This document shows positions 1-64,000 of a DNA stretch of 64,000 nucleotides, piece after piece. How positions within the stretch are numbered: position 1 is the first letter of the stretch; each line of letters starts with the position of its first letter. Source of the DNA: Anaerolineales bacterium (lineage in GTDB: Bacteria > Chloroflexota > Anaerolineae > Anaerolineales > Villigracilaceae); the NCBI GenBank assembly GCA_014379595.1, contig JACMLM010000009.1, positions 1 to 64,000 of the forward strand. The letters run 5' to 3'. The notes beneath the pieces were generated by a model. The model worked only from the letters and a program-made list of their open reading frames with translations, was not told the DNA's origin and did no database searches. The translations under genes were made by a program, and so were the position numbers.

Positions 1-3000
1 ATTCAAAAGAACGTTCAAAAGAAATTAGAAGTTCTTGAGAATGAATTGAAAGATAACAAACAACGCGAGCTGGAAAGTATCAAGACCCAGTCTGCAACTT
101 TCAAAGCGCAAGCTGACCAGGACATGGAAGCTTTACGCAATGAGTTGGAGAATCAGACCAGCGCTTCATCGAATAATTCATCACGTTTGCGTGATGAACT
201 TTTGGAACTGCGTCCATTTACGTTCCTAAGTGAAATTCGTTATCGTGAACTCAAGCAGCGTTGGGGACAGGTCTTCCGTGCCGATATGGGCGCTGAGGCC
301 TTCTTTGACATTCTCGAACGCCTTGACCTCGATAAACTTTCTGAAGAATTATGGCATGAGGTTCGCACCACTAAGAGCAAGCAGAAGCGCAAGAAATCCA
401 CAACTCGTTTGAAGGTTGTAGAAGCCTTCCGCCGTTCCGGCAACAGCCCAGCGTGGATGATCCTCACTGTCCTTCCAGTCATTCCTCCCGACTTGCGCCC
501 AATGGTGCAGTTGGATGGTGGCCGTTTTGCAACATCTGATCTTAACGATTTATATCGCCGTGTGATCAACCGTAATAATCGCTTGAAGAGATTGCTCGAA
601 CTCGGTGCACCGGATGTTATTATCCGCAATGAGAAGCGCATGTTACAGGAAGCAGTAGACAGCCTCATTGATAATTCACAGCGCGGCAAGGCACTTTCTC
701 GCCGGGGCCGTCGTGAACTCAAATCTTTGAGCGATATGCTCAAAGGTAAAAAAGGACGCTTCCGCCGTAACCTGCTCGGCAAGCGCGTGGATTACTCCGG
801 TCGTTCTGTGATCGTGGTGGGTCCTACATTGAAATTAAATCAGTGCGGTCTGCCCAAGAGCATGGCTCTTGAGTTATACCGTCCGTTTGTAATTGCACGA
901 CTCGTACAAAATAATTATGCTGCGAATGTCAAAGGTGCGCGCCGCTTGATCGAACGCAACAGGCCTGAGGTCTGGGAAGCGCTTGAAGGTGTAATTGGTG
1001 ATCGCCCTGTTTTATTGAATCGTGCTCCTACTTTGCATCGTCTTGGTATCCAGGCATTTGAACCTATCCTAATTGAGGGCTCTGCCATTCAATTACATCC
1101 GCTCGTTACGACAGCCTTCAATGCTGACTTTGACGGCGATCAAATGGCTGTCCATGTTCCGCTTTCACAAAAGGCTGTAACAGAGGCACGTGAGCTTATG
1201 CTCGCTTCCAAGAATCTGCTCAAGCCTGCTGACGGTGAACCAATCATCTCTCCATCCAAAGATATGGTATTGGGTGTGTATTACCTGACCATGGAAAAGA
1301 AAGCTGTTCATCGTGGAGATGGCCGTGCCTTTGCAGATATTGATGAAGTGGAACTCGCTTATGCCCTTGACCAAGTGGATATTCACAGCGAGATCAAATT
1401 CCGCGCGAAGACTTGGTATGCTGACAACGGTGATCGTCTCCCTGAATCTGAGTATCGCATCATCAATACAACTGTAGGCCGCGTATTATTCAATCGCGTT
1501 TTGCCTGAGCAAGTGCAGTTCGTCAATCAAAAACTTGATAAAGGCGGCGTGAAAGATCTGATCGCAGAAGTATATGAACTCTGCGGACAGGAAGTCACAA
1601 CTGATGTAGCTGATGCAGTAAAGAGCATTGGCTTTGAATATGCAACCAAATCCGGTACCACGCTCGCGGTAGCAGATATTTCCATTCCACCGGAACGCAA
1701 GGGCATCATTGAAGAAGCTCTTAAGGCAGTGGAAGTAGTGCTGCGCGATTTCCGTCGTGGTCTTCTTACTGAGCAGGAAAAGAATGAACGTGAGATCCAG
1801 ATCTGGCAGGAAACCACTGAACGCGTGGGTATTGCTGTTAGAAAACACATGGACCCCGATGGCAACCTTTCCACAATGGCTACCTCTGGCGCGACCAAAG
1901 GTGGTTTCTCAACTATTTCCCAGTTGGCTGGTATGCGTGGTTTGATGGCTGATCCTTCTGGTCGTATCATCCCAATGCCGATCCGCTCCAACTTCCGTGA
2001 AGGTCTTACTGCGCAGGAATACTTTATCTCCACGCACGGTGCACGTAAGGGTCTTGCGGATACAGCTCTTCGTACCGCGGATGCTGGTTATCTGACCCGC
2101 CGTCTTGTGGATATTGCACAGGACATTATCATCAACGAATATGACTGCGGCACTCACGAAGGTATCTGGGTTCGCAAGACAGATGATGTTGCTGGTCAGG
2201 GCATCATGAGTCGTATTTATAGTCGTCTTGCCGCTGAACGGGTGCTTGACCCGAAGACGGGCGAAGTGCTTGCCGAGTATAACGAAGTGCTCACACATGA
2301 TCTGGCACGCAAGATCGCCAACGCGGATGTGACTGAAATAAAACTTCGCTCGCCGATGACTTGTCAGCTTACGCACGGCATCTGCTCAAAATGCTATGGT
2401 ATTGACCTTGCTCGCGGTGAAACAGTGGAACTGGGTGCAGCAGTCGGTATCGTGGCTGCCCAATCCATTGGTGAACCCGGTACACAATTGACATTGCGTA
2501 CGTTCCACACAGGCGGTGTTGCTGCAACTAGTGCAGATATTACAACGGGTCTCCCGCGCGTGGAAGAAATCTTTGAAGCCCGCAAGATGCCAAAGGGTGA
2601 AGCCGTTGTGGCTGAGATCGCTGGTGTTGTACGCGTGCTCCAATCTGAGAAATATACAGATATGCGCGAAGTTCATATTGAGCATGCAGAAATGGTGCAT
2701 GACGAATACGCAATTCCTGAAGATTGGAAATTCATCGCAAAAGATGAAACTGAAATACAGGCTGGCGACGTCCTTGCAACCAAGGAAAAAGCTACCATCA
2801 CATCACAACATGCTGGCCGTGTGGCTGTGGAAAAGAAAGATCGCAAGATCATCGTTTCGTATGAACAACGTGAAGAAGTGATTGAGGATATCCCTACTAC
2901 CTCCCGCTTGATTGTCAAAGATGGCGCACACGTCGAACCAGGCCAGCCTCTTACGGAAGGTTCGCTTAACCCTCATCGTATTCTGAAAATTCAGGGACGC

Positions 3001-3492
3001 GATGCCTGCCAAATGTATCTTATGACCGAAGTACAAAAAGTTTATCGGTCACAAGGGCAGAACATTCACGACAAACACTTTGAAGTCATCATCCGCAAGA
3101 TGTTGAGCAAGGTGCAAGTCACACGCCCTGGTGATACTAAATACCTGCCTGGCGATGCAGTCGACCGCCTCGAGATTCGCAAGACCAACGAACAGTTGCT
3201 TGCAGATGGTAAAACAGCCGCGCGCTTCCAGGAAGTTTTGCTCGGTGTTACAAAAGCGTCACTCAGCACCGACTCATTCCTCTCAGCTTCTTCCTTCCAG
3301 CACACCATCAAAGTGCTGGCAAGTGCAGCCATCGGCTCCACAACCGATCCGCTCTTCGGCTTGAAGGAAAACGTGATCATTGGCAAGCTCATCCCTGCAG
3401 GGACCGGCTTTGTACACGGACGTTTCGCAGATGCAGAAACCGTTCACAATGCCACGCAGTGGTCAAATCTTCCAGATGTGGGGAACATCTAA
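1..3492 (+). CDS. rpoC: DNA-directed RNA polymerase subunit beta' (5' end outside window)
   Basis: The frame is open from base 1, so the N-terminal zinc ribbon and true start lie upstream; 1163 residues are present. The first ~60 residues are a charged coiled coil. The absolutely conserved NADFDGDQ motif, whose three Asp bind the catalytic Mg2+, is at 1120-1143. The bridge helix and trigger loop follow ([12 protein letters not shown], then the [20 protein letters not shown] segment, about 1930-2100). The second zinc site is formed by CGTHEG and the [13 protein letters not shown] cluster (about 2145-2400). This is the core transcription enzyme, normally cotranscribed with rpoB. It ends in a strong terminator, so it is the last gene of its operon. 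Confidence 0.98.
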
Positions 3493-3501
3493 ATAGTAGT
3501 C

Positions 3502-3534
3502 AATGGGCGGCCAACAGGCCGCCCATTTTATTTT
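3502..3534 (+). terminator. Rho-independent terminator after rpoC
   Basis: A perfect 11-bp GC-rich stem (3502-3512 with 3517-3527) closes a 4-nt loop and is followed by a T-rich run. It lies 10 nt after the rpoC stop codon and separates it from the methyltransferase-like gene. Confidence 0.9.
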
Positions 3535-3545
3535 ATAATCCGTTT

Positions 3546-4400
3546 ATGAACGTTCGGCATACTATTTCAAAAAAACCAGTGGGGCAATTAACACGGGGAA
3601 AGACTGCCTCAAATAGACTTCGTCGTGTCGATAACTTTATTCTGCTCTATGAGCCGTCGCTTCTCACGCGGACCGATGGCCTGTTTCAGCGTTCTCTATT
3701 TGTTGACCTCGGCTACGGCTTTGATGCACGTACCACGCTCGAAAGTGCTGAGCGTTTCAGACGGGTGAATCCAAATCTCCCTATTCTTGGCGTTGAGATT
3801 GACAAGGAACGTGTGGACGCAGCCTTACCTTACGTTGACGAGATCACACACTTTCGGCTGGGCGGATTTAATTTGCCTTTGCAACCCCGCACCCTCGATA
3901 AATCTGAAACGAAAGGTGCGGGGCAATCAAATGAATCGGTCAGGTTGATCCGTGCATTTAATGTTCTACGTCAATATGAAGAAAAGGATTTCGCACCCGC
4001 ATATGAACGTCTTGCAGAACATGTTTTACCGGGCGGATTAATGATCGAAGGCACATCGAATCCATTTGGGAGTATTTGGGTCGCGAATTTGGTGAGGAAA
4101 GAAGAAAACGGATGGAAATTTGAAGCCCTTGTCTTCAGTACCAATTTCCGTATGGGATTCGACATCACAGATTTTCAAGCCGTTCTACCTAAAAATTATA
4201 TTCATAATGTTGTGCAAGGCGAACCAATTTATGATTTTATTGAAGCCTGGAAACGTTCTGCCGCAGAGACATCACCTGCAAAAGTATTTGGATTAAAACA
4301 GTGGTTTGCTGCTTCAGCGGAAAATCTTGCTACCAAGGGTTATAAAATAGACTTGCATAAAAAATGGCTAAACAGAGGGTGGTTGATTTGGTATAAATAA
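3546..4400 (+). CDS. Class I SAM-dependent methyltransferase-like protein
   Basis: 284 residues. The ATG at 3546 is chosen because upstream in-frame codons run back through the rpoC terminator and into rpoC. The segment LFVDLGYGFDARTTLE (about residues 55-70) resembles the glycine-rich SAM-binding motif I of Rossmann methyltransferases, and PNLPILGVEIDKERV resembles motif II with an acidic residue for the ribose. A later LPGGLMIEGTSN segment fits a beta-strand/turn of the same fold. The substrate is not evident. A low-complexity stretch near residues 115-130 may be an inserted loop. It stands alone after a terminator. Confidence 0.6.
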   Translation: MNVRHTISKKPVGQLTRGKTASNRLRRVDNFILLYEPSLLTRTDGLFQRSLFVDLGYGFDARTTLESAERFRRVNPNLPILGVEIDKERVDAALPYVDEITHFRLGGFNLPLQPRTLDKSETKGAGQSNESVRLIRAFNVLRQYEEKDFAPAYERLAEHVLPGGLMIEGTSNPFGSIWVANLVRKEENGWKFEALVFSTNFRMGFDITDFQAVLPKNYIHNVVQGEPIYDFIEAWKRSAAETSPAKVFGLKQWFAASAENLATKGYKIDLHKKWLNRGWLIWYK

Positions 4401-4483
4401 TACAACAGAGGGAACATTTGGATGTTATTTATCGTTTAATTAATAGAGATTAATTTATACTTCAATTTAAGAAGGAAGAAATT

Positions 4484-5377
4484 ATGTTCCGCACAAGTCG
4501 CATTTATTTACCAGTAACAATGTTATTAATAGCTAGTATGGCCTGTGCTGCACCCGGAACCGCCACGCCCGATGCAAATGTAATCAGCACATTTGCTGCT
4601 CAAACTGTAATTGCCGGGCTTACACAGAATGCTCCAGTGGAAACATTATCGCCTACATTGGAGGTAACACCAACACTCACTTTTACGCCTACTGAAACAA
4701 GCACGCCAACGGAAACACCTACTCCCATAATAATATTTACAGCTACTCTTACTGTTCCGTTGATAAGTGTTTCGACACCAACGAATTGCCGTAATGGCCC
4801 GGGCAAAGTTTATGTAAGAGTAGGCGCTTTATTGGTTGGTGAAAGTGCTGAAGTATATGGCCGTGATCCAACCAATCAATATTGGTATATCCGCAACCCG
4901 GACCCGGGACCAGAATTTTGCTGGGCTTGGGGTGAATACGCAACATTGGTTGGACCGATCTTAATGCTGCCTATATTTACCCCGCCACCGACTCCAACTC
5001 CAACGATGACTCCGACACCTGCGCCGGCCTTTGCTGCCGAATATTCCAGCAAAGATACTTGCAATACGAATTGGTGGGTGGAACTAAAATTGAAGAACAC
5101 AGGTCCGATCTCGTTCAAGTCAGTTAATATTTCTGTGACCGATAAAGACACGAATGTGGAAGTTGTCAGTTTGGCAGATGGATTTGTAAATATTGATGGC
5201 TGTTTAAAAACAACCACGAAAGACACACTCGCTTCAGGGGACACTTATCTCTTAAGTGCGCCTCCATTTGCCTATGATCCAGCAGGGCATAACCTGCGTG
5301 TGAAGATCACCTTGTGTTCTGAGACAGGTCAAAAGGGAATGTGTATAACAGTAAATAAAATTGATTTCAAGCCATAA
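4484..5377 (+). CDS. Lipoprotein with bacterial SH3-like module
   Basis: 297 residues. A signal peptide ends in a lipobox-like SMAC (Cys21). A Thr/Pro-rich spacer follows to about residue 95, then an SH3-like module (NCRNGPG ... EVYGRDPTNQYWYIRNP ... CWAWGEY, about 98-150). A second Pro/Thr linker leads to a C-terminal beta-rich domain with several cysteines (about 185-297). Bacterial SH3 modules usually bind cell-wall or protein ligands; the ligand here is unknown. Start ATG 4484 follows a GAAGGAAG ribosome binding site. Similar lipoproteins are encoded at 16776-17474 and 49877-50638. Confidence 0.75.
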   Translation: MFRTSRIYLPVTMLLIASMACAAPGTATPDANVISTFAAQTVIAGLTQNAPVETLSPTLEVTPTLTFTPTETSTPTETPTPIIIFTATLTVPLISVSTPTNCRNGPGKVYVRVGALLVGESAEVYGRDPTNQYWYIRNPDPGPEFCWAWGEYATLVGPILMLPIFTPPPTPTPTMTPTPAPAFAAEYSSKDTCNTNWWVELKLKNTGPISFKSVNISVTDKDTNVEVVSLADGFVNIDGCLKTTTKDTLASGDTYLLSAPPFAYDPAGHNLRVKITLCSETGQKGMCITVNKIDFKP

Positions 5378-5381
5378 TAAT

Positions 5382-5415
5382 AAATAAGGCAAGTCTTTTT
5401 AGACCTGCCTTATTT
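5382..5415. terminator. Bidirectional terminator between convergent genes
   Basis: A 14-bp stem with one mismatch (5382-5395 with 5402-5415) and a T-rich 6-nt loop. It is bordered by A/T runs on both sides, so it can serve the lipoprotein gene on the plus strand and the membrane-protein gene ending at 5418 on the minus strand. Confidence 0.75.
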
Positions 5416-5417
5416 AT

Positions 5418-5837
5418 TTAACTTTCTTTTTTCTTTCTTATTAAAATAAAGGGGATTAACAAAAGTGGAAGCGAGATCACAATACCGATTAATCCACCGA
5501 TGCCAAACATGCCGCCAATGGACGCAATTGCATACTGCTCATTCCTGATAATCTTTGTGCTTCCATCTGCAAAATAACAAGTCACTTCAACAGTATGACC
5601 ATAGGTGCCTGATGAATCGCTCGTTGTTGGCGTGGATGCGCCTTCCTGCAAGGATGATGATTCCGCGCCAGGACAATACATTGCCAATGCAATTTTATTT
5701 GCTGTGCTTTGCCCGCTGAATAAAGTTGGCCCGACCATAAAGGTGGTCATAAAAATAATGCCGCATGAAATTGCGCCAAGTACAGCCCAGGCGACGATAC
5801 GTGCGATCCAAACTTCTTTTGCTGAATTAAGTTTCAT
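5418..5837 (-). CDS. Small two-helix membrane protein, unknown function
   Basis: 139 residues from the ATG at 5837, which has a good AGAGGAGA ribosome binding site; a longer frame starting at 5885 lacks one. One transmembrane helix lies near residues 12-38 and another near 102-128, before a short RKKKES cytoplasmic tail. Between them is a Ser/Thr-rich extracytoplasmic loop with two cysteines (MYCPGAES, VTCYFADGS) that could form a disulfide. I do not recognise the family. It is monocistronic and convergent with the SH3 lipoprotein gene. Confidence 0.6.
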   Translation of the reverse strand: MKLNSAKEVWIARIVAWAVLGAISCGIIFMTTFMVGPTLFSGQSTANKIALAMYCPGAESSSLQEGASTPTTSDSSGTYGHTVEVTCYFADGSTKIIRNEQYAIASIGGMFGIGGLIGIVISLPLLLIPFILIRKKKES

Positions 5838-5985
5838 TAGGTCTCCTCTATAAAGGAATTGTATTGATTTTGGGTATATAAGCAATCACCTAAAAGACTT
5901 AGCAGGTATGCCGCACTTGACGCCTTTTCTCTTTCCCCGTAAGATAAGCCCCGCAATAGAACATACATTCACAACAGAAGATCAT

Positions 5986-6060
5986 TAATCGCCAAGAGTG
6001 CGAAGAACGCGAAGAAAACCAAAAGGTTTTACTTAGCGCACTTAGCGTGCTTCGCGGTTC
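5986..6060. repeat. Dispersed intergenic repeat upstream of gyrA
   Basis: About 75 bp made of GAAG- and TTAGCG-rich half-sites around an AAAACC/GGTTTT hairpin (6015-6030). It resembles the short palindromic repeats scattered through intergenic DNA of many environmental genomes. It ends just before the gyrA ribosome binding site, so it is probably transcribed in the gyrA leader. Other copies in the genome are expected but not visible here. Confidence 0.45.
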
Positions 6061-6076
6061 AAAAAAAGGATTTCAT

Positions 6077-8665
6077 ATGGAACTTGGTATCGTAAAAAAG
6101 ATAGACATTGATGTTGAAATGCAGCAGTCGTATCTCGATTATGCGATGAGCGTAATTGTGGCACGTGCTTTGCCTGATGCGCGTGACGGGCTCAAGCCTG
6201 TGCAGAGACGTATTCTGTATGCGATGTACGACATGGGCATTCGTGCGGATTCGGCTTATAAAAAATCTGCTCGTATCGTGGGTGAAGTGCTTGGTAAATA
6301 TCATCCGCATGGTGACTCGGCGGTGTATGAAGCAATGGCACGCATGGCACAGGATTTTTCCATGCGCACGTTACTGGTGGATGGTCAGGGTAACTTTGGT
6401 TCAGTAGATGGTGACCCGCCTGCGGCGATGCGTTATACCGAGGCACGTCTTACTGCTCCTGCGCTCGATATTTTATTCGATCTCAATAAAGATACAGTTA
6501 ACTTCACACCCAACTTTGACGACACGCTCGAAGAGCCAAATGTTCTGCCTGCTGCGATCCCAAACCTTTTAGTGAACGGCGCAACAGGTATTGCGGTTGG
6601 TATGGCAACATCTATTCCACCGCATAATCTTGGTGAAATTGTTGACGCGCTTGTATATATGATCGACAAGTGGGACAAGCTCGATGATATTGATGTTGAG
6701 CAATTGATGAAGTTTGTGCACGGACCAGATTTCCCCACAGGCGGAATCATCATTCAAGAAAAAGGTGAAGAGGGAATTGAGTCTGCGTATGGTTCGGGGC
6801 GCGGACGTGTGACTGTGCAGGCGAAGGCACACATCGAAGAGATGGAACGCGGCAAAAGCCGAATCATTGTCACAGAATTACCGTATCAGGTCAATAAGTC
6901 CAGTTTGATCGAGCGCATTGCCGAGTTGGCGCGTGATGGTCATCTTGATGGCTTATCTGATCTGCGCGATGAATCTGATCGTCAGGGCATGCGTATCGTG
7001 CTCGAAATGACGAAGAATGTTGTGCCTGAAACTCTATTGCGCGAACTATATAAACGCACACCCATGCAAAGCACATTCGGTATTAATCTGTTGGCATTAG
7101 TGGATGGCGAACCGCGCACATTAACTTTGAAACAAGCATTGCGTGTTTATGTGGAGCACAGGCTGACGGTCATTAAGAGACGCGCTGAATTTGATCTGTA
7201 TAAAGCCAAAGCGCGCGCGCATATTCTTGAGGGATATTTGATCGCCTTAAAGAATTTGGATGAGATCATTAATATCATCCGCAGCGCAGCAGACGTGGAA
7301 ACTGCCCGGGGTAAACTGATGAAGCGCTACAAGCTGACAGAGTTGCAGGCCAACGCGATTCTCGATATGCAGTTACGCAGGCTTGCCGCCCTTGAACGCA
7401 AGAAAATCGAAACTGAATATAAAGAAGTAAGCGGAGTGATCAAGGATTTAACGACCTTATTGAAATCTCCGAAGTTAATGCGTGGTGTGGTGTCCGATGA
7501 ATTGCAACGTGTAAAGGCCGCATATGCTGACCGCCGCCGTACACAAATCGTCATGAAGGGGACAAAGGGTGCCAGCAGCTTAACAACAAATGATCTCATG
7601 CCTGATCAGACTGTATGGATCGGTGTGACCGATGATGGGCTCGTTTCACGCACGCACGATGACAAACAGCCAAAACATTCTGGCAATGATGCACCCAGAT
7701 TTTTGGTGAAAGCCAATACAACAGATACAGTTTATTTTGTAAGCAAACTTGGCAAAGCTGCCGCAGTAGCCGCGCACTTGATTCCTGAGACAACCAAATT
7801 GAGTCAGGGTTCGCTGTATTCCAAAGTTTCGCCGCTCACAGAAAATGACTCGCTTGTAGCTGTCTTTGCATTACCTGCCAGAAAGAGTGATTTCGCTGAA
7901 GGCACTTGTGTGCTCACGACAACTCGTTTTGGCATGGTCAAGAAGACTCTCATTACCGAATTGCCTGGCCCATCGTCACAGACATTTAACCTGGTCCGTG
8001 TGAATGAAGGCGACGTACTCGGCTGGGTTGGACTCACCGATGGAAAGAAAAAAGAAATCTTGCTTGCTACATCCAGCGGTATGGCGATTCGTTTCAAAGA
8101 AGATGATGTGCGCCCCATGGGACTCGTCGCTGCGGGTGTGAATGGCATCAAGCTGGATGACAAGGATGAAGTGGTTGGTATGGAAGTATTGCCTATTGAA
8201 GGTGAGCTCTTCCTGCTGACAAGTGATGGCAAAGCCAAACGCGTTGACCAAAAGGAATTCCCAATACAAGGCCGCTATGGGAAAGGCGTAGTCGCATGGG
8301 ACTTGCCTAACAAAGTTTTACTAGTGGCCCTTGGAAGCGGAAAGCCGAATCATGTGGTCACTGTCCACATGAGCAAAGGTGCAGCGAAATCTGTGAGATT
8401 AGATTTGGCTGCTATTCGCAAACGTGCCGCAAGCAAAGGTGACTTGGTTGTGGAAGTGAAACCTGGTGAGTCTATTACTGGAATTGCAGTCGGTTGGACG
8501 GTGGATAGATTTGTGCAGATAAAGAAAGTAGAAGAGAAGCCTGTGAAAAAAAAGGCGTCTACTTCAAAGGCTAAAAGTAAACCTGTGACTAAGAAAGCTG
8601 CACCTAAGAAAAAACCAGTAGCAAAGGCGAAAGCACCGGCTAAGAAGAGCAAGAAGAAAAAGTAG
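6077..8665 (+). CDS. gyrA: DNA gyrase subunit A
   Basis: 862 residues from the ATG at 6077, preceded by AAAAAAAGGA; the in-frame start at 6047 lies in the upstream repeat. The catalytic Tyr is in [10 protein letters not shown] (about residue 119). The quinolone region reads [12 protein letters not shown], with the usual Ser. The C-terminal domain carries beta-pinwheel repeats and a degenerate GyrA box (QGRYGKGV, about residue 735), which favours GyrA over ParC, although the Glu of SAVYE is ParC-like. The last ~45 residues are an unusual Lys/Ala/Pro-rich basic tail. Gyrase introduces negative supercoils with GyrB, which is not encoded nearby. Confidence 0.92.
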
Positions 8666-8670
8666 ATTGA

Positions 8671-8706
8671 TAAACATCCAAGTTTACAGCTTGGATGTTT
8701 ATTTTG
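8671..8706 (+). terminator. Terminator after gyrA
   Basis: A perfect 12-bp stem (8671-8682 with 8690-8701) with a 7-nt loop followed by TTTT. It lies between gyrA and the convergent TIR gene ending at 8707, so it may act in both directions. Confidence 0.85.
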
Positions 8707-9609
8707 CTACGACTGTACTTTACGAATAATCATTACAACCTTTCCTTTGACGTCTAATGGCTCATCTAAGCTTACATAAATTGGCTTCATTTCAGGATTG
8801 GCAGGTTGTAAACGATGCTTATCTTTTTCCTTAAAGTAGAACTTAAGTGAAGTCTCATGCATTCTAGGTAGCCAGATGGCTACCATGTCTCCATTGCGAG
8901 TATTTTTTAGAGTGTATGGTTTCATTACAACCATATCGCCCTCATAAATCATAGCCTCTGCGAGACCGTTCCCTCTTACTTCAAGAGCAAAAAGTTTAGT
9001 TCCATTTTCTTGAATTAGCATCAGGCTTCGAGCAATTTCTATTGATTCTTCGTCTTTATAGTAATCGGTTTCAAAGCTTGGTTTTATTTCCGGCAGGGGT
9101 AAGCGAGAATCAATAACTCCTAATACTGGAATTCGAACTTTATCTTCAAAATCGTTAGGTGATACTTCTTTTGAATTGAAACGAATATTTAGATCATCCA
9201 TTCGCAGGTCAAGCGACTCTTTTAGTTTTGAATAGCCCGATTTTTCGAACAGGTTAACCCATTGGAAGCGGCTTATTCGGTCTGGAACATTACAAACCTC
9301 TAAACGAGCAGGAATTAAGAAAATAGTTCCTTCTGGCTTTTCATCTGCAACATCAAGAGCAAAGCGTATTTCTTTTTGAATATACCCTTCTTTTGTTATT
9401 GAGCTACTAGAAATGCACACAACTACAGTATCTGAATTACGAACAGCCTTCTTAATTTCTAAGTCCCAATCTTGTCCAGGCATTAATTTTACTTCGTCTA
9501 GCCATACATCAAAATTATCGGCAATTAAACGATTATAAAGTTTACGTATTTTAAGTTTGTCATCTTTTGAATGACAGAGGAATACTCTTAGCCTTTGATT
9601 TCCATTCAT
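8707..9609 (-). CDS. TIR domain fused to a LexA/S24-like domain lacking the catalytic Ser
   Basis: 300 residues. Residues 1-135 form a TIR domain (LRVFLCHSKDD, VWLDEVKLMPGQDWDLEIKKAV, SDTVVVCIS, then FQWVNLF). Residues ~160-300 match the LexA/UmuD S24 fold: a VRGNGLAEAMIYEGD segment, then KNTRNGDMVAIWL, ETSLKFYFK, and PANPEMKPIYV. In LexA the first segment contains the nucleophilic Ser (GxSM); here it is Gly (GNGL), while the Lys position (SLKF) is kept. The Ala-Gly autocleavage site is also missing (VIDSRLP). There is no DNA-binding helix-turn-helix. Bacterial TIR domains often degrade NAD+ in antiviral defence; here a pseudo-protease domain may be the sensor. Confidence 0.8.
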   Translation of the reverse strand: MNGNQRLRVFLCHSKDDKLKIRKLYNRLIADNFDVWLDEVKLMPGQDWDLEIKKAVRNSDTVVVCISSSSITKEGYIQKEIRFALDVADEKPEGTIFLIPARLEVCNVPDRISRFQWVNLFEKSGYSKLKESLDLRMDDLNIRFNSKEVSPNDFEDKVRIPVLGVIDSRLPLPEIKPSFETDYYKDEESIEIARSLMLIQENGTKLFALEVRGNGLAEAMIYEGDMVVMKPYTLKNTRNGDMVAIWLPRMHETSLKFYFKEKDKHRLQPANPEMKPIYVSLDEPLDVKGKVVMIIRKVQS

Positions 9610-9745
9610 CTCGTTTCATATTTTATCAGTGAAGTCTTGCCTAATCTCTATATGCCTAATACTCCGATGGTCACTGGTGTGTTGTCGTTTCGATAATATC
9701 CGCGAGAGTCTCCTGTATAATTAGAGCTAGCAAGGAAACCTCCAC

Positions 9746-10354
9746 ATGAAACGTTTATCGATTCTCAGCCAGGCACTTGCGATCATGCTGATCGTCAGTG
9801 CGTGCGACGCAAAAGCTACACCCACAGTCAATCCCGTTGACCTGCAAAGCACGATGGTCGCGGCAGCCTCCACGCTGGTGGCAGAGACCCAGGCCGCTAT
9901 CCCTACTGCTACGCTCCCACCAACGGCAACTATTACGAATACACCAGCGTCCACCGCCACCATACCACCTCTGCCAACCTTGGGAGCAACATTCACTGCG
10001 AGCCCCAGTGGAAATTCCGGTGCGGGAGATCCATGTATAAATAACGTCCTGCCAGCTTCCCTAGTGGGAGAAACTATTCAGATCCGTATCGACAATCCAA
10101 CAAAAGCAACAATCACGGTCTCTGTTTATCTACAGCAAAGCAGCCCGCAGAGTGTATGCGGCTACCGCAGTTACGCGCTCACTGCAGGACAATCTCTTGT
10201 CATTAATGACCTGGTGGAAGGCTGTTATACCCTTTGGGCATGGAATCCCGATCCGGAAGACTATTTCATGGTGACAAACGGAACCAGTTGCCTTAATAAT
10301 TCCAATAATTGGACGTTTGATATTTTAGACAGCAGCATCAGACTGAGAAATTAG
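9746..10354 (+). CDS. Lipoprotein, unknown function
   Basis: 202 residues with a signal peptide and lipobox VSAC (Cys20). A long Thr/Pro/Ala linker runs to about residue 95. The C-terminal domain (about 96-202) contains four or five cysteines and a QIRIDNPTKATITVSVYLQ strand pattern, suggesting a small disulfide-stabilised beta domain that contacts the cell surface. An AAGGA ribosome binding site precedes the ATG. A TATAAT-like -10 box sits at 9716-9721. No specific family is recognised. Confidence 0.65.
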   Translation: MKRLSILSQALAIMLIVSACDAKATPTVNPVDLQSTMVAAASTLVAETQAAIPTATLPPTATITNTPASTATIPPLPTLGATFTASPSGNSGAGDPCINNVLPASLVGETIQIRIDNPTKATITVSVYLQQSSPQSVCGYRSYALTAGQSLVINDLVEGCYTLWAWNPDPEDYFMVTNGTSCLNNSNNWTFDILDSSIRLRN

Positions 10355-10490
10355 ACTTTGGTTCGTGAAGAGGCAGGAGGGGTCAATGTGGGTTTGAGTT
10401 TATATTCTGTGCCTATTATTTACCCCTAAATATGGCGATATAATCCTTTAACATTAATATCTGGCATCAATAACTCTTGAGGTAATGAGC

Positions 10491-11867
10491 ATGAAAATTA
10501 AACGCTTCAGTTATGTTTTATTAATTATTACAATGCTGGCCTGCAACTTTGTAACCAGCAGATTTACGCCCTCTACTGCAACTCCTCCTCCCCCCACTCT
10601 CACTGCAACAGTTGAACAACTTCAACCCGCGTATATTCCTGAGAGCTGCCAGAATGTCGCCATTGCAACGATTCCCCCAGCCACGGCGCTTGTGCAGCCC
10701 ACTGCAGAACTTCAAGTCAACCCCGAGGTTCCTCAGGATCTTCAGCAAAAAGTTTTTGATGATGCTGTGGATATCATCGAACAAGTTTATGTGTACCCGG
10801 ACTTTAACGGAAACGACTGGCCCGCCATCGTTGCAAAATATCAAGCGAAGATCGATGAAGGGCTGGATACGGAAAGTTTCTACCGCGAAATGTTAGCTAT
10901 GGTTATAGAATTAGGAGATGATCATTCCTATTTTGAGTCACCGCTGGATGTTGCACAATCAGAAGCGGATTTGGCGGGAAACAATGAATTTGTGGGTGTG
11001 GGAATTTACGTCCAGCCTCAATTGGATAAAAATCAAGTTACGGTTATTTCAATCTTTCCTGATTCACCTGCTGAGCATGGCGGATTAAAAGCACACGATA
11101 GTATTCTGGCCATAGATGGTTTGCCGATTGTTGATGACGGTGTAAATTATATTTACCTGGCGCGAGGGCCAGAATGTTCTGCCACTACGTTAACTGTCAA
11201 ATCACCAGGGGAAGAGCCACGTGATGTTCTGCTTGTCCGCCAGCGGATTCAGAGTCCGCTGCTGATCGATGCGCGTCTTGTTCCCACCACAGATGGATCA
11301 CGCATTGGTTATATTTTTATTCCCACTTTTTACGACCAAACAATTCCCGGACAAATAGAAGATGCTTTAAATAATTTCGGTCCGCTGGATGGATTAATCC
11401 TTGATAACCGTTTGAACGGCGGTGGCAGCAGCGATGTGCTTGAACCAATTCTAAGTTTCTTTACATCGGGTAACTTGGGTCAATTTGTAAGCCGCGAGGA
11501 TTCACGTCCTTTGCAAATAGAAGCTGATCCCATTCAAAATTCACAGGATGTACCGCTCATTGTTTTAGTGAGCGAAGAGACCGTGAGCTTTGGTGAAGTC
11601 TTTTCAGGTGCAGTTAAAGATAATGGCCGCGCAAAGATCGTAGGTCAAACCAGCCTCGGTAATGTGGAAGTATTACACGGCTATGACTTTGACGATGACT
11701 CACGAATATGGATTGCTCAAGAGACTTTTGATCCGCCCGTATCTGAGGATAATTGGGAAGAGACTGGTATCGTCCCCGATGTGGAAGCTCATGCAGATTG
11801 GGACACTTTTATCTTTGAAACTGACCCCGCGATAGCGGCTGCATTATCCTTGTTAGGGCACGAATAA
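10491..11867 (+). CDS. S41 family (C-terminal processing) peptidase-like lipoprotein with PDZ domain
   Basis: 458 residues. The second of two ATGs is chosen because GAGG lies 8 nt before it but only 2 nt before the first (10485). Signal peptide with lipobox (MLAC). A short N-terminal helical region is followed by a PDZ domain (about residues 150-250, GVGIYVQP ... DSPAEHGGLKAHDSILAIDG) and a tail-protease domain (DGLILDNRLNGGGSS, VSEETVSFGEVFSGAVKDNGRAKIVGQTS). The nucleophile position in TVSFGE is Ser, but the FGKG motif carrying the catalytic Lys in CtpA-type enzymes reads LGNV. It may use another mechanism or be inactive. Confidence 0.8.
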   Translation: MKIKRFSYVLLIITMLACNFVTSRFTPSTATPPPPTLTATVEQLQPAYIPESCQNVAIATIPPATALVQPTAELQVNPEVPQDLQQKVFDDAVDIIEQVYVYPDFNGNDWPAIVAKYQAKIDEGLDTESFYREMLAMVIELGDDHSYFESPLDVAQSEADLAGNNEFVGVGIYVQPQLDKNQVTVISIFPDSPAEHGGLKAHDSILAIDGLPIVDDGVNYIYLARGPECSATTLTVKSPGEEPRDVLLVRQRIQSPLLIDARLVPTTDGSRIGYIFIPTFYDQTIPGQIEDALNNFGPLDGLILDNRLNGGGSSDVLEPILSFFTSGNLGQFVSREDSRPLQIEADPIQNSQDVPLIVLVSEETVSFGEVFSGAVKDNGRAKIVGQTSLGNVEVLHGYDFDDDSRIWIAQETFDPPVSEDNWEETGIVPDVEAHADWDTFIFETDPAIAAALSLLGHE

Positions 11868-11894
11868 CACCTGACCGAGAGCCTGCCCCTGATA

Positions 11895-13508
11895 CTATTT
11901 ATCTTGTTCCTGTCTTTTAGGAAACCAGCGGAGCAAATCCCCTAGATTCAAAAGACTAAAGAATCCTATTAAGATGATGCCCAAGGTATAGCTAAGCGGT
12001 AAAAACATAAGTACTGAGCCCCGCATATCACCCGGAGGCTTTACCCCATTTACTTGCACAAATCCAATGATACTAAAGAGAATAACCAAGGCTTGAAGAA
12101 GACTAACAAATCCAACGAACAGTGTGGAACCAATTAACCATCCCAGAGATGAGAGTCTGCCTTGTCTTTGGATTAAGGCCCGCCTTGAAAAAAATATAAT
12201 TGTCAGAATAATGGCTGTAAGAATCATATTCAAGATTATGAACAATACCGCATAGTCTAATTCAAGAAATTTCCTGCCAAATTCAACGCACAATGGTATC
12301 CAAATGCTTACTGTGAAAAAGGCTAAAAGAGTAAGGAAGTAATCAATCATTTGGATCACACGCGGATACACCACCTGATTACTAACTGGTACAGAACCAA
12401 TCGATTTCATTAATTTTGCTGGCTCAGGCAAAAGTTTGGCAAGATTCTTTAAATTTCTCAACCCGCGGCGAAAATCTATCCATTGGATGCGTAACAAGTT
12501 CTTATCCTCGATCACAGTATCCTGAACAAGGATAGGAAATACGGCTCGTTCTTCCACATTGATGGAAATTGTATTCTTATAGTGGGAAATGATCGCGAAG
12601 CTGACTTTTGCCTGTTCTACATCTGTAACTTGTGGGTGGCCATAACTCGTCAGGCCATTGATAATTGTGTTGGCATAATTTAAGTCTTCTGGTGCATATT
12701 CTATGAAGAAAGGCACTGCTTCAGGCTGGCGAATATCAGGGTGGTATGGATTCGCAAAACGCGGAGCAGATGAACCGGGCTTTCCCCACACACGCATCCC
12801 TTTAGACGATAGCAGAACCAATAACAAAGGCGCTATGAAAAGACTGGCTATGACGCAGTATTGAATAGGAACATTGGTAAATTCATAAGATCTGAAAAAT
12901 ATCCAGCTCAGCAACAGGATGATAGGGAGTGTGAGTAAAGCGAAGCGTGCCCGATAATAATGAACATCTCGTTTTACGATGTGATACGGAAGAGGAACAA
13001 GGACAGCTGGGATAAAAATTGTCCACCAGGCGGGGATTGAGATTACTAGTACGATCACGCTAATGATCAGAGTCAACCAAACGATGAACGATGTTTTGAA
13101 TCCGCTTTGCGGTGCAAGCGGCTGTTGTTTTGGTAAATTGATCTGTTCGATTAATTGCTTTAGTTTTCGATTGAACGAGCCTCGAAAATCTATCCATTCG
13201 CAGGAATGAAGAGAGGCTGGTAATGGCACAGTTTCAAAAATGAGTAGAATGATGCGTTTCTTTTTTTCGAGTGCACGTTGATACTCCATCTCTACATTTT
13301 TTGAAACAACGGATGCCTTTGAGATGACAAGTAAAACTAAGTCAGCAGTGTCGATACCACTTAGTATCTGGTCAAGCCATGGTCTGCCGGGTACTAAGCT
13401 TTGATAATCGACCCATACAGGAAAGCCTTTGTCTTCCAAAGCATCCAGAAGTGTATCTATAAATGGAACTTCACGGCGGGAGTAACTAATAAAGATGGAT
13501 GGGTTCAT
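11895..13508 (-). CDS. Membrane protein with two TIR-like domains
   Basis: 537 residues from the ATG at 13508 (a TTG two codons upstream is possible). Residues ~3-130 are a TIR_2-type domain (IFISYSRRE, FPVWVDYQSLVPGRPW, ADLVLLVISKASVVSKNVEMEYQRAL, CEWIDFRG). About four membrane helices follow (~145-250). A second, degenerate TIR-like domain spans ~265-370 (AVPFFIEYAPED, KVSFAIISHY, IQWIDFRRG) and lacks the W-D-L-PG-W core. Four more helices end the protein. The repeated WIDFR ending supports an internal duplication. It is last in a run of minus-strand genes and probably senses or acts at the membrane. Confidence 0.75.
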   Translation of the reverse strand: MNPSIFISYSRREVPFIDTLLDALEDKGFPVWVDYQSLVPGRPWLDQILSGIDTADLVLLVISKASVVSKNVEMEYQRALEKKKRIILLIFETVPLPASLHSCEWIDFRGSFNRKLKQLIEQINLPKQQPLAPQSGFKTSFIVWLTLIISVIVLVISIPAWWTIFIPAVLVPLPYHIVKRDVHYYRARFALLTLPIILLLSWIFFRSYEFTNVPIQYCVIASLFIAPLLLVLLSSKGMRVWGKPGSSAPRFANPYHPDIRQPEAVPFFIEYAPEDLNYANTIINGLTSYGHPQVTDVEQAKVSFAIISHYKNTISINVEERAVFPILVQDTVIEDKNLLRIQWIDFRRGLRNLKNLAKLLPEPAKLMKSIGSVPVSNQVVYPRVIQMIDYFLTLLAFFTVSIWIPLCVEFGRKFLELDYAVLFIILNMILTAIILTIIFFSRRALIQRQGRLSSLGWLIGSTLFVGFVSLLQALVILFSIIGFVQVNGVKPPGDMRGSVLMFLPLSYTLGIILIGFFSLLNLGDLLRWFPKRQEQDK

Positions 13509-13548
13509 GAGCAAAAGCGCCTATAAATGATGAAGATTTTTTATCAGG

Positions 13549-14115
13549 TTATTGAACGTTGCCCACCAGACCCAATTCAGGTGCGATCTTTCGCATGGCG
13601 GTGATCACGTTGCCTACATGTTCCCAAATTTCAACACCAAAGACTTGAGCAGAATGTTCCATTTCAGTTCGGTCTGTGCCTGCGGCGAAGGCTTTATCTT
13701 TCCACTTCTTTTTTACAGACGAAGCTTCCAGGTCATATAAAGAGCGTGATGGGCGTACCAATGCAACAGCTGTGATGAGACCCGTCACTTCATCACATGC
13801 AGCGATTGCTTTTCTTCGCAGGGTATCACGTGGTACACCCGTATGATCTGCATGAGCCAGAATATCTTGAATAACTTCCTCGCTTACACCGCGCTCGCGC
13901 AAAATAGCTGAACCTGCTTGAGGGTGCTGTTCCAAAGTGGGGTGTATCTCCCAATCAAAATCATGAAGCAAACCTATCAATCCCCATGTTTCCACATCTT
14001 CACCATATTTTTCCGCATAGAAGCGCATGGCAGCTTCTACAGATAACATGTGACGTACAAGGCCTTCATTTTTTACAAATTCACGCACGAGATTAAGAGC
14101 TTCATCACGGGTCAT
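13549..14115 (-). CDS. HD-domain phosphohydrolase-like protein
   Basis: 188 residues, starting at ATG 14115 because GGAGAAT lies just upstream; upstream in-frame ATGs fall in or near a repeat. HD-superfamily signatures: RHMLSVEAAMRFYAEKYG, GLLHDFDWEIHP (the HD pair), HPQAGSAIL and a later HADHTG, with a further acidic residue in ACDEVTG. These residues usually bind one or two metals and hydrolyse phosphomonoesters or phosphodiesters, often of nucleotides. Similar genes are annotated as HDIG-domain hydrolases. Substrate unknown. Confidence 0.75.
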   Translation of the reverse strand: MTRDEALNLVREFVKNEGLVRHMLSVEAAMRFYAEKYGEDVETWGLIGLLHDFDWEIHPTLEQHPQAGSAILRERGVSEEVIQDILAHADHTGVPRDTLRRKAIAACDEVTGLITAVALVRPSRSLYDLEASSVKKKWKDKAFAAGTDRTEMEHSAQVFGVEIWEHVGNVITAMRKIAPELGLVGNVQ

Positions 14116-14129
14116 TAGATTCTCCATTT

Positions 14130-14196
14130 GTAGGGCGGGTTTGAAACCCGCCAAGCTTGTAATTTCAAGAGATGTCAGGCTTGTAGCCTGACCTAC
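14130..14196. repeat. REP-like pair of intergenic hairpins
   Basis: Two adjacent 7-bp hairpins: GGCGGGT/ACCCGCC (14134-14152, loop TTGAA) and GTCAGGC/GCCTGAC (14174-14192, loop TTGTA). The form is the same as the three-hairpin cluster at 42989-43055: a GC-rich arm, a five-base loop and the reverse arm. They lie between the SanA-like and HD genes. Confidence 0.6.
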
Positions 14197-14203
14197 TTTT
14201 CAA

Positions 14204-14851
14204 TTAATAAATAGGTTCAGGTTCTCCAAGAACAGGCAGAGGTTTTATAAACATCACATCCCATACGGCCTGAAAGTTGGCAAATAATTCACGTGTATTC
14301 CAATACAAGCGCGAAACTTTCCGAAAATAAGTATTATCTGCTTCCACACCTGTAGACTCAACACCCAGCCAATTGCATAAGAACAAAGAACGAGGCAAGT
14401 GAAAACTTTGTGTGACGAGAATTGCAGAGTCTAGTTGAAAAATCGATTTGGCGCGATAGCATGAATCATAAGTACGGCGACCTGCATAATCCAAAACAAT
14501 ATCTTCGTCAGGAATACCAAAACCAAGTGCATATTGACGCATGGCTTCGGGTTCGTTGTACTCCACAAAGCTATTATCACCGCTCATCAATAGTTTGTCC
14601 ACTTTGCCTTGTTGATATAGCTGCACAGCGGTTTCCACGCGGTCACGCAAGACAGGGCCGGCAGAACCATCGCGCAATAAACCTGCACCGAACACAATCG
14701 CTACTCGTTCAGCTGGAACATTGTCCACTGTGAATGTGCGTGGTGATGCATAGATCAGAACAATAAATTTCGGAATGAATACTCCGAGCAGGGCAAATAG
14801 AAAAAGTAGAAGAGTGAAGCGAAAGAGAAATTTTATTATTTTTTTAAACAT
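14204..14851 (-). CDS. SanA/YdcF-like DUF218 membrane-anchored protein
   Basis: 215 residues from the ATG at 14851. One N-terminal transmembrane helix (about 5-35) precedes a DUF218 domain with the family pattern: VAIVFGAGLLRDGS, LRDRVETAVQLYQQGKVDKLLMSGDN, YNEPEAMRQYALGFGIPDEDIVLDYAGRRTYDSCYRA, and ILVTQSFHLPRSLFLCNWLG. This matches the SanA branch, linked in enterobacteria to cell-envelope barrier function and vancomycin resistance at high temperature. The reaction is not established. It begins 22 nt after the PhnD-like gene and is probably cotranscribed. Confidence 0.85.
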   Translation of the reverse strand: MFKKIIKFLFRFTLLLFLFALLGVFIPKFIVLIYASPRTFTVDNVPAERVAIVFGAGLLRDGSAGPVLRDRVETAVQLYQQGKVDKLLMSGDNSFVEYNEPEAMRQYALGFGIPDEDIVLDYAGRRTYDSCYRAKSIFQLDSAILVTQSFHLPRSLFLCNWLGVESTGVEADNTYFRKVSRLYWNTRELFANFQAVWDVMFIKPLPVLGEPEPIY

Positions 14852-14873
14852 GGAAAATAATTGTACAATAAAT

Positions 14874-15881
14874 CTATTCAAGCAAATCTGCCAACTCCAA
14901 CCCTGAAGCATTCACATACGTAGCGAAATCTGCATACATTACATCTTCCACAATTTGCAATTCGTCGATGCCATATACCGTTTGAATGGCGGCTTTGCTT
15001 TCGGGTGTGAGCATCATGTCAATAAATGCACGTTGTATCACGCGGCGCATTTCAATCGGCAATGAATTCGCGAGCGAAATATTTTCATAAGGAATAACAT
15101 TCGGCACACGCCAGATGACAATGACCTTGTCCATCACGTCCGCATAATCAGACTCGAGTGCAGGCAATTGACGCGCATCAACAAATGTCGCACCGAAATC
15201 GCAGATGTCATCTACGTAGACAGCACGTACTACACTTGGCTGGCCTTCAATAAATGCACCGCTTCTCGTTTGGACCTCAGCCTGATTCAGCAATCCGAGC
15301 GGCACAACGTACCCTGATGCCGATGCTGCATCACTCCAACACGGCTTTTCATCCTGGAATTGTTTCAGCGCCACAATGGCTTCGGCTGTGTTTTCGTTAC
15401 GCGTGGCATCGTAATAAGAAGTGAATCCGCTGTCACGATTGGCGATGAATTGCGCACCATAAAAAAGCTGACCATCCCTCATGCTTGCTAACACTGCTGT
15501 GACCGAGTCGCTTTTTCGGGCGAGTAAATATGCGAACGGCGAAAGGGATGCAATATGAGCATTACCTTTATTTAGAGCATCTACAAGGTTATTCTCAGAA
15601 GCAGGTGCAACAGTCACAACTGTGTAACCTGTCCGTGATTCGATAAAGGCGGCAATTACTTCTCCTGCGGCCACCATTTCAGGGTCTGGGCGGGAGGAAA
15701 CGCCCAAGGCGAGGATCAGTGGATTCTCTTCTGTACCAAGCTCGGGCGGGGCCAGAGGCGTTGGCACGAGTGTAGGCGTCTCTGTGGCAGTTGGAACAGG
15801 CGTGGGAGTCCCCAAAGTCAATTGAAAAGGGAATGAACACGCTAAAATGGTAATTGAGAGGGTTAATAAGAGTTTTTTCAT
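14874..15881 (-). CDS. PhnD-type substrate-binding lipoprotein
   Basis: 335 residues, ATG 15881 (a GTG two codons upstream is possible). Signal peptide with a LACS lipobox and a Thr/Pro linker. The rest matches the phosphate/phosphonate ABC-transporter binding family (PF12974): LILALGVSSRPDPEM, GEVIAAFIESRTGYTV, LVDALNKGNAHIASLSPFAYLLA, GYVVPLGLL, and VIWRVPNVIPYENISLA. Ligand unknown: possibly phosphonate, phosphite or thiamine-like. No ABC permease or ATPase gene is adjacent, so the partner transporter is elsewhere or it works as a sensor. Confidence 0.8.
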   Translation of the reverse strand: MKKLLLTLSITILACSFPFQLTLGTPTPVPTATETPTLVPTPLAPPELGTEENPLILALGVSSRPDPEMVAAGEVIAAFIESRTGYTVVTVAPASENNLVDALNKGNAHIASLSPFAYLLARKSDSVTAVLASMRDGQLFYGAQFIANRDSGFTSYYDATRNENTAEAIVALKQFQDEKPCWSDAASASGYVVPLGLLNQAEVQTRSGAFIEGQPSVVRAVYVDDICDFGATFVDARQLPALESDYADVMDKVIVIWRVPNVIPYENISLANSLPIEMRRVIQRAFIDMMLTPESKAAIQTVYGIDELQIVEDVMYADFATYVNASGLELADLLE

Positions 15882-16033
15882 TTGCACTTTTGTTTGCGCA
15901 CAATCATACTGATGTTGCTATAATAAGACAAGTTACAGAGTATCGCATAATTTACAAAACCACAGTCAAATTTACTCGTAACTTTTGCTAACAAGTGTGG
16001 CAAATTGTAAGGCAAGCGTTAGAAAGGAATATC

Positions 16034-16705
16034 ATGAAAAATACTTTTAGCACTATTATGTCCATCCTGATCCTGGTCGTGTTGGCGGCCGGTGTCTATT
16101 TTATCGTACAGACCGTGCGCGAGAGTGCGGCCGCTGCGACAGCTCCATTTCAGGGGCTAAACCAGGCGAATGACGCGCTGCAAACTCAGGTCTCGCAGTT
16201 GATGAATCCCACACCTACCATTATCCCAGACCCGGTAACGTATATCAATGAGATCCGTGCATTGGCACGGCTTGAGACTATTCAATACAGCATTGAAAAG
16301 GTGATCACTGCCGAAGTGGGCCAGGGGACATTTGGGTTTGCATTTGGCGACAAAATGTTATTTGTGGCGCACGGGATCGTGATCGCAGGCATTGATATGG
16401 AGAAACTGCAGCCCGGCGATATGCGTTTGGAAAACGGTGTTCTATTTGTAAATTTACCTCCCACCGAGATTTTTATTGCCACACTGGATAATGAAAAATC
16501 CTATGTCTATGAGCGTGATACTGGCTTGTTAACCAAAGGCAGTATAGACCTTGAAACACTTGCCCGCCAGGCTGCAGAAGATGAGATTCGCAAGGCTGCC
16601 TTGGAAGATGGGATACTGACTCAGGGCCAGACGAATGGAGAGGCATACTTGCTTAAGTTCTTCACCGCTCTTGGATATAAGAGCATCATATTTGATGATC
16701 AGTAG
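16034..16705 (+). CDS. DUF4230 family protein
   Basis: 223 residues; ATG 16034 follows AGAAAGGAATATC. One N-terminal signal-anchor helix (about 8-28), then a DUF4230-like region: RALARLETIQYSIEKVITAEVG, MLFVAHGIVIAGIDMEKL, LENGVLFVNLPPTEIFIATLDNEKSYVYERDTGLL and a C-terminal helix ending in LKFFTALGYKSIIFDDQ. The family is widespread in Chloroflexota and Firmicutes, membrane anchored, and of unknown role. It is a single gene with its own terminator. Confidence 0.75.
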   Translation: MKNTFSTIMSILILVVLAAGVYFIVQTVRESAAAATAPFQGLNQANDALQTQVSQLMNPTPTIIPDPVTYINEIRALARLETIQYSIEKVITAEVGQGTFGFAFGDKMLFVAHGIVIAGIDMEKLQPGDMRLENGVLFVNLPPTEIFIATLDNEKSYVYERDTGLLTKGSIDLETLARQAAEDEIRKAALEDGILTQGQTNGEAYLLKFFTALGYKSIIFDDQ

Positions 16706-16720
16706 AATCCCTGCCATGTA

Positions 16721-16760
16721 AAAATACCCAGGCTGAATTAATTATCAGCCTGGGTATTTT
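16721..16760. terminator. Bidirectional terminator
   Basis: A perfect 16-bp stem (16721-16736 with 16745-16760) with an 8-nt AT loop and flanking A/T runs. It separates the convergent DUF4230 and SH3-lipoprotein genes. Confidence 0.9.
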
Positions 16761-16775
16761 TGTTTAATTAAAAAT

Positions 16776-17474
16776 TTACGGTGTGCAGCTTACTGGAAAG
16801 TTAACCTGCTCAACCAATTCATTAGGGGTAAGGATATGCAGCTTCACCCAATACTCATTTGGGCCGCTCACTTGGTAGAACTCATTGATAACCTGCGTGC
16901 CTGCTTCTTCAAAAACCAAATTGCCATCCCCTGATGAAACGCCCGTGCTGGCTTCCCATCTCCAGGTAAGTAAAGTTGGACCGTCAGTAGTGATCTCTGC
17001 TTCAAAGAAAACAGTCTGTGGAAATTGATCGCAGTTCACAAGAATACGATTCGGTTCCACCCGCAAGCTGACATCTGTTACCGTTGCGAATGGCAGTTGT
17101 GCCAATGGTAGTTCGCTCGTTGCTCCTTGCGTTTCAGTCACATCGGCAGAAACCCAACAGAAGCCGCCCGGGTTACCGGGATCGCGAATATACCACCACG
17201 TGGAAGCGTCATTTCTACCCACTACTTGCGCAGACTCTCCCTGACTTAGTTCATTCACTGCTACATAACTTGTTCCAGGTCCTACTCTGCAATTAATAAG
17301 TTCATCCTTTACTTGCATGGTAACTTCTACGGGAGTCGCCGTAGGAGTCAATGTGGGTATTTCTGTGGGACTTAATGTAGGAGTACTGGTTGATGTAGGT
17401 GTAACTTCTGGCGCTGTGATAGTACACGATATGAATAAGGTGGAAAGAAGCCCGATAACTAGAAGATGTTTCAT
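16776..17474 (-). CDS. Lipoprotein with SH3 module and Ig-like domain
   Basis: 232 residues from ATG 17474, with a strong AGGAGG ribosome binding site. Signal peptide with lipobox FISC. A Thr/Pro linker leads to an SH3-like module (NCRVGPGTSYVAVNELSQG ... WWYIRDPGNPGGFCWV, about 70-125). A beta-sandwich domain follows (about 140-232) that begins with FATVTDVSLRVEP. The same order of modules, including a conserved V-A-TVTD start of the last domain, appears in 49877-50638, so the two are paralogues. Extracytoplasmic, probably wall- or matrix-binding. Confidence 0.75.
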   Translation of the reverse strand: MKHLLVIGLLSTLFISCTITAPEVTPTSTSTPTLSPTEIPTLTPTATPVEVTMQVKDELINCRVGPGTSYVAVNELSQGESAQVVGRNDASTWWYIRDPGNPGGFCWVSADVTETQGATSELPLAQLPFATVTDVSLRVEPNRILVNCDQFPQTVFFEAEITTDGPTLLTWRWEASTGVSSGDGNLVFEEAGTQVINEFYQVSGPNEYWVKLHILTPNELVEQVNFPVSCTP

Positions 17475-17522
17475 TTTTCCTCCTTGGAAACATAAGGCGA
17501 CCAAACCGGTCGCCTTGTTTGT

Positions 17523-17915
17523 CTACTTTACTGTAACAGTGAAAGTTACTTTTTGTTGCGGCTCCACAGGTTCATTTGAGGGTGGATAGTACAAAAGGGT
17601 GATATGGGTTTCACCAGCCTGTAGAGCTTTGAATATCCATGCATCCCGTCCACCGCTACCGGGAGCTGAAAGTCCACCGGCATTGTAACCTTTTGAAACG
17701 AATTGAACGATACTTTCATCCATGTCCTCGCCAAGCTCCCAGTGATAGCCAGTGCTGGGGTTTGAATCCAGAACGATCTTAAATTCACCGCCTACAATAG
17801 CCTCTATATTTTTTGCAGGGTCAGAGACCACAAGATCTTCAGGTTGAGGCTCAACTTTGCTGCTACAAGCGGTTAAAAGAATCGCAGTTAATATAAATAG
17901 AAATAATTTTTTCAT
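17523..17915 (-). CDS. Chagasin-like (I42) cysteine protease inhibitor lipoprotein
   Basis: 130 residues. Signal peptide with LTAC lipobox. Three loops of the chagasin family are visible: NPSTGYHWEL (the NPTTGY loop, about residues 53-62), the glycine-rich SAPGSGGRDAWIF loop (about 83-95) and the YYPP loop (about 108-111). In chagasin these loops wedge into the active site of papain-like (C1) proteases. The target here is unknown; the only cysteine protease in this window is of the clostripain clan, which I42 proteins are not known to inhibit. Lies 48 nt upstream of the SH3 lipoprotein gene and may be cotranscribed with it. Confidence 0.85.
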   Translation of the reverse strand: MKKLFLFILTAILLTACSSKVEPQPEDLVVSDPAKNIEAIVGGEFKIVLDSNPSTGYHWELGEDMDESIVQFVSKGYNAGGLSAPGSGGRDAWIFKALQAGETHITLLYYPPSNEPVEPQQKVTFTVTVK

Positions 17916-18031
17916 AAACGCCTCTATATGGATTATAAATCTTTCGTGAGTATAAAATGCACGAATTCCAGCAATATTCTTGTGATATAATAATTAGAAC
18001 ATATATTCTTCTTTTAGTACAGGAGATTCCC

Positions 18032-19192
18032 ATGAGCAAAAAAGTAAAAGTACTTGTTGGAACAAGCAAGGGCGGTTTTATTTTCACCAGCGATGCAAAA
18101 CGTAAAAAATGGCAACAAAGTGATATTCATTTTAAGAGTTGGAATATGATGCACATGCAATTGGATCCGCGTGATAACCGCCTGCATGCAGCGGTCAGTC
18201 ATAATGTTTATGGACCAACTACCCATTATTCAGATGATTTTGGAAAGACGTGGATCCAAGCCAAACAAGTGCCAACTTTGTCACGCGCCTCAAACTCAGG
18301 GAGGCCTCCCGGCACAGTCGATGAAGCATTTAATACCGAATCAGGAGTAGATATAAAAGACATTCCTGAGAAAATGATCAAGGTTTGGCATATCAAGCCG
18401 GGACGAGAAAATGAGATAGGTGTTTTATATGCAGGCGCGCAACCAGCTTCTTTATTTATGTCCACAGATCGCGGTGAGACCTGGCAAATCAATGAAGGCT
18501 GGTATGACCATCCACATCGTGGAACTTTGTTTCCCGGAAATGGTGGGCTGTGTTTGCACACGATTCTTTTAGACCCAACCAATATCAATAGAATGTATAT
18601 TGCGATTTCCACAGGTGGATGTTATCGAACAGATGATGGCGGGGAAACATGGAAACCATTCAACAAAAATGTGCGAGCCGATTTTTCTCCCGATAAATTT
18701 CCTGAATATGGTCAATGTGTGCATAAGATGACCATGCACCCGGCGAATCCAAATATTTTATTTCAACAAAATCATTGCGGTGTATATCGCAGTGATAACA
18801 ATGCAGAAGATTGGATTGATATTGGTGATGGAAAATTGCCTTCACGCTTTGGTTTTCCAATTGCAGTTCACCCCACCGACCCAAACACAATTTATGTGGT
18901 GCTTGAAGAAAGCGATGAATACCACATGAGTATTGATGGCGAGTTGGCTGTGTGGCGCAGCAAGAATGCTGGTGAATCCTGGGAGAAAATAACCAAAGGT
19001 TTGCCAGAACGCGCTCATGTGGATGTTTTACGCGAGGCGATGTCTACAGATACTTTTGAAGATGCGGGTATTTATTTTGGTACGAATACAGGTCAGTTGT
19101 TTTATTCACGAAACTCTGGTGACAGCTGGGAACTTTTAGCAGATTTCCTGCCGCCGATTCAATCAGTGGAAGTGGCAGTGATTGAAGAGTAA
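18032..19192 (+). CDS. BNR/Asp-box repeat beta-propeller protein (sialidase-like fold)
   Basis: 386 residues; ATG 18032 with an AGGAG site. No signal peptide, so probably cytoplasmic. At least five Asp-box type repeats are visible (YSDDFGKTW, STDRGETW, RTDDGGETW, RSDNNAEDW, RSKNAGESW, SRNSGDSW), each a turn of a beta-propeller. The WHIKPGRENEIGVLYAGAQPASLF segment is typical of a conserved 'exo-alpha-sialidase-like' family found in many phyla. There is no clear sialidase Arg triad, so catalysis is not claimed. Monocistronic. Confidence 0.75.
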   Translation: MSKKVKVLVGTSKGGFIFTSDAKRKKWQQSDIHFKSWNMMHMQLDPRDNRLHAAVSHNVYGPTTHYSDDFGKTWIQAKQVPTLSRASNSGRPPGTVDEAFNTESGVDIKDIPEKMIKVWHIKPGRENEIGVLYAGAQPASLFMSTDRGETWQINEGWYDHPHRGTLFPGNGGLCLHTILLDPTNINRMYIAISTGGCYRTDDGGETWKPFNKNVRADFSPDKFPEYGQCVHKMTMHPANPNILFQQNHCGVYRSDNNAEDWIDIGDGKLPSRFGFPIAVHPTDPNTIYVVLEESDEYHMSIDGELAVWRSKNAGESWEKITKGLPERAHVDVLREAMSTDTFEDAGIYFGTNTGQLFYSRNSGDSWELLADFLPPIQSVEVAVIEE

Positions 19193-19193
19193 A

Positions 19194-19230
19194 TAAAAAA
19201 AGATGGAGAACCATTCTCCATCTTTTTTTA
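19194..19230. terminator. Bidirectional terminator
   Basis: An AAAAAAGATGGAGA / TCTCCATCTTTTTT stem around CCAT (about 19196-19228), between the convergent BNR and GT2 genes. Both outer arms are A or T runs. Confidence 0.85.
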
Positions 19231-20406
19231 TTAGTTGTTGTTTGGTAAGTTTGATTTTATTTTTGTATTCAAAATACTGAGAAAGAAACTTGCAAAGAAA
19301 ATCTGTATCCCCAATGTAAATAATACTGCCCCCGGAATGACAAGACGCATGGAAAATGAGGGATCAATATTGCCAAATTGATTTTCTCCCCAATAGATCA
19401 ATGCGCCAACGGAACTGAGAAACCCAAGCAGGATCATACCTAAACTGATAATTAAACCTTTTTCCAACCAGAACCGGTCGATCATTTTATCTGTGTTGTC
19501 ATCCTGGGGAAGCAAGCCCGAATTAACTCCGAATACATGTGTAAAAGCGAAAAAAAGTACAGATTGAACACCCATGATAATCAACAATGAGGCATACATG
19601 AGTGTGTTGATATCGAGAGTGAAATTTCCTGCAGCAATAGGACCTGGTAATAAAATGGCCGAGGTAAGAACTCCTAGGAAGATCAAAAATATTCCAGGAT
19701 AAAAAAATAGCCAGCGCGGACTATATAACAAAAGGAACTTCAAATGCCGCCAGCCATCAGGCCATGTACGAAGATGCGGGGGGCGGGAACGGCCATCAGG
19801 ATGTAAGACCGTGGGGACCTCCACTATTCTTAAATTTTGCAAGGTTGCTTTAACAACCATTTCACTTGCGAATTCCATGCCTGTGGTTTGTAAATTTAGA
19901 GAAAGAATGGCTTGTTTGCGAAATCCTCTTAATCCACAATGATAGTCACTAATACTACTTTTGAAGAACAATCGTGCCAGCCAACTCAAAACAGGATTTC
20001 CCAGATAGCGATGCAAAAAAGGCATGGCACCAGGCATGATACCGCCTTTGAACCGATTTCCCATAACAAGTTCTGCGCCATCTTCTAATGCTTTTATAAA
20101 TAACTGTAAATTGGTGAAATCATAACTATCATCCGCATCTCCCATGATGATAAATTCATTTTCTGAAGCTTCGATACCCCCCATTAATGCACTACCATAC
20201 CCCTTTTGATATATATGAACGACTCTTGCGCCTGCCTTGGCTGCAATTTCCTGCGAGCCATCTGTACTCCCGTTGTCTGCAATGATCACCTCCCCTTGAA
20301 TGTCATGATTATGAAGGAAAAGTTTTGCCTTATTGATGCAAACTTCAACTGTTTCCGCCTCATTGAGGCAGGGCATGATGATTGAGAGCGCGTTTTTTGA
20401 TTCCAT
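19231..20406 (-). CDS. Family 2 glycosyltransferase (polyprenyl-phosphate type) with C-terminal membrane helices
   Basis: 391 residues. The N-terminal GT-A domain has LSIIMPCLNEAETVEVCI, the IIADNGSTDGSQEIA segment and the metal-binding IMGDADDSYDF (DxD-like). SDYHCGLRGFRKQAI and GMEFASEMVVKA match the dolichol-phosphate-mannose-synthase/ArnC branch, which moves a sugar from a nucleotide donor to a polyprenyl phosphate on the cytoplasmic face. Four C-terminal transmembrane helices follow (about 230-385). It is divergent from a DUF2142 gene, which fits joint work on surface glycans. Confidence 0.88.
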   Translation of the reverse strand: MESKNALSIIMPCLNEAETVEVCINKAKLFLHNHDIQGEVIIADNGSTDGSQEIAAKAGARVVHIYQKGYGSALMGGIEASENEFIIMGDADDSYDFTNLQLFIKALEDGAELVMGNRFKGGIMPGAMPFLHRYLGNPVLSWLARLFFKSSISDYHCGLRGFRKQAILSLNLQTTGMEFASEMVVKATLQNLRIVEVPTVLHPDGRSRPPHLRTWPDGWRHLKFLLLYSPRWLFFYPGIFLIFLGVLTSAILLPGPIAAGNFTLDINTLMYASLLIIMGVQSVLFFAFTHVFGVNSGLLPQDDNTDKMIDRFWLEKGLIISLGMILLGFLSSVGALIYWGENQFGNIDPSFSMRLVIPGAVLFTLGIQIFFASFFLSILNTKIKSNLPNNN

Positions 20407-20535
20407 AGGAAAATGAATTGTAGCAGAAAAATACGCCGATTTTTGGGCACAGAAGTCAATGAGATGCGAGTGATATAATGTGAAAATCTCCCTGAATAAA
20501 ATAAATCAAAGAAATTAAATCTGGAGGACGTAGAA

Positions 20536-22386
20536 TTGAAGGAACAGGTCAAAAGTCTTTTGTCTGAACATGGACGTTTACATGTCGCAGAGATATATCT
20601 GATTATCGTCCTGCTCATTTTTGGGACAATAGCCTGTTTCCTGCTTCCTGTGAGTGGAGGATATGATGAAGAAGAACATTTGATTCGTGTTTGGGAAATG
20701 TCAGATTATACGTTTTTACCCAATGAAAAATTAGGTAATCAATTACCATTTCCATTTGTGTATCGTGATATGTCTTATCGAAGAGAGTATATTGTCCGTG
20801 CTGTGCCTGCAGATTTTTGGGAGAAGTATGGAAAACTCTCACTTGATGCAATGGACTATGTTTATGACGTCAACACGAGGTCAGTATATTCACCTCCATT
20901 GTTACTGCCCCAGGCTATAGTAATGCGCTTTTTGGGACGAAGCCAGCAATTACCAGCATTAACTGTTTTTTACGCCTGTCGTCTGGCGGGCTTATTAAGT
21001 TACATTTTTCTTGTATTTTTGGCAGTTCGCTTAATTCCATACGGCAAGTGGATACTTGTTATCATTGCAACTTCCCCGGTTGCAATTCTGCAGTCCGCTA
21101 CAATTACACCAGATATTATCTCCAATGGAATTGCTTTTCTTTTTATTGGAGGCTGTTTAGCGGTGTCAAATCGCAAGGAATTGGGCGGGCGGGAATTAAG
21201 TGCTCTGAGTATTTTGATACTGGTTTTATTTTGGGGAAAGATCAATATTGTACCATTGGTATTATTACCGTTCTTGATCATTCCACCTTCACGTTATAAA
21301 GTCAAACAAGGATATTTAATCTTACTAGCTATTACAGTTCTATTATTTCTGGCCGAAGTAGCAGTCTGGAACTTATTTGCATATACCAGATACCAGGATG
21401 CACTTGTAGGTGCAGACCCTTCTGCGCAATTGAAATTCATCCTCGCAAATCCAATTCACTTTTTAGGTATTCTTGCAAATAACGTCTGGTCAAATTGGAC
21501 TGATTATTTACGTGCAGGCACAGCAATCTATGGGCTTGATTACTGGCCCGTACCGATCTGGACCTATTATTTATATGGGGCAGGGTTACTTGGTACATTG
21601 TTGATTCAAGAAAATGAAAATATTCCGCAACGCGGAGTTCGTATTGGGCTTGTGATCACATTTGTTGCAGCATATCTATGGACCATTGTCTCGCTTTACC
21701 TTTCTTATACACCTGTCGGAAGTAATCTCGTGAGCGGCGTGCAAGGACGATACTTTGCAGGAGTATTACCGCTTCTCTTCCTTGCTCTGGCTTGTCTGCC
21801 GTTTCTGAAACAGTTTCGAATCCCAAACTATTTGCCTCTTATCCTCGGTGGATTAAGCCTGGTGTTATATATCACTGGAATGTATCTCTCATATCATGTA
21901 ACTTGTGGCTCCCAATACTATGTTGACGGACTTTGCTACCAACCCAATTACAAGAATTGGGCACCGAATGATCTCTATTCTGCACCTATTTCTAAAGATC
22001 TTTCGCTTAAACAAGAAGTCATTGCAGAATGTGATGGCTTGACAGAATTTCGTGTTTGGATAGATGCATCTGCAGCTGACCCCAAAGATATTACTCAGAT
22101 ATCACTTATAGATGCGGGTACAGGTAATACGATGGCAAGTGAAAGTGTTTTAAATGTCAACTTACCTGTACAGAAATGGTATAAGTTAAACTTTCCTGCG
22201 GATTGGGATTCGAAAGGAAAGTTATATTTGCTCAAAATCAACGTAGAAAATGGAGATGGGGAAGGTCCGCGCATTGCGTATTCTTTGCAGCAGGAATACA
22301 TTAATGGAAATTTATATGAAAATAACGATGATATCAATAGAGATATCATTTTTATGACAGGGTGTGTTGCTGGATGGAATAAATAA
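20536..22386 (+). CDS. DUF2142 multi-spanning membrane protein
   Basis: 616 residues starting at TTG 20536, supported by GGAGGA 8 nt upstream. About eleven membrane helices. DUF2142 marks: GGYDEEEHLIRVW near the first external loop, an internal GWGKIN-like segment (WGKINIVPLV) and GVQGRYFAGVLPLL near residue 410. These resemble GT-C glycosyltransferases in topology. The C-terminal ~150 residues are a soluble beta-rich domain (LKQEVIAECDGLTEFRVWIDA) like carbohydrate-binding or jelly-roll domains. The role is probably assembly of wall or surface glycan using polyprenyl-linked sugars. Confidence 0.8.
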   Translation: MKEQVKSLLSEHGRLHVAEIYLIIVLLIFGTIACFLLPVSGGYDEEEHLIRVWEMSDYTFLPNEKLGNQLPFPFVYRDMSYRREYIVRAVPADFWEKYGKLSLDAMDYVYDVNTRSVYSPPLLLPQAIVMRFLGRSQQLPALTVFYACRLAGLLSYIFLVFLAVRLIPYGKWILVIIATSPVAILQSATITPDIISNGIAFLFIGGCLAVSNRKELGGRELSALSILILVLFWGKINIVPLVLLPFLIIPPSRYKVKQGYLILLAITVLLFLAEVAVWNLFAYTRYQDALVGADPSAQLKFILANPIHFLGILANNVWSNWTDYLRAGTAIYGLDYWPVPIWTYYLYGAGLLGTLLIQENENIPQRGVRIGLVITFVAAYLWTIVSLYLSYTPVGSNLVSGVQGRYFAGVLPLLFLALACLPFLKQFRIPNYLPLILGGLSLVLYITGMYLSYHVTCGSQYYVDGLCYQPNYKNWAPNDLYSAPISKDLSLKQEVIAECDGLTEFRVWIDASAADPKDITQISLIDAGTGNTMASESVLNVNLPVQKWYKLNFPADWDSKGKLYLLKINVENGDGEGPRIAYSLQQEYINGNLYENNDDINRDIIFMTGCVAGWNK

Positions 22387-22418
22387 TAAAAGCGATGAAT
22401 TTTTCTTTATTTTTATTA

Positions 22419-25400
22419 CTAATCAGTTTCTCCATTTTTTGCCAAAGTAAAATAGAACGCTGCACCCTTTCCCTCTTCACTCTCGACCCAGATCCTGCCG
22501 CCGTGGACTTCGAGAATTCTTTTAACGAGGGCGAGTCCTACACCGGTGCCCTCGCTTTTTGAATCCAGTTTGTCGAATAAGCCGAAGATTCGTTCATGAT
22601 ATTGGGGTGAAATACCGATACCATTATCTTTGACAAAAAATATATATCTATCCGCGTCTTCGCCCCGTTGACCGATCTCGATCTGCGGTGCAGACTGTTT
22701 GCCCATGTATTTAGCCGCATTATCGATTAGATTTTGCAGCACTTCTATCAGACGCTGACGATCTCCATAAATGGCTGGCAGGTTTGGCTGAGTATGAACC
22801 GTAACTCCCCGCGCTTCGAGTCGCCCGTGGACAAGTTCCAATGCTTCATTCACCAGGTCTTCAAATGGTATCTTTTCAGGCGGGTTCATAATGCGCCCGA
22901 TGCGTGAGAGTTCAAGCAATTCTTTAAGCAGCATATGCATTTTATCCACTGCATCTTGAATGCGGTGGATATCTATTTTCACGCGATCTGTCTTACCTGA
23001 AGCTGTATCACTTTCCAGATATCCTAGAAAACCGTTGATCGTGACCAGGGGCGACTTAAGGTCATGCGACACAGTATAGGTGAAACGCTCCAACTCTGCG
23101 TTTTTTGACTCCAGTTCCTTGATAAGTTTCTCACGTGTAAATAATTCAGTTTGAAGTTCGTTGAACAGACGCGCATTTTCGAGCGCGATGGCAACTTGAT
23201 TGGCAAATGTGACGGCCAGCTTTGCATGATGTTCAGTAAACTGATCGATACTATGACCATCAAGGGCGATCAACCCGATGATCTTTCCACGAGTTTTCAG
23301 CGGGATGGCCAGCCACGAGTTGATAATGTTATGAGGCGGGTCTTTGAAATCAAGAAGCTCTGCCTGAACATTGTTATTTAGAATATACGGAACTTTGCCA
23401 GAGAGTATTGGTACAGCGGAGTTGATTTCATCAACTTTTATTTCCATGTCTTCGACAGGATGGTCCAAAGGCAGGTTACGGCTTGCCAGTATTTTTTGTA
23501 CGTTTCCTTCCAGCCGCCATACGGAGGCGCTGTCAAAGGGAACCACACGCCCGATCTGATCAAGAATATGTTCAACGATTTCTGCGAATTCAAAGGTGCC
23601 AACGATATTAGCAAAACTCACGCGCAGTGTTTCAGATTCGGCATTTTGGATTTCAAGCTGATGGATGAGATTTTCGCGCTCGGTTTCCAATTGTTTTTGC
23701 ACACTCATGTCGTAGAACATGGAAAGGATGCATTCCTGTTCTCCGATCAAGATCAATTCATAAAAAGAAATGACCTTCTTTAAACTTCCGTCTGTGTGAA
23801 AGAAATAATCATCTGGATTGGAGATGGAATGTTTTTCCCTTAGCTCGCGCACAAATTCCACCCGTTCCTGCGGGTTATCCCACATCTTTAATTCCTCAGC
23901 ATTGCGTCCAATGGATGTTTCTGATGAGTATCCTGTAAGATCCCAATAGGCATTATTAGCATCCAAAAGACGCCCCTCTTCAATGGTGGTAATGCAAATC
24001 GCGATCGGGCTGGAGCTGAAGATTTTACTGAAACGCTCCTCGCTATCACGCACTGCTGTTTCTGCCTGCTTGCGTTCTGTAATGTCGCGCACGGTAGCTA
24101 ATAAAATCGTTCCATCCCCATAATCCAACTTGCGAGCGCTGACTTCAACCGGGAAAGTTGTTCCATCTTTTCGCTGATATACAGATTCGAAAATTAGCGA
24201 GTCATTTATAAGATTGATCCGTTCGCGCCATACATCCATGCTTGTGACATTTTGAGACACATCTATTACGCCAAGCTGACTTAGTTCCTCGCGGCTATAA
24301 CCGAGCTTTTCATAAGCGCTTCTGTTGAAATCAATATAGAGGCTTGTCTGCGGATCGACCAAAAAAATGGCATCATTGGATTCATCCATCAATTTTCTGA
24401 ATTGAAGCAGGCCTGCTTCAGCCTGCTTGCGTTCAGTGATATCCAAATATACGCCCTGAACGAATTGCACATTGCCAGCTTCATCTTTTATGATCACTGT
24501 TTCGTCACGTACCCAGCGCCAGTTGCCACCTTTTGTTTGCATTCTATATTCAATGGATGATTTATCTTTTTCTGAAATATAACGTTTCAATTCATCCAGC
24601 ACCATGGGCATATCTTGTGGATGAACTAATTTCTTCCAAAAGGCTGGATCCTTAACCCATTCTTCGGCTGAATAACCAAGCAGTGTTTCTATTTGTGGAC
24701 TAATATAAATCGCAGACCCTGATTCATCTGGAGCATCTCGATAGACAACAATGGACGTTTGCTCTACCAGCGTGCGATAAAGTGTTTCCGCTTCTTTGCG
24801 TTTTAATTCCATTTCCTTACGAAACGTAATATCCTCAACTGTTCCTTCGTAATACAGAATATTCCCATCAGCGCCACGGATGGCTTGCGCGTTTATAGAA
24901 GTCCAGAGGGTTGAGCCGTCCTTGCGATATTCATACGATTCAAAGCCAGTGATCTTTTCCTCATCTGCCAGGCGGCTGTTAAAAACGTTTCTTAATTCAG
25001 GCTCAACATAGATCTGGGATGCAATGTTTGTGACCTTTTGAATCATTTCTTCAGGAGAATCATACCCATACATGCGCGCCAGAGCAGGATTGACACTAAC
25101 AATGCCTCCCTGCGGTGTGCTTTGAAAAATGCCGTCAATCGCATGTTCAAAAATATTGCGATATTTTTCCTCGGCAAGTTTCCGTTCCTCCAGTTCTTTT
25201 TGTAATCGCAGGTTGCTTTGAAATAATGTTTTTGTCAAAAGGCGGATCATTAAAGTGGTCACGATCAAAATAGCAGCTGCTGACAGGAAGTCCCCGGGCA
25301 CGCTGCGCACAAGTACATCAGGGGTATATACGCCGGATAATTCCCCAAAGACCAACCAGGCAACACAACCGAGAGTGAATAGGGTGAGAAGCGCCATAGT

Positions 25401-25778
25401 GCGTTTGCTCATGACCAAACTCGCAATAATGAGAATGGCTGGATACGCCAAATTGCTGATATGGTGAATTCCCAAGCCTGTGGTTGCCAGGAGCGTATTC
25501 AGAGATATTAAAGCGGTGGCGAGTAGAACAGCGGCCCATTCAAATTTTTTGCGATGAATAAGATAAAAGGTTGCCAGAGTTGGGAGCAGGCCCAGTGCAA
25601 GAACTGCGGCGGCGAAAGTATTATTTGTTGTCAGGACAATGAAGATGCCCGCTATGAGTCCGATCATGACCAGAGTTGTAAGCCAGCGAAATATACTTGT
25701 GAAGCGTTTGGTATCCCCGTAGACTTCATTTATTAATGGTAATGTATCTTCGTGTTGATCAGAGCGCGATTTTGTCAT
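22419..25778 (-). CDS. Multi-PAS/GAF sensor histidine kinase
   Basis: 1119 residues. About six N-terminal membrane helices (30-185), then a short coiled coil. Four PAS domains lie at about 205-325, 330-455, 460-570 and 575-695, most ending in a DITERKQAE-type PAC signature. A GAF domain spans ~715-880. HisKA (TYTVSHDLKSPLVTINGFLGYL, phospho-His in SHDLK, about 905) and HATPase_c (LQNLIDNAAKYMG, FFVKDNGIGISP, GTGVGLALVKRIL) finish the protein. No response regulator gene is adjacent, so it is an orphan kinase. Signal unknown; four PAS domains suggest several inputs. Confidence 0.93.
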   Translation of the reverse strand: MTKSRSDQHEDTLPLINEVYGDTKRFTSIFRWLTTLVMIGLIAGIFIVLTTNNTFAAAVLALGLLPTLATFYLIHRKKFEWAAVLLATALISLNTLLATTGLGIHHISNLAYPAILIIASLVMSKRTMALLTLFTLGCVAWLVFGELSGVYTPDVLVRSVPGDFLSAAAILIVTTLMIRLLTKTLFQSNLRLQKELEERKLAEEKYRNIFEHAIDGIFQSTPQGGIVSVNPALARMYGYDSPEEMIQKVTNIASQIYVEPELRNVFNSRLADEEKITGFESYEYRKDGSTLWTSINAQAIRGADGNILYYEGTVEDITFRKEMELKRKEAETLYRTLVEQTSIVVYRDAPDESGSAIYISPQIETLLGYSAEEWVKDPAFWKKLVHPQDMPMVLDELKRYISEKDKSSIEYRMQTKGGNWRWVRDETVIIKDEAGNVQFVQGVYLDITERKQAEAGLLQFRKLMDESNDAIFLVDPQTSLYIDFNRSAYEKLGYSREELSQLGVIDVSQNVTSMDVWRERINLINDSLIFESVYQRKDGTTFPVEVSARKLDYGDGTILLATVRDITERKQAETAVRDSEERFSKIFSSSPIAICITTIEEGRLLDANNAYWDLTGYSSETSIGRNAEELKMWDNPQERVEFVRELREKHSISNPDDYFFHTDGSLKKVISFYELILIGEQECILSMFYDMSVQKQLETERENLIHQLEIQNAESETLRVSFANIVGTFEFAEIVEHILDQIGRVVPFDSASVWRLEGNVQKILASRNLPLDHPVEDMEIKVDEINSAVPILSGKVPYILNNNVQAELLDFKDPPHNIINSWLAIPLKTRGKIIGLIALDGHSIDQFTEHHAKLAVTFANQVAIALENARLFNELQTELFTREKLIKELESKNAELERFTYTVSHDLKSPLVTINGFLGYLESDTASGKTDRVKIDIHRIQDAVDKMHMLLKELLELSRIGRIMNPPEKIPFEDLVNEALELVHGRLEARGVTVHTQPNLPAIYGDRQRLIEVLQNLIDNAAKYMGKQSAPQIEIGQRGEDADRYIFFVKDNGIGISPQYHERIFGLFDKLDSKSEGTGVGLALVKRILEVHGGRIWVESEEGKGAAFYFTLAKNGETD

Positions 25779-25861
25779 GGTGCTTCATCCATTTTACCGC
25801 GTGTTCAGTAATAAACTTATGCGCTCGAGATTAATTCCGAATTGAGTGATGTTTCTAGAGC

Positions 25862-28381
25862 TTAATCGTTGAACGCGAACTTCAATTCCCAAATGTGGAT
25901 CTGCGCCGGCAAAGGCGAATTTGGGTCGAGCATTTCCAAATGGATGGTCTGAACTTGTGTTGGCTCGGGGAATTCGAAGGAAAGAACAGGTTCATCCTCT
26001 GATGCCTTGCCTTCGAATGTATAGGTGACAGGTTCCGCATCCAATGTTGGATAACAATTCAACTTGATCTGCGCATTCGTCGAACCGACTGTGATCGAAA
26101 ATCCGCTGATTAGACGCGGGGAAGGAAATGTCAATTCGATAATGAAGGGATTGGACTCGAATGTTTTAGCGTAGGTGAAGAGAGGATCGTCATCGAAGAG
26201 CAAGCGAATCGAATCGGATTGACTGAGAGCCTCAAGGTACGAATGGCGAATCGCTACCTCCTGCCCATCAATAATGACGACCCCCTCCTGCAATATCGCA
26301 CGAGCCGCCTGTTCCGCCGCGAATATCTCATCGATATTATCCACGTAACGCAAATGGACTAAGTAGAAAGCGGGAGTACCATCCGGGTAGGGGATAGTTT
26401 TCTCCACACGAATGTCTGTTAGTTTATCGCTCTTTAATGCTTTGGAATATTCAAGCGGGACCATGATGAACATGGTGTTCTCATCCACGGGGAATTTCTG
26501 CAGCATGTAACCTTCGATACTTCCCGTATCGAGCCAGGGTTGGACACCTAGAAAGAACCGATTCAGTACATCCGCGCCGTTTGCCCAGCTAGAGGTTAAG
26601 ATAATGCGTGCCTCGGGGTGCTCTTGATGATATTCCTCGATAATGTCGTAGATTTGAAATGCTCCGTATTGGAGTTCCGTGTATTCCTTCGTCCAGAAGG
26701 CCCCGTTCTTCAGCGCGTCTACCAGTATAAATATATTTGCGCCTGCCAGCACTACAAATAATGCAAGAGATATGATTAAATGCGGGACCTTCCACGTTGA
26801 AATGAATCGCGCGTGGCCCAGCCATTGTTTGAATCGATCAAAGAGACCCAGGCCGTGAAACCCAAGAAGGACTGCTAGGGTCATGATGGCAAAACTGTCT
26901 ATAAGTTGGTTACACTCGGCTGCCAGGAGCACTCCCCCAAGTAAAATGTACAAAGAGGCGAGAATCCGTTTCGAGGTTGGCTTTGAAGCGTTGCTTGCCT
27001 CCTTCAACGCTTCACTCGGTTGTTCTATCCAGCGTAACACTGAATCAAGCCCGATGGCGGTCAGGATCGCAGCGGGTACTACGAACATTAGACTGCGCGT
27101 GATGCCGATCTGCACCATCGCCCCGCCAATGGGGGAAAGAAGCATGACGAGAAGAATTGCCCGGCTGGCAGAGTCGCGCAAGTGCCTTAATAGATAGGCC
27201 AGTCCCAGGAGCGCGAACGGCAGGGTGGCGAGCATGATGTGACCGTAATCCTTCATGATGTGGCGGATCTGATCGCGGTTGTTGGGGATGTACCAATACC
27301 ACGCACTAAGACCAAAGAAATATTCAGAAATGTACAACCTGATCTTTTCAGATATCGGCATGTCGCTGACCAGATACGAACCCAGCAAATGTAATAACTC
27401 GCCGGAATTATTTGGGTTATCAATACGGAAGCGCAGATAAGGCAATACCAGAACAGCCAGCAGGAATCCCGCCCTAACGGCAGTATGCCGATTTTCCCAA
27501 TGGTAGCGCCAATCGGAGACGAGCAGGATCAACGCGGTGACGGGAACCGTTAACTGCGCCGGGTTGTATGAATAAAATGCCAGCGCGCCAAAGAAGATTG
27601 CCAGATATAGATATCGAGGTGAACGATACCGGTAGAGTAGATAGGAGCAGAGCGCTCCAGCGTAAAAGGCTACGAATACCGCTGTTTCGAACGCAGTACG
27701 TGTATGTAGAAACCATGCCGGTGTTATCGAGAGCAGAATTGTCCCGCTCCACCAGTACTTCAACTTGAACCCATCGCGTAAAATGATTCCGACCGCAATT
27801 GCCGCGATCATAGTGAAAGTCACGGATATTACGCGCGTTAGCACTGCTGATTTGCCGAATAGCAACAGCGGAATCCATTGCAGATATACCGTAAGTCCCA
27901 TGCCGTTGCCGAAATAGGCGGGGAGTAGTGTACCTTGCACATCGCGATACTTCATCGTGATGAGTTCATCCATCGCCTGTGTCTGGAATGCTTCGTCAGT
28001 AAAAAAATAGATCGGATATTGATCGAGACCGACTAGGCGCGTGACCAGATAGAGAATGATCGCGCCCACGAACAACGATATAGCGATATCATAATTTTTG
28101 TATTTGTAGAAGAAAAGTTTGCTGGAATTCTCTATAACCCCTTTGATGCGAGCACCAATACCCAGCGACTCATCCCCGACCTCAACGAGCCGCGCGGCGT
28201 GCTGGATTTTTTCCCCATCCACGCGAATCCGCACCTGAACCTTGCCCTCCTTCTCTTTGCCTGCCTCTATAGTGACGGTGGTCTTTGTGTTGGGCTTGAT
28301 CGAAAACTCGATCTCGTTTGCGGGTGACGCCTTGGGTTTGCTTTTAGGTTTGGGTCCGGGTTTGCGTTTTGCTGTCGACAT
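25862..28381 (-). CDS. GT-C glycosyltransferase (family 39/PMT-like) with soluble C-terminal domain
   Basis: 839 residues. The N-terminus is Lys/Pro-rich and followed by a soluble segment to ~95. About twelve membrane helices follow. The first external loop contains the acidic motif YFFTDEAFQTQAMDEL, as in the PMT/ArnT superfamily where an Asp/Glu is catalytic. After a C-terminal soluble region comes a beta-rich domain (~720-839; FPSPRLISGFSITVGSTNAQIKL), like a carbohydrate-binding discoidin fold. It probably transfers a sugar from a polyprenyl carrier to an extracytoplasmic acceptor. Confidence 0.78.
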   Translation of the reverse strand: MSTAKRKPGPKPKSKPKASPANEIEFSIKPNTKTTVTIEAGKEKEGKVQVRIRVDGEKIQHAARLVEVGDESLGIGARIKGVIENSSKLFFYKYKNYDIAISLFVGAIILYLVTRLVGLDQYPIYFFTDEAFQTQAMDELITMKYRDVQGTLLPAYFGNGMGLTVYLQWIPLLLFGKSAVLTRVISVTFTMIAAIAVGIILRDGFKLKYWWSGTILLSITPAWFLHTRTAFETAVFVAFYAGALCSYLLYRYRSPRYLYLAIFFGALAFYSYNPAQLTVPVTALILLVSDWRYHWENRHTAVRAGFLLAVLVLPYLRFRIDNPNNSGELLHLLGSYLVSDMPISEKIRLYISEYFFGLSAWYWYIPNNRDQIRHIMKDYGHIMLATLPFALLGLAYLLRHLRDSASRAILLVMLLSPIGGAMVQIGITRSLMFVVPAAILTAIGLDSVLRWIEQPSEALKEASNASKPTSKRILASLYILLGGVLLAAECNQLIDSFAIMTLAVLLGFHGLGLFDRFKQWLGHARFISTWKVPHLIISLALFVVLAGANIFILVDALKNGAFWTKEYTELQYGAFQIYDIIEEYHQEHPEARIILTSSWANGADVLNRFFLGVQPWLDTGSIEGYMLQKFPVDENTMFIMVPLEYSKALKSDKLTDIRVEKTIPYPDGTPAFYLVHLRYVDNIDEIFAAEQAARAILQEGVVIIDGQEVAIRHSYLEALSQSDSIRLLFDDDPLFTYAKTFESNPFIIELTFPSPRLISGFSITVGSTNAQIKLNCYPTLDAEPVTYTFEGKASEDEPVLSFEFPEPTQVQTIHLEMLDPNSPLPAQIHIWELKFAFND

Positions 28382-28515
28382 TGCAGTTTATCCAAAAATT
28401 CGGGAATCCTCGGTAGGTTGACGATTCTATCACCCGATGTTCTTTACTGCACCCATTTTATTTGATTTGCAATGCTCAGAGTTTTCAGCATTAGTATGTT
28501 GAGCGAATAGCTATG

Positions 28516-29103
28516 TTATGAGATCCAAACCATGACTTGTTCCCTGATGATCCATTCCCCATTTTTCTTTTCCATCAGGTAATAATACCCTGCACCCATT
28601 AATGGACCTGCGACATTGCCAACGTATATCACGGCCTGGTCGAGTAAGTTGTTAAAGCCAACGCGTGAGAAAATTGTGTAACCATACGAGTTGGGATATT
28701 TTTCTGTGAGCAATTCTCCCCAATTAGGTCCACTCGAAATCTCTGCGAGTTCATCTCTGGTTAAGAGCACATAGTCCATGCCGAGGTTCATATCTGATGC
28801 AAGCTGACTGGATTGCGAATTGCGGGCGAGATAGCTATCAATGGCCTCATTTGAGATACTCTTCAAACCAGATTTGATGTAATCAATAGTCTCTTGAGGA
28901 TCATCCTCTGAGATGTTCGTGGATGTGTTCTCCAGAATAATTGCTACGCCGCCTGGGTCATATACGAAGAAGGAGTATACAGCTTGCTCTTCTTTTTCAA
29001 TATCAGCAGCGCTGGGAGTGGCTGCAGGAGTAAAAAGCGAACAGGCAACGAAATTTAGAGCGAGAAAAACTATAGATGATCTTTTAATTAATTTGATGAA
29101 CAT
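28516..29103 (-). CDS. Putative lipoprotein, unknown function
   Basis: 195 residues; ATG 29103 with GGAG 8 nt upstream. Signal peptide with lipobox FVAC (Cys21). The mature part is mixed alpha/beta with VYSFFVYDPGGVAIILENTSTN, a central ISNEAIDSYLARNSQSSQL helix, and YYYLMEKKNGEWIIREQVMVWIS at the end, a pattern of a small secreted beta domain. No catalytic motif is seen. I do not recognise the family. Confidence 0.6.
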   Translation of the reverse strand: MFIKLIKRSSIVFLALNFVACSLFTPAATPSAADIEKEEQAVYSFFVYDPGGVAIILENTSTNISEDDPQETIDYIKSGLKSISNEAIDSYLARNSQSSQLASDMNLGMDYVLLTRDELAEISSGPNWGELLTEKYPNSYGYTIFSRVGFNNLLDQAVIYVGNVAGPLMGAGYYYLMEKKNGEWIIREQVMVWIS

Positions 29104-29192
29104 GATTCAATTCTCCTATCTTCAAGGACAATTTATAGCTGGGATTTGTTCCATTGTTTAATAGGATATTGGTAAGGGAATGTATATAAAGA

Positions 29193-29222
29193 AGAGACAG
29201 GCACCTGAAAGTGCCTGTCTCT
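29193..29222 (-). terminator. Terminator hairpin
   Basis: A perfect 12-bp stem (29193-29204 with 29211-29222) and a 6-nt loop lie just after the stop of the gene at 29229-30284, read on the minus strand. The following T-tract is interrupted. Confidence 0.65.
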
Positions 29223-29228
29223 TTGATT

Positions 29229-30284
29229 TTATTGTTTTAATCTCCAACTATTTTCACTTCGTTGATATCCAAAACTCGCTGCGTTGTCATTCAGCCATAG
29301 CAGCTGCCTTACATGGACTGGAGCTTGGGCTTGCGGTTTCGTGCCCCATTCTCCTAATAAAGTATCCACATTTGCTCCTACAAAATCGATCTGGGGAATC
29401 TTTGATTCCATCTCAATGCGTAAAGCCGCCTCATAAATAAGATAAGGGTCAATATTATTTTGTTTGAGTTTATTTATCACTTCTGGATGAACAAGAATAT
29501 ATTTTCCGCCTTTGGTCATTGCCTCCTGTATGGAGTTCATTCCTTCACCCAATACGAGCCTTGTGCCTGACCCGTCGAGTGAATTATTTGCAATGCTGGT
29601 AACAATTGGCGTCAATTGATCGTTCTGGGCGTTATTCACCGGTGTAGGCGTGGCTGCAGGTTTCGAGCCTTCTGACCTCAGTGGTACAGGGGAAGTTTTT
29701 GCACCTTCGACGACGCCCATCGCGATGATGCCGGTGGCGATATAAGGATCGATGTCTTTGACTTTCATGCAGTGATATTGAAATGTGATCGAACAGACGA
29801 TCATACCTGCTCGGGCACCTTCCAGATAATTCAGACCGTGCTTTTTCATGATCTCATGATACTGATCCTGATATTCTGCCAGAACCTGTCCTACTTCCAT
29901 GAGCGGCTTGTTTTGCTCAGGGAAGTTCGTGATCATGGGCTTTGACATAACGTCAATACCATTTTGTTTGCAATAGAATGCAAAGATATTCATTAATTTG
30001 GGCCAGGCTTCGTTGACCTCGTCGGAAAGGACGACAACGCCCGGGGCAATATTCTTTTGGGAGTTCAACGCGCGATACAGACTTGACCCTGCCAATCGAG
30101 CTGCAACGGCAAGGACTGTCCCGGCATGAGGCTTTCCACGCAGAAGCGGAATTTTCTCCTGAAAAATCTTTAAGAATTCCAGCGCAGCATCATGGCGTTT
30201 CTTCTGCATCTCGGGCGTGCCGAGGGGATTATTTTTATCAGGTTCCTGTTTTGGGGACTTTTTGAATAGATCTGAAAGTGGCAT
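29229..30284 (-). CDS. Conserved hypothetical cytoplasmic protein
   Basis: 351 residues from ATG 30284, preceded by AGGAGG. There is no signal peptide or membrane helix. The N-terminal two thirds are helical (LEFLKIFQEKIPLLRGKPHAGTVLAVAARLAGSSLYRALN, FAFYCKQNGIDVMSKP). A Pro/Thr/Asn linker (~205-235) leads to a C-terminal region with EAMTKGGKYILVHPEVINKLKQNNIDPYLIYEAALRIEME. A short Pro/Lys-rich start could be a flexible tail. No known domain is recognised. Monocistronic. Confidence 0.55.
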   Translation of the reverse strand: MPLSDLFKKSPKQEPDKNNPLGTPEMQKKRHDAALEFLKIFQEKIPLLRGKPHAGTVLAVAARLAGSSLYRALNSQKNIAPGVVVLSDEVNEAWPKLMNIFAFYCKQNGIDVMSKPMITNFPEQNKPLMEVGQVLAEYQDQYHEIMKKHGLNYLEGARAGMIVCSITFQYHCMKVKDIDPYIATGIIAMGVVEGAKTSPVPLRSEGSKPAATPTPVNNAQNDQLTPIVTSIANNSLDGSGTRLVLGEGMNSIQEAMTKGGKYILVHPEVINKLKQNNIDPYLIYEAALRIEMESKIPQIDFVGANVDTLLGEWGTKPQAQAPVHVRQLLWLNDNAASFGYQRSENSWRLKQ

Positions 30285-30348
30285 ATGTACCTCCTCTATA
30301 TTTGACACATCATACTACAAGAATATATCAATTAAAGAATAAAAAAGA

Positions 30349-30420
30349 GCGGAGTAATATCTTTGCCAAATTTTCCCATCATCATCGCTTCGTAAATAGG
30401 CCAGTTGCCGATGCACATCT
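30349..30420 (-). pseudogene. Remnant of the 3' end of a second ettA gene
   Basis: These 72 bases align without gaps to 31842-31913 near the 3' end of the intact ettA gene, with about 61 matches by eye. Read on the minus strand they encode GNWPIYEAMMMGKFGKDITP, against GNWSDYETMMMEKFGKDITP in EttA. The reading frame is kept across the segment but is not preceded by the rest of the gene. The matching 5' remnant is at 35621-35656. Confidence 0.8.
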
Positions 30421-30435
30421 AGTAAATTTACAGTC

Positions 30436-30491
30436 TTGACACGAAAGTGGAATCCCTGTATATTTAGATAGAAATTATTTCTAAATAATTT
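30436..30491 (+). promoter_or_regulatory. Promoter and likely TetR operator of the TetR-cupin operon
   Basis: TTGACA (30436-30441), a 17-nt spacer and TATATT (30459-30464) form a near-consensus sigma-70 promoter. Directly downstream, a perfect 9-bp inverted repeat AAATTATTT/AAATAATTT (30472-30480 and 30483-30491, 2-nt centre) covers the expected transcription start, 9 nt before the TetR start codon. This is the usual place for an autorepressor operator. Confidence 0.75.
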
Positions 30492-30500
30492 GGAAAACAA

Positions 30501-31100
30501 ATGACACCTAGAAAATACACAAAAACCAAACGCGAAGCTGCCTCAGAAGTTATTCGCCAACGCATTCTTGACTCTACATTGGTGCTTCACAGCCAAAAGG
30601 GAATCTTCGGCACATCGTGGAAGGACATTGCCCAACATGCTGATGTGTCGCTGGCGACGGTCTATAACTACTTCCCTTCCCTTGATGAACTTGTGCCTGC
30701 TTGTGGCGATTTGATGTATGCCATTGCGCAGCCGCCATCTCTGGACGATGCAAATGTAATTTTTTTCGATACTTTAAGTATTGAAGAAAGAATTACAAGG
30801 TTGGTCAAAACACTTTTCGATTTTTATGAACGTGGCGAACCCTATCTGGAAGTTGATCATCAAGAACGGTCTCTCGAGTCGGTGCGCGAATGGGAGGCGT
30901 ATCTAAAATCGTTGATCGAAGGGCTGACGCGTATTGCCCTTAAGCCCATTAAACCGAACAAGCACGCAGTGGAAACAGTTGCAGCATTGTTGGACGTACC
31001 TGTCTTCTTATCGTTTCGCCGAAAGGGAATGTCCAAGTTCGAGATCGAGAAAACCATAAATACATTATTGTTATGCTGGGTCAGCGACTCGGCAGAGTAA
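30501..31100 (+). CDS. TetR family transcriptional regulator
   Basis: 199 residues. The N-terminal helix-turn-helix is typical: RQRILDSTLVLHSQKGIFGTSWKDIAQHADVSLATVYNYFPSLDELVPA (about 18-66). The C-terminal ligand domain is helical and unclassified. It is followed 22 nt later by a cupin gene, so the two form an operon, and the palindrome in the leader is the likely autoregulatory site. The inducer is unknown; a cupin with quercetinase-like sequence suggests a small aromatic or flavonoid-like molecule, which is inference. Confidence 0.9.
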   Translation: MTPRKYTKTKREAASEVIRQRILDSTLVLHSQKGIFGTSWKDIAQHADVSLATVYNYFPSLDELVPACGDLMYAIAQPPSLDDANVIFFDTLSIEERITRLVKTLFDFYERGEPYLEVDHQERSLESVREWEAYLKSLIEGLTRIALKPIKPNKHAVETVAALLDVPVFLSFRRKGMSKFEIEKTINTLLLCWVSDSAE

Positions 31101-31122
31101 TTCACGTTCAAAAGGAGAACCC

Positions 31123-31611
31123 ATGAACACGACTATCTCAAATCGTATTTACAGTTACAAAGCCAATGAAGGCGAGGCCCTATGGTGGATGGGGTCACTG
31201 GCAGTCATCAAAGCCTCAGGCAAAGATACAGATGAACGCTTCTCGCTTGTGGAAGTTGTTGAACATGAAGGGGCAGTTGCACCTTTACATGTCCATCATA
31301 ATGAAGATGAAGCCTTTTGGATTTTGGAAGGTTCGTTGACATTTGAAGTTGGTGACAAAACTATCAAAGCAGAAGCAGGTTCGTTCCTCTTCGGACCAAA
31401 AGATATACCCCATCGTTACACTGTGGATAAAGGACCTGCAAGATTGCTCTTCATTTTGACTCCATCAGGCTTTGAAGATTTCATCCGCGAGACCAGCGAA
31501 TCAGCGCCAACCTTCAGCCTGCCTGCTGCTCCCGAAGCACCTCCCACCGATGAAGAGATGGAACAGTTGATGCCTCTCGTGCAGAAATATGGCATGGAAA
31601 TTCTCGGATAG
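31123..31611 (+). CDS. Cupin-domain protein (quercetin dioxygenase-like)
   Basis: 162 residues; ATG 31123 with AAAGGAGAA. Single cupin barrel: PLHVHHNEDEAFWILEGSLTFEVG (cupin motif 1 with His/His/Glu metal ligands) and GSFLFGPKDIPHRYTV (motif 2, the fourth His). The segment WWMGSLAVIKASGKDT and the C-terminal LMPLVQKYGMEILG match the small quercetin 2,3-dioxygenase-like family. A metal-dependent dioxygenase or isomerase is possible; substrate not known. Operon partner of the TetR gene. Confidence 0.85.
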   Translation: MNTTISNRIYSYKANEGEALWWMGSLAVIKASGKDTDERFSLVEVVEHEGAVAPLHVHHNEDEAFWILEGSLTFEVGDKTIKAEAGSFLFGPKDIPHRYTVDKGPARLLFILTPSGFEDFIRETSESAPTFSLPAAPEAPPTDEEMEQLMPLVQKYGMEILG

Positions 31612-31633
31612 AAATACTTGAAATTTATAGATG

Positions 31634-31667
31634 AAAAATCCCCTGCTCTTAAGAGCAGGGGATTTTT
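31634..31667 (+). terminator. Terminator after the TetR-cupin operon
   Basis: A perfect palindrome AAAAATCCCCTGCTCTT / AAGAGCAGGGGATTTTT (31634-31667) with a T-run at its 3' end; strong and potentially bidirectional. Confidence 0.9.
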
Positions 31668-31715
31668 GTAAACATGAATTATCGTTTCAAATTTCTATAT
31701 TTCACTTACCTTAGA

Positions 31716-31800
31716 TGTCATTCTGAAGGAGCGTTCTTCGCGACCGAAGAATCTCTGCGGATGTCTCGTAAGAGACCCTTCGCTATCGCTCAGGGTGACA
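31716..31800. repeat. Dispersed repeat with TGTCA...TGACA ends
   Basis: An ~85-bp element starting TGTCATTCTGA and ending TCAGGGTGACA, which are imperfect inverted copies. It contains CGAAGAATCTC and GAGACCCTTCGC cores. It resembles a widespread intergenic repeat of environmental bacterial genomes. It lies in the 140-bp gap between the cupin terminator and ettA. Confidence 0.55.
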
Positions 31801-31809
31801 TGATTTAGG

Positions 31810-33483
31810 TTATCTCTTCAGTTGACGATACTTCACGCGATGCGGAGTGATATCTTTCCCAAATTTTTCCATCATCATCGTTTCGTAATCAGACCAGTTG
31901 CCAACATACATCTTGGCTTGTGAGTCGCCTTCGAAGGCGATGATGTGAGTGCAGATCCTGTCGAGGAACCATCTATCGTGGCTGACGACTACGACGACAC
32001 CTGCGAATTCTTCGATGGCTTCTTCCAATGCGCGCAAGGTATTCACATCCAGATCATTGGTGGGTTCATCGAGCATTAACACATTTGTAACTTCGGTTAA
32101 TGTCTTTGCGAGATGTACACGATTGCGTTCACCACCTGATAGCACGCCAACTTTCTTTTGCTGGTCTGCTCCTGCAAAGTTGAACGAGGAGACATATCCA
32201 CGTGAATTGACTTTGCGTTTGCCGAGTTCGAGAAAGTCCGCGCCGCCTGAGATTTCTTCGTGGACAGTTTTATCGGGGTCAAGTGTGCGGCTTTGATCGG
32301 CGTATGCAATTTTTACAGTCTCACCAATTTTGATCGTCCCACTATCTGGTTTTTCTGTGCCGTTGATCATTCTCAGTAATGTAGTTTTACCTGCGCCATT
32401 GGGACCAATGATGCCGACGATACTGCCGGGAAGAATGGATGCAGAAAATCCGTCGAGAATGAGGCGGTCGTCATATGATTTCGTGACGCCTTCAAATTCA
32501 AAAACAATGTCACCGAGGCGTGGACCGGGTGGGATGTAAATTTCCAGATCTTCGCGGCGCTTTTCAGCTTCCTGACTCAACAAACTTTCATAGGAAGTAA
32601 CACGCGCCTTGCCTTTGGATTGACGCGCCTTGGGCGACATGCGAATCCATTCGAGTTCACGGGCGAGGGTCTTCTGGCGTTGGCCTTCGGCTTTCTCTTC
32701 CTGTTTGAGACGTGCTTCTTTTTGTTCGAGCCACGCAGAGTAATTGCCTTTGTATGGAATACCATAGCCGCGATCTAATTCAAGGATCCAACCTGCAACG
32801 TTATCAAGAAAATAACGATCATGTGTAACGGCGATGACGGTGCCTTTGTAATCGCGCAGATGATGTTCGAGCCACGCAACGGATTCAGCATCAAGGTGAT
32901 TGGTAGGTTCGTCGAGTAAGAGAATGTCCGGTTCGGTGAGCAGGAGTCGAGTAAGAGCGACGCGGCGTTTTTCTCCACCTGAAAGAATCTTGATCGGTGC
33001 ATCCGATGGCGGGCAGCGCAGCGCATCCATTGCCACTTCCAAATGTGAATCCAGATTCCAGGCATCGTGCTTATCGAGTTGTTCCTGCAATTTGGCTTGC
33101 TCTGCAACGAGCGCATCGAAATCTGCATCGGGTTCGGCAAATTTTGCATTGACATCATCGAAGCGCGCGAGCATTTCGACGACGGGCTGAACCGCTTCTT
33201 TCACAACCTCGATCACTGTTTTTGTTTCATCGAGTTTTGGTTCCTGCTCAAGCAGCCCAATGGAATAGCCTTTGGCCGTGGAAATTTCGCCGATGTACTC
33301 CTGATCCACACCCGCAATGATACGCAGCAAGGTGGACTTGCCCGAGCCGTTAAGACCGAGCACGCCGATCTTGGCGCCGTGATAAAAACCGAGCGAAATA
33401 TCGCGCAGGATTTGTTTATTGGTAGATGGGATGATCTTCCCAACTTTGTTCATGGAGTAAATTACAAGTGATTCGTTTGACAT
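31810..33483 (-). CDS. ettA: Energy-dependent translational throttle protein EttA (ABC-F)
   Basis: 557 residues, the usual EttA length. Two ABC domains: Walker A GLNGSGKST and GPNGAGKTT, signatures LSGGEKRRVALTRLLL and LSGGERNRVHLAKTL, and Walker B LLLDEPTNHLD and LMLDEPTNDLD. The N-terminus VIYSMNKVGKIIPSTNKQILRDISLGFYHGAKIGVLGLNG and the linker GQRQKTLARELEWIRMSPKARQSKGKAR match EttA specifically. EttA binds the ribosomal E site and gates the first elongation step by ADP/ATP ratio. Two short remnants of a second copy flank it at 30349-30420 and 35621-35656. Confidence 0.93.
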   Translation of the reverse strand: MSNESLVIYSMNKVGKIIPSTNKQILRDISLGFYHGAKIGVLGLNGSGKSTLLRIIAGVDQEYIGEISTAKGYSIGLLEQEPKLDETKTVIEVVKEAVQPVVEMLARFDDVNAKFAEPDADFDALVAEQAKLQEQLDKHDAWNLDSHLEVAMDALRCPPSDAPIKILSGGEKRRVALTRLLLTEPDILLLDEPTNHLDAESVAWLEHHLRDYKGTVIAVTHDRYFLDNVAGWILELDRGYGIPYKGNYSAWLEQKEARLKQEEKAEGQRQKTLARELEWIRMSPKARQSKGKARVTSYESLLSQEAEKRREDLEIYIPPGPRLGDIVFEFEGVTKSYDDRLILDGFSASILPGSIVGIIGPNGAGKTTLLRMINGTEKPDSGTIKIGETVKIAYADQSRTLDPDKTVHEEISGGADFLELGKRKVNSRGYVSSFNFAGADQQKKVGVLSGGERNRVHLAKTLTEVTNVLMLDEPTNDLDVNTLRALEEAIEEFAGVVVVVSHDRWFLDRICTHIIAFEGDSQAKMYVGNWSDYETMMMEKFGKDITPHRVKYRQLKR

Positions 33484-33553
33484 CGGATTCCAGATATTAG
33501 AGAATAGATTTTAGAGAACAGTCGGGTATTGTATCAGAGAGTGAGATATTATT

Positions 33554-34153
33554 TTATATTTTACTTTTTCTTCCATACTTCCATACCCAAATCAGAAAAT
33601 AACCGAGAAACGCGCCGCCTAGATTCGCCATGATATCCACCCACGTATCTAGGCCGCTGCTATCGAATTGATAGCCGGCGACATATTTCGACACGAATTC
33701 ATATAGTTCTGAAAACACACTGAAGAAAGAAGCGAACATCAACAGCAGAATAAGATTCGCCACCAAATGCGTGGACTTGCTGCCGCGTGCCCGACTCAAG
33801 TTGAAGATGCCCTGCCCATCTTCAAGATTGAAGTTAAGTACGAAATATTCATAGATCAGCGCGATGGCCATTCCGCCGCCCAGAAAATGCAAAATCTTGT
33901 CATTGAATATCCAATAGGGAACGAGGCGAAACGAGAAGACAACGAATGCCGCACCGAGTAAGTAACGATAAGTTTGAAAGTGATACTTCCACGATTGACT
34001 CGGCTGTACTTCGCGCAAGACAGGAATCTTAAAGATCGCTAGCAGAAGCAGCGGCAGGGTGAGCGCATACAACATGAACAGCACCCAGGCGATGTTGTAG
34101 ATGGGTTCATACCATGAAATATTTTCGATCAAATATGCAAGCGGATTAAACAT
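33554..34153 (-). CDS. Integral membrane protein, VanZ/YjdF-like
   Basis: 199 residues from ATG 34153; this start overlaps the stop of the CAP/LysM gene by 8 nt (ATGTTTAA), implying translational coupling. About six helices. Polar signatures inside the membrane region include FNDKILHFLGGGMAIALIYEY, FSVFSELYEFVSKYVAG and DTWVDIMANLGGAFLGYFL; the last (D-x2-D-x2-x-N-x-GG) is characteristic of the VanZ/YjdF superfamily. Function unknown; the coupling suggests that it works with the secreted CAP/LysM protein. Confidence 0.7.
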   Translation of the reverse strand: MFNPLAYLIENISWYEPIYNIAWVLFMLYALTLPLLLLAIFKIPVLREVQPSQSWKYHFQTYRYLLGAAFVVFSFRLVPYWIFNDKILHFLGGGMAIALIYEYFVLNFNLEDGQGIFNLSRARGSKSTHLVANLILLLMFASFFSVFSELYEFVSKYVAGYQFDSSGLDTWVDIMANLGGAFLGYFLIWVWKYGRKSKI

Positions 34154-35558
34154 CTTCGTCGCTCGATGATTTGCGTGCGAATTTCCACCAGACAAATCCA
34201 CCGATCAGAATCAAAGCCAGGCCTACGATAAGACTTATGCTAAGTCTATTTGGAGAGTCTGTTTCAGTGACAAGCGGAGTTACCGTTGGCGATGCAGTTA
34301 TAGACGGAATTGGAGATGGCGTAATCGGTGCCGGGGTGAGAGTCTGCGTTTGGAAAGCAGTAGCAGTTGCGGGCGGAGTCACGAGCATAAGCAATTGTTG
34401 TCCCGGGCGGATAACAGAGTCAGCACCCAGTCCGTTCCAAGTCATCAGATTCGATAGTGAAACGTCATAGAGGCCAGCAATCCAAAAGAGTGTTTCGCCG
34501 CTCTGCACTGTATGGTAGTAGTTGCCGTCTGCTTCAGGGGTGAGCTTCTGAATGGAACTCAGTGTTGGGCTGGGAGTGATATTGCCCGGCGAGATCATCA
34601 GCTTCTGACCAATTTGAAGAGGCCAATCAGCCTGAAGTCCATTTAATGAAAGGATGCGATCGACTGTGACGTTATAGGCTGCAGAAATTGTGATCAACGC
34701 CTGATACGCCTGAACTTCATGAAATATCCTGCCATCTGCATCTGGAGCTGCGGGCACGATCATACCCACGGGAGTCGGCGTGGCATAACCTTCTGTGTTC
34801 TTGCCCGGGATAAATAAGCGCTGACCGGCTTTCAGCGGAGTATCACGCGAAAGATTATTCCAGACCTCGATGTCGTTGATGGTGATCTGATAGGCAATCG
34901 CGATTGACCAGAACGATTGACCCGCTTGAACGTCATGAAAGACCTTGCCTTCCGCATCTGCTGTGGCGATCTTGACCGGCATGATCAACCCGAACCCTGG
35001 GTTTGGAACGCTGCCTGGAGTGCCGCCGACCGAGGGTACTCCGCTGGACCCACTGCCGCACTCCTGCCCGGAGACATAAGCAGCCTGCAGGATGTAATAG
35101 GTCTTTCCATCTGACGTTTGCGCAGTACCCGCTCCCACATGACAATACGCCGCAGTGACCGCCGGGCGCATATGGTCTGGGTCTGCCCAGGTTGCCATGA
35201 TCTCATCGATGCCTCCGCTGCCCACGGCAAAGTTTTCTGTGGCCCACACGGTGCCGCCAGCCCCATATCCGGCAGCAGCGATTCGTCCGCGTACATCGCC
35301 GATATGCCACGACATATTATTGGCCGCCATGATGGCCGCCGTATTTTGAGCAACCGCATTCACAATGGGGTCTTCTATCAGAGCGGGGAGTCCGTACGAA
35401 ACGCGCAACGTGTTCATCGCGAGGATCAACTCATAAGCGCTGACCTGTTCCAATGGAACAGGCTGGGCGCCGCCCGCCTTTACAACTTGTGGATTAGGGA
35501 ATGCGCCTGTTATGAACAGGAGTAGTAAACATAAGCCAAGAAATCGTTGAAAACGCAT
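34146..35558 (-). CDS. Cell-surface CAP-domain protein with three LysM repeats
   Basis: 470 residues. Signal peptide (1-28). CAP/SCP domain ~40-165 (YELILAMNTLRVSYGLPALIEDPIVNAVAQ, MSWHIGDVRGRIAAAGY, ATENFAVGSGG, WADPDHMRPAVTAAYCHVGAG), with the HxxD-E-H type residues of bacterial CAP proteins. Three LysM modules follow at about 205-255, 275-325 and 345-395 (e.g. GQSFWSIAIAYQITINDIEVWNNL). A Thr/Pro stretch and a C-terminal membrane helix with RKSSSDEDV tail anchor it. LysM binds peptidoglycan or chitin-like glycan. Confidence 0.88.
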   Translation of the reverse strand: MRFQRFLGLCLLLLFITGAFPNPQVVKAGGAQPVPLEQVSAYELILAMNTLRVSYGLPALIEDPIVNAVAQNTAAIMAANNMSWHIGDVRGRIAAAGYGAGGTVWATENFAVGSGGIDEIMATWADPDHMRPAVTAAYCHVGAGTAQTSDGKTYYILQAAYVSGQECGSGSSGVPSVGGTPGSVPNPGFGLIMPVKIATADAEGKVFHDVQAGQSFWSIAIAYQITINDIEVWNNLSRDTPLKAGQRLFIPGKNTEGYATPTPVGMIVPAAPDADGRIFHEVQAYQALITISAAYNVTVDRILSLNGLQADWPLQIGQKLMISPGNITPSPTLSSIQKLTPEADGNYYHTVQSGETLFWIAGLYDVSLSNLMTWNGLGADSVIRPGQQLLMLVTPPATATAFQTQTLTPAPITPSPIPSITASPTVTPLVTETDSPNRLSISLIVGLALILIGGFVWWKFARKSSSDEDV

Positions 35559-35620
35559 CCCATGATTATAATGTCATCTCAAAAATAGGATTCGTCATAC
35601 CTGCACCTGCGTTTGACTGC

Positions 35621-35656
35621 GTTCGTGGAGTAGATGACCAGGGATTCGTTTGACAT
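35621..35656 (-). pseudogene. Remnant of the 5' end of a second ettA gene
   Basis: Read on the minus strand from ATG 35656 the sequence encodes MSNESLVIYSTN, against MSNESLVIYSMN at the start of EttA. About 31 of 36 bases match the intact gene's 5' end by eye, mostly with silent changes. Homology stops after about 12 codons and just upstream of the ATG. It sits between the CAP/LysM gene and the HerA operon terminator. Confidence 0.75.
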
Positions 35657-35682
35657 AGCGGGGTGATTTTACTAGACGATAT

Positions 35683-35720
35683 AAATTAAAACGACGACCA
35701 AAGAGCCGTCATTTTAATTT
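35683..35720 (-). terminator. Terminator of the GHKL-STAS-NurA-HerA operon
   Basis: A 14-bp stem with one mismatch (35683-35696 with 35707-35720) and a 10-nt loop, followed on the minus strand by an AT-rich tract. It starts 18 nt after the HerA stop codon. Confidence 0.7.
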
Positions 35721-35737
35721 GTTACACACAACTAATA

Positions 35738-37468
35738 TCAATCATTGCGTGCAATATCCTCATCATCGACATGCATGTTTTTCATTAGTTGGGTCTGCTC
35801 TATTGATAATAATGTTTGAGCTCTTTCTTGTGTCCACTCGAACACCTGAATCGACTGAATTTTTGTGGGTTCACCAAAAGCAATCACTGCCGCCCCTCTA
35901 CCCATTGTTCGGATATCACCTTCATAGCCTTGAAAATCAGTCTTAGCATTGAACAAATCTTCAGTGTCGTTTTTGTTTGTTAAACGGAAAGTTATATAGT
36001 TATCAAATTGTGACAATATATTAGTATCTATACTGGAGGGTCGTTGTGTCACTGCAACTAGACCGATTTGGAAACTTCGACCTGTTTTTGCAAAGTTAAC
36101 AAAGACTGAATCTTCTTTTGCTTTATCTTTTGATAATAACAGATGGGCCTCTTCCACAATATAGACAAACGGAATTACTTTAGCTTGTTCGGTTTTATTT
36201 CCCGAACTAAATTTTTCATTGTGATTGTAAAGATCATTTGCTATTACAGTGCTTATAGTAGTCTTGTCGCCATCAGTTAATGCTGATTTGTCTAATATTA
36301 TCGTAGCACCTTTTTTTAACAACTCCTTAAGCATTGGGAGACAAGACGTATTGTCTTTGCTTATATAAGGCCGACTAGCAAGGCGTCGTAATTGTTTAAT
36401 AACGCCATGAATTGGGGTATAGCTACTAGGTAAAAAATCAGATGGATCAGTTTCATAATTCGCATCTTTTTCAACGCCTTTTTCACCTTTTTTTGAAAGG
36501 ACAATCCAACCTTTAAATATTTGGTGCCAATCACTCGTATCTGGGCTTCCATCTGTTTCACGTAGCAAAGTCCGAAATAGACCTGGTCTATCCTGGTACA
36601 TATCTAAAAACGTTTTTTGAGGCTGGGTGAGATCGCGGCCTGCAACATCCTCTAGATTTTCAGGAGGAATATCGTCAAGGCTAAATTTTAGAGGAATAAC
36701 TTTAGAAATATCATTCTCCAAACCTAATCCTTCATACTTCTCAGGATGCGCTGTTAGTAGGTAAAGATTTTTATCTGCTAATGGATGGTGACAAAGGCCA
36801 GATACAGTCTCTCCACTTTCGTTTGTAATATCGGCAATATATTCACCTTTAAGATCATCGATAACTTTTCCATATTTCAAATTTTCAAGCCAATGGCGAG
36901 CTATATTTCTCATTAGCGTAGATTTGCCATATCCTGATGTGCCTGAAATAAGTGTTTTAAAACCTCGAAATCGGTCTTCTAAAGTAACTGGAATATCTTC
37001 ACGCTTTGCGCCACCACGGAGCACACCAATCATAAAACCTTTACTAATATCTGGAGCTGCAATCAGTAAATCATGGTTTTTGTCTGTAGGCACCAAAAAA
37101 GTTTGCAGTACAGTTGGTTGGTCAGCTACACTTTCAATTCCTTGATCAGTAAACTCACCCTCAAGACGTAACCATGCTAATTCAGCACAATAATACTCAA
37201 GTGATCGTTTATCAAAGGGTTGCTCGGGATTCTCATCCACCATAGATAAAATTTGCTTAAGATCATAATTGTCATTGTAGTTGATATCTACGACGCGAAC
37301 CAAGAATTTGCGCTTGTATCTTTTATCATGAGCTAACCAGGTTGAACCCATTGTGACTCTCGGTAATACTTGTTTCGAGTCAAATTTAGCAATATAAAAT
37401 CCCTTTTGCTTATCTTTACCAATTATGACATTTACAGGATTAAGATTGTCTTCAATTCGTTTTACCAT
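35738..37468 (-). CDS. HerA-like bipolar DNA-translocating ATPase
   Basis: 576 residues. An N-terminal beta-barrel-like region (~1-150) precedes the RecA-type core: Walker A LISGTSGYGKSTLMRN (about 190), Walker B IPFVYIVEEAHLLLS (about 445), the sensor region NFAKTGRSFQIGLVAVTQRPSSID and FDNYITFRLTNKNDTEDL. This order is that of HerA/FtsK-clade ATPases (DUF87). HerA rings translocate along duplex DNA, usually with the nuclease NurA, whose likely homologue is the preceding gene, 17 nt upstream. Such pairs act in end resection in archaea and in several anti-phage systems. Confidence 0.85.
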   Translation of the reverse strand: MVKRIEDNLNPVNVIIGKDKQKGFYIAKFDSKQVLPRVTMGSTWLAHDKRYKRKFLVRVVDINYNDNYDLKQILSMVDENPEQPFDKRSLEYYCAELAWLRLEGEFTDQGIESVADQPTVLQTFLVPTDKNHDLLIAAPDISKGFMIGVLRGGAKREDIPVTLEDRFRGFKTLISGTSGYGKSTLMRNIARHWLENLKYGKVIDDLKGEYIADITNESGETVSGLCHHPLADKNLYLLTAHPEKYEGLGLENDISKVIPLKFSLDDIPPENLEDVAGRDLTQPQKTFLDMYQDRPGLFRTLLRETDGSPDTSDWHQIFKGWIVLSKKGEKGVEKDANYETDPSDFLPSSYTPIHGVIKQLRRLASRPYISKDNTSCLPMLKELLKKGATIILDKSALTDGDKTTISTVIANDLYNHNEKFSSGNKTEQAKVIPFVYIVEEAHLLLSKDKAKEDSVFVNFAKTGRSFQIGLVAVTQRPSSIDTNILSQFDNYITFRLTNKNDTEDLFNAKTDFQGYEGDIRTMGRGAAVIAFGEPTKIQSIQVFEWTQERAQTLLSIEQTQLMKNMHVDDEDIARND

Positions 37469-37485
37469 TTGTGCCTACCTTTTGT

Positions 37486-38766
37486 TTACCGCTCAAAGAT
37501 TTTGTGAGGATCTTCATTCCAGGTTGCAAAATCAACAGGGTGAAGACCTTTCTTTTGCAATGCAGTTATTAACTCAGCATTTAACCGGTCTTTACGATCT
37601 CCAGTTATTTTGCATCTGTTGTGTGCGTCGGCCAATACGATTGGATACCCAGATGAAACTAAACTCACTGTAGTTAAGTAGTCAATTTCTCCAATAGTAG
37701 GTATGATAAGTTTTTCAATATCTTCGTTCGTTACTAGTGTTTGGGTGCCAATATATTTATCATTCTCTTTTTGTGCAACATAGGTTTTTTTCCATTTACG
37801 CTTGCTTTTATTGAAATACTCGAGAGGTATTCCGCTCTCAACCAATGGACGAAATTCAGCTAAATCATATACATTAAACTCTAATATATAGAAATTGCGC
37901 GGCCCATTACCATATATTACCCAAGCACCGCCAATCCCTCCTAGTGATTGATTCTCTTGAGAGCCAAGCCGAATGGTCTTTGAATCTGCTTGATTGGAGT
38001 GATAAGCTTGATAGATCAGCTCCGGGGAAACTAAAGCCCAGTAAGCGGATTTCTTGATATCAAAAAATGCCTTATGATATGGATAAAGAATTGACCAAAG
38101 CAAAGTGCCTTGTTTTACAACTCCCACATATCTCACATTTTGTTCAACCGCCTTTCTTCCAATATCATCCGTATATCCAGCTGATACATTTTGTGAGCTG
38201 TGCCGGCCATCTTTGAGAAGAAGGCGGAACTCTAGTTCTGAATGAAACAAAGATGTTCTAACAGCTCGACGCTCCGTAGTCTCTCGATGACGTGCAGCCA
38301 CTAACCGTACTTTAAACTCCGGTACATTATTCTCCGCTAAGTCGTAAGGGCTTCTAGGGCTTGGGGTATGAATAAATGTACGAAGTTGGTAGTCTGCCAC
38401 ATGAAGCCTTAGTTTTTCTTCGGGGAGTGGGCTGCTATAAATTAAGGCTATTTCTAATGGCTCACTATCTCCTTCTGGAGCCTTTTCAGCCATACGCTCT
38501 TGAACAAAGCGGAGATGCCCATCATAGGGATCTGAAATAACCAAAGAAAAACTGTATCCAGCTATGGCTGCGCCCGGGTGATCCGGAATGTTTAGCAGTA
38601 AGTTGTCGCTAGAATCAATACCTCCCACTAAATCTTTAGGCTGGCGAGTTATTACTGACTCCAGTGTGCTCAACATATTTTTCAATATATCTTCATCAGG
38701 AGGAAGTTTTTCCAAATCTGCTAATTTATTTGTAATTACAGAGATGTTTCCATCAGTTTCACTCAT
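37486..38766 (-). CDS. NurA-like nuclease, HerA partner
   Basis: 426 residues. Assignment is by context plus weak motifs. GGIDSSDNLL (about 48-57) could be the metal-binding D-G-S motif I; YVGVVKQGTLLW resembles the conserved 'G-x-x-K' strand; and the C-terminal GYPIVLADAHNRCKITGDRKDRLNAEL reproduces the GYP-x-x-L-x-x-AH-x-A ending of NurA, including Tyr and His positions used in Sulfolobus NurA. The N-terminal ~100 residues are extra. It overlaps the upstream STAS gene by 4 nt (ATGA). If inactive it might be only a HerA adaptor. An unrelated alpha/beta fold cannot be excluded. Confidence 0.6.
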   Translation of the reverse strand: MSETDGNISVITNKLADLEKLPPDEDILKNMLSTLESVITRQPKDLVGGIDSSDNLLLNIPDHPGAAIAGYSFSLVISDPYDGHLRFVQERMAEKAPEGDSEPLEIALIYSSPLPEEKLRLHVADYQLRTFIHTPSPRSPYDLAENNVPEFKVRLVAARHRETTERRAVRTSLFHSELEFRLLLKDGRHSSQNVSAGYTDDIGRKAVEQNVRYVGVVKQGTLLWSILYPYHKAFFDIKKSAYWALVSPELIYQAYHSNQADSKTIRLGSQENQSLGGIGGAWVIYGNGPRNFYILEFNVYDLAEFRPLVESGIPLEYFNKSKRKWKKTYVAQKENDKYIGTQTLVTNEDIEKLIIPTIGEIDYLTTVSLVSSGYPIVLADAHNRCKITGDRKDRLNAELITALQKKGLHPVDFATWNEDPHKIFER

Positions 38767-39434
38767 TTTGCCTCACTATTAAGAACAGGAACAATAGGCG
38801 AATAGAAATAAGCCCAAGCTCGTGAATCTATGTCTAAAGCTCTTTGAATTTTACGAAACAGCCACGGATAATATTTAACAAGGTCGGTTAGTTTTCTGCT
38901 TGCGGCCTTTATGCCGTGTTCCTCTAAATCTGAAGAACTTACTACATTGAACTTATAAATTACATCTAGTATCTCTTTTAGAGCAGTTGGTATTTCTTGA
39001 CCAAGAAATTGATGCCCTGAAAAAACTTCATTCTGAAGTGTAGAGAAAACAACTATATTCTGTCTTGTATTTATTTGGTTCTCAAACTTCGGAAGCTTAA
39101 ATATTCCGTCTAGTCCTGTAGCAATTTCTTCACTGACATTACAATAAGTCAAATATACGTCACGGTCTAAACGACGTTTAATTAATTCTTGGAAAAGGAT
39201 CGGGCCAATTTCTTCTGCAACTGACGTTGTCATTTCTTCAACGCCAGCCATATTTATAACTAAAGTACTATTATCTATAGCGTACAGATGCTCAACTAAA
39301 GCCTTTCGCAATGGTATTCCTAGTTTTTCTCGATTCATTAAATACCCAAGAGAAAATTTAATCGGAAGTTTTTCCAACACTTCTATCACTGAAACAAATT
39401 CAATTTTTTGATCTTGTATTTCTATAATGTTCAT
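38763..39434 (-). CDS. STAS-like domain protein (DUF4325-like)
   Basis: 223 residues; ATG 39434 with GAGG upstream. Residues ~40-115 have the anti-sigma-antagonist pattern: a strand LVINMAGVEEMTTSVAEEIGPILFQELIKRRL followed by RDVYLTYCNVSEEIATGLDGIF. In STAS proteins the phospho-acceptor Ser sits at the turn before this helix; here TTS occupies it. The C-terminal third (EILDVIYKFNVVSSSDLEEHGIKAASRKLTDLVKYYPWLFRKI) looks like a winged helix, so the protein might bind DNA. It is between a GHKL ATPase gene and the NurA-like gene in one operon. Confidence 0.65.
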   Translation of the reverse strand: MNIIEIQDQKIEFVSVIEVLEKLPIKFSLGYLMNREKLGIPLRKALVEHLYAIDNSTLVINMAGVEEMTTSVAEEIGPILFQELIKRRLDRDVYLTYCNVSEEIATGLDGIFKLPKFENQINTRQNIVVFSTLQNEVFSGHQFLGQEIPTALKEILDVIYKFNVVSSSDLEEHGIKAASRKLTDLVKYYPWLFRKIQRALDIDSRAWAYFYSPIVPVLNSEAK

Positions 39435-39455
39435 CTTTTCCTCTTATACATTAAT

Positions 39456-40643
39456 TTATACTTGAACTCTTAATGCTTCCTCAATATTAGAAATTATTGC
39501 TAGCGGCATCACAGCACACAGATGTACTCCAGGTAAATAATCAGTTCCAGCAGAATGATATTCACGTTTAAGACCATCAGGTGTAATTATGCGATTATAT
39601 TTTCCACTGGAAATTGAAACCGTTCCTAGCGCAGAATTAATTACTGTGTTGATAATGGAAGGAAACCCACGCCCGCCACTGGTTTGGCGGGCGGAGATAC
39701 CGTTTGTAATAAGGTCCGTAGCATCCCACTCATTCTCTTGACCCATTGCACGAGCTAACCCCGATTTTATTGAAAAGACATGTAAAAATAGATGTGTATG
39801 TTGAGCAGGTATAAAATTGTCTTCTATATTACCAAAAGAAGAACTTGTGCCACGCTTTTCTTGTCTCAAAAAACAACAGACCCAACCACCTCCTCCCCAG
39901 TTATCAGCATTTTCGGCTGCCTCCATTATCACTCTGCGTATCGCTGAACGATGCTCTTTCTCAAAGTAGCCTGCATCGGCTAATCTATCAAAGTTGCTAT
40001 GAAACTCGGCAGTCAATTGACCATCGGTATTAGAACCAATAAATGTCAAGGGAATCAATACATCATCACATCCTTGCTGATGTGTTGGTTCAGTAGGATT
40101 TGTCGAATAAGAAAGATTGGGGCTTTTGATAAGAGAAAACAATCTTGTTTTCTCAATAAAACGTGTTGCTGCGTGATTTTGAGGTGGTAAGATAAGCTGA
40201 ATGTTAATTTGGGTATCACTTAAGCTTGATAAAGCGTAAATAAATCGAGACACTTCAACTAATGAAGGTAATGGTAAACTAGGTGGTAGATATATATCTC
40301 GTTCAGGATCCCAATCAGAAGCATAATCCCAATCGTATGCCCAACTTGATGCATTAAGTACTATTTCAATTTTTCTTGTTTTGTTTACTGAAAGAAGTGG
40401 CTCTATCCGAGATAGATGATATCCAAGTTCTCCCGAGTCGCTAAATGCTGATAATCTTATTTTATATTGTTGATTAGATATATTTTGATTAATCATTATT
40501 TGCTCCGCGAAAATCGTCTTACGATGAAATTTGGTCTTCAGTGACACACAATGTTCTATCCACCCAAAGTCAGTGGTTTGACAATAGGGGCATGTATATA
40601 AATCGTGCTGTACCCATGAATCGCAATTATGGCACTTTCTCAT
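39456..40643 (-). CDS. Zinc-ribbon GHKL (histidine-kinase-like) ATPase
   Basis: 395 residues. The N-terminal zinc ribbon is CHNC ... CPYC (residues 4-21). Residues ~225-390 form a Bergerat-fold ATPase: RRVIMEAAENADNWGG (N box, with Glu and Asn), FSIKSGLARAM (G1-like), and SARQTSGGRGFPSIINTVINSALGTVSISSG (lid and G2). There is no dimerisation phospho-His domain, so it is of the RsbW/SpoIIAB or MutL-like type rather than a classical kinase. The adjacent STAS protein is the expected partner in a switch. It is the first gene of the operon, behind a consensus promoter. Confidence 0.7.
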   Translation of the reverse strand: MRKCHNCDSWVQHDLYTCPYCQTTDFGWIEHCVSLKTKFHRKTIFAEQIMINQNISNQQYKIRLSAFSDSGELGYHLSRIEPLLSVNKTRKIEIVLNASSWAYDWDYASDWDPERDIYLPPSLPLPSLVEVSRFIYALSSLSDTQINIQLILPPQNHAATRFIEKTRLFSLIKSPNLSYSTNPTEPTHQQGCDDVLIPLTFIGSNTDGQLTAEFHSNFDRLADAGYFEKEHRSAIRRVIMEAAENADNWGGGGWVCCFLRQEKRGTSSSFGNIEDNFIPAQHTHLFLHVFSIKSGLARAMGQENEWDATDLITNGISARQTSGGRGFPSIINTVINSALGTVSISSGKYNRIITPDGLKREYHSAGTDYLPGVHLCAVMPLAIISNIEEALRVQV

Positions 40644-40656
40644 AGCTCGTTATCCT

Positions 40657-40742
40657 ACGTTTTACCTGTCAAAGTAAAACCATTATATCGAAAATAACCA
40701 GAATGTCAAGGATTTACAAGCGCTGGTAAAACGTGCTAGAAT
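40657..40742. promoter_or_regulatory. Divergent promoter pair flanked by a 10-bp inverted repeat
   Basis: Minus strand: TTGACA (complement of 40704-40709), 16-nt spacer, TATAAT (complement of 40682-40687), driving the GHKL operon. Plus strand: TTTACA (40713-40718), 18-nt spacer, TAGAAT (40737-40742), driving the DruA-like gene. The two -35 boxes are only 3 nt apart. A perfect inverted repeat ACGTTTTACC (40657-40666) / GGTAAAACGT (40725-40734) brackets both promoters. It could be a pair of operators for one regulator controlling both units. Confidence 0.7.
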
Positions 40743-40768
40743 GATATATTCGAGACCGAATTTTCCTA

Positions 40769-41974
40769 ATGAAAAAGAATAATCTGAAAAGTAAAAAGAA
40801 GAAAAATCAAAAAATTAAAGCTTCTGGAGTACTTAGGCATGAAAAAGCTCTGAGTGCTAAGCGGTTACGAAAGTTGGTAATTGCTGAATTAGAAGAACTT
40901 GGGCTTTCTTTCAAAAACGAATCCCTTCAACCATCAGAAAACACTAAAGAATTTACTCAACAACTTCATTTGCCCGCACGAGAAATTGTATTGGCTAGCG
41001 CGGGCGAATGGATAACCTATGCTTGGGAAAAACACAAAGATTTTTTTGCCAAAGGCCAAGATATAAATCCGAAGTTTGTTTCCCCAAAACTAATAGAGGT
41101 TGTAACAAAAGATCAAAAAGAGTTGTTTCGATTAGCTCGTTATACTTGGTCATTGCCATACACCAAAGGATATGGGCGTAGATTGCAGTACTTATTGATG
41201 GATCAGTCAAATGATAAGTTGATTGGAATTCTTGGTTTGCAGTCTCCTCCCCTTTCATTCCCGGGAAGAGATAAATTATTTTCATATCCAGAGGGGAAAA
41301 AAACTGAGCTACTCAATCAGACTATGGATATTTACACATTAGGAGCTATTCCTCCATATTCAAGACTACTCGGCGGGAAACTATTAGCGCTAGCTTCTGC
41401 TAGTAATGAAGTAAGGCTTGCCTATAAAAGAAAATACAGCGGTCAAATAACCTTGATGGAGGAACGTAAATTACCTGCTCGATTAGTAGCATTAACAACT
41501 ACTAGTGCGTATGGTAGAAGTTCAATATATAATAGACTAAGATATAACGACACAGTCAAGTTTCAATCTCTAGGATACACTGAAGGTTATGGAGCATTTC
41601 ATTTAGAAAGGCTATACCCCAAATTTCGTGTATTTCTAGAAGCTCAAGAAATTAACACTTCTGGTGGTTTTGGCAAGGGGCCTCGCATAAAATGGCAAAT
41701 AATGGTCCGTGCTCTTGAAAGAATAGGATTTGATAGCAGTCTGCTTCGTCATGGGGTGAAACGTGAAATTTTTCTTATTCCACTTATTCGTAATCTCAAA
41801 AGTTATATGGAAGGTGTTCAGAAAAGGCCAGATTTTATTGATGCCTCGTTTGATGAGCTTGCAGACTTTTGGCGAACTCGATGGCTTATTCCTAGATCAG
41901 AACGCGTTGACGGTTGGTGTAATTGGAACCCTAGAAAGATTGAGGATCTTCTGTTTATTAAAGAGGAAAACTAA
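40769..41974 (+). CDS. DUF4338 protein, Druantia DruA-like
   Basis: 401 residues with a very Lys-rich start. The core matches my knowledge of the DruA/DUF4338 family: YGRRLQYLLMDQSNDKLIGILGLQSPPLSFPGRDKLF, then QTMDIYTLGAIPPYSRLLGGKLLALASASNEV, RKYSGQI, LVALTTTSAYGRSSIYNRLRY, and LLRHGVKREIFLIPL. DruA is a component of type I Druantia, an anti-phage system whose biochemical role is not settled. The other Druantia proteins, notably the large helicase DruE, are absent. Here it is divergent from HerA/NurA/STAS/GHKL genes. No clear ribosome binding site precedes the ATG. Confidence 0.75.
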   Translation: MKKNNLKSKKKKNQKIKASGVLRHEKALSAKRLRKLVIAELEELGLSFKNESLQPSENTKEFTQQLHLPAREIVLASAGEWITYAWEKHKDFFAKGQDINPKFVSPKLIEVVTKDQKELFRLARYTWSLPYTKGYGRRLQYLLMDQSNDKLIGILGLQSPPLSFPGRDKLFSYPEGKKTELLNQTMDIYTLGAIPPYSRLLGGKLLALASASNEVRLAYKRKYSGQITLMEERKLPARLVALTTTSAYGRSSIYNRLRYNDTVKFQSLGYTEGYGAFHLERLYPKFRVFLEAQEINTSGGFGKGPRIKWQIMVRALERIGFDSSLLRHGVKREIFLIPLIRNLKSYMEGVQKRPDFIDASFDELADFWRTRWLIPRSERVDGWCNWNPRKIEDLLFIKEEN

Positions 41975-41978
41975 TCCG

Positions 41979-42845
41979 TTAATGACAATCGGTGTTGCCG
42001 CTATCTTTGAATGTCTTTCCTGCAACAGGGACAAACTGCCATGAATACTTGGTGGGACTTAAATCCAATTTCAGTACGCCATACGTTGAGGCATTGCGGA
42101 CCTCACTGGTAGATAAGCTGGTGACATAACCATCAAGATTCACACCTCCCGTACCAACCACGATCTCCCGCAGGCCAGGGGAAGCAGCTAATCCATCCGC
42201 ATTCATTTCCTTAAATCGCTCATAGTTGTGTATATGGCCATTGAGCACTAATTCTGCACCGGCGTCATAAAGTGTTTTCCAGAGTGTCTCATAAGGATCG
42301 TCGTTGCCGTCCTTGTACCTCGAAGACCAAAGCGGTTTATGCCAGTAGGCCAGAACACAAAGCCTGGGATTTTCGGCGAGGTCGTTTTTCAGCCATTGAA
42401 CTTGCGCGCCCGTGGAGGAAACGTCAATCTCGGAGTTCAGGGCATAAATGCGCCAGTCACCCAGGTCATATGCATAATACGCAGAGACATTATTGAAATA
42501 CTGGAAGTAGCCTGCGGCATCCGCTGTGAAATATTCATGATTGCCCGGCACAGGTCTGGTCCTGTCCTTATGACGGCCCCATGTTGGGTGATAGCAGTTG
42601 ATAAAATCATCATAGGTGCCATCGATATAAACATTATCGCCCAGAATAAACACAGTGCCGGGGATGTTATCCAGTAATTGTGCAGTCGCTTCATCGTTAT
42701 CGTTGTCACAACTGGATATGTCTCCCGCGCCCACGAGGACAACCGAATCCGCAACAGTTGATCCCGGGGATGGTGCAGCACATGTAATCTGTGAGAGGAA
42801 AATCACGAGCAAGGATGTTATTAACAGGCGGGTAAATTTGTTCAT
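41979..42845 (-). CDS. Secreted calcineurin-like metallophosphoesterase
   Basis: 288 residues with a signal peptide (lipobox-like QITC is weak). Metallophosphatase motifs in order: VGAGDISSCDND, VFILGDNVYIDGT (GDN), PVPGNHEYF (GNHE), LAYWHKPLWSS and VLNGHIHNYER (GHxH). This is the purple-acid-phosphatase branch, with two metals and hydrolysis of phosphate esters outside the cytoplasm. It is convergent with the DruA-like gene, with a 4-nt gap, and marks the right border of the AT-rich cassette. Confidence 0.9.
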   Translation of the reverse strand: MNKFTRLLITSLLVIFLSQITCAAPSPGSTVADSVVLVGAGDISSCDNDNDEATAQLLDNIPGTVFILGDNVYIDGTYDDFINCYHPTWGRHKDRTRPVPGNHEYFTADAAGYFQYFNNVSAYYAYDLGDWRIYALNSEIDVSSTGAQVQWLKNDLAENPRLCVLAYWHKPLWSSRYKDGNDDPYETLWKTLYDAGAELVLNGHIHNYERFKEMNADGLAASPGLREIVVGTGGVNLDGYVTSLSTSEVRNASTYGVLKLDLSPTKYSWQFVPVAGKTFKDSGNTDCH

Positions 42846-42988
42846 ATTTCCGATCCTTAATAACGGATGCAGGTTCGAATTTTGTGCGAGAAATTGTTAC
42901 GTATTCCCTACTATCCTTTGCCATAATAGTCATCTTAACATAATGGATACTTCATTTCAATAAATTGGTTCGCGCCCTTGTCACTGCA

Positions 42989-43055
42989 CGGGATTGAAAT
43001 CCCGCGCTACGCCTACGAAGCCGACTGGAAGTCGGCTAGTCCGCTGGGGCGGACT
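42989..43055. repeat. Cluster of three REP-like hairpins
   Basis: Three consecutive perfect hairpins: CGGGAT/ATCCCG (42989-43004), AGCCGAC/GTCGGCT (43019-43037) and AGTCCGC/GCGGACT (43038-43055). Each has a 4-5 nt loop, mostly TGAA or TGGAA. The GC-rich tract continues with further G/C repeats to about 43100. The form resembles REP elements. The long gap 42846-43636 otherwise holds the two duplicated units below and their promoters and terminator. Confidence 0.65.
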
Positions 43056-43200
43056 TTGTAGGAATAGCCCGACGGTTTATCGGCGGGCGGTGATCGGGCG
43101 GGATGAATCCGAATGAGTTCGGGGTTTGTTTTTTTGTATTGTAAATGACTGTTTCATATATAGTAAGTTACCCACGCACATATCATCATTTCATTAAAGT

Positions 43201-43348
43201 AAAAGAGCCAGCGCGCCAACACCGGCTCTTTTACTTGCTAAGGAGGAGAAGAGAAATCACTTACAAAGATAACTTTATCATCATGTGTGCAAAACACGCC
43301 GGACGGATGCCCTACGTCATGCAAACGATTACGCAACGTTATTTATGA
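43201..43348 (+). other. Duplicated unit 1: hairpin, Shine-Dalgarno and 37-codon frame
   Basis: A hairpin (AAAAGAGCC 43201-43209 with GGCTCTTTT 43224-43232) is followed by TTG at 43235, an AAGGAGGAG tract at 43240-43248 and an open frame to TGA 43346-43348. The frame contains NFIIMCAKHAGR and ends TITQRYL. It equals the frame in unit 2 in length, with 9 base changes in 114. It may be a microprotein gene, though the strong SD-like tract falls inside a TTG-started frame and no ATG follows it at proper distance, or a structured RNA. A possible promoter (TTGTAT, 17 nt, TATATA) lies upstream. Confidence 0.5.
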
Positions 43349-43367
43349 GCCTTTTTAAGCATCTGTA

Positions 43368-43401
43368 AAAAGAGCGCGAGATATTTTTCTCGCGCTCTTT
43401 T
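43368..43401. terminator. Terminator between the two duplicated units
   Basis: A perfect 13-bp stem (43368-43380 with 43389-43401) and an 8-nt T-rich loop. It follows unit 1 by about 20 nt and separates it from unit 2, implying that each unit is its own transcript. Confidence 0.85.
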
Positions 43402-43467
43402 AAATCTTATTGTTGACTACAGTCTAATGAGCCGATAAGTAATGTCCGTCGATTTTATCCCAATTAA

Positions 43468-43617
43468 ATTGAAAGAGCCGGGCTCCCACACCGGCTCTTT
43501 CAATTGCTAAGGAGGAGAAGAGAAATCACTTACAAAGATAACTTTATCATCATGTGTGCAAAACATGCCGGACGCAACCCCTACTTTACACAAACGATTA
43601 CGCAACGTTTTTTATGA
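43468..43617 (+). other. Duplicated unit 2: hairpin, Shine-Dalgarno and 37-codon frame
   Basis: The hairpin is longer than in unit 1 (14 bp, 43468-43481 with 43491-43504) but is in the same place, with compensatory changes in its outer arms. TTG 43504, AAGGAGGAG and a 37-codon frame to TGA 43615-43617 follow. Residues up to HAGR are identical to unit 1; later RNPYFTQTITQRFL differs at four positions. A TTGACT/17/TAAGTA promoter-like pair sits at about 43413-43441. It is followed closely by the convergent flavoprotein gene. Confidence 0.5.
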
Positions 43618-43636
43618 GTTTTTTTAATCCTATTAG

Positions 43637-44770
43637 CTACAGCCCAAACCAGCGTGCACGGCGTTTGGCCGCAAATTCTTTCTTCTCATTACCCACTGCA
43701 TCTGATGGTTCTGCGAAGTTGCCCGTCGGCGAAGGCCCTGAAAAGAAGTCCATATCCACGCGAGCAACACGATCGTCTCCAAACTCAACATAACAAGTAC
43801 CTATGCCCTTGTACATCTCAAGGTTTTCCTTTCCCTCCATTTCTGCTACGATGCCCGCGGCAGCGATCCGTGCTGCGCCTTCGGCATATACACCTGCTTT
43901 TGAAGTTCCTACACTGGTCACATCTCCAATTGCATACACACCGGGGTAGCGCGTCTTAAGATCTTTTCTCTCAACAGGAATCCAACCGTCTTCAACTAGG
44001 CCGCTCTCTGCAACAACCTGCGGCACCTGATGTTTTGGCACGCCCAGAAACAGGTCATATGGAAGCTCGCGGTTATCGTCAAGAATGGCAACGCATCGCT
44101 TCGGGTCCAGTGCTGTCACATAACGTTCAGGAATAAAGTTAATCCCTCGTTCGGCGAAGGCCTCAATCAATTCTTGTGATATCTCAGGCGATGGCGGGAT
44201 CGGCAAGCCAGATGGGATGACAAGGCTGATGGTACACGCGTCACGTAAGCCGCGCTTAAGGAGATAATCATGCAGCAACATAGCGGCTTCCGTTGGTGCC
44301 GGCGGACATTTATACGGAGTTGACGTCACACCGATGACCGCGTGTCCCTTTGAAAAATTGGAGATCACATCTCGCAAACGCTCCGCACCTGCAACCGTGT
44401 AGAATTCATGGCCACCCTGAGCAAGCCCGGGTGTTGCATTCACATCATAGTCAGCACCCAGCGCAATGACCAACACATCGGCATCATATGTTCCCTTATC
44501 TGTTATCACGCGCCGGGCTTGGGGATCAATCGATGTAATCGTCTCCTGACAAAACTTCACACCGGGCTTCACGATATTACGATAGGCCAGCCGTACCTCT
44601 TCGAGTGGCTTGCGGCCAAACATTAGGTCAAGCTTCGAAAATCCGAAGATAAAAGAATCATTCTTATCGATCAAGGTCAAATCGAGCTTATCCCCGATCT
44701 CATCAGACAGGATCGAAGTGAGTTCAAGTCCGCCGAAACCTGCCCCCAGTACCAATACCCGTAGTTTCAT
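43637..44770 (-). CDS. FAD-dependent NAD(P)/sulfide:quinone oxidoreductase-like protein
   Basis: 377 residues; ATG 44770 behind GAGG. FAD-binding LVLGAGFGGLELTSIL at the N-terminus, LIDKNDSFIFGFSKLDLMFG, VLVIALGADYD, and the second FAD motif YPGVYAIGDVTSVGTSKAGVYAEGAARIAA (about 290-320). This is the SQR/flavocytochrome c-sulfide dehydrogenase fold. Only one candidate redox Cys is near the middle (YKCPPAP, about residue 154), plus one late Cys, so the substrate may be something other than sulfide. Electrons would go to quinone or a cytochrome at the membrane. Confidence 0.8.
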   Translation of the reverse strand: MKLRVLVLGAGFGGLELTSILSDEIGDKLDLTLIDKNDSFIFGFSKLDLMFGRKPLEEVRLAYRNIVKPGVKFCQETITSIDPQARRVITDKGTYDADVLVIALGADYDVNATPGLAQGGHEFYTVAGAERLRDVISNFSKGHAVIGVTSTPYKCPPAPTEAAMLLHDYLLKRGLRDACTISLVIPSGLPIPPSPEISQELIEAFAERGINFIPERYVTALDPKRCVAILDDNRELPYDLFLGVPKHQVPQVVAESGLVEDGWIPVERKDLKTRYPGVYAIGDVTSVGTSKAGVYAEGAARIAAAGIVAEMEGKENLEMYKGIGTCYVEFGDDRVARVDMDFFSGPSPTGNFAEPSDAVGNEKKEFAAKRRARWFGL

Positions 44771-44861
44771 AAGTACATCCTCATATGTGATAAATTAATT
44801 TTGCCAATTTATCTTAATATGAAATATGGGAATTGTAGCTATATTTATCCTAAAAAAAACG

Positions 44862-44894
44862 ACCCCTGTCCAGCGGCGAGGCAAAAACAGGGGT
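44862..44894. repeat. Inverted repeat upstream of the flavoprotein gene
   Basis: ACCCCTGT (44862-44869) and ACAGGGGT (44887-44894) form an 8-bp stem with a 17-nt loop. It follows a run of A bases on the plus strand, so it can act as a terminator for minus-strand transcription only weakly. Confidence 0.4.
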
Positions 44895-44949
44895 CTGACT
44901 TAAACCGTCGGCAAAGACTGAGTAAGCTATTGTTATTCTAACTTATATT

Positions 44950-45042
44950 GCCACAGAGATCACAGAGAAAGATGAGTCTTAAAGCTTTTCTCACACCGTC
45001 CTGACGTTCGGCGTCAGGAAAGGTCTCTGTGTACTCTGTGGC
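44950..45042. repeat. MITE-like dispersed repeat with 19-bp inverted ends
   Basis: GCCACAGAG(AT)CACAGAGA at 44950-44968 and its inverted copy ending CTCTGTGGC at 45024-45042, with two mismatches, flank an internal CCTGACG/CGTCAGG hairpin (45000-45018). It has no coding frame. Its form (terminal inverted repeats, under 100 bp) suggests a non-autonomous mobile or REP-like element. Confidence 0.55.
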
Positions 45043-45052
45043 CGTAATGCAC

Positions 45053-46045
45053 TTACTCACAAGCCTTCGATTCGTTAGCTGCAGGTAAACCCAACGCTTC
45101 ATAAACAGGCACGCCGTCCCACTCTTCAGGAATGGATAAGCCAAGCGCATACGCAGCTGTTGCGGCTGTGTCCATCGTGTGAACAGGCATCTGCAATTGC
45201 TTCGCTTCTATTTCAGGCCCCGATGCGATCCATGGAATGGTCATATCTTCGGGCATACTCGAACCGTGGATCATACCGTGCCCACCATGGTCTGCTGTGA
45301 TGATCAACAGCGTTTCATCACGCAATCCTTTATTATCTAATGCAGCTAGCAATTCACCAATTGCTTCATCTGCACGAAAGACCACGCTCAATTGTTCAGG
45401 CGATAGCCAGCCATACACATGCCCCATGTCATCTGTTGTAGCAAAGTGGATGAAGAGCACGCCAAAATCCTGGGGGAAGTCTGCCAGCAGATTCTGCATC
45501 ACTATCTTGTCCCGATCATTGATCCACACAAATTTATCAACACTGGATGCATCGGTCACTTGTTGTAATTTTTCCTTGCCCGTGTACATCACAGTTTGTA
45601 AGCCTGCCGCATGAGCAATATCAAATAGATCAATGCCCTGCGCGATTCCATTTTCTGGCAGATAATCATTCCAATCCACGCCATGTTTTGCTGGACATAA
45701 CCCCGTCAGCATGGATGCGTGTGCCGGCAATGTCGCACTCGGGTGGACAGTTTGCGCAGTCAATGTATAGGCGCTGGTTTTCATTAACTCTAGTAGGTTT
45801 GGCATCGGAGCAAGTTGAATAGCATCAGGTCGTAGCCCGTCGATGCTGAGAATGATCACATGTTTAGTGGCAGGCTCAAGAGTAGATGTGATCGTCGGTA
45901 TGGGAGTTAATGTCAACGTGGGGACAGATGTCACCGTCGGCGTAGTTAATGCGATTGTAGCAGTAGCAGGCACACCCGATGACTGACACGCAATGATCAG
46001 CATCAAGAACAAAACATAGATAAAGAATTTACGATTGATTTTCAT
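45053..46045 (-). CDS. Secreted nucleotide pyrophosphatase/phosphodiesterase-family lipoprotein
   Basis: 330 residues. Signal peptide with IIAC lipobox and a Thr/Pro linker (25-60). The alkaline-phosphatase-superfamily domain has VIILSIDGLRPDAI (first metal Asp), the nucleophile Thr in HPSATLPAHASMLTG, GVDWNDYLP, FIHFATTDDMGHVYG (Asp/His metal ligands) and ITADHGGHGMIHGSS (D-H-G plus a further His). This matches type I phosphodiesterase/NPP enzymes that hydrolyse nucleotides or phosphodiesters outside the cell. Monocistronic. Confidence 0.88.
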   Translation of the reverse strand: MKINRKFFIYVLFLMLIIACQSSGVPATATIALTTPTVTSVPTLTLTPIPTITSTLEPATKHVIILSIDGLRPDAIQLAPMPNLLELMKTSAYTLTAQTVHPSATLPAHASMLTGLCPAKHGVDWNDYLPENGIAQGIDLFDIAHAAGLQTVMYTGKEKLQQVTDASSVDKFVWINDRDKIVMQNLLADFPQDFGVLFIHFATTDDMGHVYGWLSPEQLSVVFRADEAIGELLAALDNKGLRDETLLIITADHGGHGMIHGSSMPEDMTIPWIASGPEIEAKQLQMPVHTMDTAATAAYALGLSIPEEWDGVPVYEALGLPAANESKACE

Positions 46046-46073
46046 CGATCACTATTGTACTGTCAAAAATAAA

Positions 46074-46122
46074 ACGCTGATCTTTCGCTTCCATCAGCGT
46101 AAATCAGCGTTCATCTGCGTTC
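46074..46122. repeat. Dispersed repeat of CAGCGT/TCTGCGT half-sites
   Basis: ACGCTGATC ... ATCAGCGT, then ATCAGCGT and ATCTGCGT again, so tandem and inverted copies of an ATCAGCGT octamer. It is about 50 bp and intergenic. A common type of short repeat in environmental genomes; other copies cannot be seen in this window. Confidence 0.5.
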
Positions 46123-46142
46123 CAATTAATTTATATAGCGCA

Positions 46143-47318
46143 TCAAACTATCTTACCTTTCAAGTCTTCCGCTTTGAACGGCCCTGCTTGAGCCATCAAA
46201 GCAGTTGCATCTTTTATCTTCTCGCGTATGTTCCACAGCAGCACACCGCGCACGCGGCCATCTGACAGATAGTACACCACGCCTTTTTGAAGCGGTTCTT
46301 CCCAATCTTCCACCATCTCCGATTTGCTGCTCAACTGACCCACCGCCTCATAATTAAGTTCAAACAAGTCAGAGTAAAAATTTGGCGTGTGTGTGTAAGG
46401 TTCATCTGCACCTGCCATGTTGCGGCCAGCTTGCTTGCCCATCTTCAAAGAATTATCTTCATGCTCCACACGCACGTTCTTTCCCAGTGTAATGTGTGGA
46501 AATATAGCCACATCACCCGCAGCATAAATATCAGTTGCAGATGTTTGCAGGCGGTCATTCACAATAATGCCGTCATCCACTTGCAGGCCAGCAGACTTCG
46601 CCAATTCATCACGCGGTTGGATGCCAAGCCCGGCCACGACTCCATCCACTTCAAATATAAGCCCGCCTCTTGTCTTAACCTTGAAGCTGTTTCCTGTTTT
46701 CTCAAGCTCTGTCACTTCATCCCCGTGCACAAGTTCCACGCCTTTCAAACGATAATGATCGGTGACATACTTTGAAAGCTCTGGCGGATACATATTCTCG
46801 CCGATTGAATTTCCATGAAAGACCATGAACACCTGCTTGCCATTCATAGTGAGTGCTGCAGCAATTTCAGAACCGATGAACCCTGAACCGATCACTAAAA
46901 ACCGTTCGCCTGTTTCAGTCAATGCGCGCAGGCGTTGATAATCTTTTAGCGTGCGATAGTAAATAATATCCTCGCCGCCAAACGGCAAACGTTTGGTGGT
47001 ACCACCTGTGGCAAGCAATAATTTTTCGTAACCGTATTCTTCGCCTTCAAGGTCATGTACACGTTTTGCTGCAGTGTCTATCTTTGTCACCGTGCAGCCA
47101 AGGTGAAACTCCACGTTATGCTTATCGGTCCCGCGCCAGATCTTTTCCAGCGGTTTTCCCTTCCATAATCCCTTTGTCAACGGCGGACGGTTATACGGCA
47201 TTTCGGTCTCACTGCTGATCATGCCAATTGAGCTTTGCTCGTCACGCTCACGGATTCCCTTTACAGCCGCATCCCCGGTCATACCGCCGCCAATGATAAG
47301 ATATTTATAATTCTTCAT
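46143..47318 (-). CDS. FAD-dependent NAD(P)H oxidoreductase (ferredoxin reductase/NirB-like)
   Basis: 391 residues from ATG 47318, placed by AAGGAG 7 nt upstream (the ATG at 47333 lacks a site). FAD motif YLIIGGGMTGDAAVKGIRERD, SETEMPYNRPPLTKGLWKG, NAD motif FLVIGSGFIGSEIAAALTMNG and second FAD motif TDIYAAGDVAIFPH. This is the class I pyridine-nucleotide reductase family of ferredoxin or rubredoxin reductases. It shares an intergenic region with a MerR regulator and might belong to its regulon. Confidence 0.88.
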   Translation of the reverse strand: MKNYKYLIIGGGMTGDAAVKGIRERDEQSSIGMISSETEMPYNRPPLTKGLWKGKPLEKIWRGTDKHNVEFHLGCTVTKIDTAAKRVHDLEGEEYGYEKLLLATGGTTKRLPFGGEDIIYYRTLKDYQRLRALTETGERFLVIGSGFIGSEIAAALTMNGKQVFMVFHGNSIGENMYPPELSKYVTDHYRLKGVELVHGDEVTELEKTGNSFKVKTRGGLIFEVDGVVAGLGIQPRDELAKSAGLQVDDGIIVNDRLQTSATDIYAAGDVAIFPHITLGKNVRVEHEDNSLKMGKQAGRNMAGADEPYTHTPNFYSDLFELNYEAVGQLSSKSEMVEDWEEPLQKGVVYYLSDGRVRGVLLWNIREKIKDATALMAQAGPFKAEDLKGKIV

Positions 47319-47396
47319 CAGGTACTCCTTCATTTATAACTTACAAGGACGATACTATGTATTAACGGCCAAATTGTAGCACCGTTATGAAAGCTA

Positions 47397-47427
47397 TTGA
47401 CTCTCATGTAACCTGAGGGTGTATATT
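47397..47427 (+). promoter_or_regulatory. MerR-type promoter with 19-bp spacer and dyad
   Basis: TTGACT (47397-47402), exactly 19 nt, TATATT (47422-47427). The long spacer is the hallmark of MerR-regulated promoters. The spacer holds an imperfect dyad ACTCTCA/TGAGGGT. It drives the MerR gene at 47457. Confidence 0.8.
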
Positions 47428-47456
47428 GTCAACATCCGTGCGCACGGAGGAGACGA

Positions 47457-48275
47457 ATGATAAAAATTGGTGATTTTGCACGCCTCAGTCAGGTATCTGT
47501 TGTGACCTTGCGTTACTACGATGAAATGGACTTGCTCAAACCTGTGAAGGTTGATCACTTCACAGGCTACCGCTTCTATTCCGCTGACCAGCTTCCGCGC
47601 TTGAATCGCATCCTTGCCCTGAAAGACCTCGGCTTTTCATTGGAACAGATCAAGCTCATGCTAGCCGATGGTTTATCTCTCGAACAGCTGCGCGGCATGC
47701 TAAAGATGCAACGAGATGAGGTCGAAAAGCGCTTGTCCGGTGAACAGGAGCGTCTGGTACGCATCGAAGCCAGGCTGAGACAAATTGAACTGGAGGATAA
47801 AATGCCCAACTATGACGTTGTACTAAAAACAGTCCCTGCCATGCTGGTCGCCGCGCGCCGCGTGACAATCCCTACCAATGATCAGGTGCCGCAATATCTT
47901 GGCCCTGCATACAATGAAGTCTATGACTATGTACGTAAGGAAGGTGCGAAGGATACAAGCCCATGTTTTGCTTTGTGGCACAGCCCATCTGATGTATACG
48001 AAAACGAAGATGCAGAAGCCGTTGTGCCAATTGACCGTCCACTGAAAGGGAACGATAAAGTAAAAGTGTATGAGCTTCCATCCACACAAGTGGCATCCGT
48101 TGTGCATCAGGGGAATTTCGAAGACTTCACACAAGGTCATGCTGCACTGCTTGAATGGATCGATGCGAATGGATATAAGATCATTGGTCCATACCGTGAA
48201 ATTTATATCAGGCATCAGAAAGAAAAGTTAACTAATTCCACAACCGAGATTCAATTTCCAGTGGAAAAAGCCTGA
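47457..48275 (+). CDS. MerR family regulator with GyrI-like effector domain (BmrR-like)
   Basis: 272 residues; start ATG 47457 after CGGAGGAGA. N-terminal winged helix IKIGDFARLSQVSVVTLRYYDEMDLLKPVKVDHFTGYRFYSADQL, then a coiled-coil linker (~75-118), then a GyrI-like drug-binding domain (VVLKTVPAMLVAARRVTIPTND ... CFALWHSPSDVYENEDAEAVVPI ... YREIYIRH). This is the order of BmrR and BltR, which sense multidrug-type hydrophobic cations and activate efflux or oxidation genes. The promoter dyad implies autoregulation. Confidence 0.9.
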   Translation: MIKIGDFARLSQVSVVTLRYYDEMDLLKPVKVDHFTGYRFYSADQLPRLNRILALKDLGFSLEQIKLMLADGLSLEQLRGMLKMQRDEVEKRLSGEQERLVRIEARLRQIELEDKMPNYDVVLKTVPAMLVAARRVTIPTNDQVPQYLGPAYNEVYDYVRKEGAKDTSPCFALWHSPSDVYENEDAEAVVPIDRPLKGNDKVKVYELPSTQVASVVHQGNFEDFTQGHAALLEWIDANGYKIIGPYREIYIRHQKEKLTNSTTEIQFPVEKA

Positions 48276-48287
48276 TCTAAAATAGAT

Positions 48288-48325
48288 AAAAAGAGAGTGC
48301 GTTCAACAGAACGCACTCTCTTTTT
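48288..48325. terminator. Strong terminator after the MerR gene
   Basis: A perfect 17-bp stem (48288-48304 with 48309-48325) and a 4-nt loop, with A-run and T-run ends. It serves the MerR gene and the convergent small-gene operon. Confidence 0.92.
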
Positions 48326-48347
48326 AATCCTATTTATTAAGTCCACA

Positions 48348-48431
48348 TCACTCATGTTTATGCTTATGCGTGTGCGGGTGATTATGCTGATGACGATCGT
48401 GGGCCTCCGTACCGGAGGCGTGTTCATTAAT
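48348..48431 (-). other. His-rich in-frame extension after TGA
   Basis: Directly after the TGA of the small CCGH protein the same frame continues 27 codons to another TGA (48348-48350). It encodes INEHASGTEAHDR then alternating His residues (HQHNHPHTHKHKHE), nine His in all. Twelve nt after the first TGA a 6-bp hairpin GCCTCC/GGAGGC with loop GGTAC (48403-48419) meets the general rules for a bacterial SECIS element. So this is either readthrough or selenocysteine insertion, or a broken tail. Which one is not decidable from sequence. Confidence 0.4.
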
Positions 48432-48581
48432 TCAACAGCCCGGCTCACCGTCATGGCCACAGCAAGTCTTCCGCAGTACAACGCGGCGCCACAGGTTTCG
48501 CGTCAACTTAAAAAGTTTTTCGGGGAGCGGCAGGGGCTGGTCGAGATTCGTAAGGAAGTTACGAAGGGATTTTCTGGTCAT
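48432..48581 (-). CDS. Small protein with CCGHDGEPGC C-terminus
   Basis: 49 residues. ATG 48581 overlaps the stop of the upstream gene as ATGA and has AAGGA six nt upstream, so it is translationally coupled. Sequence is basic and helical (RKSLRNFLTN, LWRRVVLRKTC) and ends TCCGHDGEPGC. From memory, similar short proteins with a CCG-x2-GEPGC end occur in Chloroflexota. Clustered cysteines suggest metal or redox chemistry. It is missed by length-based gene finding. See the in-frame extension at 48348-48431. Confidence 0.7.
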   Translation of the reverse strand: MTRKSLRNFLTNLDQPLPLPEKLFKLTRNLWRRVVLRKTCCGHDGEPGC

Positions 48582-49039
48582 TCCATTTCCTTGTTATAGG
48601 GTATCACAATTTCTATTTCATCTGGATTTACCAGCACTTGAACTTCATCTTCATATTTTATCTTGGGAACTGGGATTGCGATCACTTCCAGCAATGAAGG
48701 GTTTTGAAAGTGACGTAGTTTTGTCTGTGGGTGTGGATAGTAAACCCAGCCATCATATTCGATGTTTTCATAAATGACTTTACAACGCGAAAAGGAAAAA
48801 TCTTCCGGGGGATGTAGATCGGTCCATTCGACATGCTGGAAAGTGAATTCTGGTTTTATTAACTTGAAAGTATAAGGGCTGATGTCAATATTCAATGTGC
48901 CGTTGAAGAAGCTATTAAGGTCAAGTCCGCGTGACTTGAAAAATGGTATTTGTTTCTCAAGTGTTCCGTAAGGATAATCCTTTGATGCACGTGAAGCAAC
49001 TTGATGACCTTGGACAAGGATGCCATTCAGAAGAGTCAT
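48578..49039 (-). CDS. Conserved hypothetical protein (MTLLNG-HQVASG family)
   Basis: 153 residues. Sequence begins MTLLNGILVQGHQVASRAS and contains TLNIDISPYTF, FTFQHVEWTDLHPPEDFSFSRC, and GWVYYPHPQTKLRHFQNPSLLEVIA. These blocks recur in a small family of uncharacterised soluble proteins with a beta-rich fold. YYPHP-x2-K and FSF-x-C may form a ligand site. There is no signal peptide. Start codon overlap couples it with the following CCGH gene, so the two probably work together. Monocistronic otherwise. Confidence 0.7.
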   Translation of the reverse strand: MTLLNGILVQGHQVASRASKDYPYGTLEKQIPFFKSRGLDLNSFFNGTLNIDISPYTFKLIKPEFTFQHVEWTDLHPPEDFSFSRCKVIYENIEYDGWVYYPHPQTKLRHFQNPSLLEVIAIPVPKIKYEDEVQVLVNPDEIEIVIPYNKEME

Positions 49040-49090
49040 GGTGGTGATTTTACTTTTATTAAAAGATAAGCCATTAACCAGAAGTAAATG

Positions 49091-49708
49091 TCACGTAGGG
49101 GTAGTGGGTTCTGGTGATGGCGTGGATGTGGGCGTGAAAGCATCTTCATCTGGTGTTGATGTGGTCTCCGTTTCGGCGGGGATAATAGTTTCTGTCACAG
49201 AAGCATCTTCTTCCGGTGTTGGCGTAGACTCTGTTTCGGTGGGAATGATCGCTTCTGTTGCTGAAGGTTCTAAAGTTGGTGTATCTGTTTCGCTCTCAAA
49301 GCTCTCGGTCACATTCTCGGATGTTGAAAGTAATATGGCTGAAACAATAAATTCGCCCCGTGCGATCAAAACATCACCATCAGTAGTATAAACTTCAATG
49401 TCAATGGCTTCTCCGAGTGGTGTGCGGCTGCCTGTGCAATATACACTGGTGGATATATCTTCCACAACTTCGCATGAATATACGTTGACAATTCCTCTAT
49501 TGGAGGCCTTGATATAAAAAACAGGATAATCTTCATCAGGCAGCTGAAAATTGATCACCATTCGGTCGAGATCGTTCGCTCCGAATGTAACAATGCACAG
49601 TCCGCTGTCATATGCATCACACAAGGTGATATCTGCAATAATGAGTTTGTCATCTGCTTTGTTAAATCTTGAAATAACGACAAACAAAATCAGCAGAAGA
49701 GTGATCAA
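49091..49708 (-). CDS. Membrane-anchored extracytoplasmic protein with Thr/Pro/Glu tail
   Basis: 205 residues if started at TTG 49708. One N-terminal membrane helix (ITLLLILFVV), a beta-rich domain with four Cys (~22-110: LCDAYDSGLCIVTFG, NVYSCEVVEDISTSVYCTG) and a Thr/Glu/Pro repeat tail. The frame is open upstream to 49747 and gives a more typical positively charged anchor (ERKRFFIIAGAA), but contains no ATG, GTG or TTG there; a GAGG sits 5 nt before an ATA at 49747. So the start is uncertain. Confidence 0.55.
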   Translation of the reverse strand: MITLLLILFVVISRFNKADDKLIIADITLCDAYDSGLCIVTFGANDLDRMVINFQLPDEDYPVFYIKASNRGIVNVYSCEVVEDISTSVYCTGSRTPLGEAIDIEVYTTDGDVLIARGEFIVSAILLSTSENVTESFESETDTPTLEPSATEAIIPTETESTPTPEEDASVTETIIPAETETTSTPDEDAFTPTSTPSPEPTTPT

Positions 49709-49825
49709 TGCTGCGCCTGCAATAATAAAAAATCGTTTTCTTTCTATTTTTACCTCAACACTTTAATGTGAATGTAAATCATTATTTATGATACATCAAA
49801 AATGTTTTTTAAGTCAGCAATAAAT

Positions 49826-49862
49826 AATAAAAGGCGACCCGTATGTGGGGTCGCCTTTTATT
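49826..49862 (-). terminator. Terminator after the SH3 lipoprotein gene
   Basis: A perfect 15-bp stem (49826-49840 with 49848-49862), 7-nt loop. It lies just beyond the SH3 lipoprotein stop codon, read on the minus strand. Confidence 0.85.
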
Positions 49863-49876
49863 ATTTGATTTTCTAA

Positions 49877-50638
49877 TTACGGGCACTTGATTTCATATTT
49901 TGCTTCGACCGACTTGCTGTTTGGCTCTACAACAACCAACCTGACCCAGAATGAACCATCGTCTGCATCAGGATTAAAGGATGAATACTCCACTTTCTTC
50001 GTGTCAGCGAAATTAAAATTAATCGTATCAGAAGACATGGACCCATCCTGCTGAGTTTCAAAATACCATTTGACCTTGGTTGGACCATTAACTGTGATCG
50101 TACCTTCAAACTTAATAGGTTCGGCAGGGCCAATACATCCGGGCAGGCTGATATCTTTGGGAGATAGTTTTATGGTCAAATCTGTTACAGATGCAACCGG
50201 TGGAGGAACTACCGGCACACTAGCCACATTGCCAGAGGTGACAGTTACACTGGCTGCCAGCCAGCAGGGTTTGCCAGGGTCATTGGGTGTGGACACATAC
50301 CACCAGGAAGAATCTCCGTTTTTACCCTGGATCGTTGCAGACTGACCTACGAGCAACCCAGCAATGGTGACCCATTCTGTTCCCGGCCCTAAACGGCAAT
50401 TAACACCTTTATCAAGCGGCGATGCAAGCGGAATACTGGGAGTTGCAGTAAGTGTCGGAAGTGGTATATCTGTTGGTACAGATGTAAAAGTTGGGCTTGG
50501 TGTATCGAGCACCAGAGCAGGTGTTTCTGTAAATGTTACATCAGGCGGTGGTGCTGGAAAAGGCGTAGCACCTGGCAGGTTACATGCCAGCAGTGCCAAT
50601 ATCAAAACAAAACTGGCGATTAAAATGCGTTTATTCAT
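49877..50638 (-). CDS. Lipoprotein with SH3 module and Ig-like domain
   Basis: 253 residues from ATG 50638, with AAGGAGAAG upstream. Signal peptide and LLAC lipobox. Thr/Pro linker, SH3 module NCRLGPGTEWVTIAGLLVGQSATIQGKNGDSSWWYV (about 90-135), then a domain starting ASVTDLTIKLSP (about 160-253). It is the paralogue of 16776-17474. Both probably decorate the outer surface and bind wall polymer or protein. Possible ligand undetermined. Confidence 0.75.
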   Translation of the reverse strand: MNKRILIASFVLILALLACNLPGATPFPAPPPDVTFTETPALVLDTPSPTFTSVPTDIPLPTLTATPSIPLASPLDKGVNCRLGPGTEWVTIAGLLVGQSATIQGKNGDSSWWYVSTPNDPGKPCWLAASVTVTSGNVASVPVVPPPVASVTDLTIKLSPKDISLPGCIGPAEPIKFEGTITVNGPTKVKWYFETQQDGSMSSDTINFNFADTKKVEYSSFNPDADDGSFWVRLVVVEPNSKSVEAKYEIKCP

Positions 50639-50795
50639 AATTCTTCTCCTTGTATACACAATGATGATCAATCATACGCAGTAAATTTTAGGTCACAATG
50701 GCCCATTGGTTAGATTCTATTTGAGAAAACAGAATCAACTAAAGGGTCCAGAAAGATGCGGATGAGATTATTTCAATGCATTCATGAAATAAAAA

Positions 50796-50827
50796 AACAG
50801 CCCCGAGAAAATTTTCTCGGGGCTGTT
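50796..50827. terminator. Terminator after the clostripain-type protease
   Basis: A perfect 32-nt palindrome starting AACAGCCCCGAG (50796-50827), 12 nt past the protease stop on the minus strand, with an A-run on its left and hence a T-run on that strand. Confidence 0.9.
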
Positions 50828-50839
50828 GGTCAACCTATA

Positions 50840-52000
50840 TTACGGGGTGTAGGCTTTTAAGAACTCATCCCAATTTGTTTGCAGGGAAAAATCCAAAGTG
50901 AGGTAATAAGCAAAATCAATTTTTTGATTCGTGGTGGATGGATGATAGATGGTAATGCCATGCGACCCGTCATATTGATTTACATGGCGTTCATGGAGAA
51001 CCACACTGGCAAAGGCATCCATTACAGCCTGGCTTTTTGCCTTAATGTTTGTGTCGGTTACCCTGGCCTTGATCTCAAAAGCCATATCATACAAATCCTT
51101 ATCCATGGGGGCCTGCCAATAGGATTTGGTTGCGGTAAAGGCGCTGGTATATTTTTTCTTGTTTGCAGCCAGCCCATTCTTTAAGGCAATTGACCATTGA
51201 TCCACTGCAGTGATCAGGGTATTAAGACGGCTATCAACAGCAAGCGCTGACCAGGTCTTATCACTCACGGTGCTTTGGCTGGATGCAATTGCAAGTTGAT
51301 CGGCGGTCATATTAGGATTTGCTTTTAACTGACCAAGAAAGACATCATACTCAAGACCATCCCAGCCTACATATTCCTGTGAGCCGGTTAGGGCTGTGGC
51401 ATGTCCCTGCCAAAGCTTTAAGATTTCAATAGATGCCATGTTACAGCCATCGTATCCAACTACATCGATAAAGCCCAGGGATGGAATGGCAGCTTTGGTT
51501 TCATCATAATCAAGTGTATCTGCATTCGTATCATCTTCCATGACCCAACCCGGGTGCCAGCTCCAGCCATGCCCCCAGAAATAAAGAGCATAATGATCGG
51601 CAGGATAATTGGTTTTCGACCATGTGACAAAATCGATCAGTGTTTGTTTATCGCCCATGTTGCGCTCACCCCAATCTGCAACTGCACTGGCTGCATCTGC
51701 CTGCATGCCCTGCGTGACGTGATAAAGTTTTGTGGTTTGCCAGTCGCCGCGGCTGGTATCATAGCCAGGCGCGCGATCTGCCAACGCAACGATCTGCACA
51801 TCTGCATTGGAGCCAGCGGGCGCCAATTCCAACTCAAGGTCTTTTACAACATACTCTTCCAGGTTATTGTCCCCTGAAATATAAACCATCACTGTCCATT
51901 TAGCACGAGGAGCAGGGGCGGCACTTACAGTTCCTGATATCAATATTGATAAAACGAGCAGTATTCCAATTATTGTTGACAGACGTTTTGACTTGCGCAT
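50840..52000 (-). CDS. Clostripain-family (C11) cysteine peptidase, secreted
   Basis: 386 residues; ATG 52000 with AGGAG. Signal peptide (cleavage near SAAPAP). Catalytic His in YALYFWGHGWSW (about residue 155) and catalytic Cys in VVGYDGCNMASIE (about residue 195), with the typical SQEYVGWDGLEYD loop after it. C11 enzymes cut after Arg/Lys, often calcium activated, and are usually secreted. The C-terminal YDGSHGITIYHPSTTN region also belongs to the family. Monocistronic. Confidence 0.93.
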   Translation of the reverse strand: MRKSKRLSTIIGILLVLSILISGTVSAAPAPRAKWTVMVYISGDNNLEEYVVKDLELELAPAGSNADVQIVALADRAPGYDTSRGDWQTTKLYHVTQGMQADAASAVADWGERNMGDKQTLIDFVTWSKTNYPADHYALYFWGHGWSWHPGWVMEDDTNADTLDYDETKAAIPSLGFIDVVGYDGCNMASIEILKLWQGHATALTGSQEYVGWDGLEYDVFLGQLKANPNMTADQLAIASSQSTVSDKTWSALAVDSRLNTLITAVDQWSIALKNGLAANKKKYTSAFTATKSYWQAPMDKDLYDMAFEIKARVTDTNIKAKSQAVMDAFASVVLHERHVNQYDGSHGITIYHPSTTNQKIDFAYYLTLDFSLQTNWDEFLKAYTP

Positions 52001-52193
52001 GGTTTCTCCTATTATCAAAAGGGATTTGCGTTCAAGTGCGGGCTTGATGAAATTGTTTCAAAACCAGTGTAGCATTTTATGAACGTGAAATCAACACCAA
52101 AACCTTAATAAATCCCCATACGTAGTGGTTTTGAATTTGAAATATTTGGATTAGTAGAGAGAATGTGGAGTGGACTTTCGTGCGGGAGTACGA

Positions 52194-53171
52194 TTAGGTG
52201 ATTTTTTCAAAAAAACGGTTATTTTTTATTCTCATGGATAAATTAATTAAGAGAGTATTGATGTATCTTGCAAAGACCTGCGCGAGCTCCTTTTCGTTCA
52301 TGGTGAAGGGAGATAAGGTAACTCTTGAAAGCACCAATAATCCAATGGCTCCAAATTGATCTGAAAGAGGAATACCCATCCATGAACGGGTATTGACTGG
52401 AGAGGCTGTGTCTTTCCATATGGGTACACTTCTTATATCTTCCAAACTTAAAGGTTGATTCATACCAAGTATGGATCGATAAATATCATTTGTTTTTAAA
52501 GGTTCTTCCATAAGATGAACCATCTCATTTGTGATGAGTAAAGTGCCAAGGTCCTCCTGTTTTTCTAAAACAATGCGCGCATGATGAAACGGAACAACCA
52601 GGTTCATGCTTTCCAATATCAAGTTGAGTGTACTGGCTCCTGCTGTTTCACTGGCAAGGATCGTTTCAATGTTATTGAGCGAGCTGATGATGCCGCTCAG
52701 GTTGGCCGACAGTTGAGATTGTGTGAGTAGAAGGACATACATATCCAACAGATATAAACTTCCATCTTCATGTTCAACAATGATCGGGTCATAAATACTA
52801 TTTCCCGGCCTTCCCAGTGCAAGCCTCACCGCAGCATTGATTGACAGCTGACTCTTGAGAATAAATACTCCTGCTCCCAATTCCCTCTCTAATTCACCGA
52901 TGGGTTTCCTGAGAAATAACTCAATGCCATATCTTTGACCGAGTCGTTCGAACATTTTGTGGCGGGGAATTACACCTATGAGTCGGTCATCGTTTATGAT
53001 GATCACACCGGGGATGGATATGTGATTTTGCAGATGTGATGTTACTTCTTCGGCAAGCGTACTCTGAGAGACTGAATAATCTGACAGCGGCAGGTCACCT
53101 ATGCAAACAGGCACAGGAATATGACCTGTAGGATATACACTAAAGTAGTGTGGAACTAGATTTTCTCTCAT
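52194..53171 (-). CDS. CBS-pair and GAF domain sensor protein
   Basis: 325 residues. N-terminal CBS-pair-like region (~25-150): ISIPGVIIINDDRLIGVIPRHKMFERLG and SINAAVRLALGRPGNSIYDPIIVEHEDGSLYLLDMYVLL. GAF domain from about 160 (ASTLNLILESMNLVVPFHHARIVLEK ... RSWMGIPLSDQFGAIGLLVLSRV) to the end. There is no output domain. It may regulate partner enzymes by binding nucleotides or small ligands. Alone in its transcript. Confidence 0.75.
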   Translation of the reverse strand: MRENLVPHYFSVYPTGHIPVPVCIGDLPLSDYSVSQSTLAEEVTSHLQNHISIPGVIIINDDRLIGVIPRHKMFERLGQRYGIELFLRKPIGELERELGAGVFILKSQLSINAAVRLALGRPGNSIYDPIIVEHEDGSLYLLDMYVLLLTQSQLSANLSGIISSLNNIETILASETAGASTLNLILESMNLVVPFHHARIVLEKQEDLGTLLITNEMVHLMEEPLKTNDIYRSILGMNQPLSLEDIRSVPIWKDTASPVNTRSWMGIPLSDQFGAIGLLVLSRVTLSPFTMNEKELAQVFARYINTLLINLSMRIKNNRFFEKIT

Positions 53172-53254
53172 TTTATTAATGAGAGTTATTTTAACCCTAC
53201 AAGTTTAAGAGAATTTGAAGAGTAGGTTAATGATTGATAAAGGGTGTATGTTGT

Positions 53255-53575
53255 TTATTTTTTAAAATGCAGATTCACAAGCATGCCCAAAAAGAAGACG
53301 AATAAAACGGCTACGATCACTTCTGCGATCCAGCCGATGACTGGGAAGAAGGTCAGTATTTCCAATGCGACATCTTTTAACACAGTGGAAACGCCCCAGA
53401 TGGCTGCGGCAGAATAACCGATCTCTTTGAAGCCAAGTTTGAAATCATGCACCTTTGCAAGATGAACGATCATGAAAATTTCCAATGCGGTCAACAATAC
53501 AGACGTAGCTGGAATAGGTGCAGTTAGGCCTGAGATCACGCCAGCGATCAATGTGTAGATCAGGATCAGTTTCAT
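53255..53575 (-). CDS. Small hydrophobic membrane protein
   Basis: 106 residues with about three or four helices. LTALEIFMIVHLAKVHDFKLGFKEIGYSAAAIWG and LEILTFFPVIGWIAEVIVAVLFVFFLG resemble DUF697-like or colicin-type helical hairpins. Function unknown. It starts 10 nt after the EF-hand-like gene and is probably cotranscribed with it. Confidence 0.55.
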   Translation of the reverse strand: MKLILIYTLIAGVISGLTAPIPATSVLLTALEIFMIVHLAKVHDFKLGFKEIGYSAAAIWGVSTVLKDVALEILTFFPVIGWIAEVIVAVLFVFFLGMLVNLHFKK

Positions 53576-53585
53576 AAGCTATACA

Positions 53586-54080
53586 TTACACCAAGAAAAA
53601 GAAAATTCCAATAGCAGCCACAGCAAAGCAGAGCATGAATGCTGCGCCGATCATAAGCCACCACATTATTGGATTGGGTTTATCTTCCTCAATCGTTGGA
53701 TTATATTCACGCGAAACAAAAGGTGTGGATTTAAGATACGGTTCATTTTGGATCTGATGCTTGGCAGCATGAACCATTGCTGAATCTTTTGACACCAAAC
53801 CCATATCTGACATTTTTACAAATGCATTTTGTACTTTTGACTGCACATCAGGCGGAAGTTCATCCAGATTGTTATAAACATTACCGTTGACGTTTATTGA
53901 ACTTGCTGCGTTATAAAATGATGTGACATTCTTGATAATATCGCCCTCAAGAAAATCAGGAATGCCATTTCCGTTTTTATCCACAAGCATATTTGCAATT
54001 TGCTCATATGCCTGACGCTCCTCAGTGGACATTTCATCCAGCGCATTATAGGTTTTTCCATTAAAGATGATTGTGGCCAT
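53586..54080 (-). CDS. Membrane protein with EF-hand-like calcium loop and repeated motif
   Basis: 164 residues. A motif with the form I-x-[FV]NG-x-x-YN-x-LDE[ML] occurs twice (residues 4-17 and 63-76). Between them is DKNGNGIPDFLEG (about 34-46), a canonical D-x-N-x-N-x-I-x-D-x-x-E calcium-binding loop. A C-terminal helix (~138-162) anchors it to the membrane. The N-terminal part faces the cytoplasm or outside, which the sequence does not decide. It likely senses calcium or is stabilised by it. Function unknown. Confidence 0.65.
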   Translation of the reverse strand: MATIIFNGKTYNALDEMSTEERQAYEQIANMLVDKNGNGIPDFLEGDIIKNVTSFYNAASSINVNGNVYNNLDELPPDVQSKVQNAFVKMSDMGLVSKDSAMVHAAKHQIQNEPYLKSTPFVSREYNPTIEEDKPNPIMWWLMIGAAFMLCFAVAAIGIFFFLV

Positions 54081-54096
54081 GTTATATTCCTCTTTA

Positions 54097-54594
54097 CTAT
54101 CTTATATGTTCCAGATTGTTTAATTCGTTTTGGATGACGACTCTTTTCTCATCATCCAATTTTAGTTCCATTTCGTGGCGATGCAATCCAGCAAAATAAC
54201 CATCTTGAATAATTTCATAGACAATGAATCCAAGTTTTTCAAAGAAGCCTTTGCTGTATTGGCTTGTATCCAACAAAATACGCTCTGCAAGCGGGTCGTG
54301 AGAAATTGCATCCAGGCGTTTTAATAATAGATATTTACCAAGACCTTGTTTGTGATATTGACGTGCCACCATGCCATAACACAAAGCTGCTGTTCGTTTT
54401 TCTTCATTAATAAAAAAGCCGCCGCAGCCAACGATTTTATTTTCGATCTCGATCACAAAAAATTGACAAGGCAGCCGCTCAAGAAAATCAACGAAGTCTG
54501 GTTCTTCCTGCGTGCCGAAGAAATCAGGCGTGTTCGTTCGAAAGATCTCCAAACATTTTTCATAATCTGCTTTTGTATAAGGACGATAATTCAT
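54097..54594 (-). CDS. GNAT family N-acetyltransferase
   Basis: 165 residues. GNAT core: YEKCLEIFRTN, IVGCGGFFINEEKRTAALCYGMVARQYHKQGLGKYLLLKRL (motif A, Q-x-x-GLG acetyl-CoA pyrophosphate loop), and RILLDTSQYSKGFFEKLGFIVYEI (motif B). It transfers acetyl from acetyl-CoA to an amine of an unknown substrate. It lies between the diguanylate cyclase gene and the EF-hand gene, all on the minus strand. Confidence 0.88.
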   Translation of the reverse strand: MNYRPYTKADYEKCLEIFRTNTPDFFGTQEEPDFVDFLERLPCQFFVIEIENKIVGCGGFFINEEKRTAALCYGMVARQYHKQGLGKYLLLKRLDAISHDPLAERILLDTSQYSKGFFEKLGFIVYEIIQDGYFAGLHRHEMELKLDDEKRVVIQNELNNLEHIR

Positions 54595-54616
54595 TTTGTC
54601 CTCGATATGCCTTATT

Positions 54617-56896
54617 TTACTTGCTCACAACGACCTGATTACGGCCGCCTGTTTTCGCAAGATAAGCTGCTATATCTGCAGATTTGATGAGCGTATCGCG
54701 AGTCTCTCCATGCTGCGGGTAGGACGCTACACCAATGGAGATGGTCACCTTGCCTATGTCCTGTCCGTTATGATCCAGCTTCATGAGAGAGACTTTATTA
54801 CGCAAAGTCTCAGCCCGTTGTTCAGCGATCTCGATCGATGTGTCTGGCAGAATGATGATAAATTCTTCGCCGCCATAACGGCAGGCAACATCGCTCTCGC
54901 GAATAATGGATATGATCACTTCCGACATAGTCTTAAGAACGAGGTCTCCTGCATCATGTCCGTATGTATCATTAAACTTTTTAAAGTTATCAATATCGAA
55001 AAATAATATACCAACTTGACTCTTCTTGCGTTCAGCGCGATTGATCTCACGCGGCAAGGTCTCGTCAAGATAGCGGCGGTTGAAGAGCCCTGTCAGTGCA
55101 TCACGAATGGACAAGCTGTGCAATCTTTCCCGCAGGCGCAGGTTTCCCAATGCCAGGGCAAAACTGTTTGCAATGTCTTCAATAAAATTTTGCTCCTCAG
55201 TGAGGATCAATTCGATATCCTGATTGTTTTTTGATGCAATATGTATATTTCCCAGGTTTTCATTCTGTGCAGAAAGTGGAATACACAAGGCATGTGACGG
55301 GATATTTTTTTCCACATGCGCACAGGCTGGGTTGGGCATGTGCGCGCCGAAGCGATAGGTTTTTCCGCGCCGCAAAGCCCAGCATTCATTTACTGTATAG
55401 GTAACATTAAGTGATTCTGACTCTCCCCAAACGGCACTCGGCTCAAGCAAACCTGAAGGGTTCAGCAAATAAACAGCGCCATCGCAGTCGGGAAATAATA
55501 ACTTGAGATGAGTGGAGACGATCTCGCTCGCCTCATTGACGGTCAGGCTGGCCTGTAACAGACCGGTCATGGTAGCCATAATATCGCGCTGACGATTGTA
55601 TTGCTCGAGATGGGCCTTTTCATTATTAAGATTTTCGTTGGCTTCCTGCAGCTGAATGGTACGGTTTGCCACCCGTCGTTCAAGTTCTGCATTCAGCTTG
55701 AGAATTTCCTGTTCCGCCAGCTTACGGTCAGAGAGTTCCTTTTGCTGCGCCTGATATAAACGCGCATTCTCAATCGCAATGGTGGCTTGAATTGCCACAC
55801 CATCCAACAGTTTCAGATGTTCTTCTGTATACGTATTGTAGTCATAGCTCACAGCAGAAACGACACCGATCACTTTATCCTGCCTTACCAACGGTGAATA
55901 AATAAAGGAACGATAGTATGTGGAATAATCGCCTGTCAGGCTTCGATTTGGATTTTTGATGATCTCTTCAAATTCTTCCACCGTAAGATTCACCAGCAGA
56001 GATTTACCGGTTTTCAAGACATCATCTGATTTCATATCCATTGATATTTCCCTGTCTGGTTCGGACCAATTCCGCCCATTGTCATAGACTAAAGGAAATG
56101 AAACGATTTTTGTTTCAGGTTCGTAAAGCAGCACAATGAAAGCATCGACAGGCAATATCTGCTGAACCTGTTCTCGAATCAGATTCAAAACACTATCCAC
56201 ATCGCCTAAAGTTGTGATCGCGCGGCCAATATCGTTTAGCATTGCCAGCTGATCGGCACTATGCTGCATTTTCTTTTCGAGACTCTTTCGTTGTGTTATA
56301 TCGAGGTGGATTCCTATATATCCTTTAAAAGAGGTTTCGTCATTGACAGGCGCTTTGATGGTCATAAAATAACGTTGTTCATTGTCTACCACCCTTGATT
56401 CTTCCTGGTAGACAGTTTCTCCGTCTAAAGCGCGTTGGTTATTGACTTTCCATTGTTCAACGATCTCCGCTGGTTGGCCGAGTTGATCGGGTGTTTTATC
56501 AATGATATTCCCTCCCAGCCGAATGGATTCGCCGCTTTGCAAAATATAACGATGCTCTTTGTCACTGATCCACATATCAAATGGGATACTTTCAATGATC
56601 GTACGCAATTTTGGCTCACTTTTATCAAGGTTTCCATTTTTCGTGCTCAGGTTGTTTTCGATCTCCCGCTGTTTGCGCTGCAAGTTGGAGAGTAGATAAT
56701 TTGTAATTAGAAGTATGACAAAAGAAATGATGGCAAGCCATGTGATGAGCCCCCCATCGCCAGAATTAAAAAAGACCACAATGCTGACCAGCATTGTAAT
56801 AAATGCACCTGCAGTACATACCCACGCTATCAATCGCAATCTATTGACCACCCTTTTCCCCCCATCCAATGGAGGAAATTTGAATATCTTTTGCAT
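54617..56896 (-). CDS. Diguanylate cyclase with PAS and GAF sensor domains
   Basis: 759 residues; start ATG 56896 chosen because GCGGAG lies six nt before it. Two membrane helices (~20-75), PAS (~95-205), a GAF (~215-380) and a second GAF (~455-590) with a coiled-coil linker between them. The GGDEF domain begins IRDALTGLFNRRYLDETL and contains FFDIDNFKKFNDTYGHDAGD and the active-site RYGGEEFIIILP. So it should make c-di-GMP. No EAL domain. The HD-GYP protein at 57337-59589, nearby, would degrade the same messenger. Confidence 0.92.
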   Translation of the reverse strand: MQKIFKFPPLDGGKRVVNRLRLIAWVCTAGAFITMLVSIVVFFNSGDGGLITWLAIISFVILLITNYLLSNLQRKQREIENNLSTKNGNLDKSEPKLRTIIESIPFDMWISDKEHRYILQSGESIRLGGNIIDKTPDQLGQPAEIVEQWKVNNQRALDGETVYQEESRVVDNEQRYFMTIKAPVNDETSFKGYIGIHLDITQRKSLEKKMQHSADQLAMLNDIGRAITTLGDVDSVLNLIREQVQQILPVDAFIVLLYEPETKIVSFPLVYDNGRNWSEPDREISMDMKSDDVLKTGKSLLVNLTVEEFEEIIKNPNRSLTGDYSTYYRSFIYSPLVRQDKVIGVVSAVSYDYNTYTEEHLKLLDGVAIQATIAIENARLYQAQQKELSDRKLAEQEILKLNAELERRVANRTIQLQEANENLNNEKAHLEQYNRQRDIMATMTGLLQASLTVNEASEIVSTHLKLLFPDCDGAVYLLNPSGLLEPSAVWGESESLNVTYTVNECWALRRGKTYRFGAHMPNPACAHVEKNIPSHALCIPLSAQNENLGNIHIASKNNQDIELILTEEQNFIEDIANSFALALGNLRLRERLHSLSIRDALTGLFNRRYLDETLPREINRAERKKSQVGILFFDIDNFKKFNDTYGHDAGDLVLKTMSEVIISIIRESDVACRYGGEEFIIILPDTSIEIAEQRAETLRNKVSLMKLDHNGQDIGKVTISIGVASYPQHGETRDTLIKSADIAAYLAKTGGRNQVVVSK

Positions 56897-56927
56897 AACC
56901 ATCTCCGCAAAACATCAGGTTGACGAC

Positions 56928-56963
56928 AAAAGGTCTTGAAGGATTATAACTTCAAGACCTTTT
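56928..56963. terminator. Terminator between the diguanylate cyclase and 75-residue genes
   Basis: A perfect 14-bp stem AAAAGGTCTTGAAG/CTTCAAGACCTTTT (56928-56941 with 56950-56963), 8-nt loop. On the minus strand it ends the transcript of 57064-59589. A second hairpin GCCTCG/CGAGGC lies nearer the stop at about 57031-57054. Confidence 0.8.
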
Positions 56964-57063
56964 ATTGTTCCTAACAATATTAATGATTATATACAGCTTT
57001 CATCATGCACAGTATGGGATAACAGTACCGCCTCGATCAAGCTGACCGAGGCGCTGGTTGCAG

Positions 57064-57291
57064 TTACGAAGAGTCATCATCTGGCTGACGTTTATGTTCT
57101 TCGTTGATGATTTCCTTGTTAAGAATTCGCACTTCGCCGACCATCAACAGACGCATATCTCTCACAATATACTCGGCCAGTTCTTCATCTGAAATATCAT
57201 CTCCATCAATATCCAAACGAAACTCCTGGCCTTGAACCCCGCCGCCGTTGGTAAAGTCAATTTCAAAATCGAACTTTACACGTTTATTCAT
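57064..57291 (-). CDS. Small conserved protein (MNKRVKFDFEIDF family)
   Basis: 75 residues, highly charged. MNKRVKFDFEIDFTNGGG, EFRLDIDGDDISDEELAEYIVRDMRLLMVGEVRILNKEII. It looks like a conserved single-domain alpha/beta protein. It follows the HD-GYP gene by 45 nt on the same strand and is probably cotranscribed. A truncated copy of its first 12 codons is found upstream of the HD-GYP gene at 59713-59751. Function unknown. Confidence 0.7.
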   Translation of the reverse strand: MNKRVKFDFEIDFTNGGGVQGQEFRLDIDGDDISDEELAEYIVRDMRLLMVGEVRILNKEIINEEHKRQPDDDSS

Positions 57292-57336
57292 ACGATATTC
57301 ACTATTTTCATGCAGATCTGTTTGACAACCATAACT

Positions 57337-59589
57337 TTAGTTTTTGTTTATTTTCTGCCATTGAATTTGTTTCATAAAGTCTACGAATATTTCTACTACA
57401 TCAGGATCAAAGTGCTGGCCTGTCCCATCCTCGATATGAGCCAATGCCTTCTCAGGTGCCCACGCCGCACGGTAGGGACGGTCACTGGTTAATGCGTCCC
57501 AAACATCCACGACGGCAAAGATGCGCGCAATTAAAGGAATCTCTGCCCCCTTTAAGCCTCGTGGATAACCTGTGCCGTCCCATTTCTCGTGATGACAGTA
57601 GGGAATATCAAGTGCCGGCCGCAAGTAGTTGATCGGCACGAGCATCTCATGGGCGAAGACCGGATGCTGCCGCATAATATCCCATTCATCTGGATCAAGT
57701 GGTCCCTCTTTTAGAAGGATTTTGTCTGGTACGCCCATTTTGCCAATATCATGCAAAAGCGCTCCGCGGCGGGTGTGAATCAATTCGGCTTCGCTAAATC
57801 CAAAGACCCGCGCCAATTCCAAAGTCAGCTCAGTGACGCGCCGGGTATGTCCTTCTGTTTCCTTATCGCGTAAGTCCAGGGCGTGTGACCATCCTACGAT
57901 TGTAGAGTCGTAGGCTTGTGAGAGTTCCTCGTTGGTGTGTTGGAGATCCTGGAAGAGGGTGGTGCTCTCAATGGCGATAGCTGCCTGCCCGGCCAAAGCT
58001 TCCATAAAATCGAGCCATTCTTTATCGGAATGATCCAGGAGGCTACGATGAAAAATCTCCAATACCCCCTTGACTTTTCCCTGACTGATCAGTGGAGCTG
58101 CATAGTAGCTGACAAACCCTTCTTTCGCAAGCGAAGGAGCATTGATCAGGCTCTGAGGGTCGATTCTTAGATCACGGACATGGACAGTTTGATGTTGTTG
58201 CGCAGCACGCCCTGCCATTCCTTCGCCAACACGCAGTCTTGTGTAGCGTAACGTTGATGTTTGGAAACCGCGGCTTGCGCCGAATTCAAGTTGTCCTTTG
58301 GTTTCATCCAGAAGCAGGATTGCTGCGGCATCCACTTGCAGTTGTTTCATGATCTGATCAAGAAATACATCCAATGTCTCTTGTAGATCGTGATTGCTGG
58401 CGATGGCTATATCAATGGCGCGCAGGGCCTGGAGATGTTCCAATCTGCGGCGGGCATCCTTGAATAATCTTGTGTTGATGATGGCAAGGGCGGCCTGATC
58501 TGCCAGGCCATGCAATAACAGGAGTTCATCCTCGGTGAAATTGCGGCCTTGTCCCAAGGTGATGGCACTCAAACTGCCGACCAGCTCGTTTTCATAATGC
58601 ATCGTTGCGAATGCAATGGAGCGAAAATTGAGTCTCTTGAATTCGTTGAGGTAGGTGTTATCTGGAATTGCTTGCAGGTCGGCCAAAGTGAAAACAGGGC
58701 TCAGCAGTTCAACGGTCTGGTCATATGTGTCTTTTGAAAAAGGCGGAATGTCTCGGATCGAGTCTGGTGACAATCCCAATCCCGCAACTGCCAGCAAAGC
58801 TTTTTCCCGCTCATCATACAACATCACAAGCGAAACTTGTGTACCAAAAGCCTGTACAACCTCTTCACTGATGGCTTTCATTAAAGTGTCCAGGTCGAGC
58901 TGTGCATTTAGCCTCTCCGCCACTCGCAGCAAGACCTCCGCACGAGCAGCCGCATGGCGGCTGTATTCTTCCTTTTCTGCCAGTTCCGCCCGGCGATCCC
59001 GCTCTATCAGGTTTCGATGACGTGTGAGCAAAATAATGAGAATGGATGTAACCAATATGAAGCTAAAAGGTCCGATCAGGATGTCATTGAGTGGAATGCT
59101 TGGAACAAACAGTGGAACAAATAGCAGCCCAATCAGGTTGGCTATCATGAGCAGCGCGAGCTCGCCCGGTTTTAGGAATAGGCTGCCAATCCATATTGAG
59201 ATGATCAGATAATCCAGCAAGCCACCGAGAATCCCGCTAGGCTCAGCCAGGGCGGTTATAAACCCGGCCAACGATAAGGAAATGACGCTCAGAACGCCTG
59301 TGAGTCGAACATAATGTGTTCTACTTAAAAGATAAATGACAGTTAGTATGACAACTTCTGCTATGGTATGCCGGTAGCCTGTGTAATTCTCAATTTCGGT
59401 CAGCGCTACAGTAGTTGATTCCACCAAGGAAGCTAAAATTATGATCCCCAGCAAAAGGGAGGAGAGTAATGTGGCCTGGCGACGCTGGTCTCGTTCCTCG
59501 ATCCGAGGCGATGGCGCGATAAACCAGCGCCATAATTTATGGGTGAATCGTTCGTTTTTTTTTGTTTCCTCGGGGAAATTTTCTTTCAT
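57337..59589 (-). CDS. HD-GYP phosphodiesterase with two GAF domains
   Basis: 750 residues. Seven or so membrane helices in the N-terminus (~40-190), a short coiled coil, GAF1 (~215-375) and GAF2 (~390-545), then HD-GYP (~560-745). The HD-GYP motif set is complete: EGHTRRVTELTLELARVFG, LLHDIGKMGVPDKILLKEGPLD, CHHEKWDGTGYPRGLKG and RIFAVVDVWDALTSDRPYR. It probably breaks c-di-GMP to GMP. The signal is perceived through the membrane and GAF domains. Confidence 0.93.
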   Translation of the reverse strand: MKENFPEETKKNERFTHKLWRWFIAPSPRIEERDQRRQATLLSSLLLGIIILASLVESTTVALTEIENYTGYRHTIAEVVILTVIYLLSRTHYVRLTGVLSVISLSLAGFITALAEPSGILGGLLDYLIISIWIGSLFLKPGELALLMIANLIGLLFVPLFVPSIPLNDILIGPFSFILVTSILIILLTRHRNLIERDRRAELAEKEEYSRHAAARAEVLLRVAERLNAQLDLDTLMKAISEEVVQAFGTQVSLVMLYDEREKALLAVAGLGLSPDSIRDIPPFSKDTYDQTVELLSPVFTLADLQAIPDNTYLNEFKRLNFRSIAFATMHYENELVGSLSAITLGQGRNFTEDELLLLHGLADQAALAIINTRLFKDARRRLEHLQALRAIDIAIASNHDLQETLDVFLDQIMKQLQVDAAAILLLDETKGQLEFGASRGFQTSTLRYTRLRVGEGMAGRAAQQHQTVHVRDLRIDPQSLINAPSLAKEGFVSYYAAPLISQGKVKGVLEIFHRSLLDHSDKEWLDFMEALAGQAAIAIESTTLFQDLQHTNEELSQAYDSTIVGWSHALDLRDKETEGHTRRVTELTLELARVFGFSEAELIHTRRGALLHDIGKMGVPDKILLKEGPLDPDEWDIMRQHPVFAHEMLVPINYLRPALDIPYCHHEKWDGTGYPRGLKGAEIPLIARIFAVVDVWDALTSDRPYRAAWAPEKALAHIEDGTGQHFDPDVVEIFVDFMKQIQWQKINKN

Positions 59590-59655
59590 GAAACTACCCT
59601 ACCAGCAGGGCAAATTGGTGGATAAACAGTAGTATTGTACTCCCCTCCTGATGAT

Positions 59656-59714
59656 AACAAGACCTCCGAGTTCTTGCCCACAGGGCGCTTCGCGAAGAAC
59701 TCGGGGGTCTTGTT
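59656..59714. repeat. Long inverted repeat element truncating a gene copy
   Basis: A 20-bp inverted repeat with one mismatch (59656-59675 with 59695-59714) and a 19-nt loop. Its right end provides the TAA that ends the truncated small gene at 59713-59751. It is probably a REP- or MITE-like insertion. Confidence 0.65.
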
Positions 59715-59751
59715 AGTCAATTTCAAAATCAAATTTTAAGCGTTTGTTCAT
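59713..59751 (-). pseudogene. Truncated copy of the 75-residue gene
   Basis: From ATG 59751 it encodes MNKRLKFDFEID followed by TAA, nearly identical to the first 12 residues of the protein at 57064-57291 (MNKRVKFDFEID). Homology stops exactly where the inverted-repeat element begins. The gene has thus been duplicated and one copy cut off by the element. Confidence 0.75.
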
Positions 59752-59765
59752 AAGATGTTGCTTGC

Positions 59766-60566
59766 TTAACTAGATGAGTTGAGCGCAAGTTGCAGTGCTG
59801 TGGTAACCGTATTGTATACAAAATATGTGATAGTTGTAGGCGTTAACGACTTGGAACGTGAGGCTAAATATCCAAGCCATAAACCGAGTATTGGCATTGT
59901 TATCCAAAAAGCTTTTGATGGGAAAAGATTTATGTGCGCAAGCGAAAATAAAACTGCCTGGATGAAAATGATTGCAACATTATTCATTCCCCATTTTTTC
60001 AAGGCCATCCACAATATTCCCCAAAAAAGCATCACCTCATAGATGGCATTCCAAAGTCTAACTGAAATTGCCCAGGTTGTTTCTGTGACACCCTGCGCAA
60101 ACAAGTTAGGAAAATACGAGAGAGATTCAATAACAATTCCTAACAAAATTAATGGTATTAAACCTATGACAGTGAAAAGGAAAGTTGAATATTTTGGAAG
60201 CGAGACATCTCTTTCAAAAATCAAATTCTCATCGAACAAAAGCCTGAAGAAAAGCAAAAGGCTCGCAAGCAGAAAATATTCCACTATAGAGCCCCAAAAA
60301 TAAAAACACAGTAAAAAACTTGATAATGCAAAAAGTAGTATAAAAGGCTTGTCAATTTGCAGGAGATGCAGAGATTTTTGATTTACCCAAATCACAAAGA
60401 CAAGCAATGGCAGTATTATCAAGCCTTGATAAAATAATGTGTAATCTCCCCACAACTTTTCAACTAGATAACTGTTTCCAAGTCTAAGCGCAAACAATAT
60501 TATTAAGACCCCTATGGTTATCTTTTCTTTGTTAATAAATAACCATCCATCGTAAGCTATCTTCAT
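59766..60566 (-). CDS. CPBP-like intramembrane protease family, degenerate motifs
   Basis: 266 residues, ~8 membrane helices. Start ATG 60566 overlaps the ABC-F stop as ATGA. The C-terminal half resembles CPBP/Abi (PF02517): RLWNAIYEVMLFWGILWMAL at the place of the EExxxR motif, FIQAVLFSLAHINLFPS at the place of the F-x-x-xH motif and ITYFVYNTVTTAL at the last. The first motif lacks both its Glu pair and Arg, so metal-dependent proteolysis is doubtful. Translational coupling to an ABC-F gene is notable. Confidence 0.6.
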   Translation of the reverse strand: MKIAYDGWLFINKEKITIGVLIILFALRLGNSYLVEKLWGDYTLFYQGLIILPLLVFVIWVNQKSLHLLQIDKPFILLFALSSFLLCFYFWGSIVEYFLLASLLLFFRLLFDENLIFERDVSLPKYSTFLFTVIGLIPLILLGIVIESLSYFPNLFAQGVTETTWAISVRLWNAIYEVMLFWGILWMALKKWGMNNVAIIFIQAVLFSLAHINLFPSKAFWITMPILGLWLGYLASRSKSLTPTTITYFVYNTVTTALQLALNSSS

Positions 60567-62581
60567 CCTTGCAAAGTTTCCCACTCCGCTAGAACTATAT
60601 CCATCTCTTTTTGTACACTATCATAATCTTTCGCCAGTTTCACAACTGCCCCCGCATCTTTGGGCGGATGTGCCAACTGCTCGCCAATTTCACTTAGTTG
60701 AGCTTCGAGGGATGCGATCTTATTTTCCAGCTCCTGCTTCTTCGCGGTCTTTTTTTTATCTTCTTTTGTATTAGGTGACTTTGCCTTTGACGCTTCATTT
60801 TTTTTAGTGTCAACTACAGTCACTTCCCGCTCCGCTTGGACAGTTGCTCGGCGAGCCAGGTCTTTTTCGCGTTCTTCCCTCAACTGAGAATAAATACCCT
60901 TGAAGATGATCAAGTGCGATTCGTCTGTGTCAACTTCCCAGATTTGAGTTGCGATTGCGTCTACGAGATAACGGTCATGCGTGACGAGTAAAATCGTACC
61001 TTCGTAATCATCGAGTACGGCTTCCAGAATTTCCTGTGAAGGAATATCCAAATGGTTGGTAGGTTCATCTAATAATAGAAGATTGGTATCTTGCAAGGCA
61101 AGTTTTGCCAATGCCAAACGTCCGCGCTCACCACCGGAGAGCATGGATACCATTTTGAAAGCATCGTCGCCGGAGAATAGATATTTACCGAGATACTCGC
61201 GTGCTTTTTGTGGAACCCAGCCTGTGAAATGCATGATCTCATCGATCACGCTTTTTGTTGGGTCAAGGCTTTCGTGTGCCTGAGCAAAATACCCAATGTG
61301 CAGACTCTCTCCCAGAGTCACCTCACCCGCTAACGGCGGAATCTGACCGAGGATCGTTTTTAGAAAAGTCGATTTACCCGCGCCATTCGGTCCAATTAAT
61401 GCGGCACAGTCGCCGCGCCGTAAATCAATATTGGGCGAACGGAATAAAAATTTATCTGAAAATCCCACTTCAAGATTTTCAGTGCGAATGACCATATCAC
61501 CAGAGCGCTTGGCCTGAGCAAGGCGCAAATGCAAATTGGGCAACTGGCGCACAGGCGATTGCAATGCATTGATGCGGCGGCCAGCTTCGTCCACGCCCAT
61601 GATGGACATGGTGACTGCAACTTCACCTGCGGTCTCGCTCCACTTTTGTTTGAGCGCGGCTTCCATGCCGATCTGTTCAATGGCTTGAACAATGCGCGAG
61701 AGGCGTTTGAGTTTGCCTTTAGCTTGCAATACATTTTGTCCCGCCACATTTTTGCGGATGTATTCCATTTCTTTCTGAAGCTTTTCTTTTTCGCTGTCAA
61801 AAACTTCCTGACGGCGCGCCATGCGTTCGGCACGCTGCTTAAGATATGCGCTGTAATTTCCGCGATACGTTTCTGTTGCACCGGGGAACATTTCCAAAAT
61901 CGCATTGCTGGCTTTATCTAAAAAGAAGCGATCATGTGAAATAATAATCGCCGCGCCTTCCCATTGACTCAAATATCCTTCGAGCCATTCAACGGCAGCA
62001 ATATCCAAATGATTGGTGGGTTCATCAAGCAGTAACAAATCAGGGTCTTCGAGCAGGAGGCGTGCGAGAAATCCACGTGTGCGCTGTCCGCCTGAAAGAT
62101 GATCAAGGTCAAGTTGATAATCGGCTTCGCTGAATCCCAAACCCGTCAACACCTGGCGGATCTTCGTCATATAAGTGTAGCCGCCGCGCCGCTCAAATTC
62201 TTCCTGCAATTTGCCGTAGCGTTCCATTACTTCTTCAAGTTGCGCAGAGGGGTCAGACATCAGCCCTTCAAGGCGATGCAATTCTTCCTGCTCATCTTTA
62301 AAATGACTAAAGACAGCTTCGCACGCCGACCAGATCGTTCCCGTCATTTGGAAATCTGCTTCTTGCGACAAATACCCGATTCGGACTCCGCGTGAGCGGG
62401 CCACTGTTCCCGCAGTAGGTTCATCAGCGCCGACAAGGATTCGCAGAAGCGTGGTCTTGCCGATTCCGTTTGGCCCAACAATGGCCATGCGCGCGCCTTT
62501 GGACACAGTGAAAGACACCCCGCTGAAAATATCAGTAGGGCCGTATGATTTAGAGAGTGAACTTACAGTAATGAGTGACAT
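60563..62581 (-). CDS. ABC-F ATPase with C-terminal coiled coil (Uup/YdiF-like)
   Basis: 672 residues. Two ABC domains: Walker A GPNGIGKTTLLR and GPNGAGKSTFLK, signatures LSGGQRTRGFLARLL and LSGGERGRLALAKLA, Walker B LLLLDEPTNHLD twice. The inter-domain linker is long and basic. The last ~80 residues form a coiled coil (KKQELENKIASLEAQLSEIGEQL) after a Lys-rich spacer, as in Uup/YdiF. ABC-F proteins bind ribosomes; some rescue stalls, some protect from antibiotics. Which this is cannot be told. Confidence 0.88.
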   Translation of the reverse strand: MSLITVSSLSKSYGPTDIFSGVSFTVSKGARMAIVGPNGIGKTTLLRILVGADEPTAGTVARSRGVRIGYLSQEADFQMTGTIWSACEAVFSHFKDEQEELHRLEGLMSDPSAQLEEVMERYGKLQEEFERRGGYTYMTKIRQVLTGLGFSEADYQLDLDHLSGGQRTRGFLARLLLEDPDLLLLDEPTNHLDIAAVEWLEGYLSQWEGAAIIISHDRFFLDKASNAILEMFPGATETYRGNYSAYLKQRAERMARRQEVFDSEKEKLQKEMEYIRKNVAGQNVLQAKGKLKRLSRIVQAIEQIGMEAALKQKWSETAGEVAVTMSIMGVDEAGRRINALQSPVRQLPNLHLRLAQAKRSGDMVIRTENLEVGFSDKFLFRSPNIDLRRGDCAALIGPNGAGKSTFLKTILGQIPPLAGEVTLGESLHIGYFAQAHESLDPTKSVIDEIMHFTGWVPQKAREYLGKYLFSGDDAFKMVSMLSGGERGRLALAKLALQDTNLLLLDEPTNHLDIPSQEILEAVLDDYEGTILLVTHDRYLVDAIATQIWEVDTDESHLIIFKGIYSQLREEREKDLARRATVQAEREVTVVDTKKNEASKAKSPNTKEDKKKTAKKQELENKIASLEAQLSEIGEQLAHPPKDAGAVVKLAKDYDSVQKEMDIVLAEWETLQG

Positions 62582-62661
62582 GGTTTTCCAGATTTTAGTT
62601 TTGAACGCCCCGTATTATAAAGCACCCACTACAATCGGGCCTCCCCAAATCCTGTATAGGT

Positions 62662-63300
62662 TTAATAAGCAAGAAACCAAAATACAGCTTCAGATTTACT
62701 AGGATTTACCCAAAGCGTAGTGATAATTTCGTTGTCTCTTTCCAACCGAATATATCGCTCCCAATCTTCATTCCAATTTAGGTTTGGGAAAAAATCATTA
62801 GGGTTTATATCAAAAGTATCTGTATCTTTGTCGAATTGGAGTTTATGGGTTGTAATAATTTTTTCGGTGATCTGAGGAGTTGTTTTAAAAGTCACAATAA
62901 TTTCAGTTTCAAATCCACCAGATATATCGCGCGCCGTAATATTTGACACTCCACTAGGTAATGGATCGAGCACAAAAACCTCGAAGATATTTTTGGGGTC
63001 GCGCTCGTGCATGGTCCAACCAAATGCTAATCCAAACAAAACAGGGAATATTATTGCAGGTACGAGATAACTTGTTTTCCAACTCGCCTTATTAGCGAAT
63101 TTAAAGATAAAGAACAGAATATATGCTACTGGTAATCCAATTATTAGTGGAAGAATAATAGTACTAATTGCGTTAATATTTGGCCCGATAAAGGCAAATG
63201 AAATTAGTCCGGCCAAGATAACAGTAATGCCAAATAAAAGACTAAACAGGACAATGCTGAGGATTGCCCATAAAACTCTTTTTAGTTTTTCGTTTTTCAT
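62662..63300 (-). CDS. Membrane protein, unknown function
   Basis: 212 residues; ATG 63300 after AAGGGAG. About four helices in the first 105 residues, then a soluble extracytoplasmic domain (FEVFVLDPLPSGVSNITARDISGGFETEIIVTFKTT). This soluble part resembles small beta domains of proteins annotated only as hypothetical. No motif for catalysis. Monocistronic. Confidence 0.5.
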   Translation of the reverse strand: MKNEKLKRVLWAILSIVLFSLLFGITVILAGLISFAFIGPNINAISTIILPLIIGLPVAYILFFIFKFANKASWKTSYLVPAIIFPVLFGLAFGWTMHERDPKNIFEVFVLDPLPSGVSNITARDISGGFETEIIVTFKTTPQITEKIITTHKLQFDKDTDTFDINPNDFFPNLNWNEDWERYIRLERDNEIITTLWVNPSKSEAVFWFLAY

Positions 63301-63337
63301 AGAACTCCCTTTTTTATTTTACATTATATGAGATTGA

Positions 63338-63871
63338 TTACTTCACAATCGCATACATATAACTATCCCTCGGCACATCGCTAATATTTGGGTGAACAAT
63401 ATATTTTCGTAACAATCCCTCGCGCTGCATTCCTGCTTTTTCCAAAACTCGTTGTGATGCAAAATTCTCCACATCGGTTGTGGCGTACACGCGATAAATA
63501 GATTGCTGTCCAAATGCCCAGTCAATAATGGCGCGAGTCGCCTCGGTCATATATCCCTTGCCTTGATAGTCTTTATTCATTACATATCCAATTGCTATTT
63601 TATGTCCTTCAATTTGTGGATCGATCATTCCGATAACTGTGCCGCTTTCTTTTAATGTGATCATATATGGAAAGCGTGAGTCTCCATCCCATGCGGCGAT
63701 TGCTCTTGTAAGCATGGATTCCGTTTGTCCGATATTTTTGTGAGGGAGCCATGTGAGGAAGTAAGTAACTTCAGAGTCTTGCACCCAGCCTGCGAAGACA
63801 GCAGGTGCATCGTCCATGCTTGGCTTGCGGAGGATAAGGCGTACCGTTGAAATAATTTCAGGTGGCTTCAT
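63338..63871 (-). CDS. RimJ/RimL-type GNAT acetyltransferase
   Basis: 177 residues from ATG 63871. Sequence TVRLILRKPSMDDAPAVFAGWVQDSEVTYFLTW at the start, IAIGYVMNKDYQGKGYMTEATRAIIDWAF (acetyl-CoA loop Q-x-KGY-x-T) and NFASQRVLEKAGMQREGLLRKY at the end are standard for Acetyltransf_3. Likely N-terminal or antibiotic/amino-sugar acetylation. Its upstream region is shared with the gene starting at 63991. Confidence 0.9.
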   Translation of the reverse strand: MKPPEIISTVRLILRKPSMDDAPAVFAGWVQDSEVTYFLTWLPHKNIGQTESMLTRAIAAWDGDSRFPYMITLKESGTVIGMIDPQIEGHKIAIGYVMNKDYQGKGYMTEATRAIIDWAFGQQSIYRVYATTDVENFASQRVLEKAGMQREGLLRKYIVHPNISDVPRDSYMYAIVK

Positions 63872-63911
63872 AGTGGAATTATAAATCAATATGTAAATGG
63901 ATTTTTAAACC

Positions 63912-63937
63912 GAAATATCATATATATGGTATATTTC
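63912..63937 (+). promoter_or_regulatory. Candidate operator palindrome
   Basis: GAAATAT (63912-63918) and ATATTTC (63931-63937) form a 7-bp inverted repeat around an AT-rich 12-nt spacer. It lies in the intergenic region shared by the RimJ-like gene and the plus-strand gene starting at 63991. The regulator is not known. Confidence 0.4.
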
Positions 63938-63990
63938 AGTTCTATTTATAAAACCTTGTCTAGATGACAGGTGGGAATTTGGAGGCTGAT

Positions 63991-64000
63991 ATGACACGTA
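63991..64000 (+). CDS. Start of a gene cut by the window edge
   Basis: ATG 63991 with GGAGG five nt before it (63981-63985). Only three codons (MTR) are visible. The strong ribosome binding site and an upstream palindrome support a real start. Product unknown. Confidence 0.6.

What the first reader, a model, noticed from the sequence alone, without database searches (positions are those of the whole stretch)
35738..41974. Candidate new defence cassette: DruA-like gene divergent from GHKL, STAS, NurA-like and HerA-like genes
Seen: five genes in two divergent units, tightly packed (ATGA overlap, gaps of 17-21 nt), visibly AT-rich compared with neighbours, with a shared promoter and flanked by an unrelated phosphoesterase gene and by a remnant gene. 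Known: HerA plus NurA is a DNA-processing pair; DruA (DUF4338) belongs to Druantia type I. Inferred: the cassette couples DruA to HerA/NurA without DruE, which I do not recognise as a described system.
Basis: partly seen in the sequence, partly recalled or inferred. Interest (0 to 1): 0.88.

Follow-up and report, generated by a model that had tools for sequence, protein, structure and literature searches.

The report
DruA coupled to NurA–HerA DNA shredder
A bacterial gene cassette pairs DruA, an enzyme shaped like a phage enzyme that chemically marks DNA, with a DNA pump and a likely DNA-cutting partner, and this pairing recurs in many bacteria, which hints at a little-noticed way of telling own DNA from invading DNA.

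Summary
DruA and the HerA-like ATPase pass profile searches. The NurA, STAS and GHKL labels do not; they rest on motifs, gene order and weak similarity. The five-gene order was found nowhere else, but its core, DruA + NurA-type + HerA without DruE, recurs: 16 of 23 DruA-bearing genomes among 350 Chloroflexota, and 8 of 16 loci of a GTDB-wide DruA scan; 22 distinct genomes in four phyla. In two of these (window, Tengunoibacter) the NurA-position protein is not recognised by Pfam. DruE-linked DruA is the minority. DruA-linked HerAs form three separate groups, so partners were exchanged. The DruA model has a GNAT fold; phage Mu Mom, a DNA-adenine-modifying enzyme, ranks first among solved structures but is tied with other GNATs; a direct profile comparison with Mom was not significant. 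Related NurA–HerA pairs sit beside a DndC-like enzyme. Best reading: a compact restriction–modification-like defence in which DruA marks self DNA and NurA–HerA degrades unmarked DNA; in the window, GHKL/STAS-like genes may regulate it. Modification and defence are untested inferences.

The parts
40769..41974 (+). DruA (DUF4338), 401 aa, GNAT fold with a lysine-rich N-terminus (9 K/R in the first 20 residues); proposed DNA-marking enzyme
   Evidence: PF14236 E 2.3e-86, PADLOC DruA E 5.7e-97, model pLDDT 82.4, GNAT/Mom fold matches, N-terminus
39456..40643 (-). GHKL-like protein, 395 aa, with an N-box-like EAAENADN and a GGRG motif and possible N-terminal zinc ribbon; possible regulator
   Evidence: motifs only; zinc-ribbon hits below cut-off; no homologue in 349 other genomes
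38763..39434 (-). STAS-like protein, 223 aa, possibly with a C-terminal winged helix; possible regulator
   Evidence: no family hit; best of the DUF4325 loci E 0.0059
37486..38766 (-). NurA-position protein, 426 aa, with D51, D186-G187 and H382 of a NurA-like pattern; proposed nuclease
   Evidence: 29% identity to the NurA-position protein of Tengunoibacter; motif columns; weak profile similarity to NurA groups; no PF09376 hit
35738..37468 (-). HerA-like hexameric DNA translocase, 576 aa, intact Walker A (176) and Walker B (434)
   Evidence: PF01935 E 3.5e-8; PADLOC HerA E 3.6e-20; motifs
40644..40768 (.). Shared divergent promoter region with two back-to-back promoter-like sites and an inverted repeat of 10 nt per arm (40657-40666 / 40725-40734)

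Best explanation
The cassette is a variant of a recurrent DruA–NurA–HerA module that most likely works as a compact restriction–modification-like defence. Proposed steps: (1) DruA, a GNAT-fold enzyme, transfers an acyl group from CoA to a base of the host's DNA and so marks it as self (inferred). (2) HerA forms a DNA-pumping hexamer that feeds DNA to the NurA-type nuclease (inferred from the families). (3) Marked DNA is spared and unmarked invading DNA is degraded (inferred by analogy with Tdp and with R-M systems). (4) In the window only, a GHKL/STAS-like pair in the nuclease operon and a promoter region shared with divergent DruA tune nuclease against marker (speculative). Shown here: the gene association, its recurrence, partner exchange, and (by prediction) the GNAT fold of DruA. 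Not shown: any DNA modification, nuclease activity or phage protection.
For: Recurrence: 16 of 23 DruA genomes in 350 Chloroflexota (NurA and HerA called by similarity to the profile-confirmed L050/L051/L055 proteins, with Pfam run on some) and 8 of 16 GTDB loci; all 21 outside the window on one strand. Three separate HerA groups carry DruA and the DruA tree is discordant with it. DruA fold: GNAT, Mom ranked first, Z 10.5 over 181 residues; one DruA also hits PF25680 Mom, E 1.6e-4, below its cut-off. The third gene beside related pumps is a DndC-like enzyme in L038, whose NurA matches solved TdpB at E 1.3e-55, and a D12 adenine methylase beside a HerA in L134. The genome has a second NurA–HerA locus on contig C11, so this set is accessory; DruA is patchy, 23 of 350.
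Against: No modification or defence data. Mom is tied with KKT23 (10.1) and other GNATs (9.9 and below); only 1 of 33 DruAs hits the Mom profile; hhalign of Mu Mom against DruAs gives P 0.07-0.29, no better than against unrelated sets (0.065-0.72). PMC10853773 (passage) reads the same domain in DndF as an effector on proteins. The window's NurA-position protein hits no NurA profile and its structure prediction failed. In the window DruA is not in the nuclease operon.
Confidence: 0.48

Rival explanations
1. Defence without a DNA mark: DruA acylates a protein (HerA, NurA, or a host or phage protein) or senses infection, and NurA–HerA is an infection-triggered nuclease that can kill the host cell.
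For: Most GNATs act on proteins or small molecules; PMC10853773 suggests DUF4338 in DndF acts on proteins (passage); DUF4297–HerA degrades host and phage DNA by abortive infection (PMC11291478, passages). The window adds GHKL/STAS-like regulators.
Against: Related NurA–HerA pairs have DNA-modifying neighbours; Mom is the top-ranked fold match.
Confidence: 0.22
2. Inverted logic: DruA modifies invading DNA or a lesion and so makes it the target of NurA–HerA.
For: The same anatomy would serve.
Against: It offers no means of sparing host DNA unless DruA itself discriminates; no such domain was seen.
Confidence: 0.1
3. A DNA-repair set: NurA–HerA resects DNA ends and DruA regulates it.
For: Archaeal HerA–NurA acts in end resection (listing of PMC12977600 and others).
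Against: DruA is patchy (23 of 350 genomes), the genome has another NurA–HerA locus, Tengunoibacter's copy lies between two integrase-like genes (read from sequence), and three family members have the triplet within 0.3-2.1 kb of ettA with different NurA/HerA types.
Confidence: 0.1
4. In the window, DruA and the nuclease operon are neighbours by chance, or the cassette is decaying.
For: Only here is DruA divergent; the 21 others are on one strand; the GHKL-like gene has no homologue found.
Against: All five frames are open, lie in one low-GC island and share a promoter region; the closest HerA and NurA-position relatives, in Tengunoibacter, also sit with a DruA.
Confidence: 0.08

Closest known systems
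Druantia type I (DruABCDE)
   Same: DruA, same Pfam family
   Different: No DruE helicase; NurA-type nuclease and HerA instead
Tdp (TdpA–TdpB–TdpC; mechanism recalled, papers not in the library)
   Same: HerA-type pump (TdpA, E 9.8e-24 with the HerA profile) plus NurA-type TdpB plus a third gene
   Different: The third gene is DruA, not a DndC-like enzyme; the window's NurA-position protein is not close to TdpB
BREX-related capture (BRC) systems, PMC12839542 (passages)
   Same: HerA/FtsK pump with a GNAT proposed as a DNA mark
   Different: Seven-part PglZ-based system; no NurA and no DruA mentioned in the text (0 occurrences)
Phage Mu Mom and Mom–REase fusions of jumbo phages, PMC7824862 (passages)
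   Same: GNAT-fold DNA modification as self-mark, paired with a nuclease
   Different: Phage-borne; other nuclease; DruA is larger and only distantly similar
DUF4297–HerA (PMC11291478, passages)
   Same: HerA hexamer working with a nuclease in phage defence
   Different: Other nuclease family; no DruA in the text
Archaeal and bacterial HerA–NurA end-resection complexes
   Same: Pump plus nuclease pair
   Different: A repair role and no DruA; the window genome has such a pair elsewhere

Membership tests
DruA (PF14236) | Profile match above cut-off over the domain | tested here: met
   290.1 bits against a cut-off of 27, positions 3-297 of 297
HerA/FtsK ATPase | PF01935 match and Walker motifs | tested here: met
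   34.3 bits against 23.2; Walker A and B present
NurA (PF09376), window protein 37486-38766 | Profile match above cut-off | tested here: not met
   No hit; not found at E 10
NurA, window protein 37486-38766 | Profile-profile similarity to accepted NurAs and catalytic-type residues | tested here: inconclusive
   Best of six NurA groupings P 0.0013, probability 18%; the others 0.0024-0.18; five decoys 0.042-0.6; accepted pairs 0.0004 to 0.06. D51 and D186-G187 invariant in 9 sequences, H382 in 6 of 9
NurA, triplets elsewhere | PF09376 match above cut-off | tested here: met
   8 of 10 tested from triplets: P0012, L054, L059, L058, L050, L051, L053, L086; not P0008; L099 below cut-off
Druantia (all types) | DruE (DUF1998 helicase) in the locus | tested here: not met
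   No such ORF at 30-48 kb; only short weak helicase matches elsewhere in the genome
Tdp | TdpC (DndC-like) gene | tested here: not met
   None of the five window proteins hits a DndC model
Mom (PF25680) | Profile match above cut-off | tested here: not met
   1 of 33 DruAs hits, below cut-off; the window DruA does not
Mom / GNAT fold | GNAT fold | tested here: met
   Top 50 VIA-align entries are almost all acyltransferases, Mom first at Z 10.5. Fold only, no function
Mom | Acyl modification of DNA bases | not testable with these tools
   Needs mass spectrometry
STAS-like DUF4325 (PF14213) | Profile match | tested here: not met
   No match in the window genome or; best pairwise hit to a DUF4325 protein E 0.0059
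GHKL ATPase | Profile match or full N, G1, G2 boxes | tested here: inconclusive
   No profile hit; N-box and GGRG motif seen by eye, G1 box atypical
Anti-phage defence system | Protection in a plaque assay | not testable with these tools
   Needs experiment

The most novel reading that the evidence does not exclude
DruA is a Mom-type DNA acyltransferase and its commonest partner is NurA–HerA, not DruE. Bacteria would then have a widespread restriction–modification kind whose self-mark is a CoA-derived acyl group on a base, with Druantia I a branch that took DruA up with DruE; in the DruA tree the DruE-linked DruAs lie at two places among NurA–HerA-linked ones.
Probability: 0.33. Interest if true: 0.87.

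Novelty: new variant of a known kind. Interest (0 to 1): 0.72.

Why it matters
DruA's role in Druantia is unexplained; a 2026 paper says that the genes other than DruE have no recognised domain (PMC13316683, passage), though PMC10853773 names DUF4338 a GNAT (passage). A minimal three-gene context with recognisable partners turns the question of what DruA does into a mass-spectrometry and restriction test. If DruA marks DNA, NurA–HerA becomes a restriction engine that accepts different self-marks. My library searches listed no paper on DruA with NurA (long listings were capped); the library lacks most subscription journals and holds no bioRxiv preprints.

Tried and rejected
Led nowhere: single-protein searches for the NurA-position protein (1 of 61 genomes, itself; viral contigs; plasmids), the GHKL-like protein (1 of 350, itself; plasmids; viral contigs), HerA in genome contigs, the STAS-like protein in plasmids and P0008 in plasmids. 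The DruA and NurA-position alignments found no relatives in viral contigs. Structure prediction of the NurA-position protein failed (pLDDT 33.8) and was not used. Solved-structure searches with DruA, NurA-position, GHKL-like and STAS-like sequences gave nothing meaningful. PHROGs gave weak unknowns, apart from phrog_19197 (E 8e-6, unknown function) for DruA.

Considered and rejected: a lone DruA transposon beside an unrelated operon. No terminal repeats stand out around DruA and the genome has one copy. Empty-site test: it could not be made, since the phosphoesterase flank has only distant homologues (35% identity or less) in other same-genus genomes and the VanZ-like flank is in 5 of 40. L101 was not counted as a triplet because its two partners hit no Pfam model. 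L056 was not counted because it is one ORF with a HerA N-terminal part joined to DruA. L057 was not counted because its contig begins inside HerA. The Tdp papers were not in the library, so Tdp's mechanism is recalled. Whether R-M genes are enriched beside ettA was not tested against other sites. The later-found Chloroflexota triplets were not put in the HerA tree.

Changed after rechecking: two of the triplets (window, Tengunoibacter) are now stated to have an unrecognised NurA-position protein, and the best-of-six choice and the failed Mom comparison are stated in full; confidence of the best explanation is 0.48.
Full report
What is in the window. Four minus-strand genes (HerA-like, NurA-position, STAS-like, GHKL-like) lie at 35738-40643 and DruA on the plus strand at 40769-41974. 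Packing is tight, GC is 0.380 in a 64-kb window of 0.443, and the intergenic space carries two divergent promoter-like sites, one a perfect match. DruA (PF14236, E 2.3e-86) and HerA (PF01935, above cut-off) pass profile tests. The other three labels do not. For NurA the evidence is the position upstream of HerA, the residues D51, D186-G187 (invariant in 9 aligned sequences) and H382 (6 of 9), 29% identity to the protein in the same place in Tengunoibacter, and a weak profile similarity: the best of six NurA groupings gave P 0.0013 at 18% probability, the others 0.0024 to 0.18, five decoys 0.042 to 0.6, while pairs of accepted NurA groups ranged from 0.0004 to 0.06. The GHKL and STAS names rest on motifs read by eye and on weak similarity of the STAS-like protein to a DUF4325 protein (E 0.0059), which has a GHKL-sized gene just upstream.

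Recurrence. A scan of GTDB contigs with a DruA alignment gave 16 loci. Eight hold a complete set: L045, L050, L051, L053, L054, L055, L058, L059. L057 begins inside HerA and continues into DruA; L056 is a single ORF with HerA and DruA parts. L046 and L047 have DruB, DruC and DruE, L049 DruB up to the contig end. L048, L052 and L060 are other or unresolved. Separately, PF14236 is in 23 of 350 Chloroflexota genomes. I fetched the neighbourhoods of 20 and already had the other three (window, G122, G353). Sixteen are DruA + NurA-type + HerA: G000, G039, G075, G091, G113, G122, G127, G165, G173, G176, G204, G264, G293, G353, G369, G375. Two carry DruE (G172, G320), two are other (G206, G349), and three end at or near a contig edge (G074, G144, G387). 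In the 13 of these newly fetched, NurA and HerA were called by similarity to reference proteins, with Pfam run on L086 and L099 only. In G000 and G353 the NurA-position protein is not recognised by Pfam. Of the 21 outside the window, 16 have the order DruA-NurA-HerA, 4 NurA-HerA-DruA, and 1 DruA-X-NurA-HerA, all on one strand, mostly with small gaps or overlaps; overlaps come partly from longest-start ORF calls. The window is the only divergent case among them and the only one with GHKL/STAS-like genes.

Partner exchange. In a tree of 41 HerAs the nine DruA-linked ones form three groups with full support each: window + Tengunoibacter; two Chloroflexota + two Cyanobacteriota; one Armatimonadota + two Bacillota. 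At least two changes are forced; long branches are flagged. In a tree of 33 DruAs the window's is nearest to L096, L092 and L094 (58% identity to L096), whose NurA and HerA are of the L051 type, unlike the window's. DruE-linked DruAs lie at two places among the NurA–HerA-linked ones. DruA and the nuclease pair have therefore been recombined.

What DruA is. An AlphaFold2 model from 16 sequences is good (pLDDT 82.4, pTM 0.80). Foldseek lists GNAT acetyltransferases, none at E 1e-3 or better. VIA-align over 997 chains puts phage Mu Mom first, Z 10.5, 181 residues aligned, rmsd 3.7; KKT23 follows at 10.1 and GNATs from 9.9 down, so the order is a tie. That DUF4338 is a GNAT is already stated in PMC10853773 (passage). 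The Mom lead is new here as far as my searches show. It is supported by one DruA (L101) that hits PF14236 and, below its cut-off, PF25680 Mom, but only 1 of 33 DruAs does so, and hhalign of Mu Mom with DruAs was not significant: P 0.07 to 0.29 against 0.065 to 0.72 for other sets.

Why a self-mark is the preferred reading. The genome with the L037/L055 triplet (G122) also holds a DndC-like gene (PADLOC E 1.5e-58) with NurA and HerA; that NurA matches the solved TdpB at E 1.3e-55, so it looks like a Tdp system. In L040 a HerA and a NurA-like gene are followed by an ORF with a DNA-methyltransferase look (read from sequence, not run against a profile). In L134 a D12 adenine methylase stands beside a HerA. 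Context: in three genomes of the window's family (L037, L099, L100) the DruA set lies within 0.3 to 2.1 kb of an ettA-like gene, and in the window 2.3 kb from it, with VanZ-like and LysM/CAP genes between. Of 17 other ettA-side stretches fetched, several cut short by contig ends, five hold a DNA methylase within about 8 kb (L134, L136, L142, L143, L145); Pfam was run on ten chosen proteins of seven stretches. No background rate was measured. The genome has a second NurA–HerA locus on contig C11, so the cassette's pair is accessory.

Against. No mark, nuclease activity or protection is shown. GNATs have many substrates, and PMC10853773 reads this domain in DndF as acting on proteins (passage). 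The nuclease label of the window protein is not secure. The role of the GHKL/STAS-like genes is a guess.

Prior art. Papers seen in passages: PMC10853773 (outline and abstract), PMC13316683, PMC11090510, PMC7824862, PMC12839542, PMC11291478. The nearest published ideas are Mom–REase fusions in jumbo phages and seven-part BRC systems with HerA and a GNAT. Searches for DruA with HerA and Druantia, NurA with HerA, defense and phage, DUF4338, DruA with NurA, Druantia with Mom and GNAT and momylation with NurA, HerA and GNAT (12 of 280 listed) listed no paper on this module. The NurA-type proteins P0012, P0008 and L051 hit no PADLOC 2023 model.

Noticed in passing
window 40657-40666 and 40725-40734; 40659-40665 and 40674-40680: Operator-like repeats in the shared promoter region: perfect 10-nt inverted arms (18 of 2000 first-order simulated sequences do as well) and a nested 7-nt GTTTTAC/GTAAAAC pair; a possible repressor site covering both promoters.
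   Followed up: partly
window 31810-33483; L037, L099, L100, L134, L136, L142, L143, L145: The region upstream of an ettA-like ABC-F gene looks like an exchange site for DruA sets and DNA methylases in this family; no background rate was measured.
   Followed up: partly
L038 9302-13245: A Tdp-like set (DndC-like, NurA matching TdpB at E 1.3e-55, HerA) in the same genome as a DruA–NurA–HerA triplet.
   Followed up: partly
L134 6360-10530: D12 adenine methylase, HerA and a 440-aa protein without Pfam hit beside ettA: perhaps a methylase-type version of the same logic.
   Followed up: no
L040 6502-11146: HerA, a NurA-like gene and an ORF with a DNA-methyltransferase look in a row (read from sequence).
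   Followed up: no
L036 5999-7006: The 335-aa protein X between DruA and the NurA-position gene of Tengunoibacter has no Pfam hit; the locus also has a DEDDh exonuclease-like gene and lies between two integrase-like genes (read from sequence).
   Followed up: partly
L056 9173-10807: In Argonema one ORF joins a HerA part to DruA (Pfam DUF87 and DruA): deletion remnant or true fusion.
   Followed up: no
L101 5153-8841: A short DruA that also hits PF25680 Mom, with two partners of 353 and 565 aa without Pfam hits: possibly another DruA/Mom-like system.
   Followed up: no
DruA model m72fca09eef92: Strong structural matches among predicted viral proteins (Faunusvirus E 1.3e-16, Yasminevirus 4.7e-15, a Caudovirales fragment 1.5e-8): DruA-like proteins seem to occur in giant viruses and phages.
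   Followed up: no
window 35683-35720: A 14-nt near-perfect hairpin just after the HerA stop codon, possibly the operon's end.
   Followed up: no
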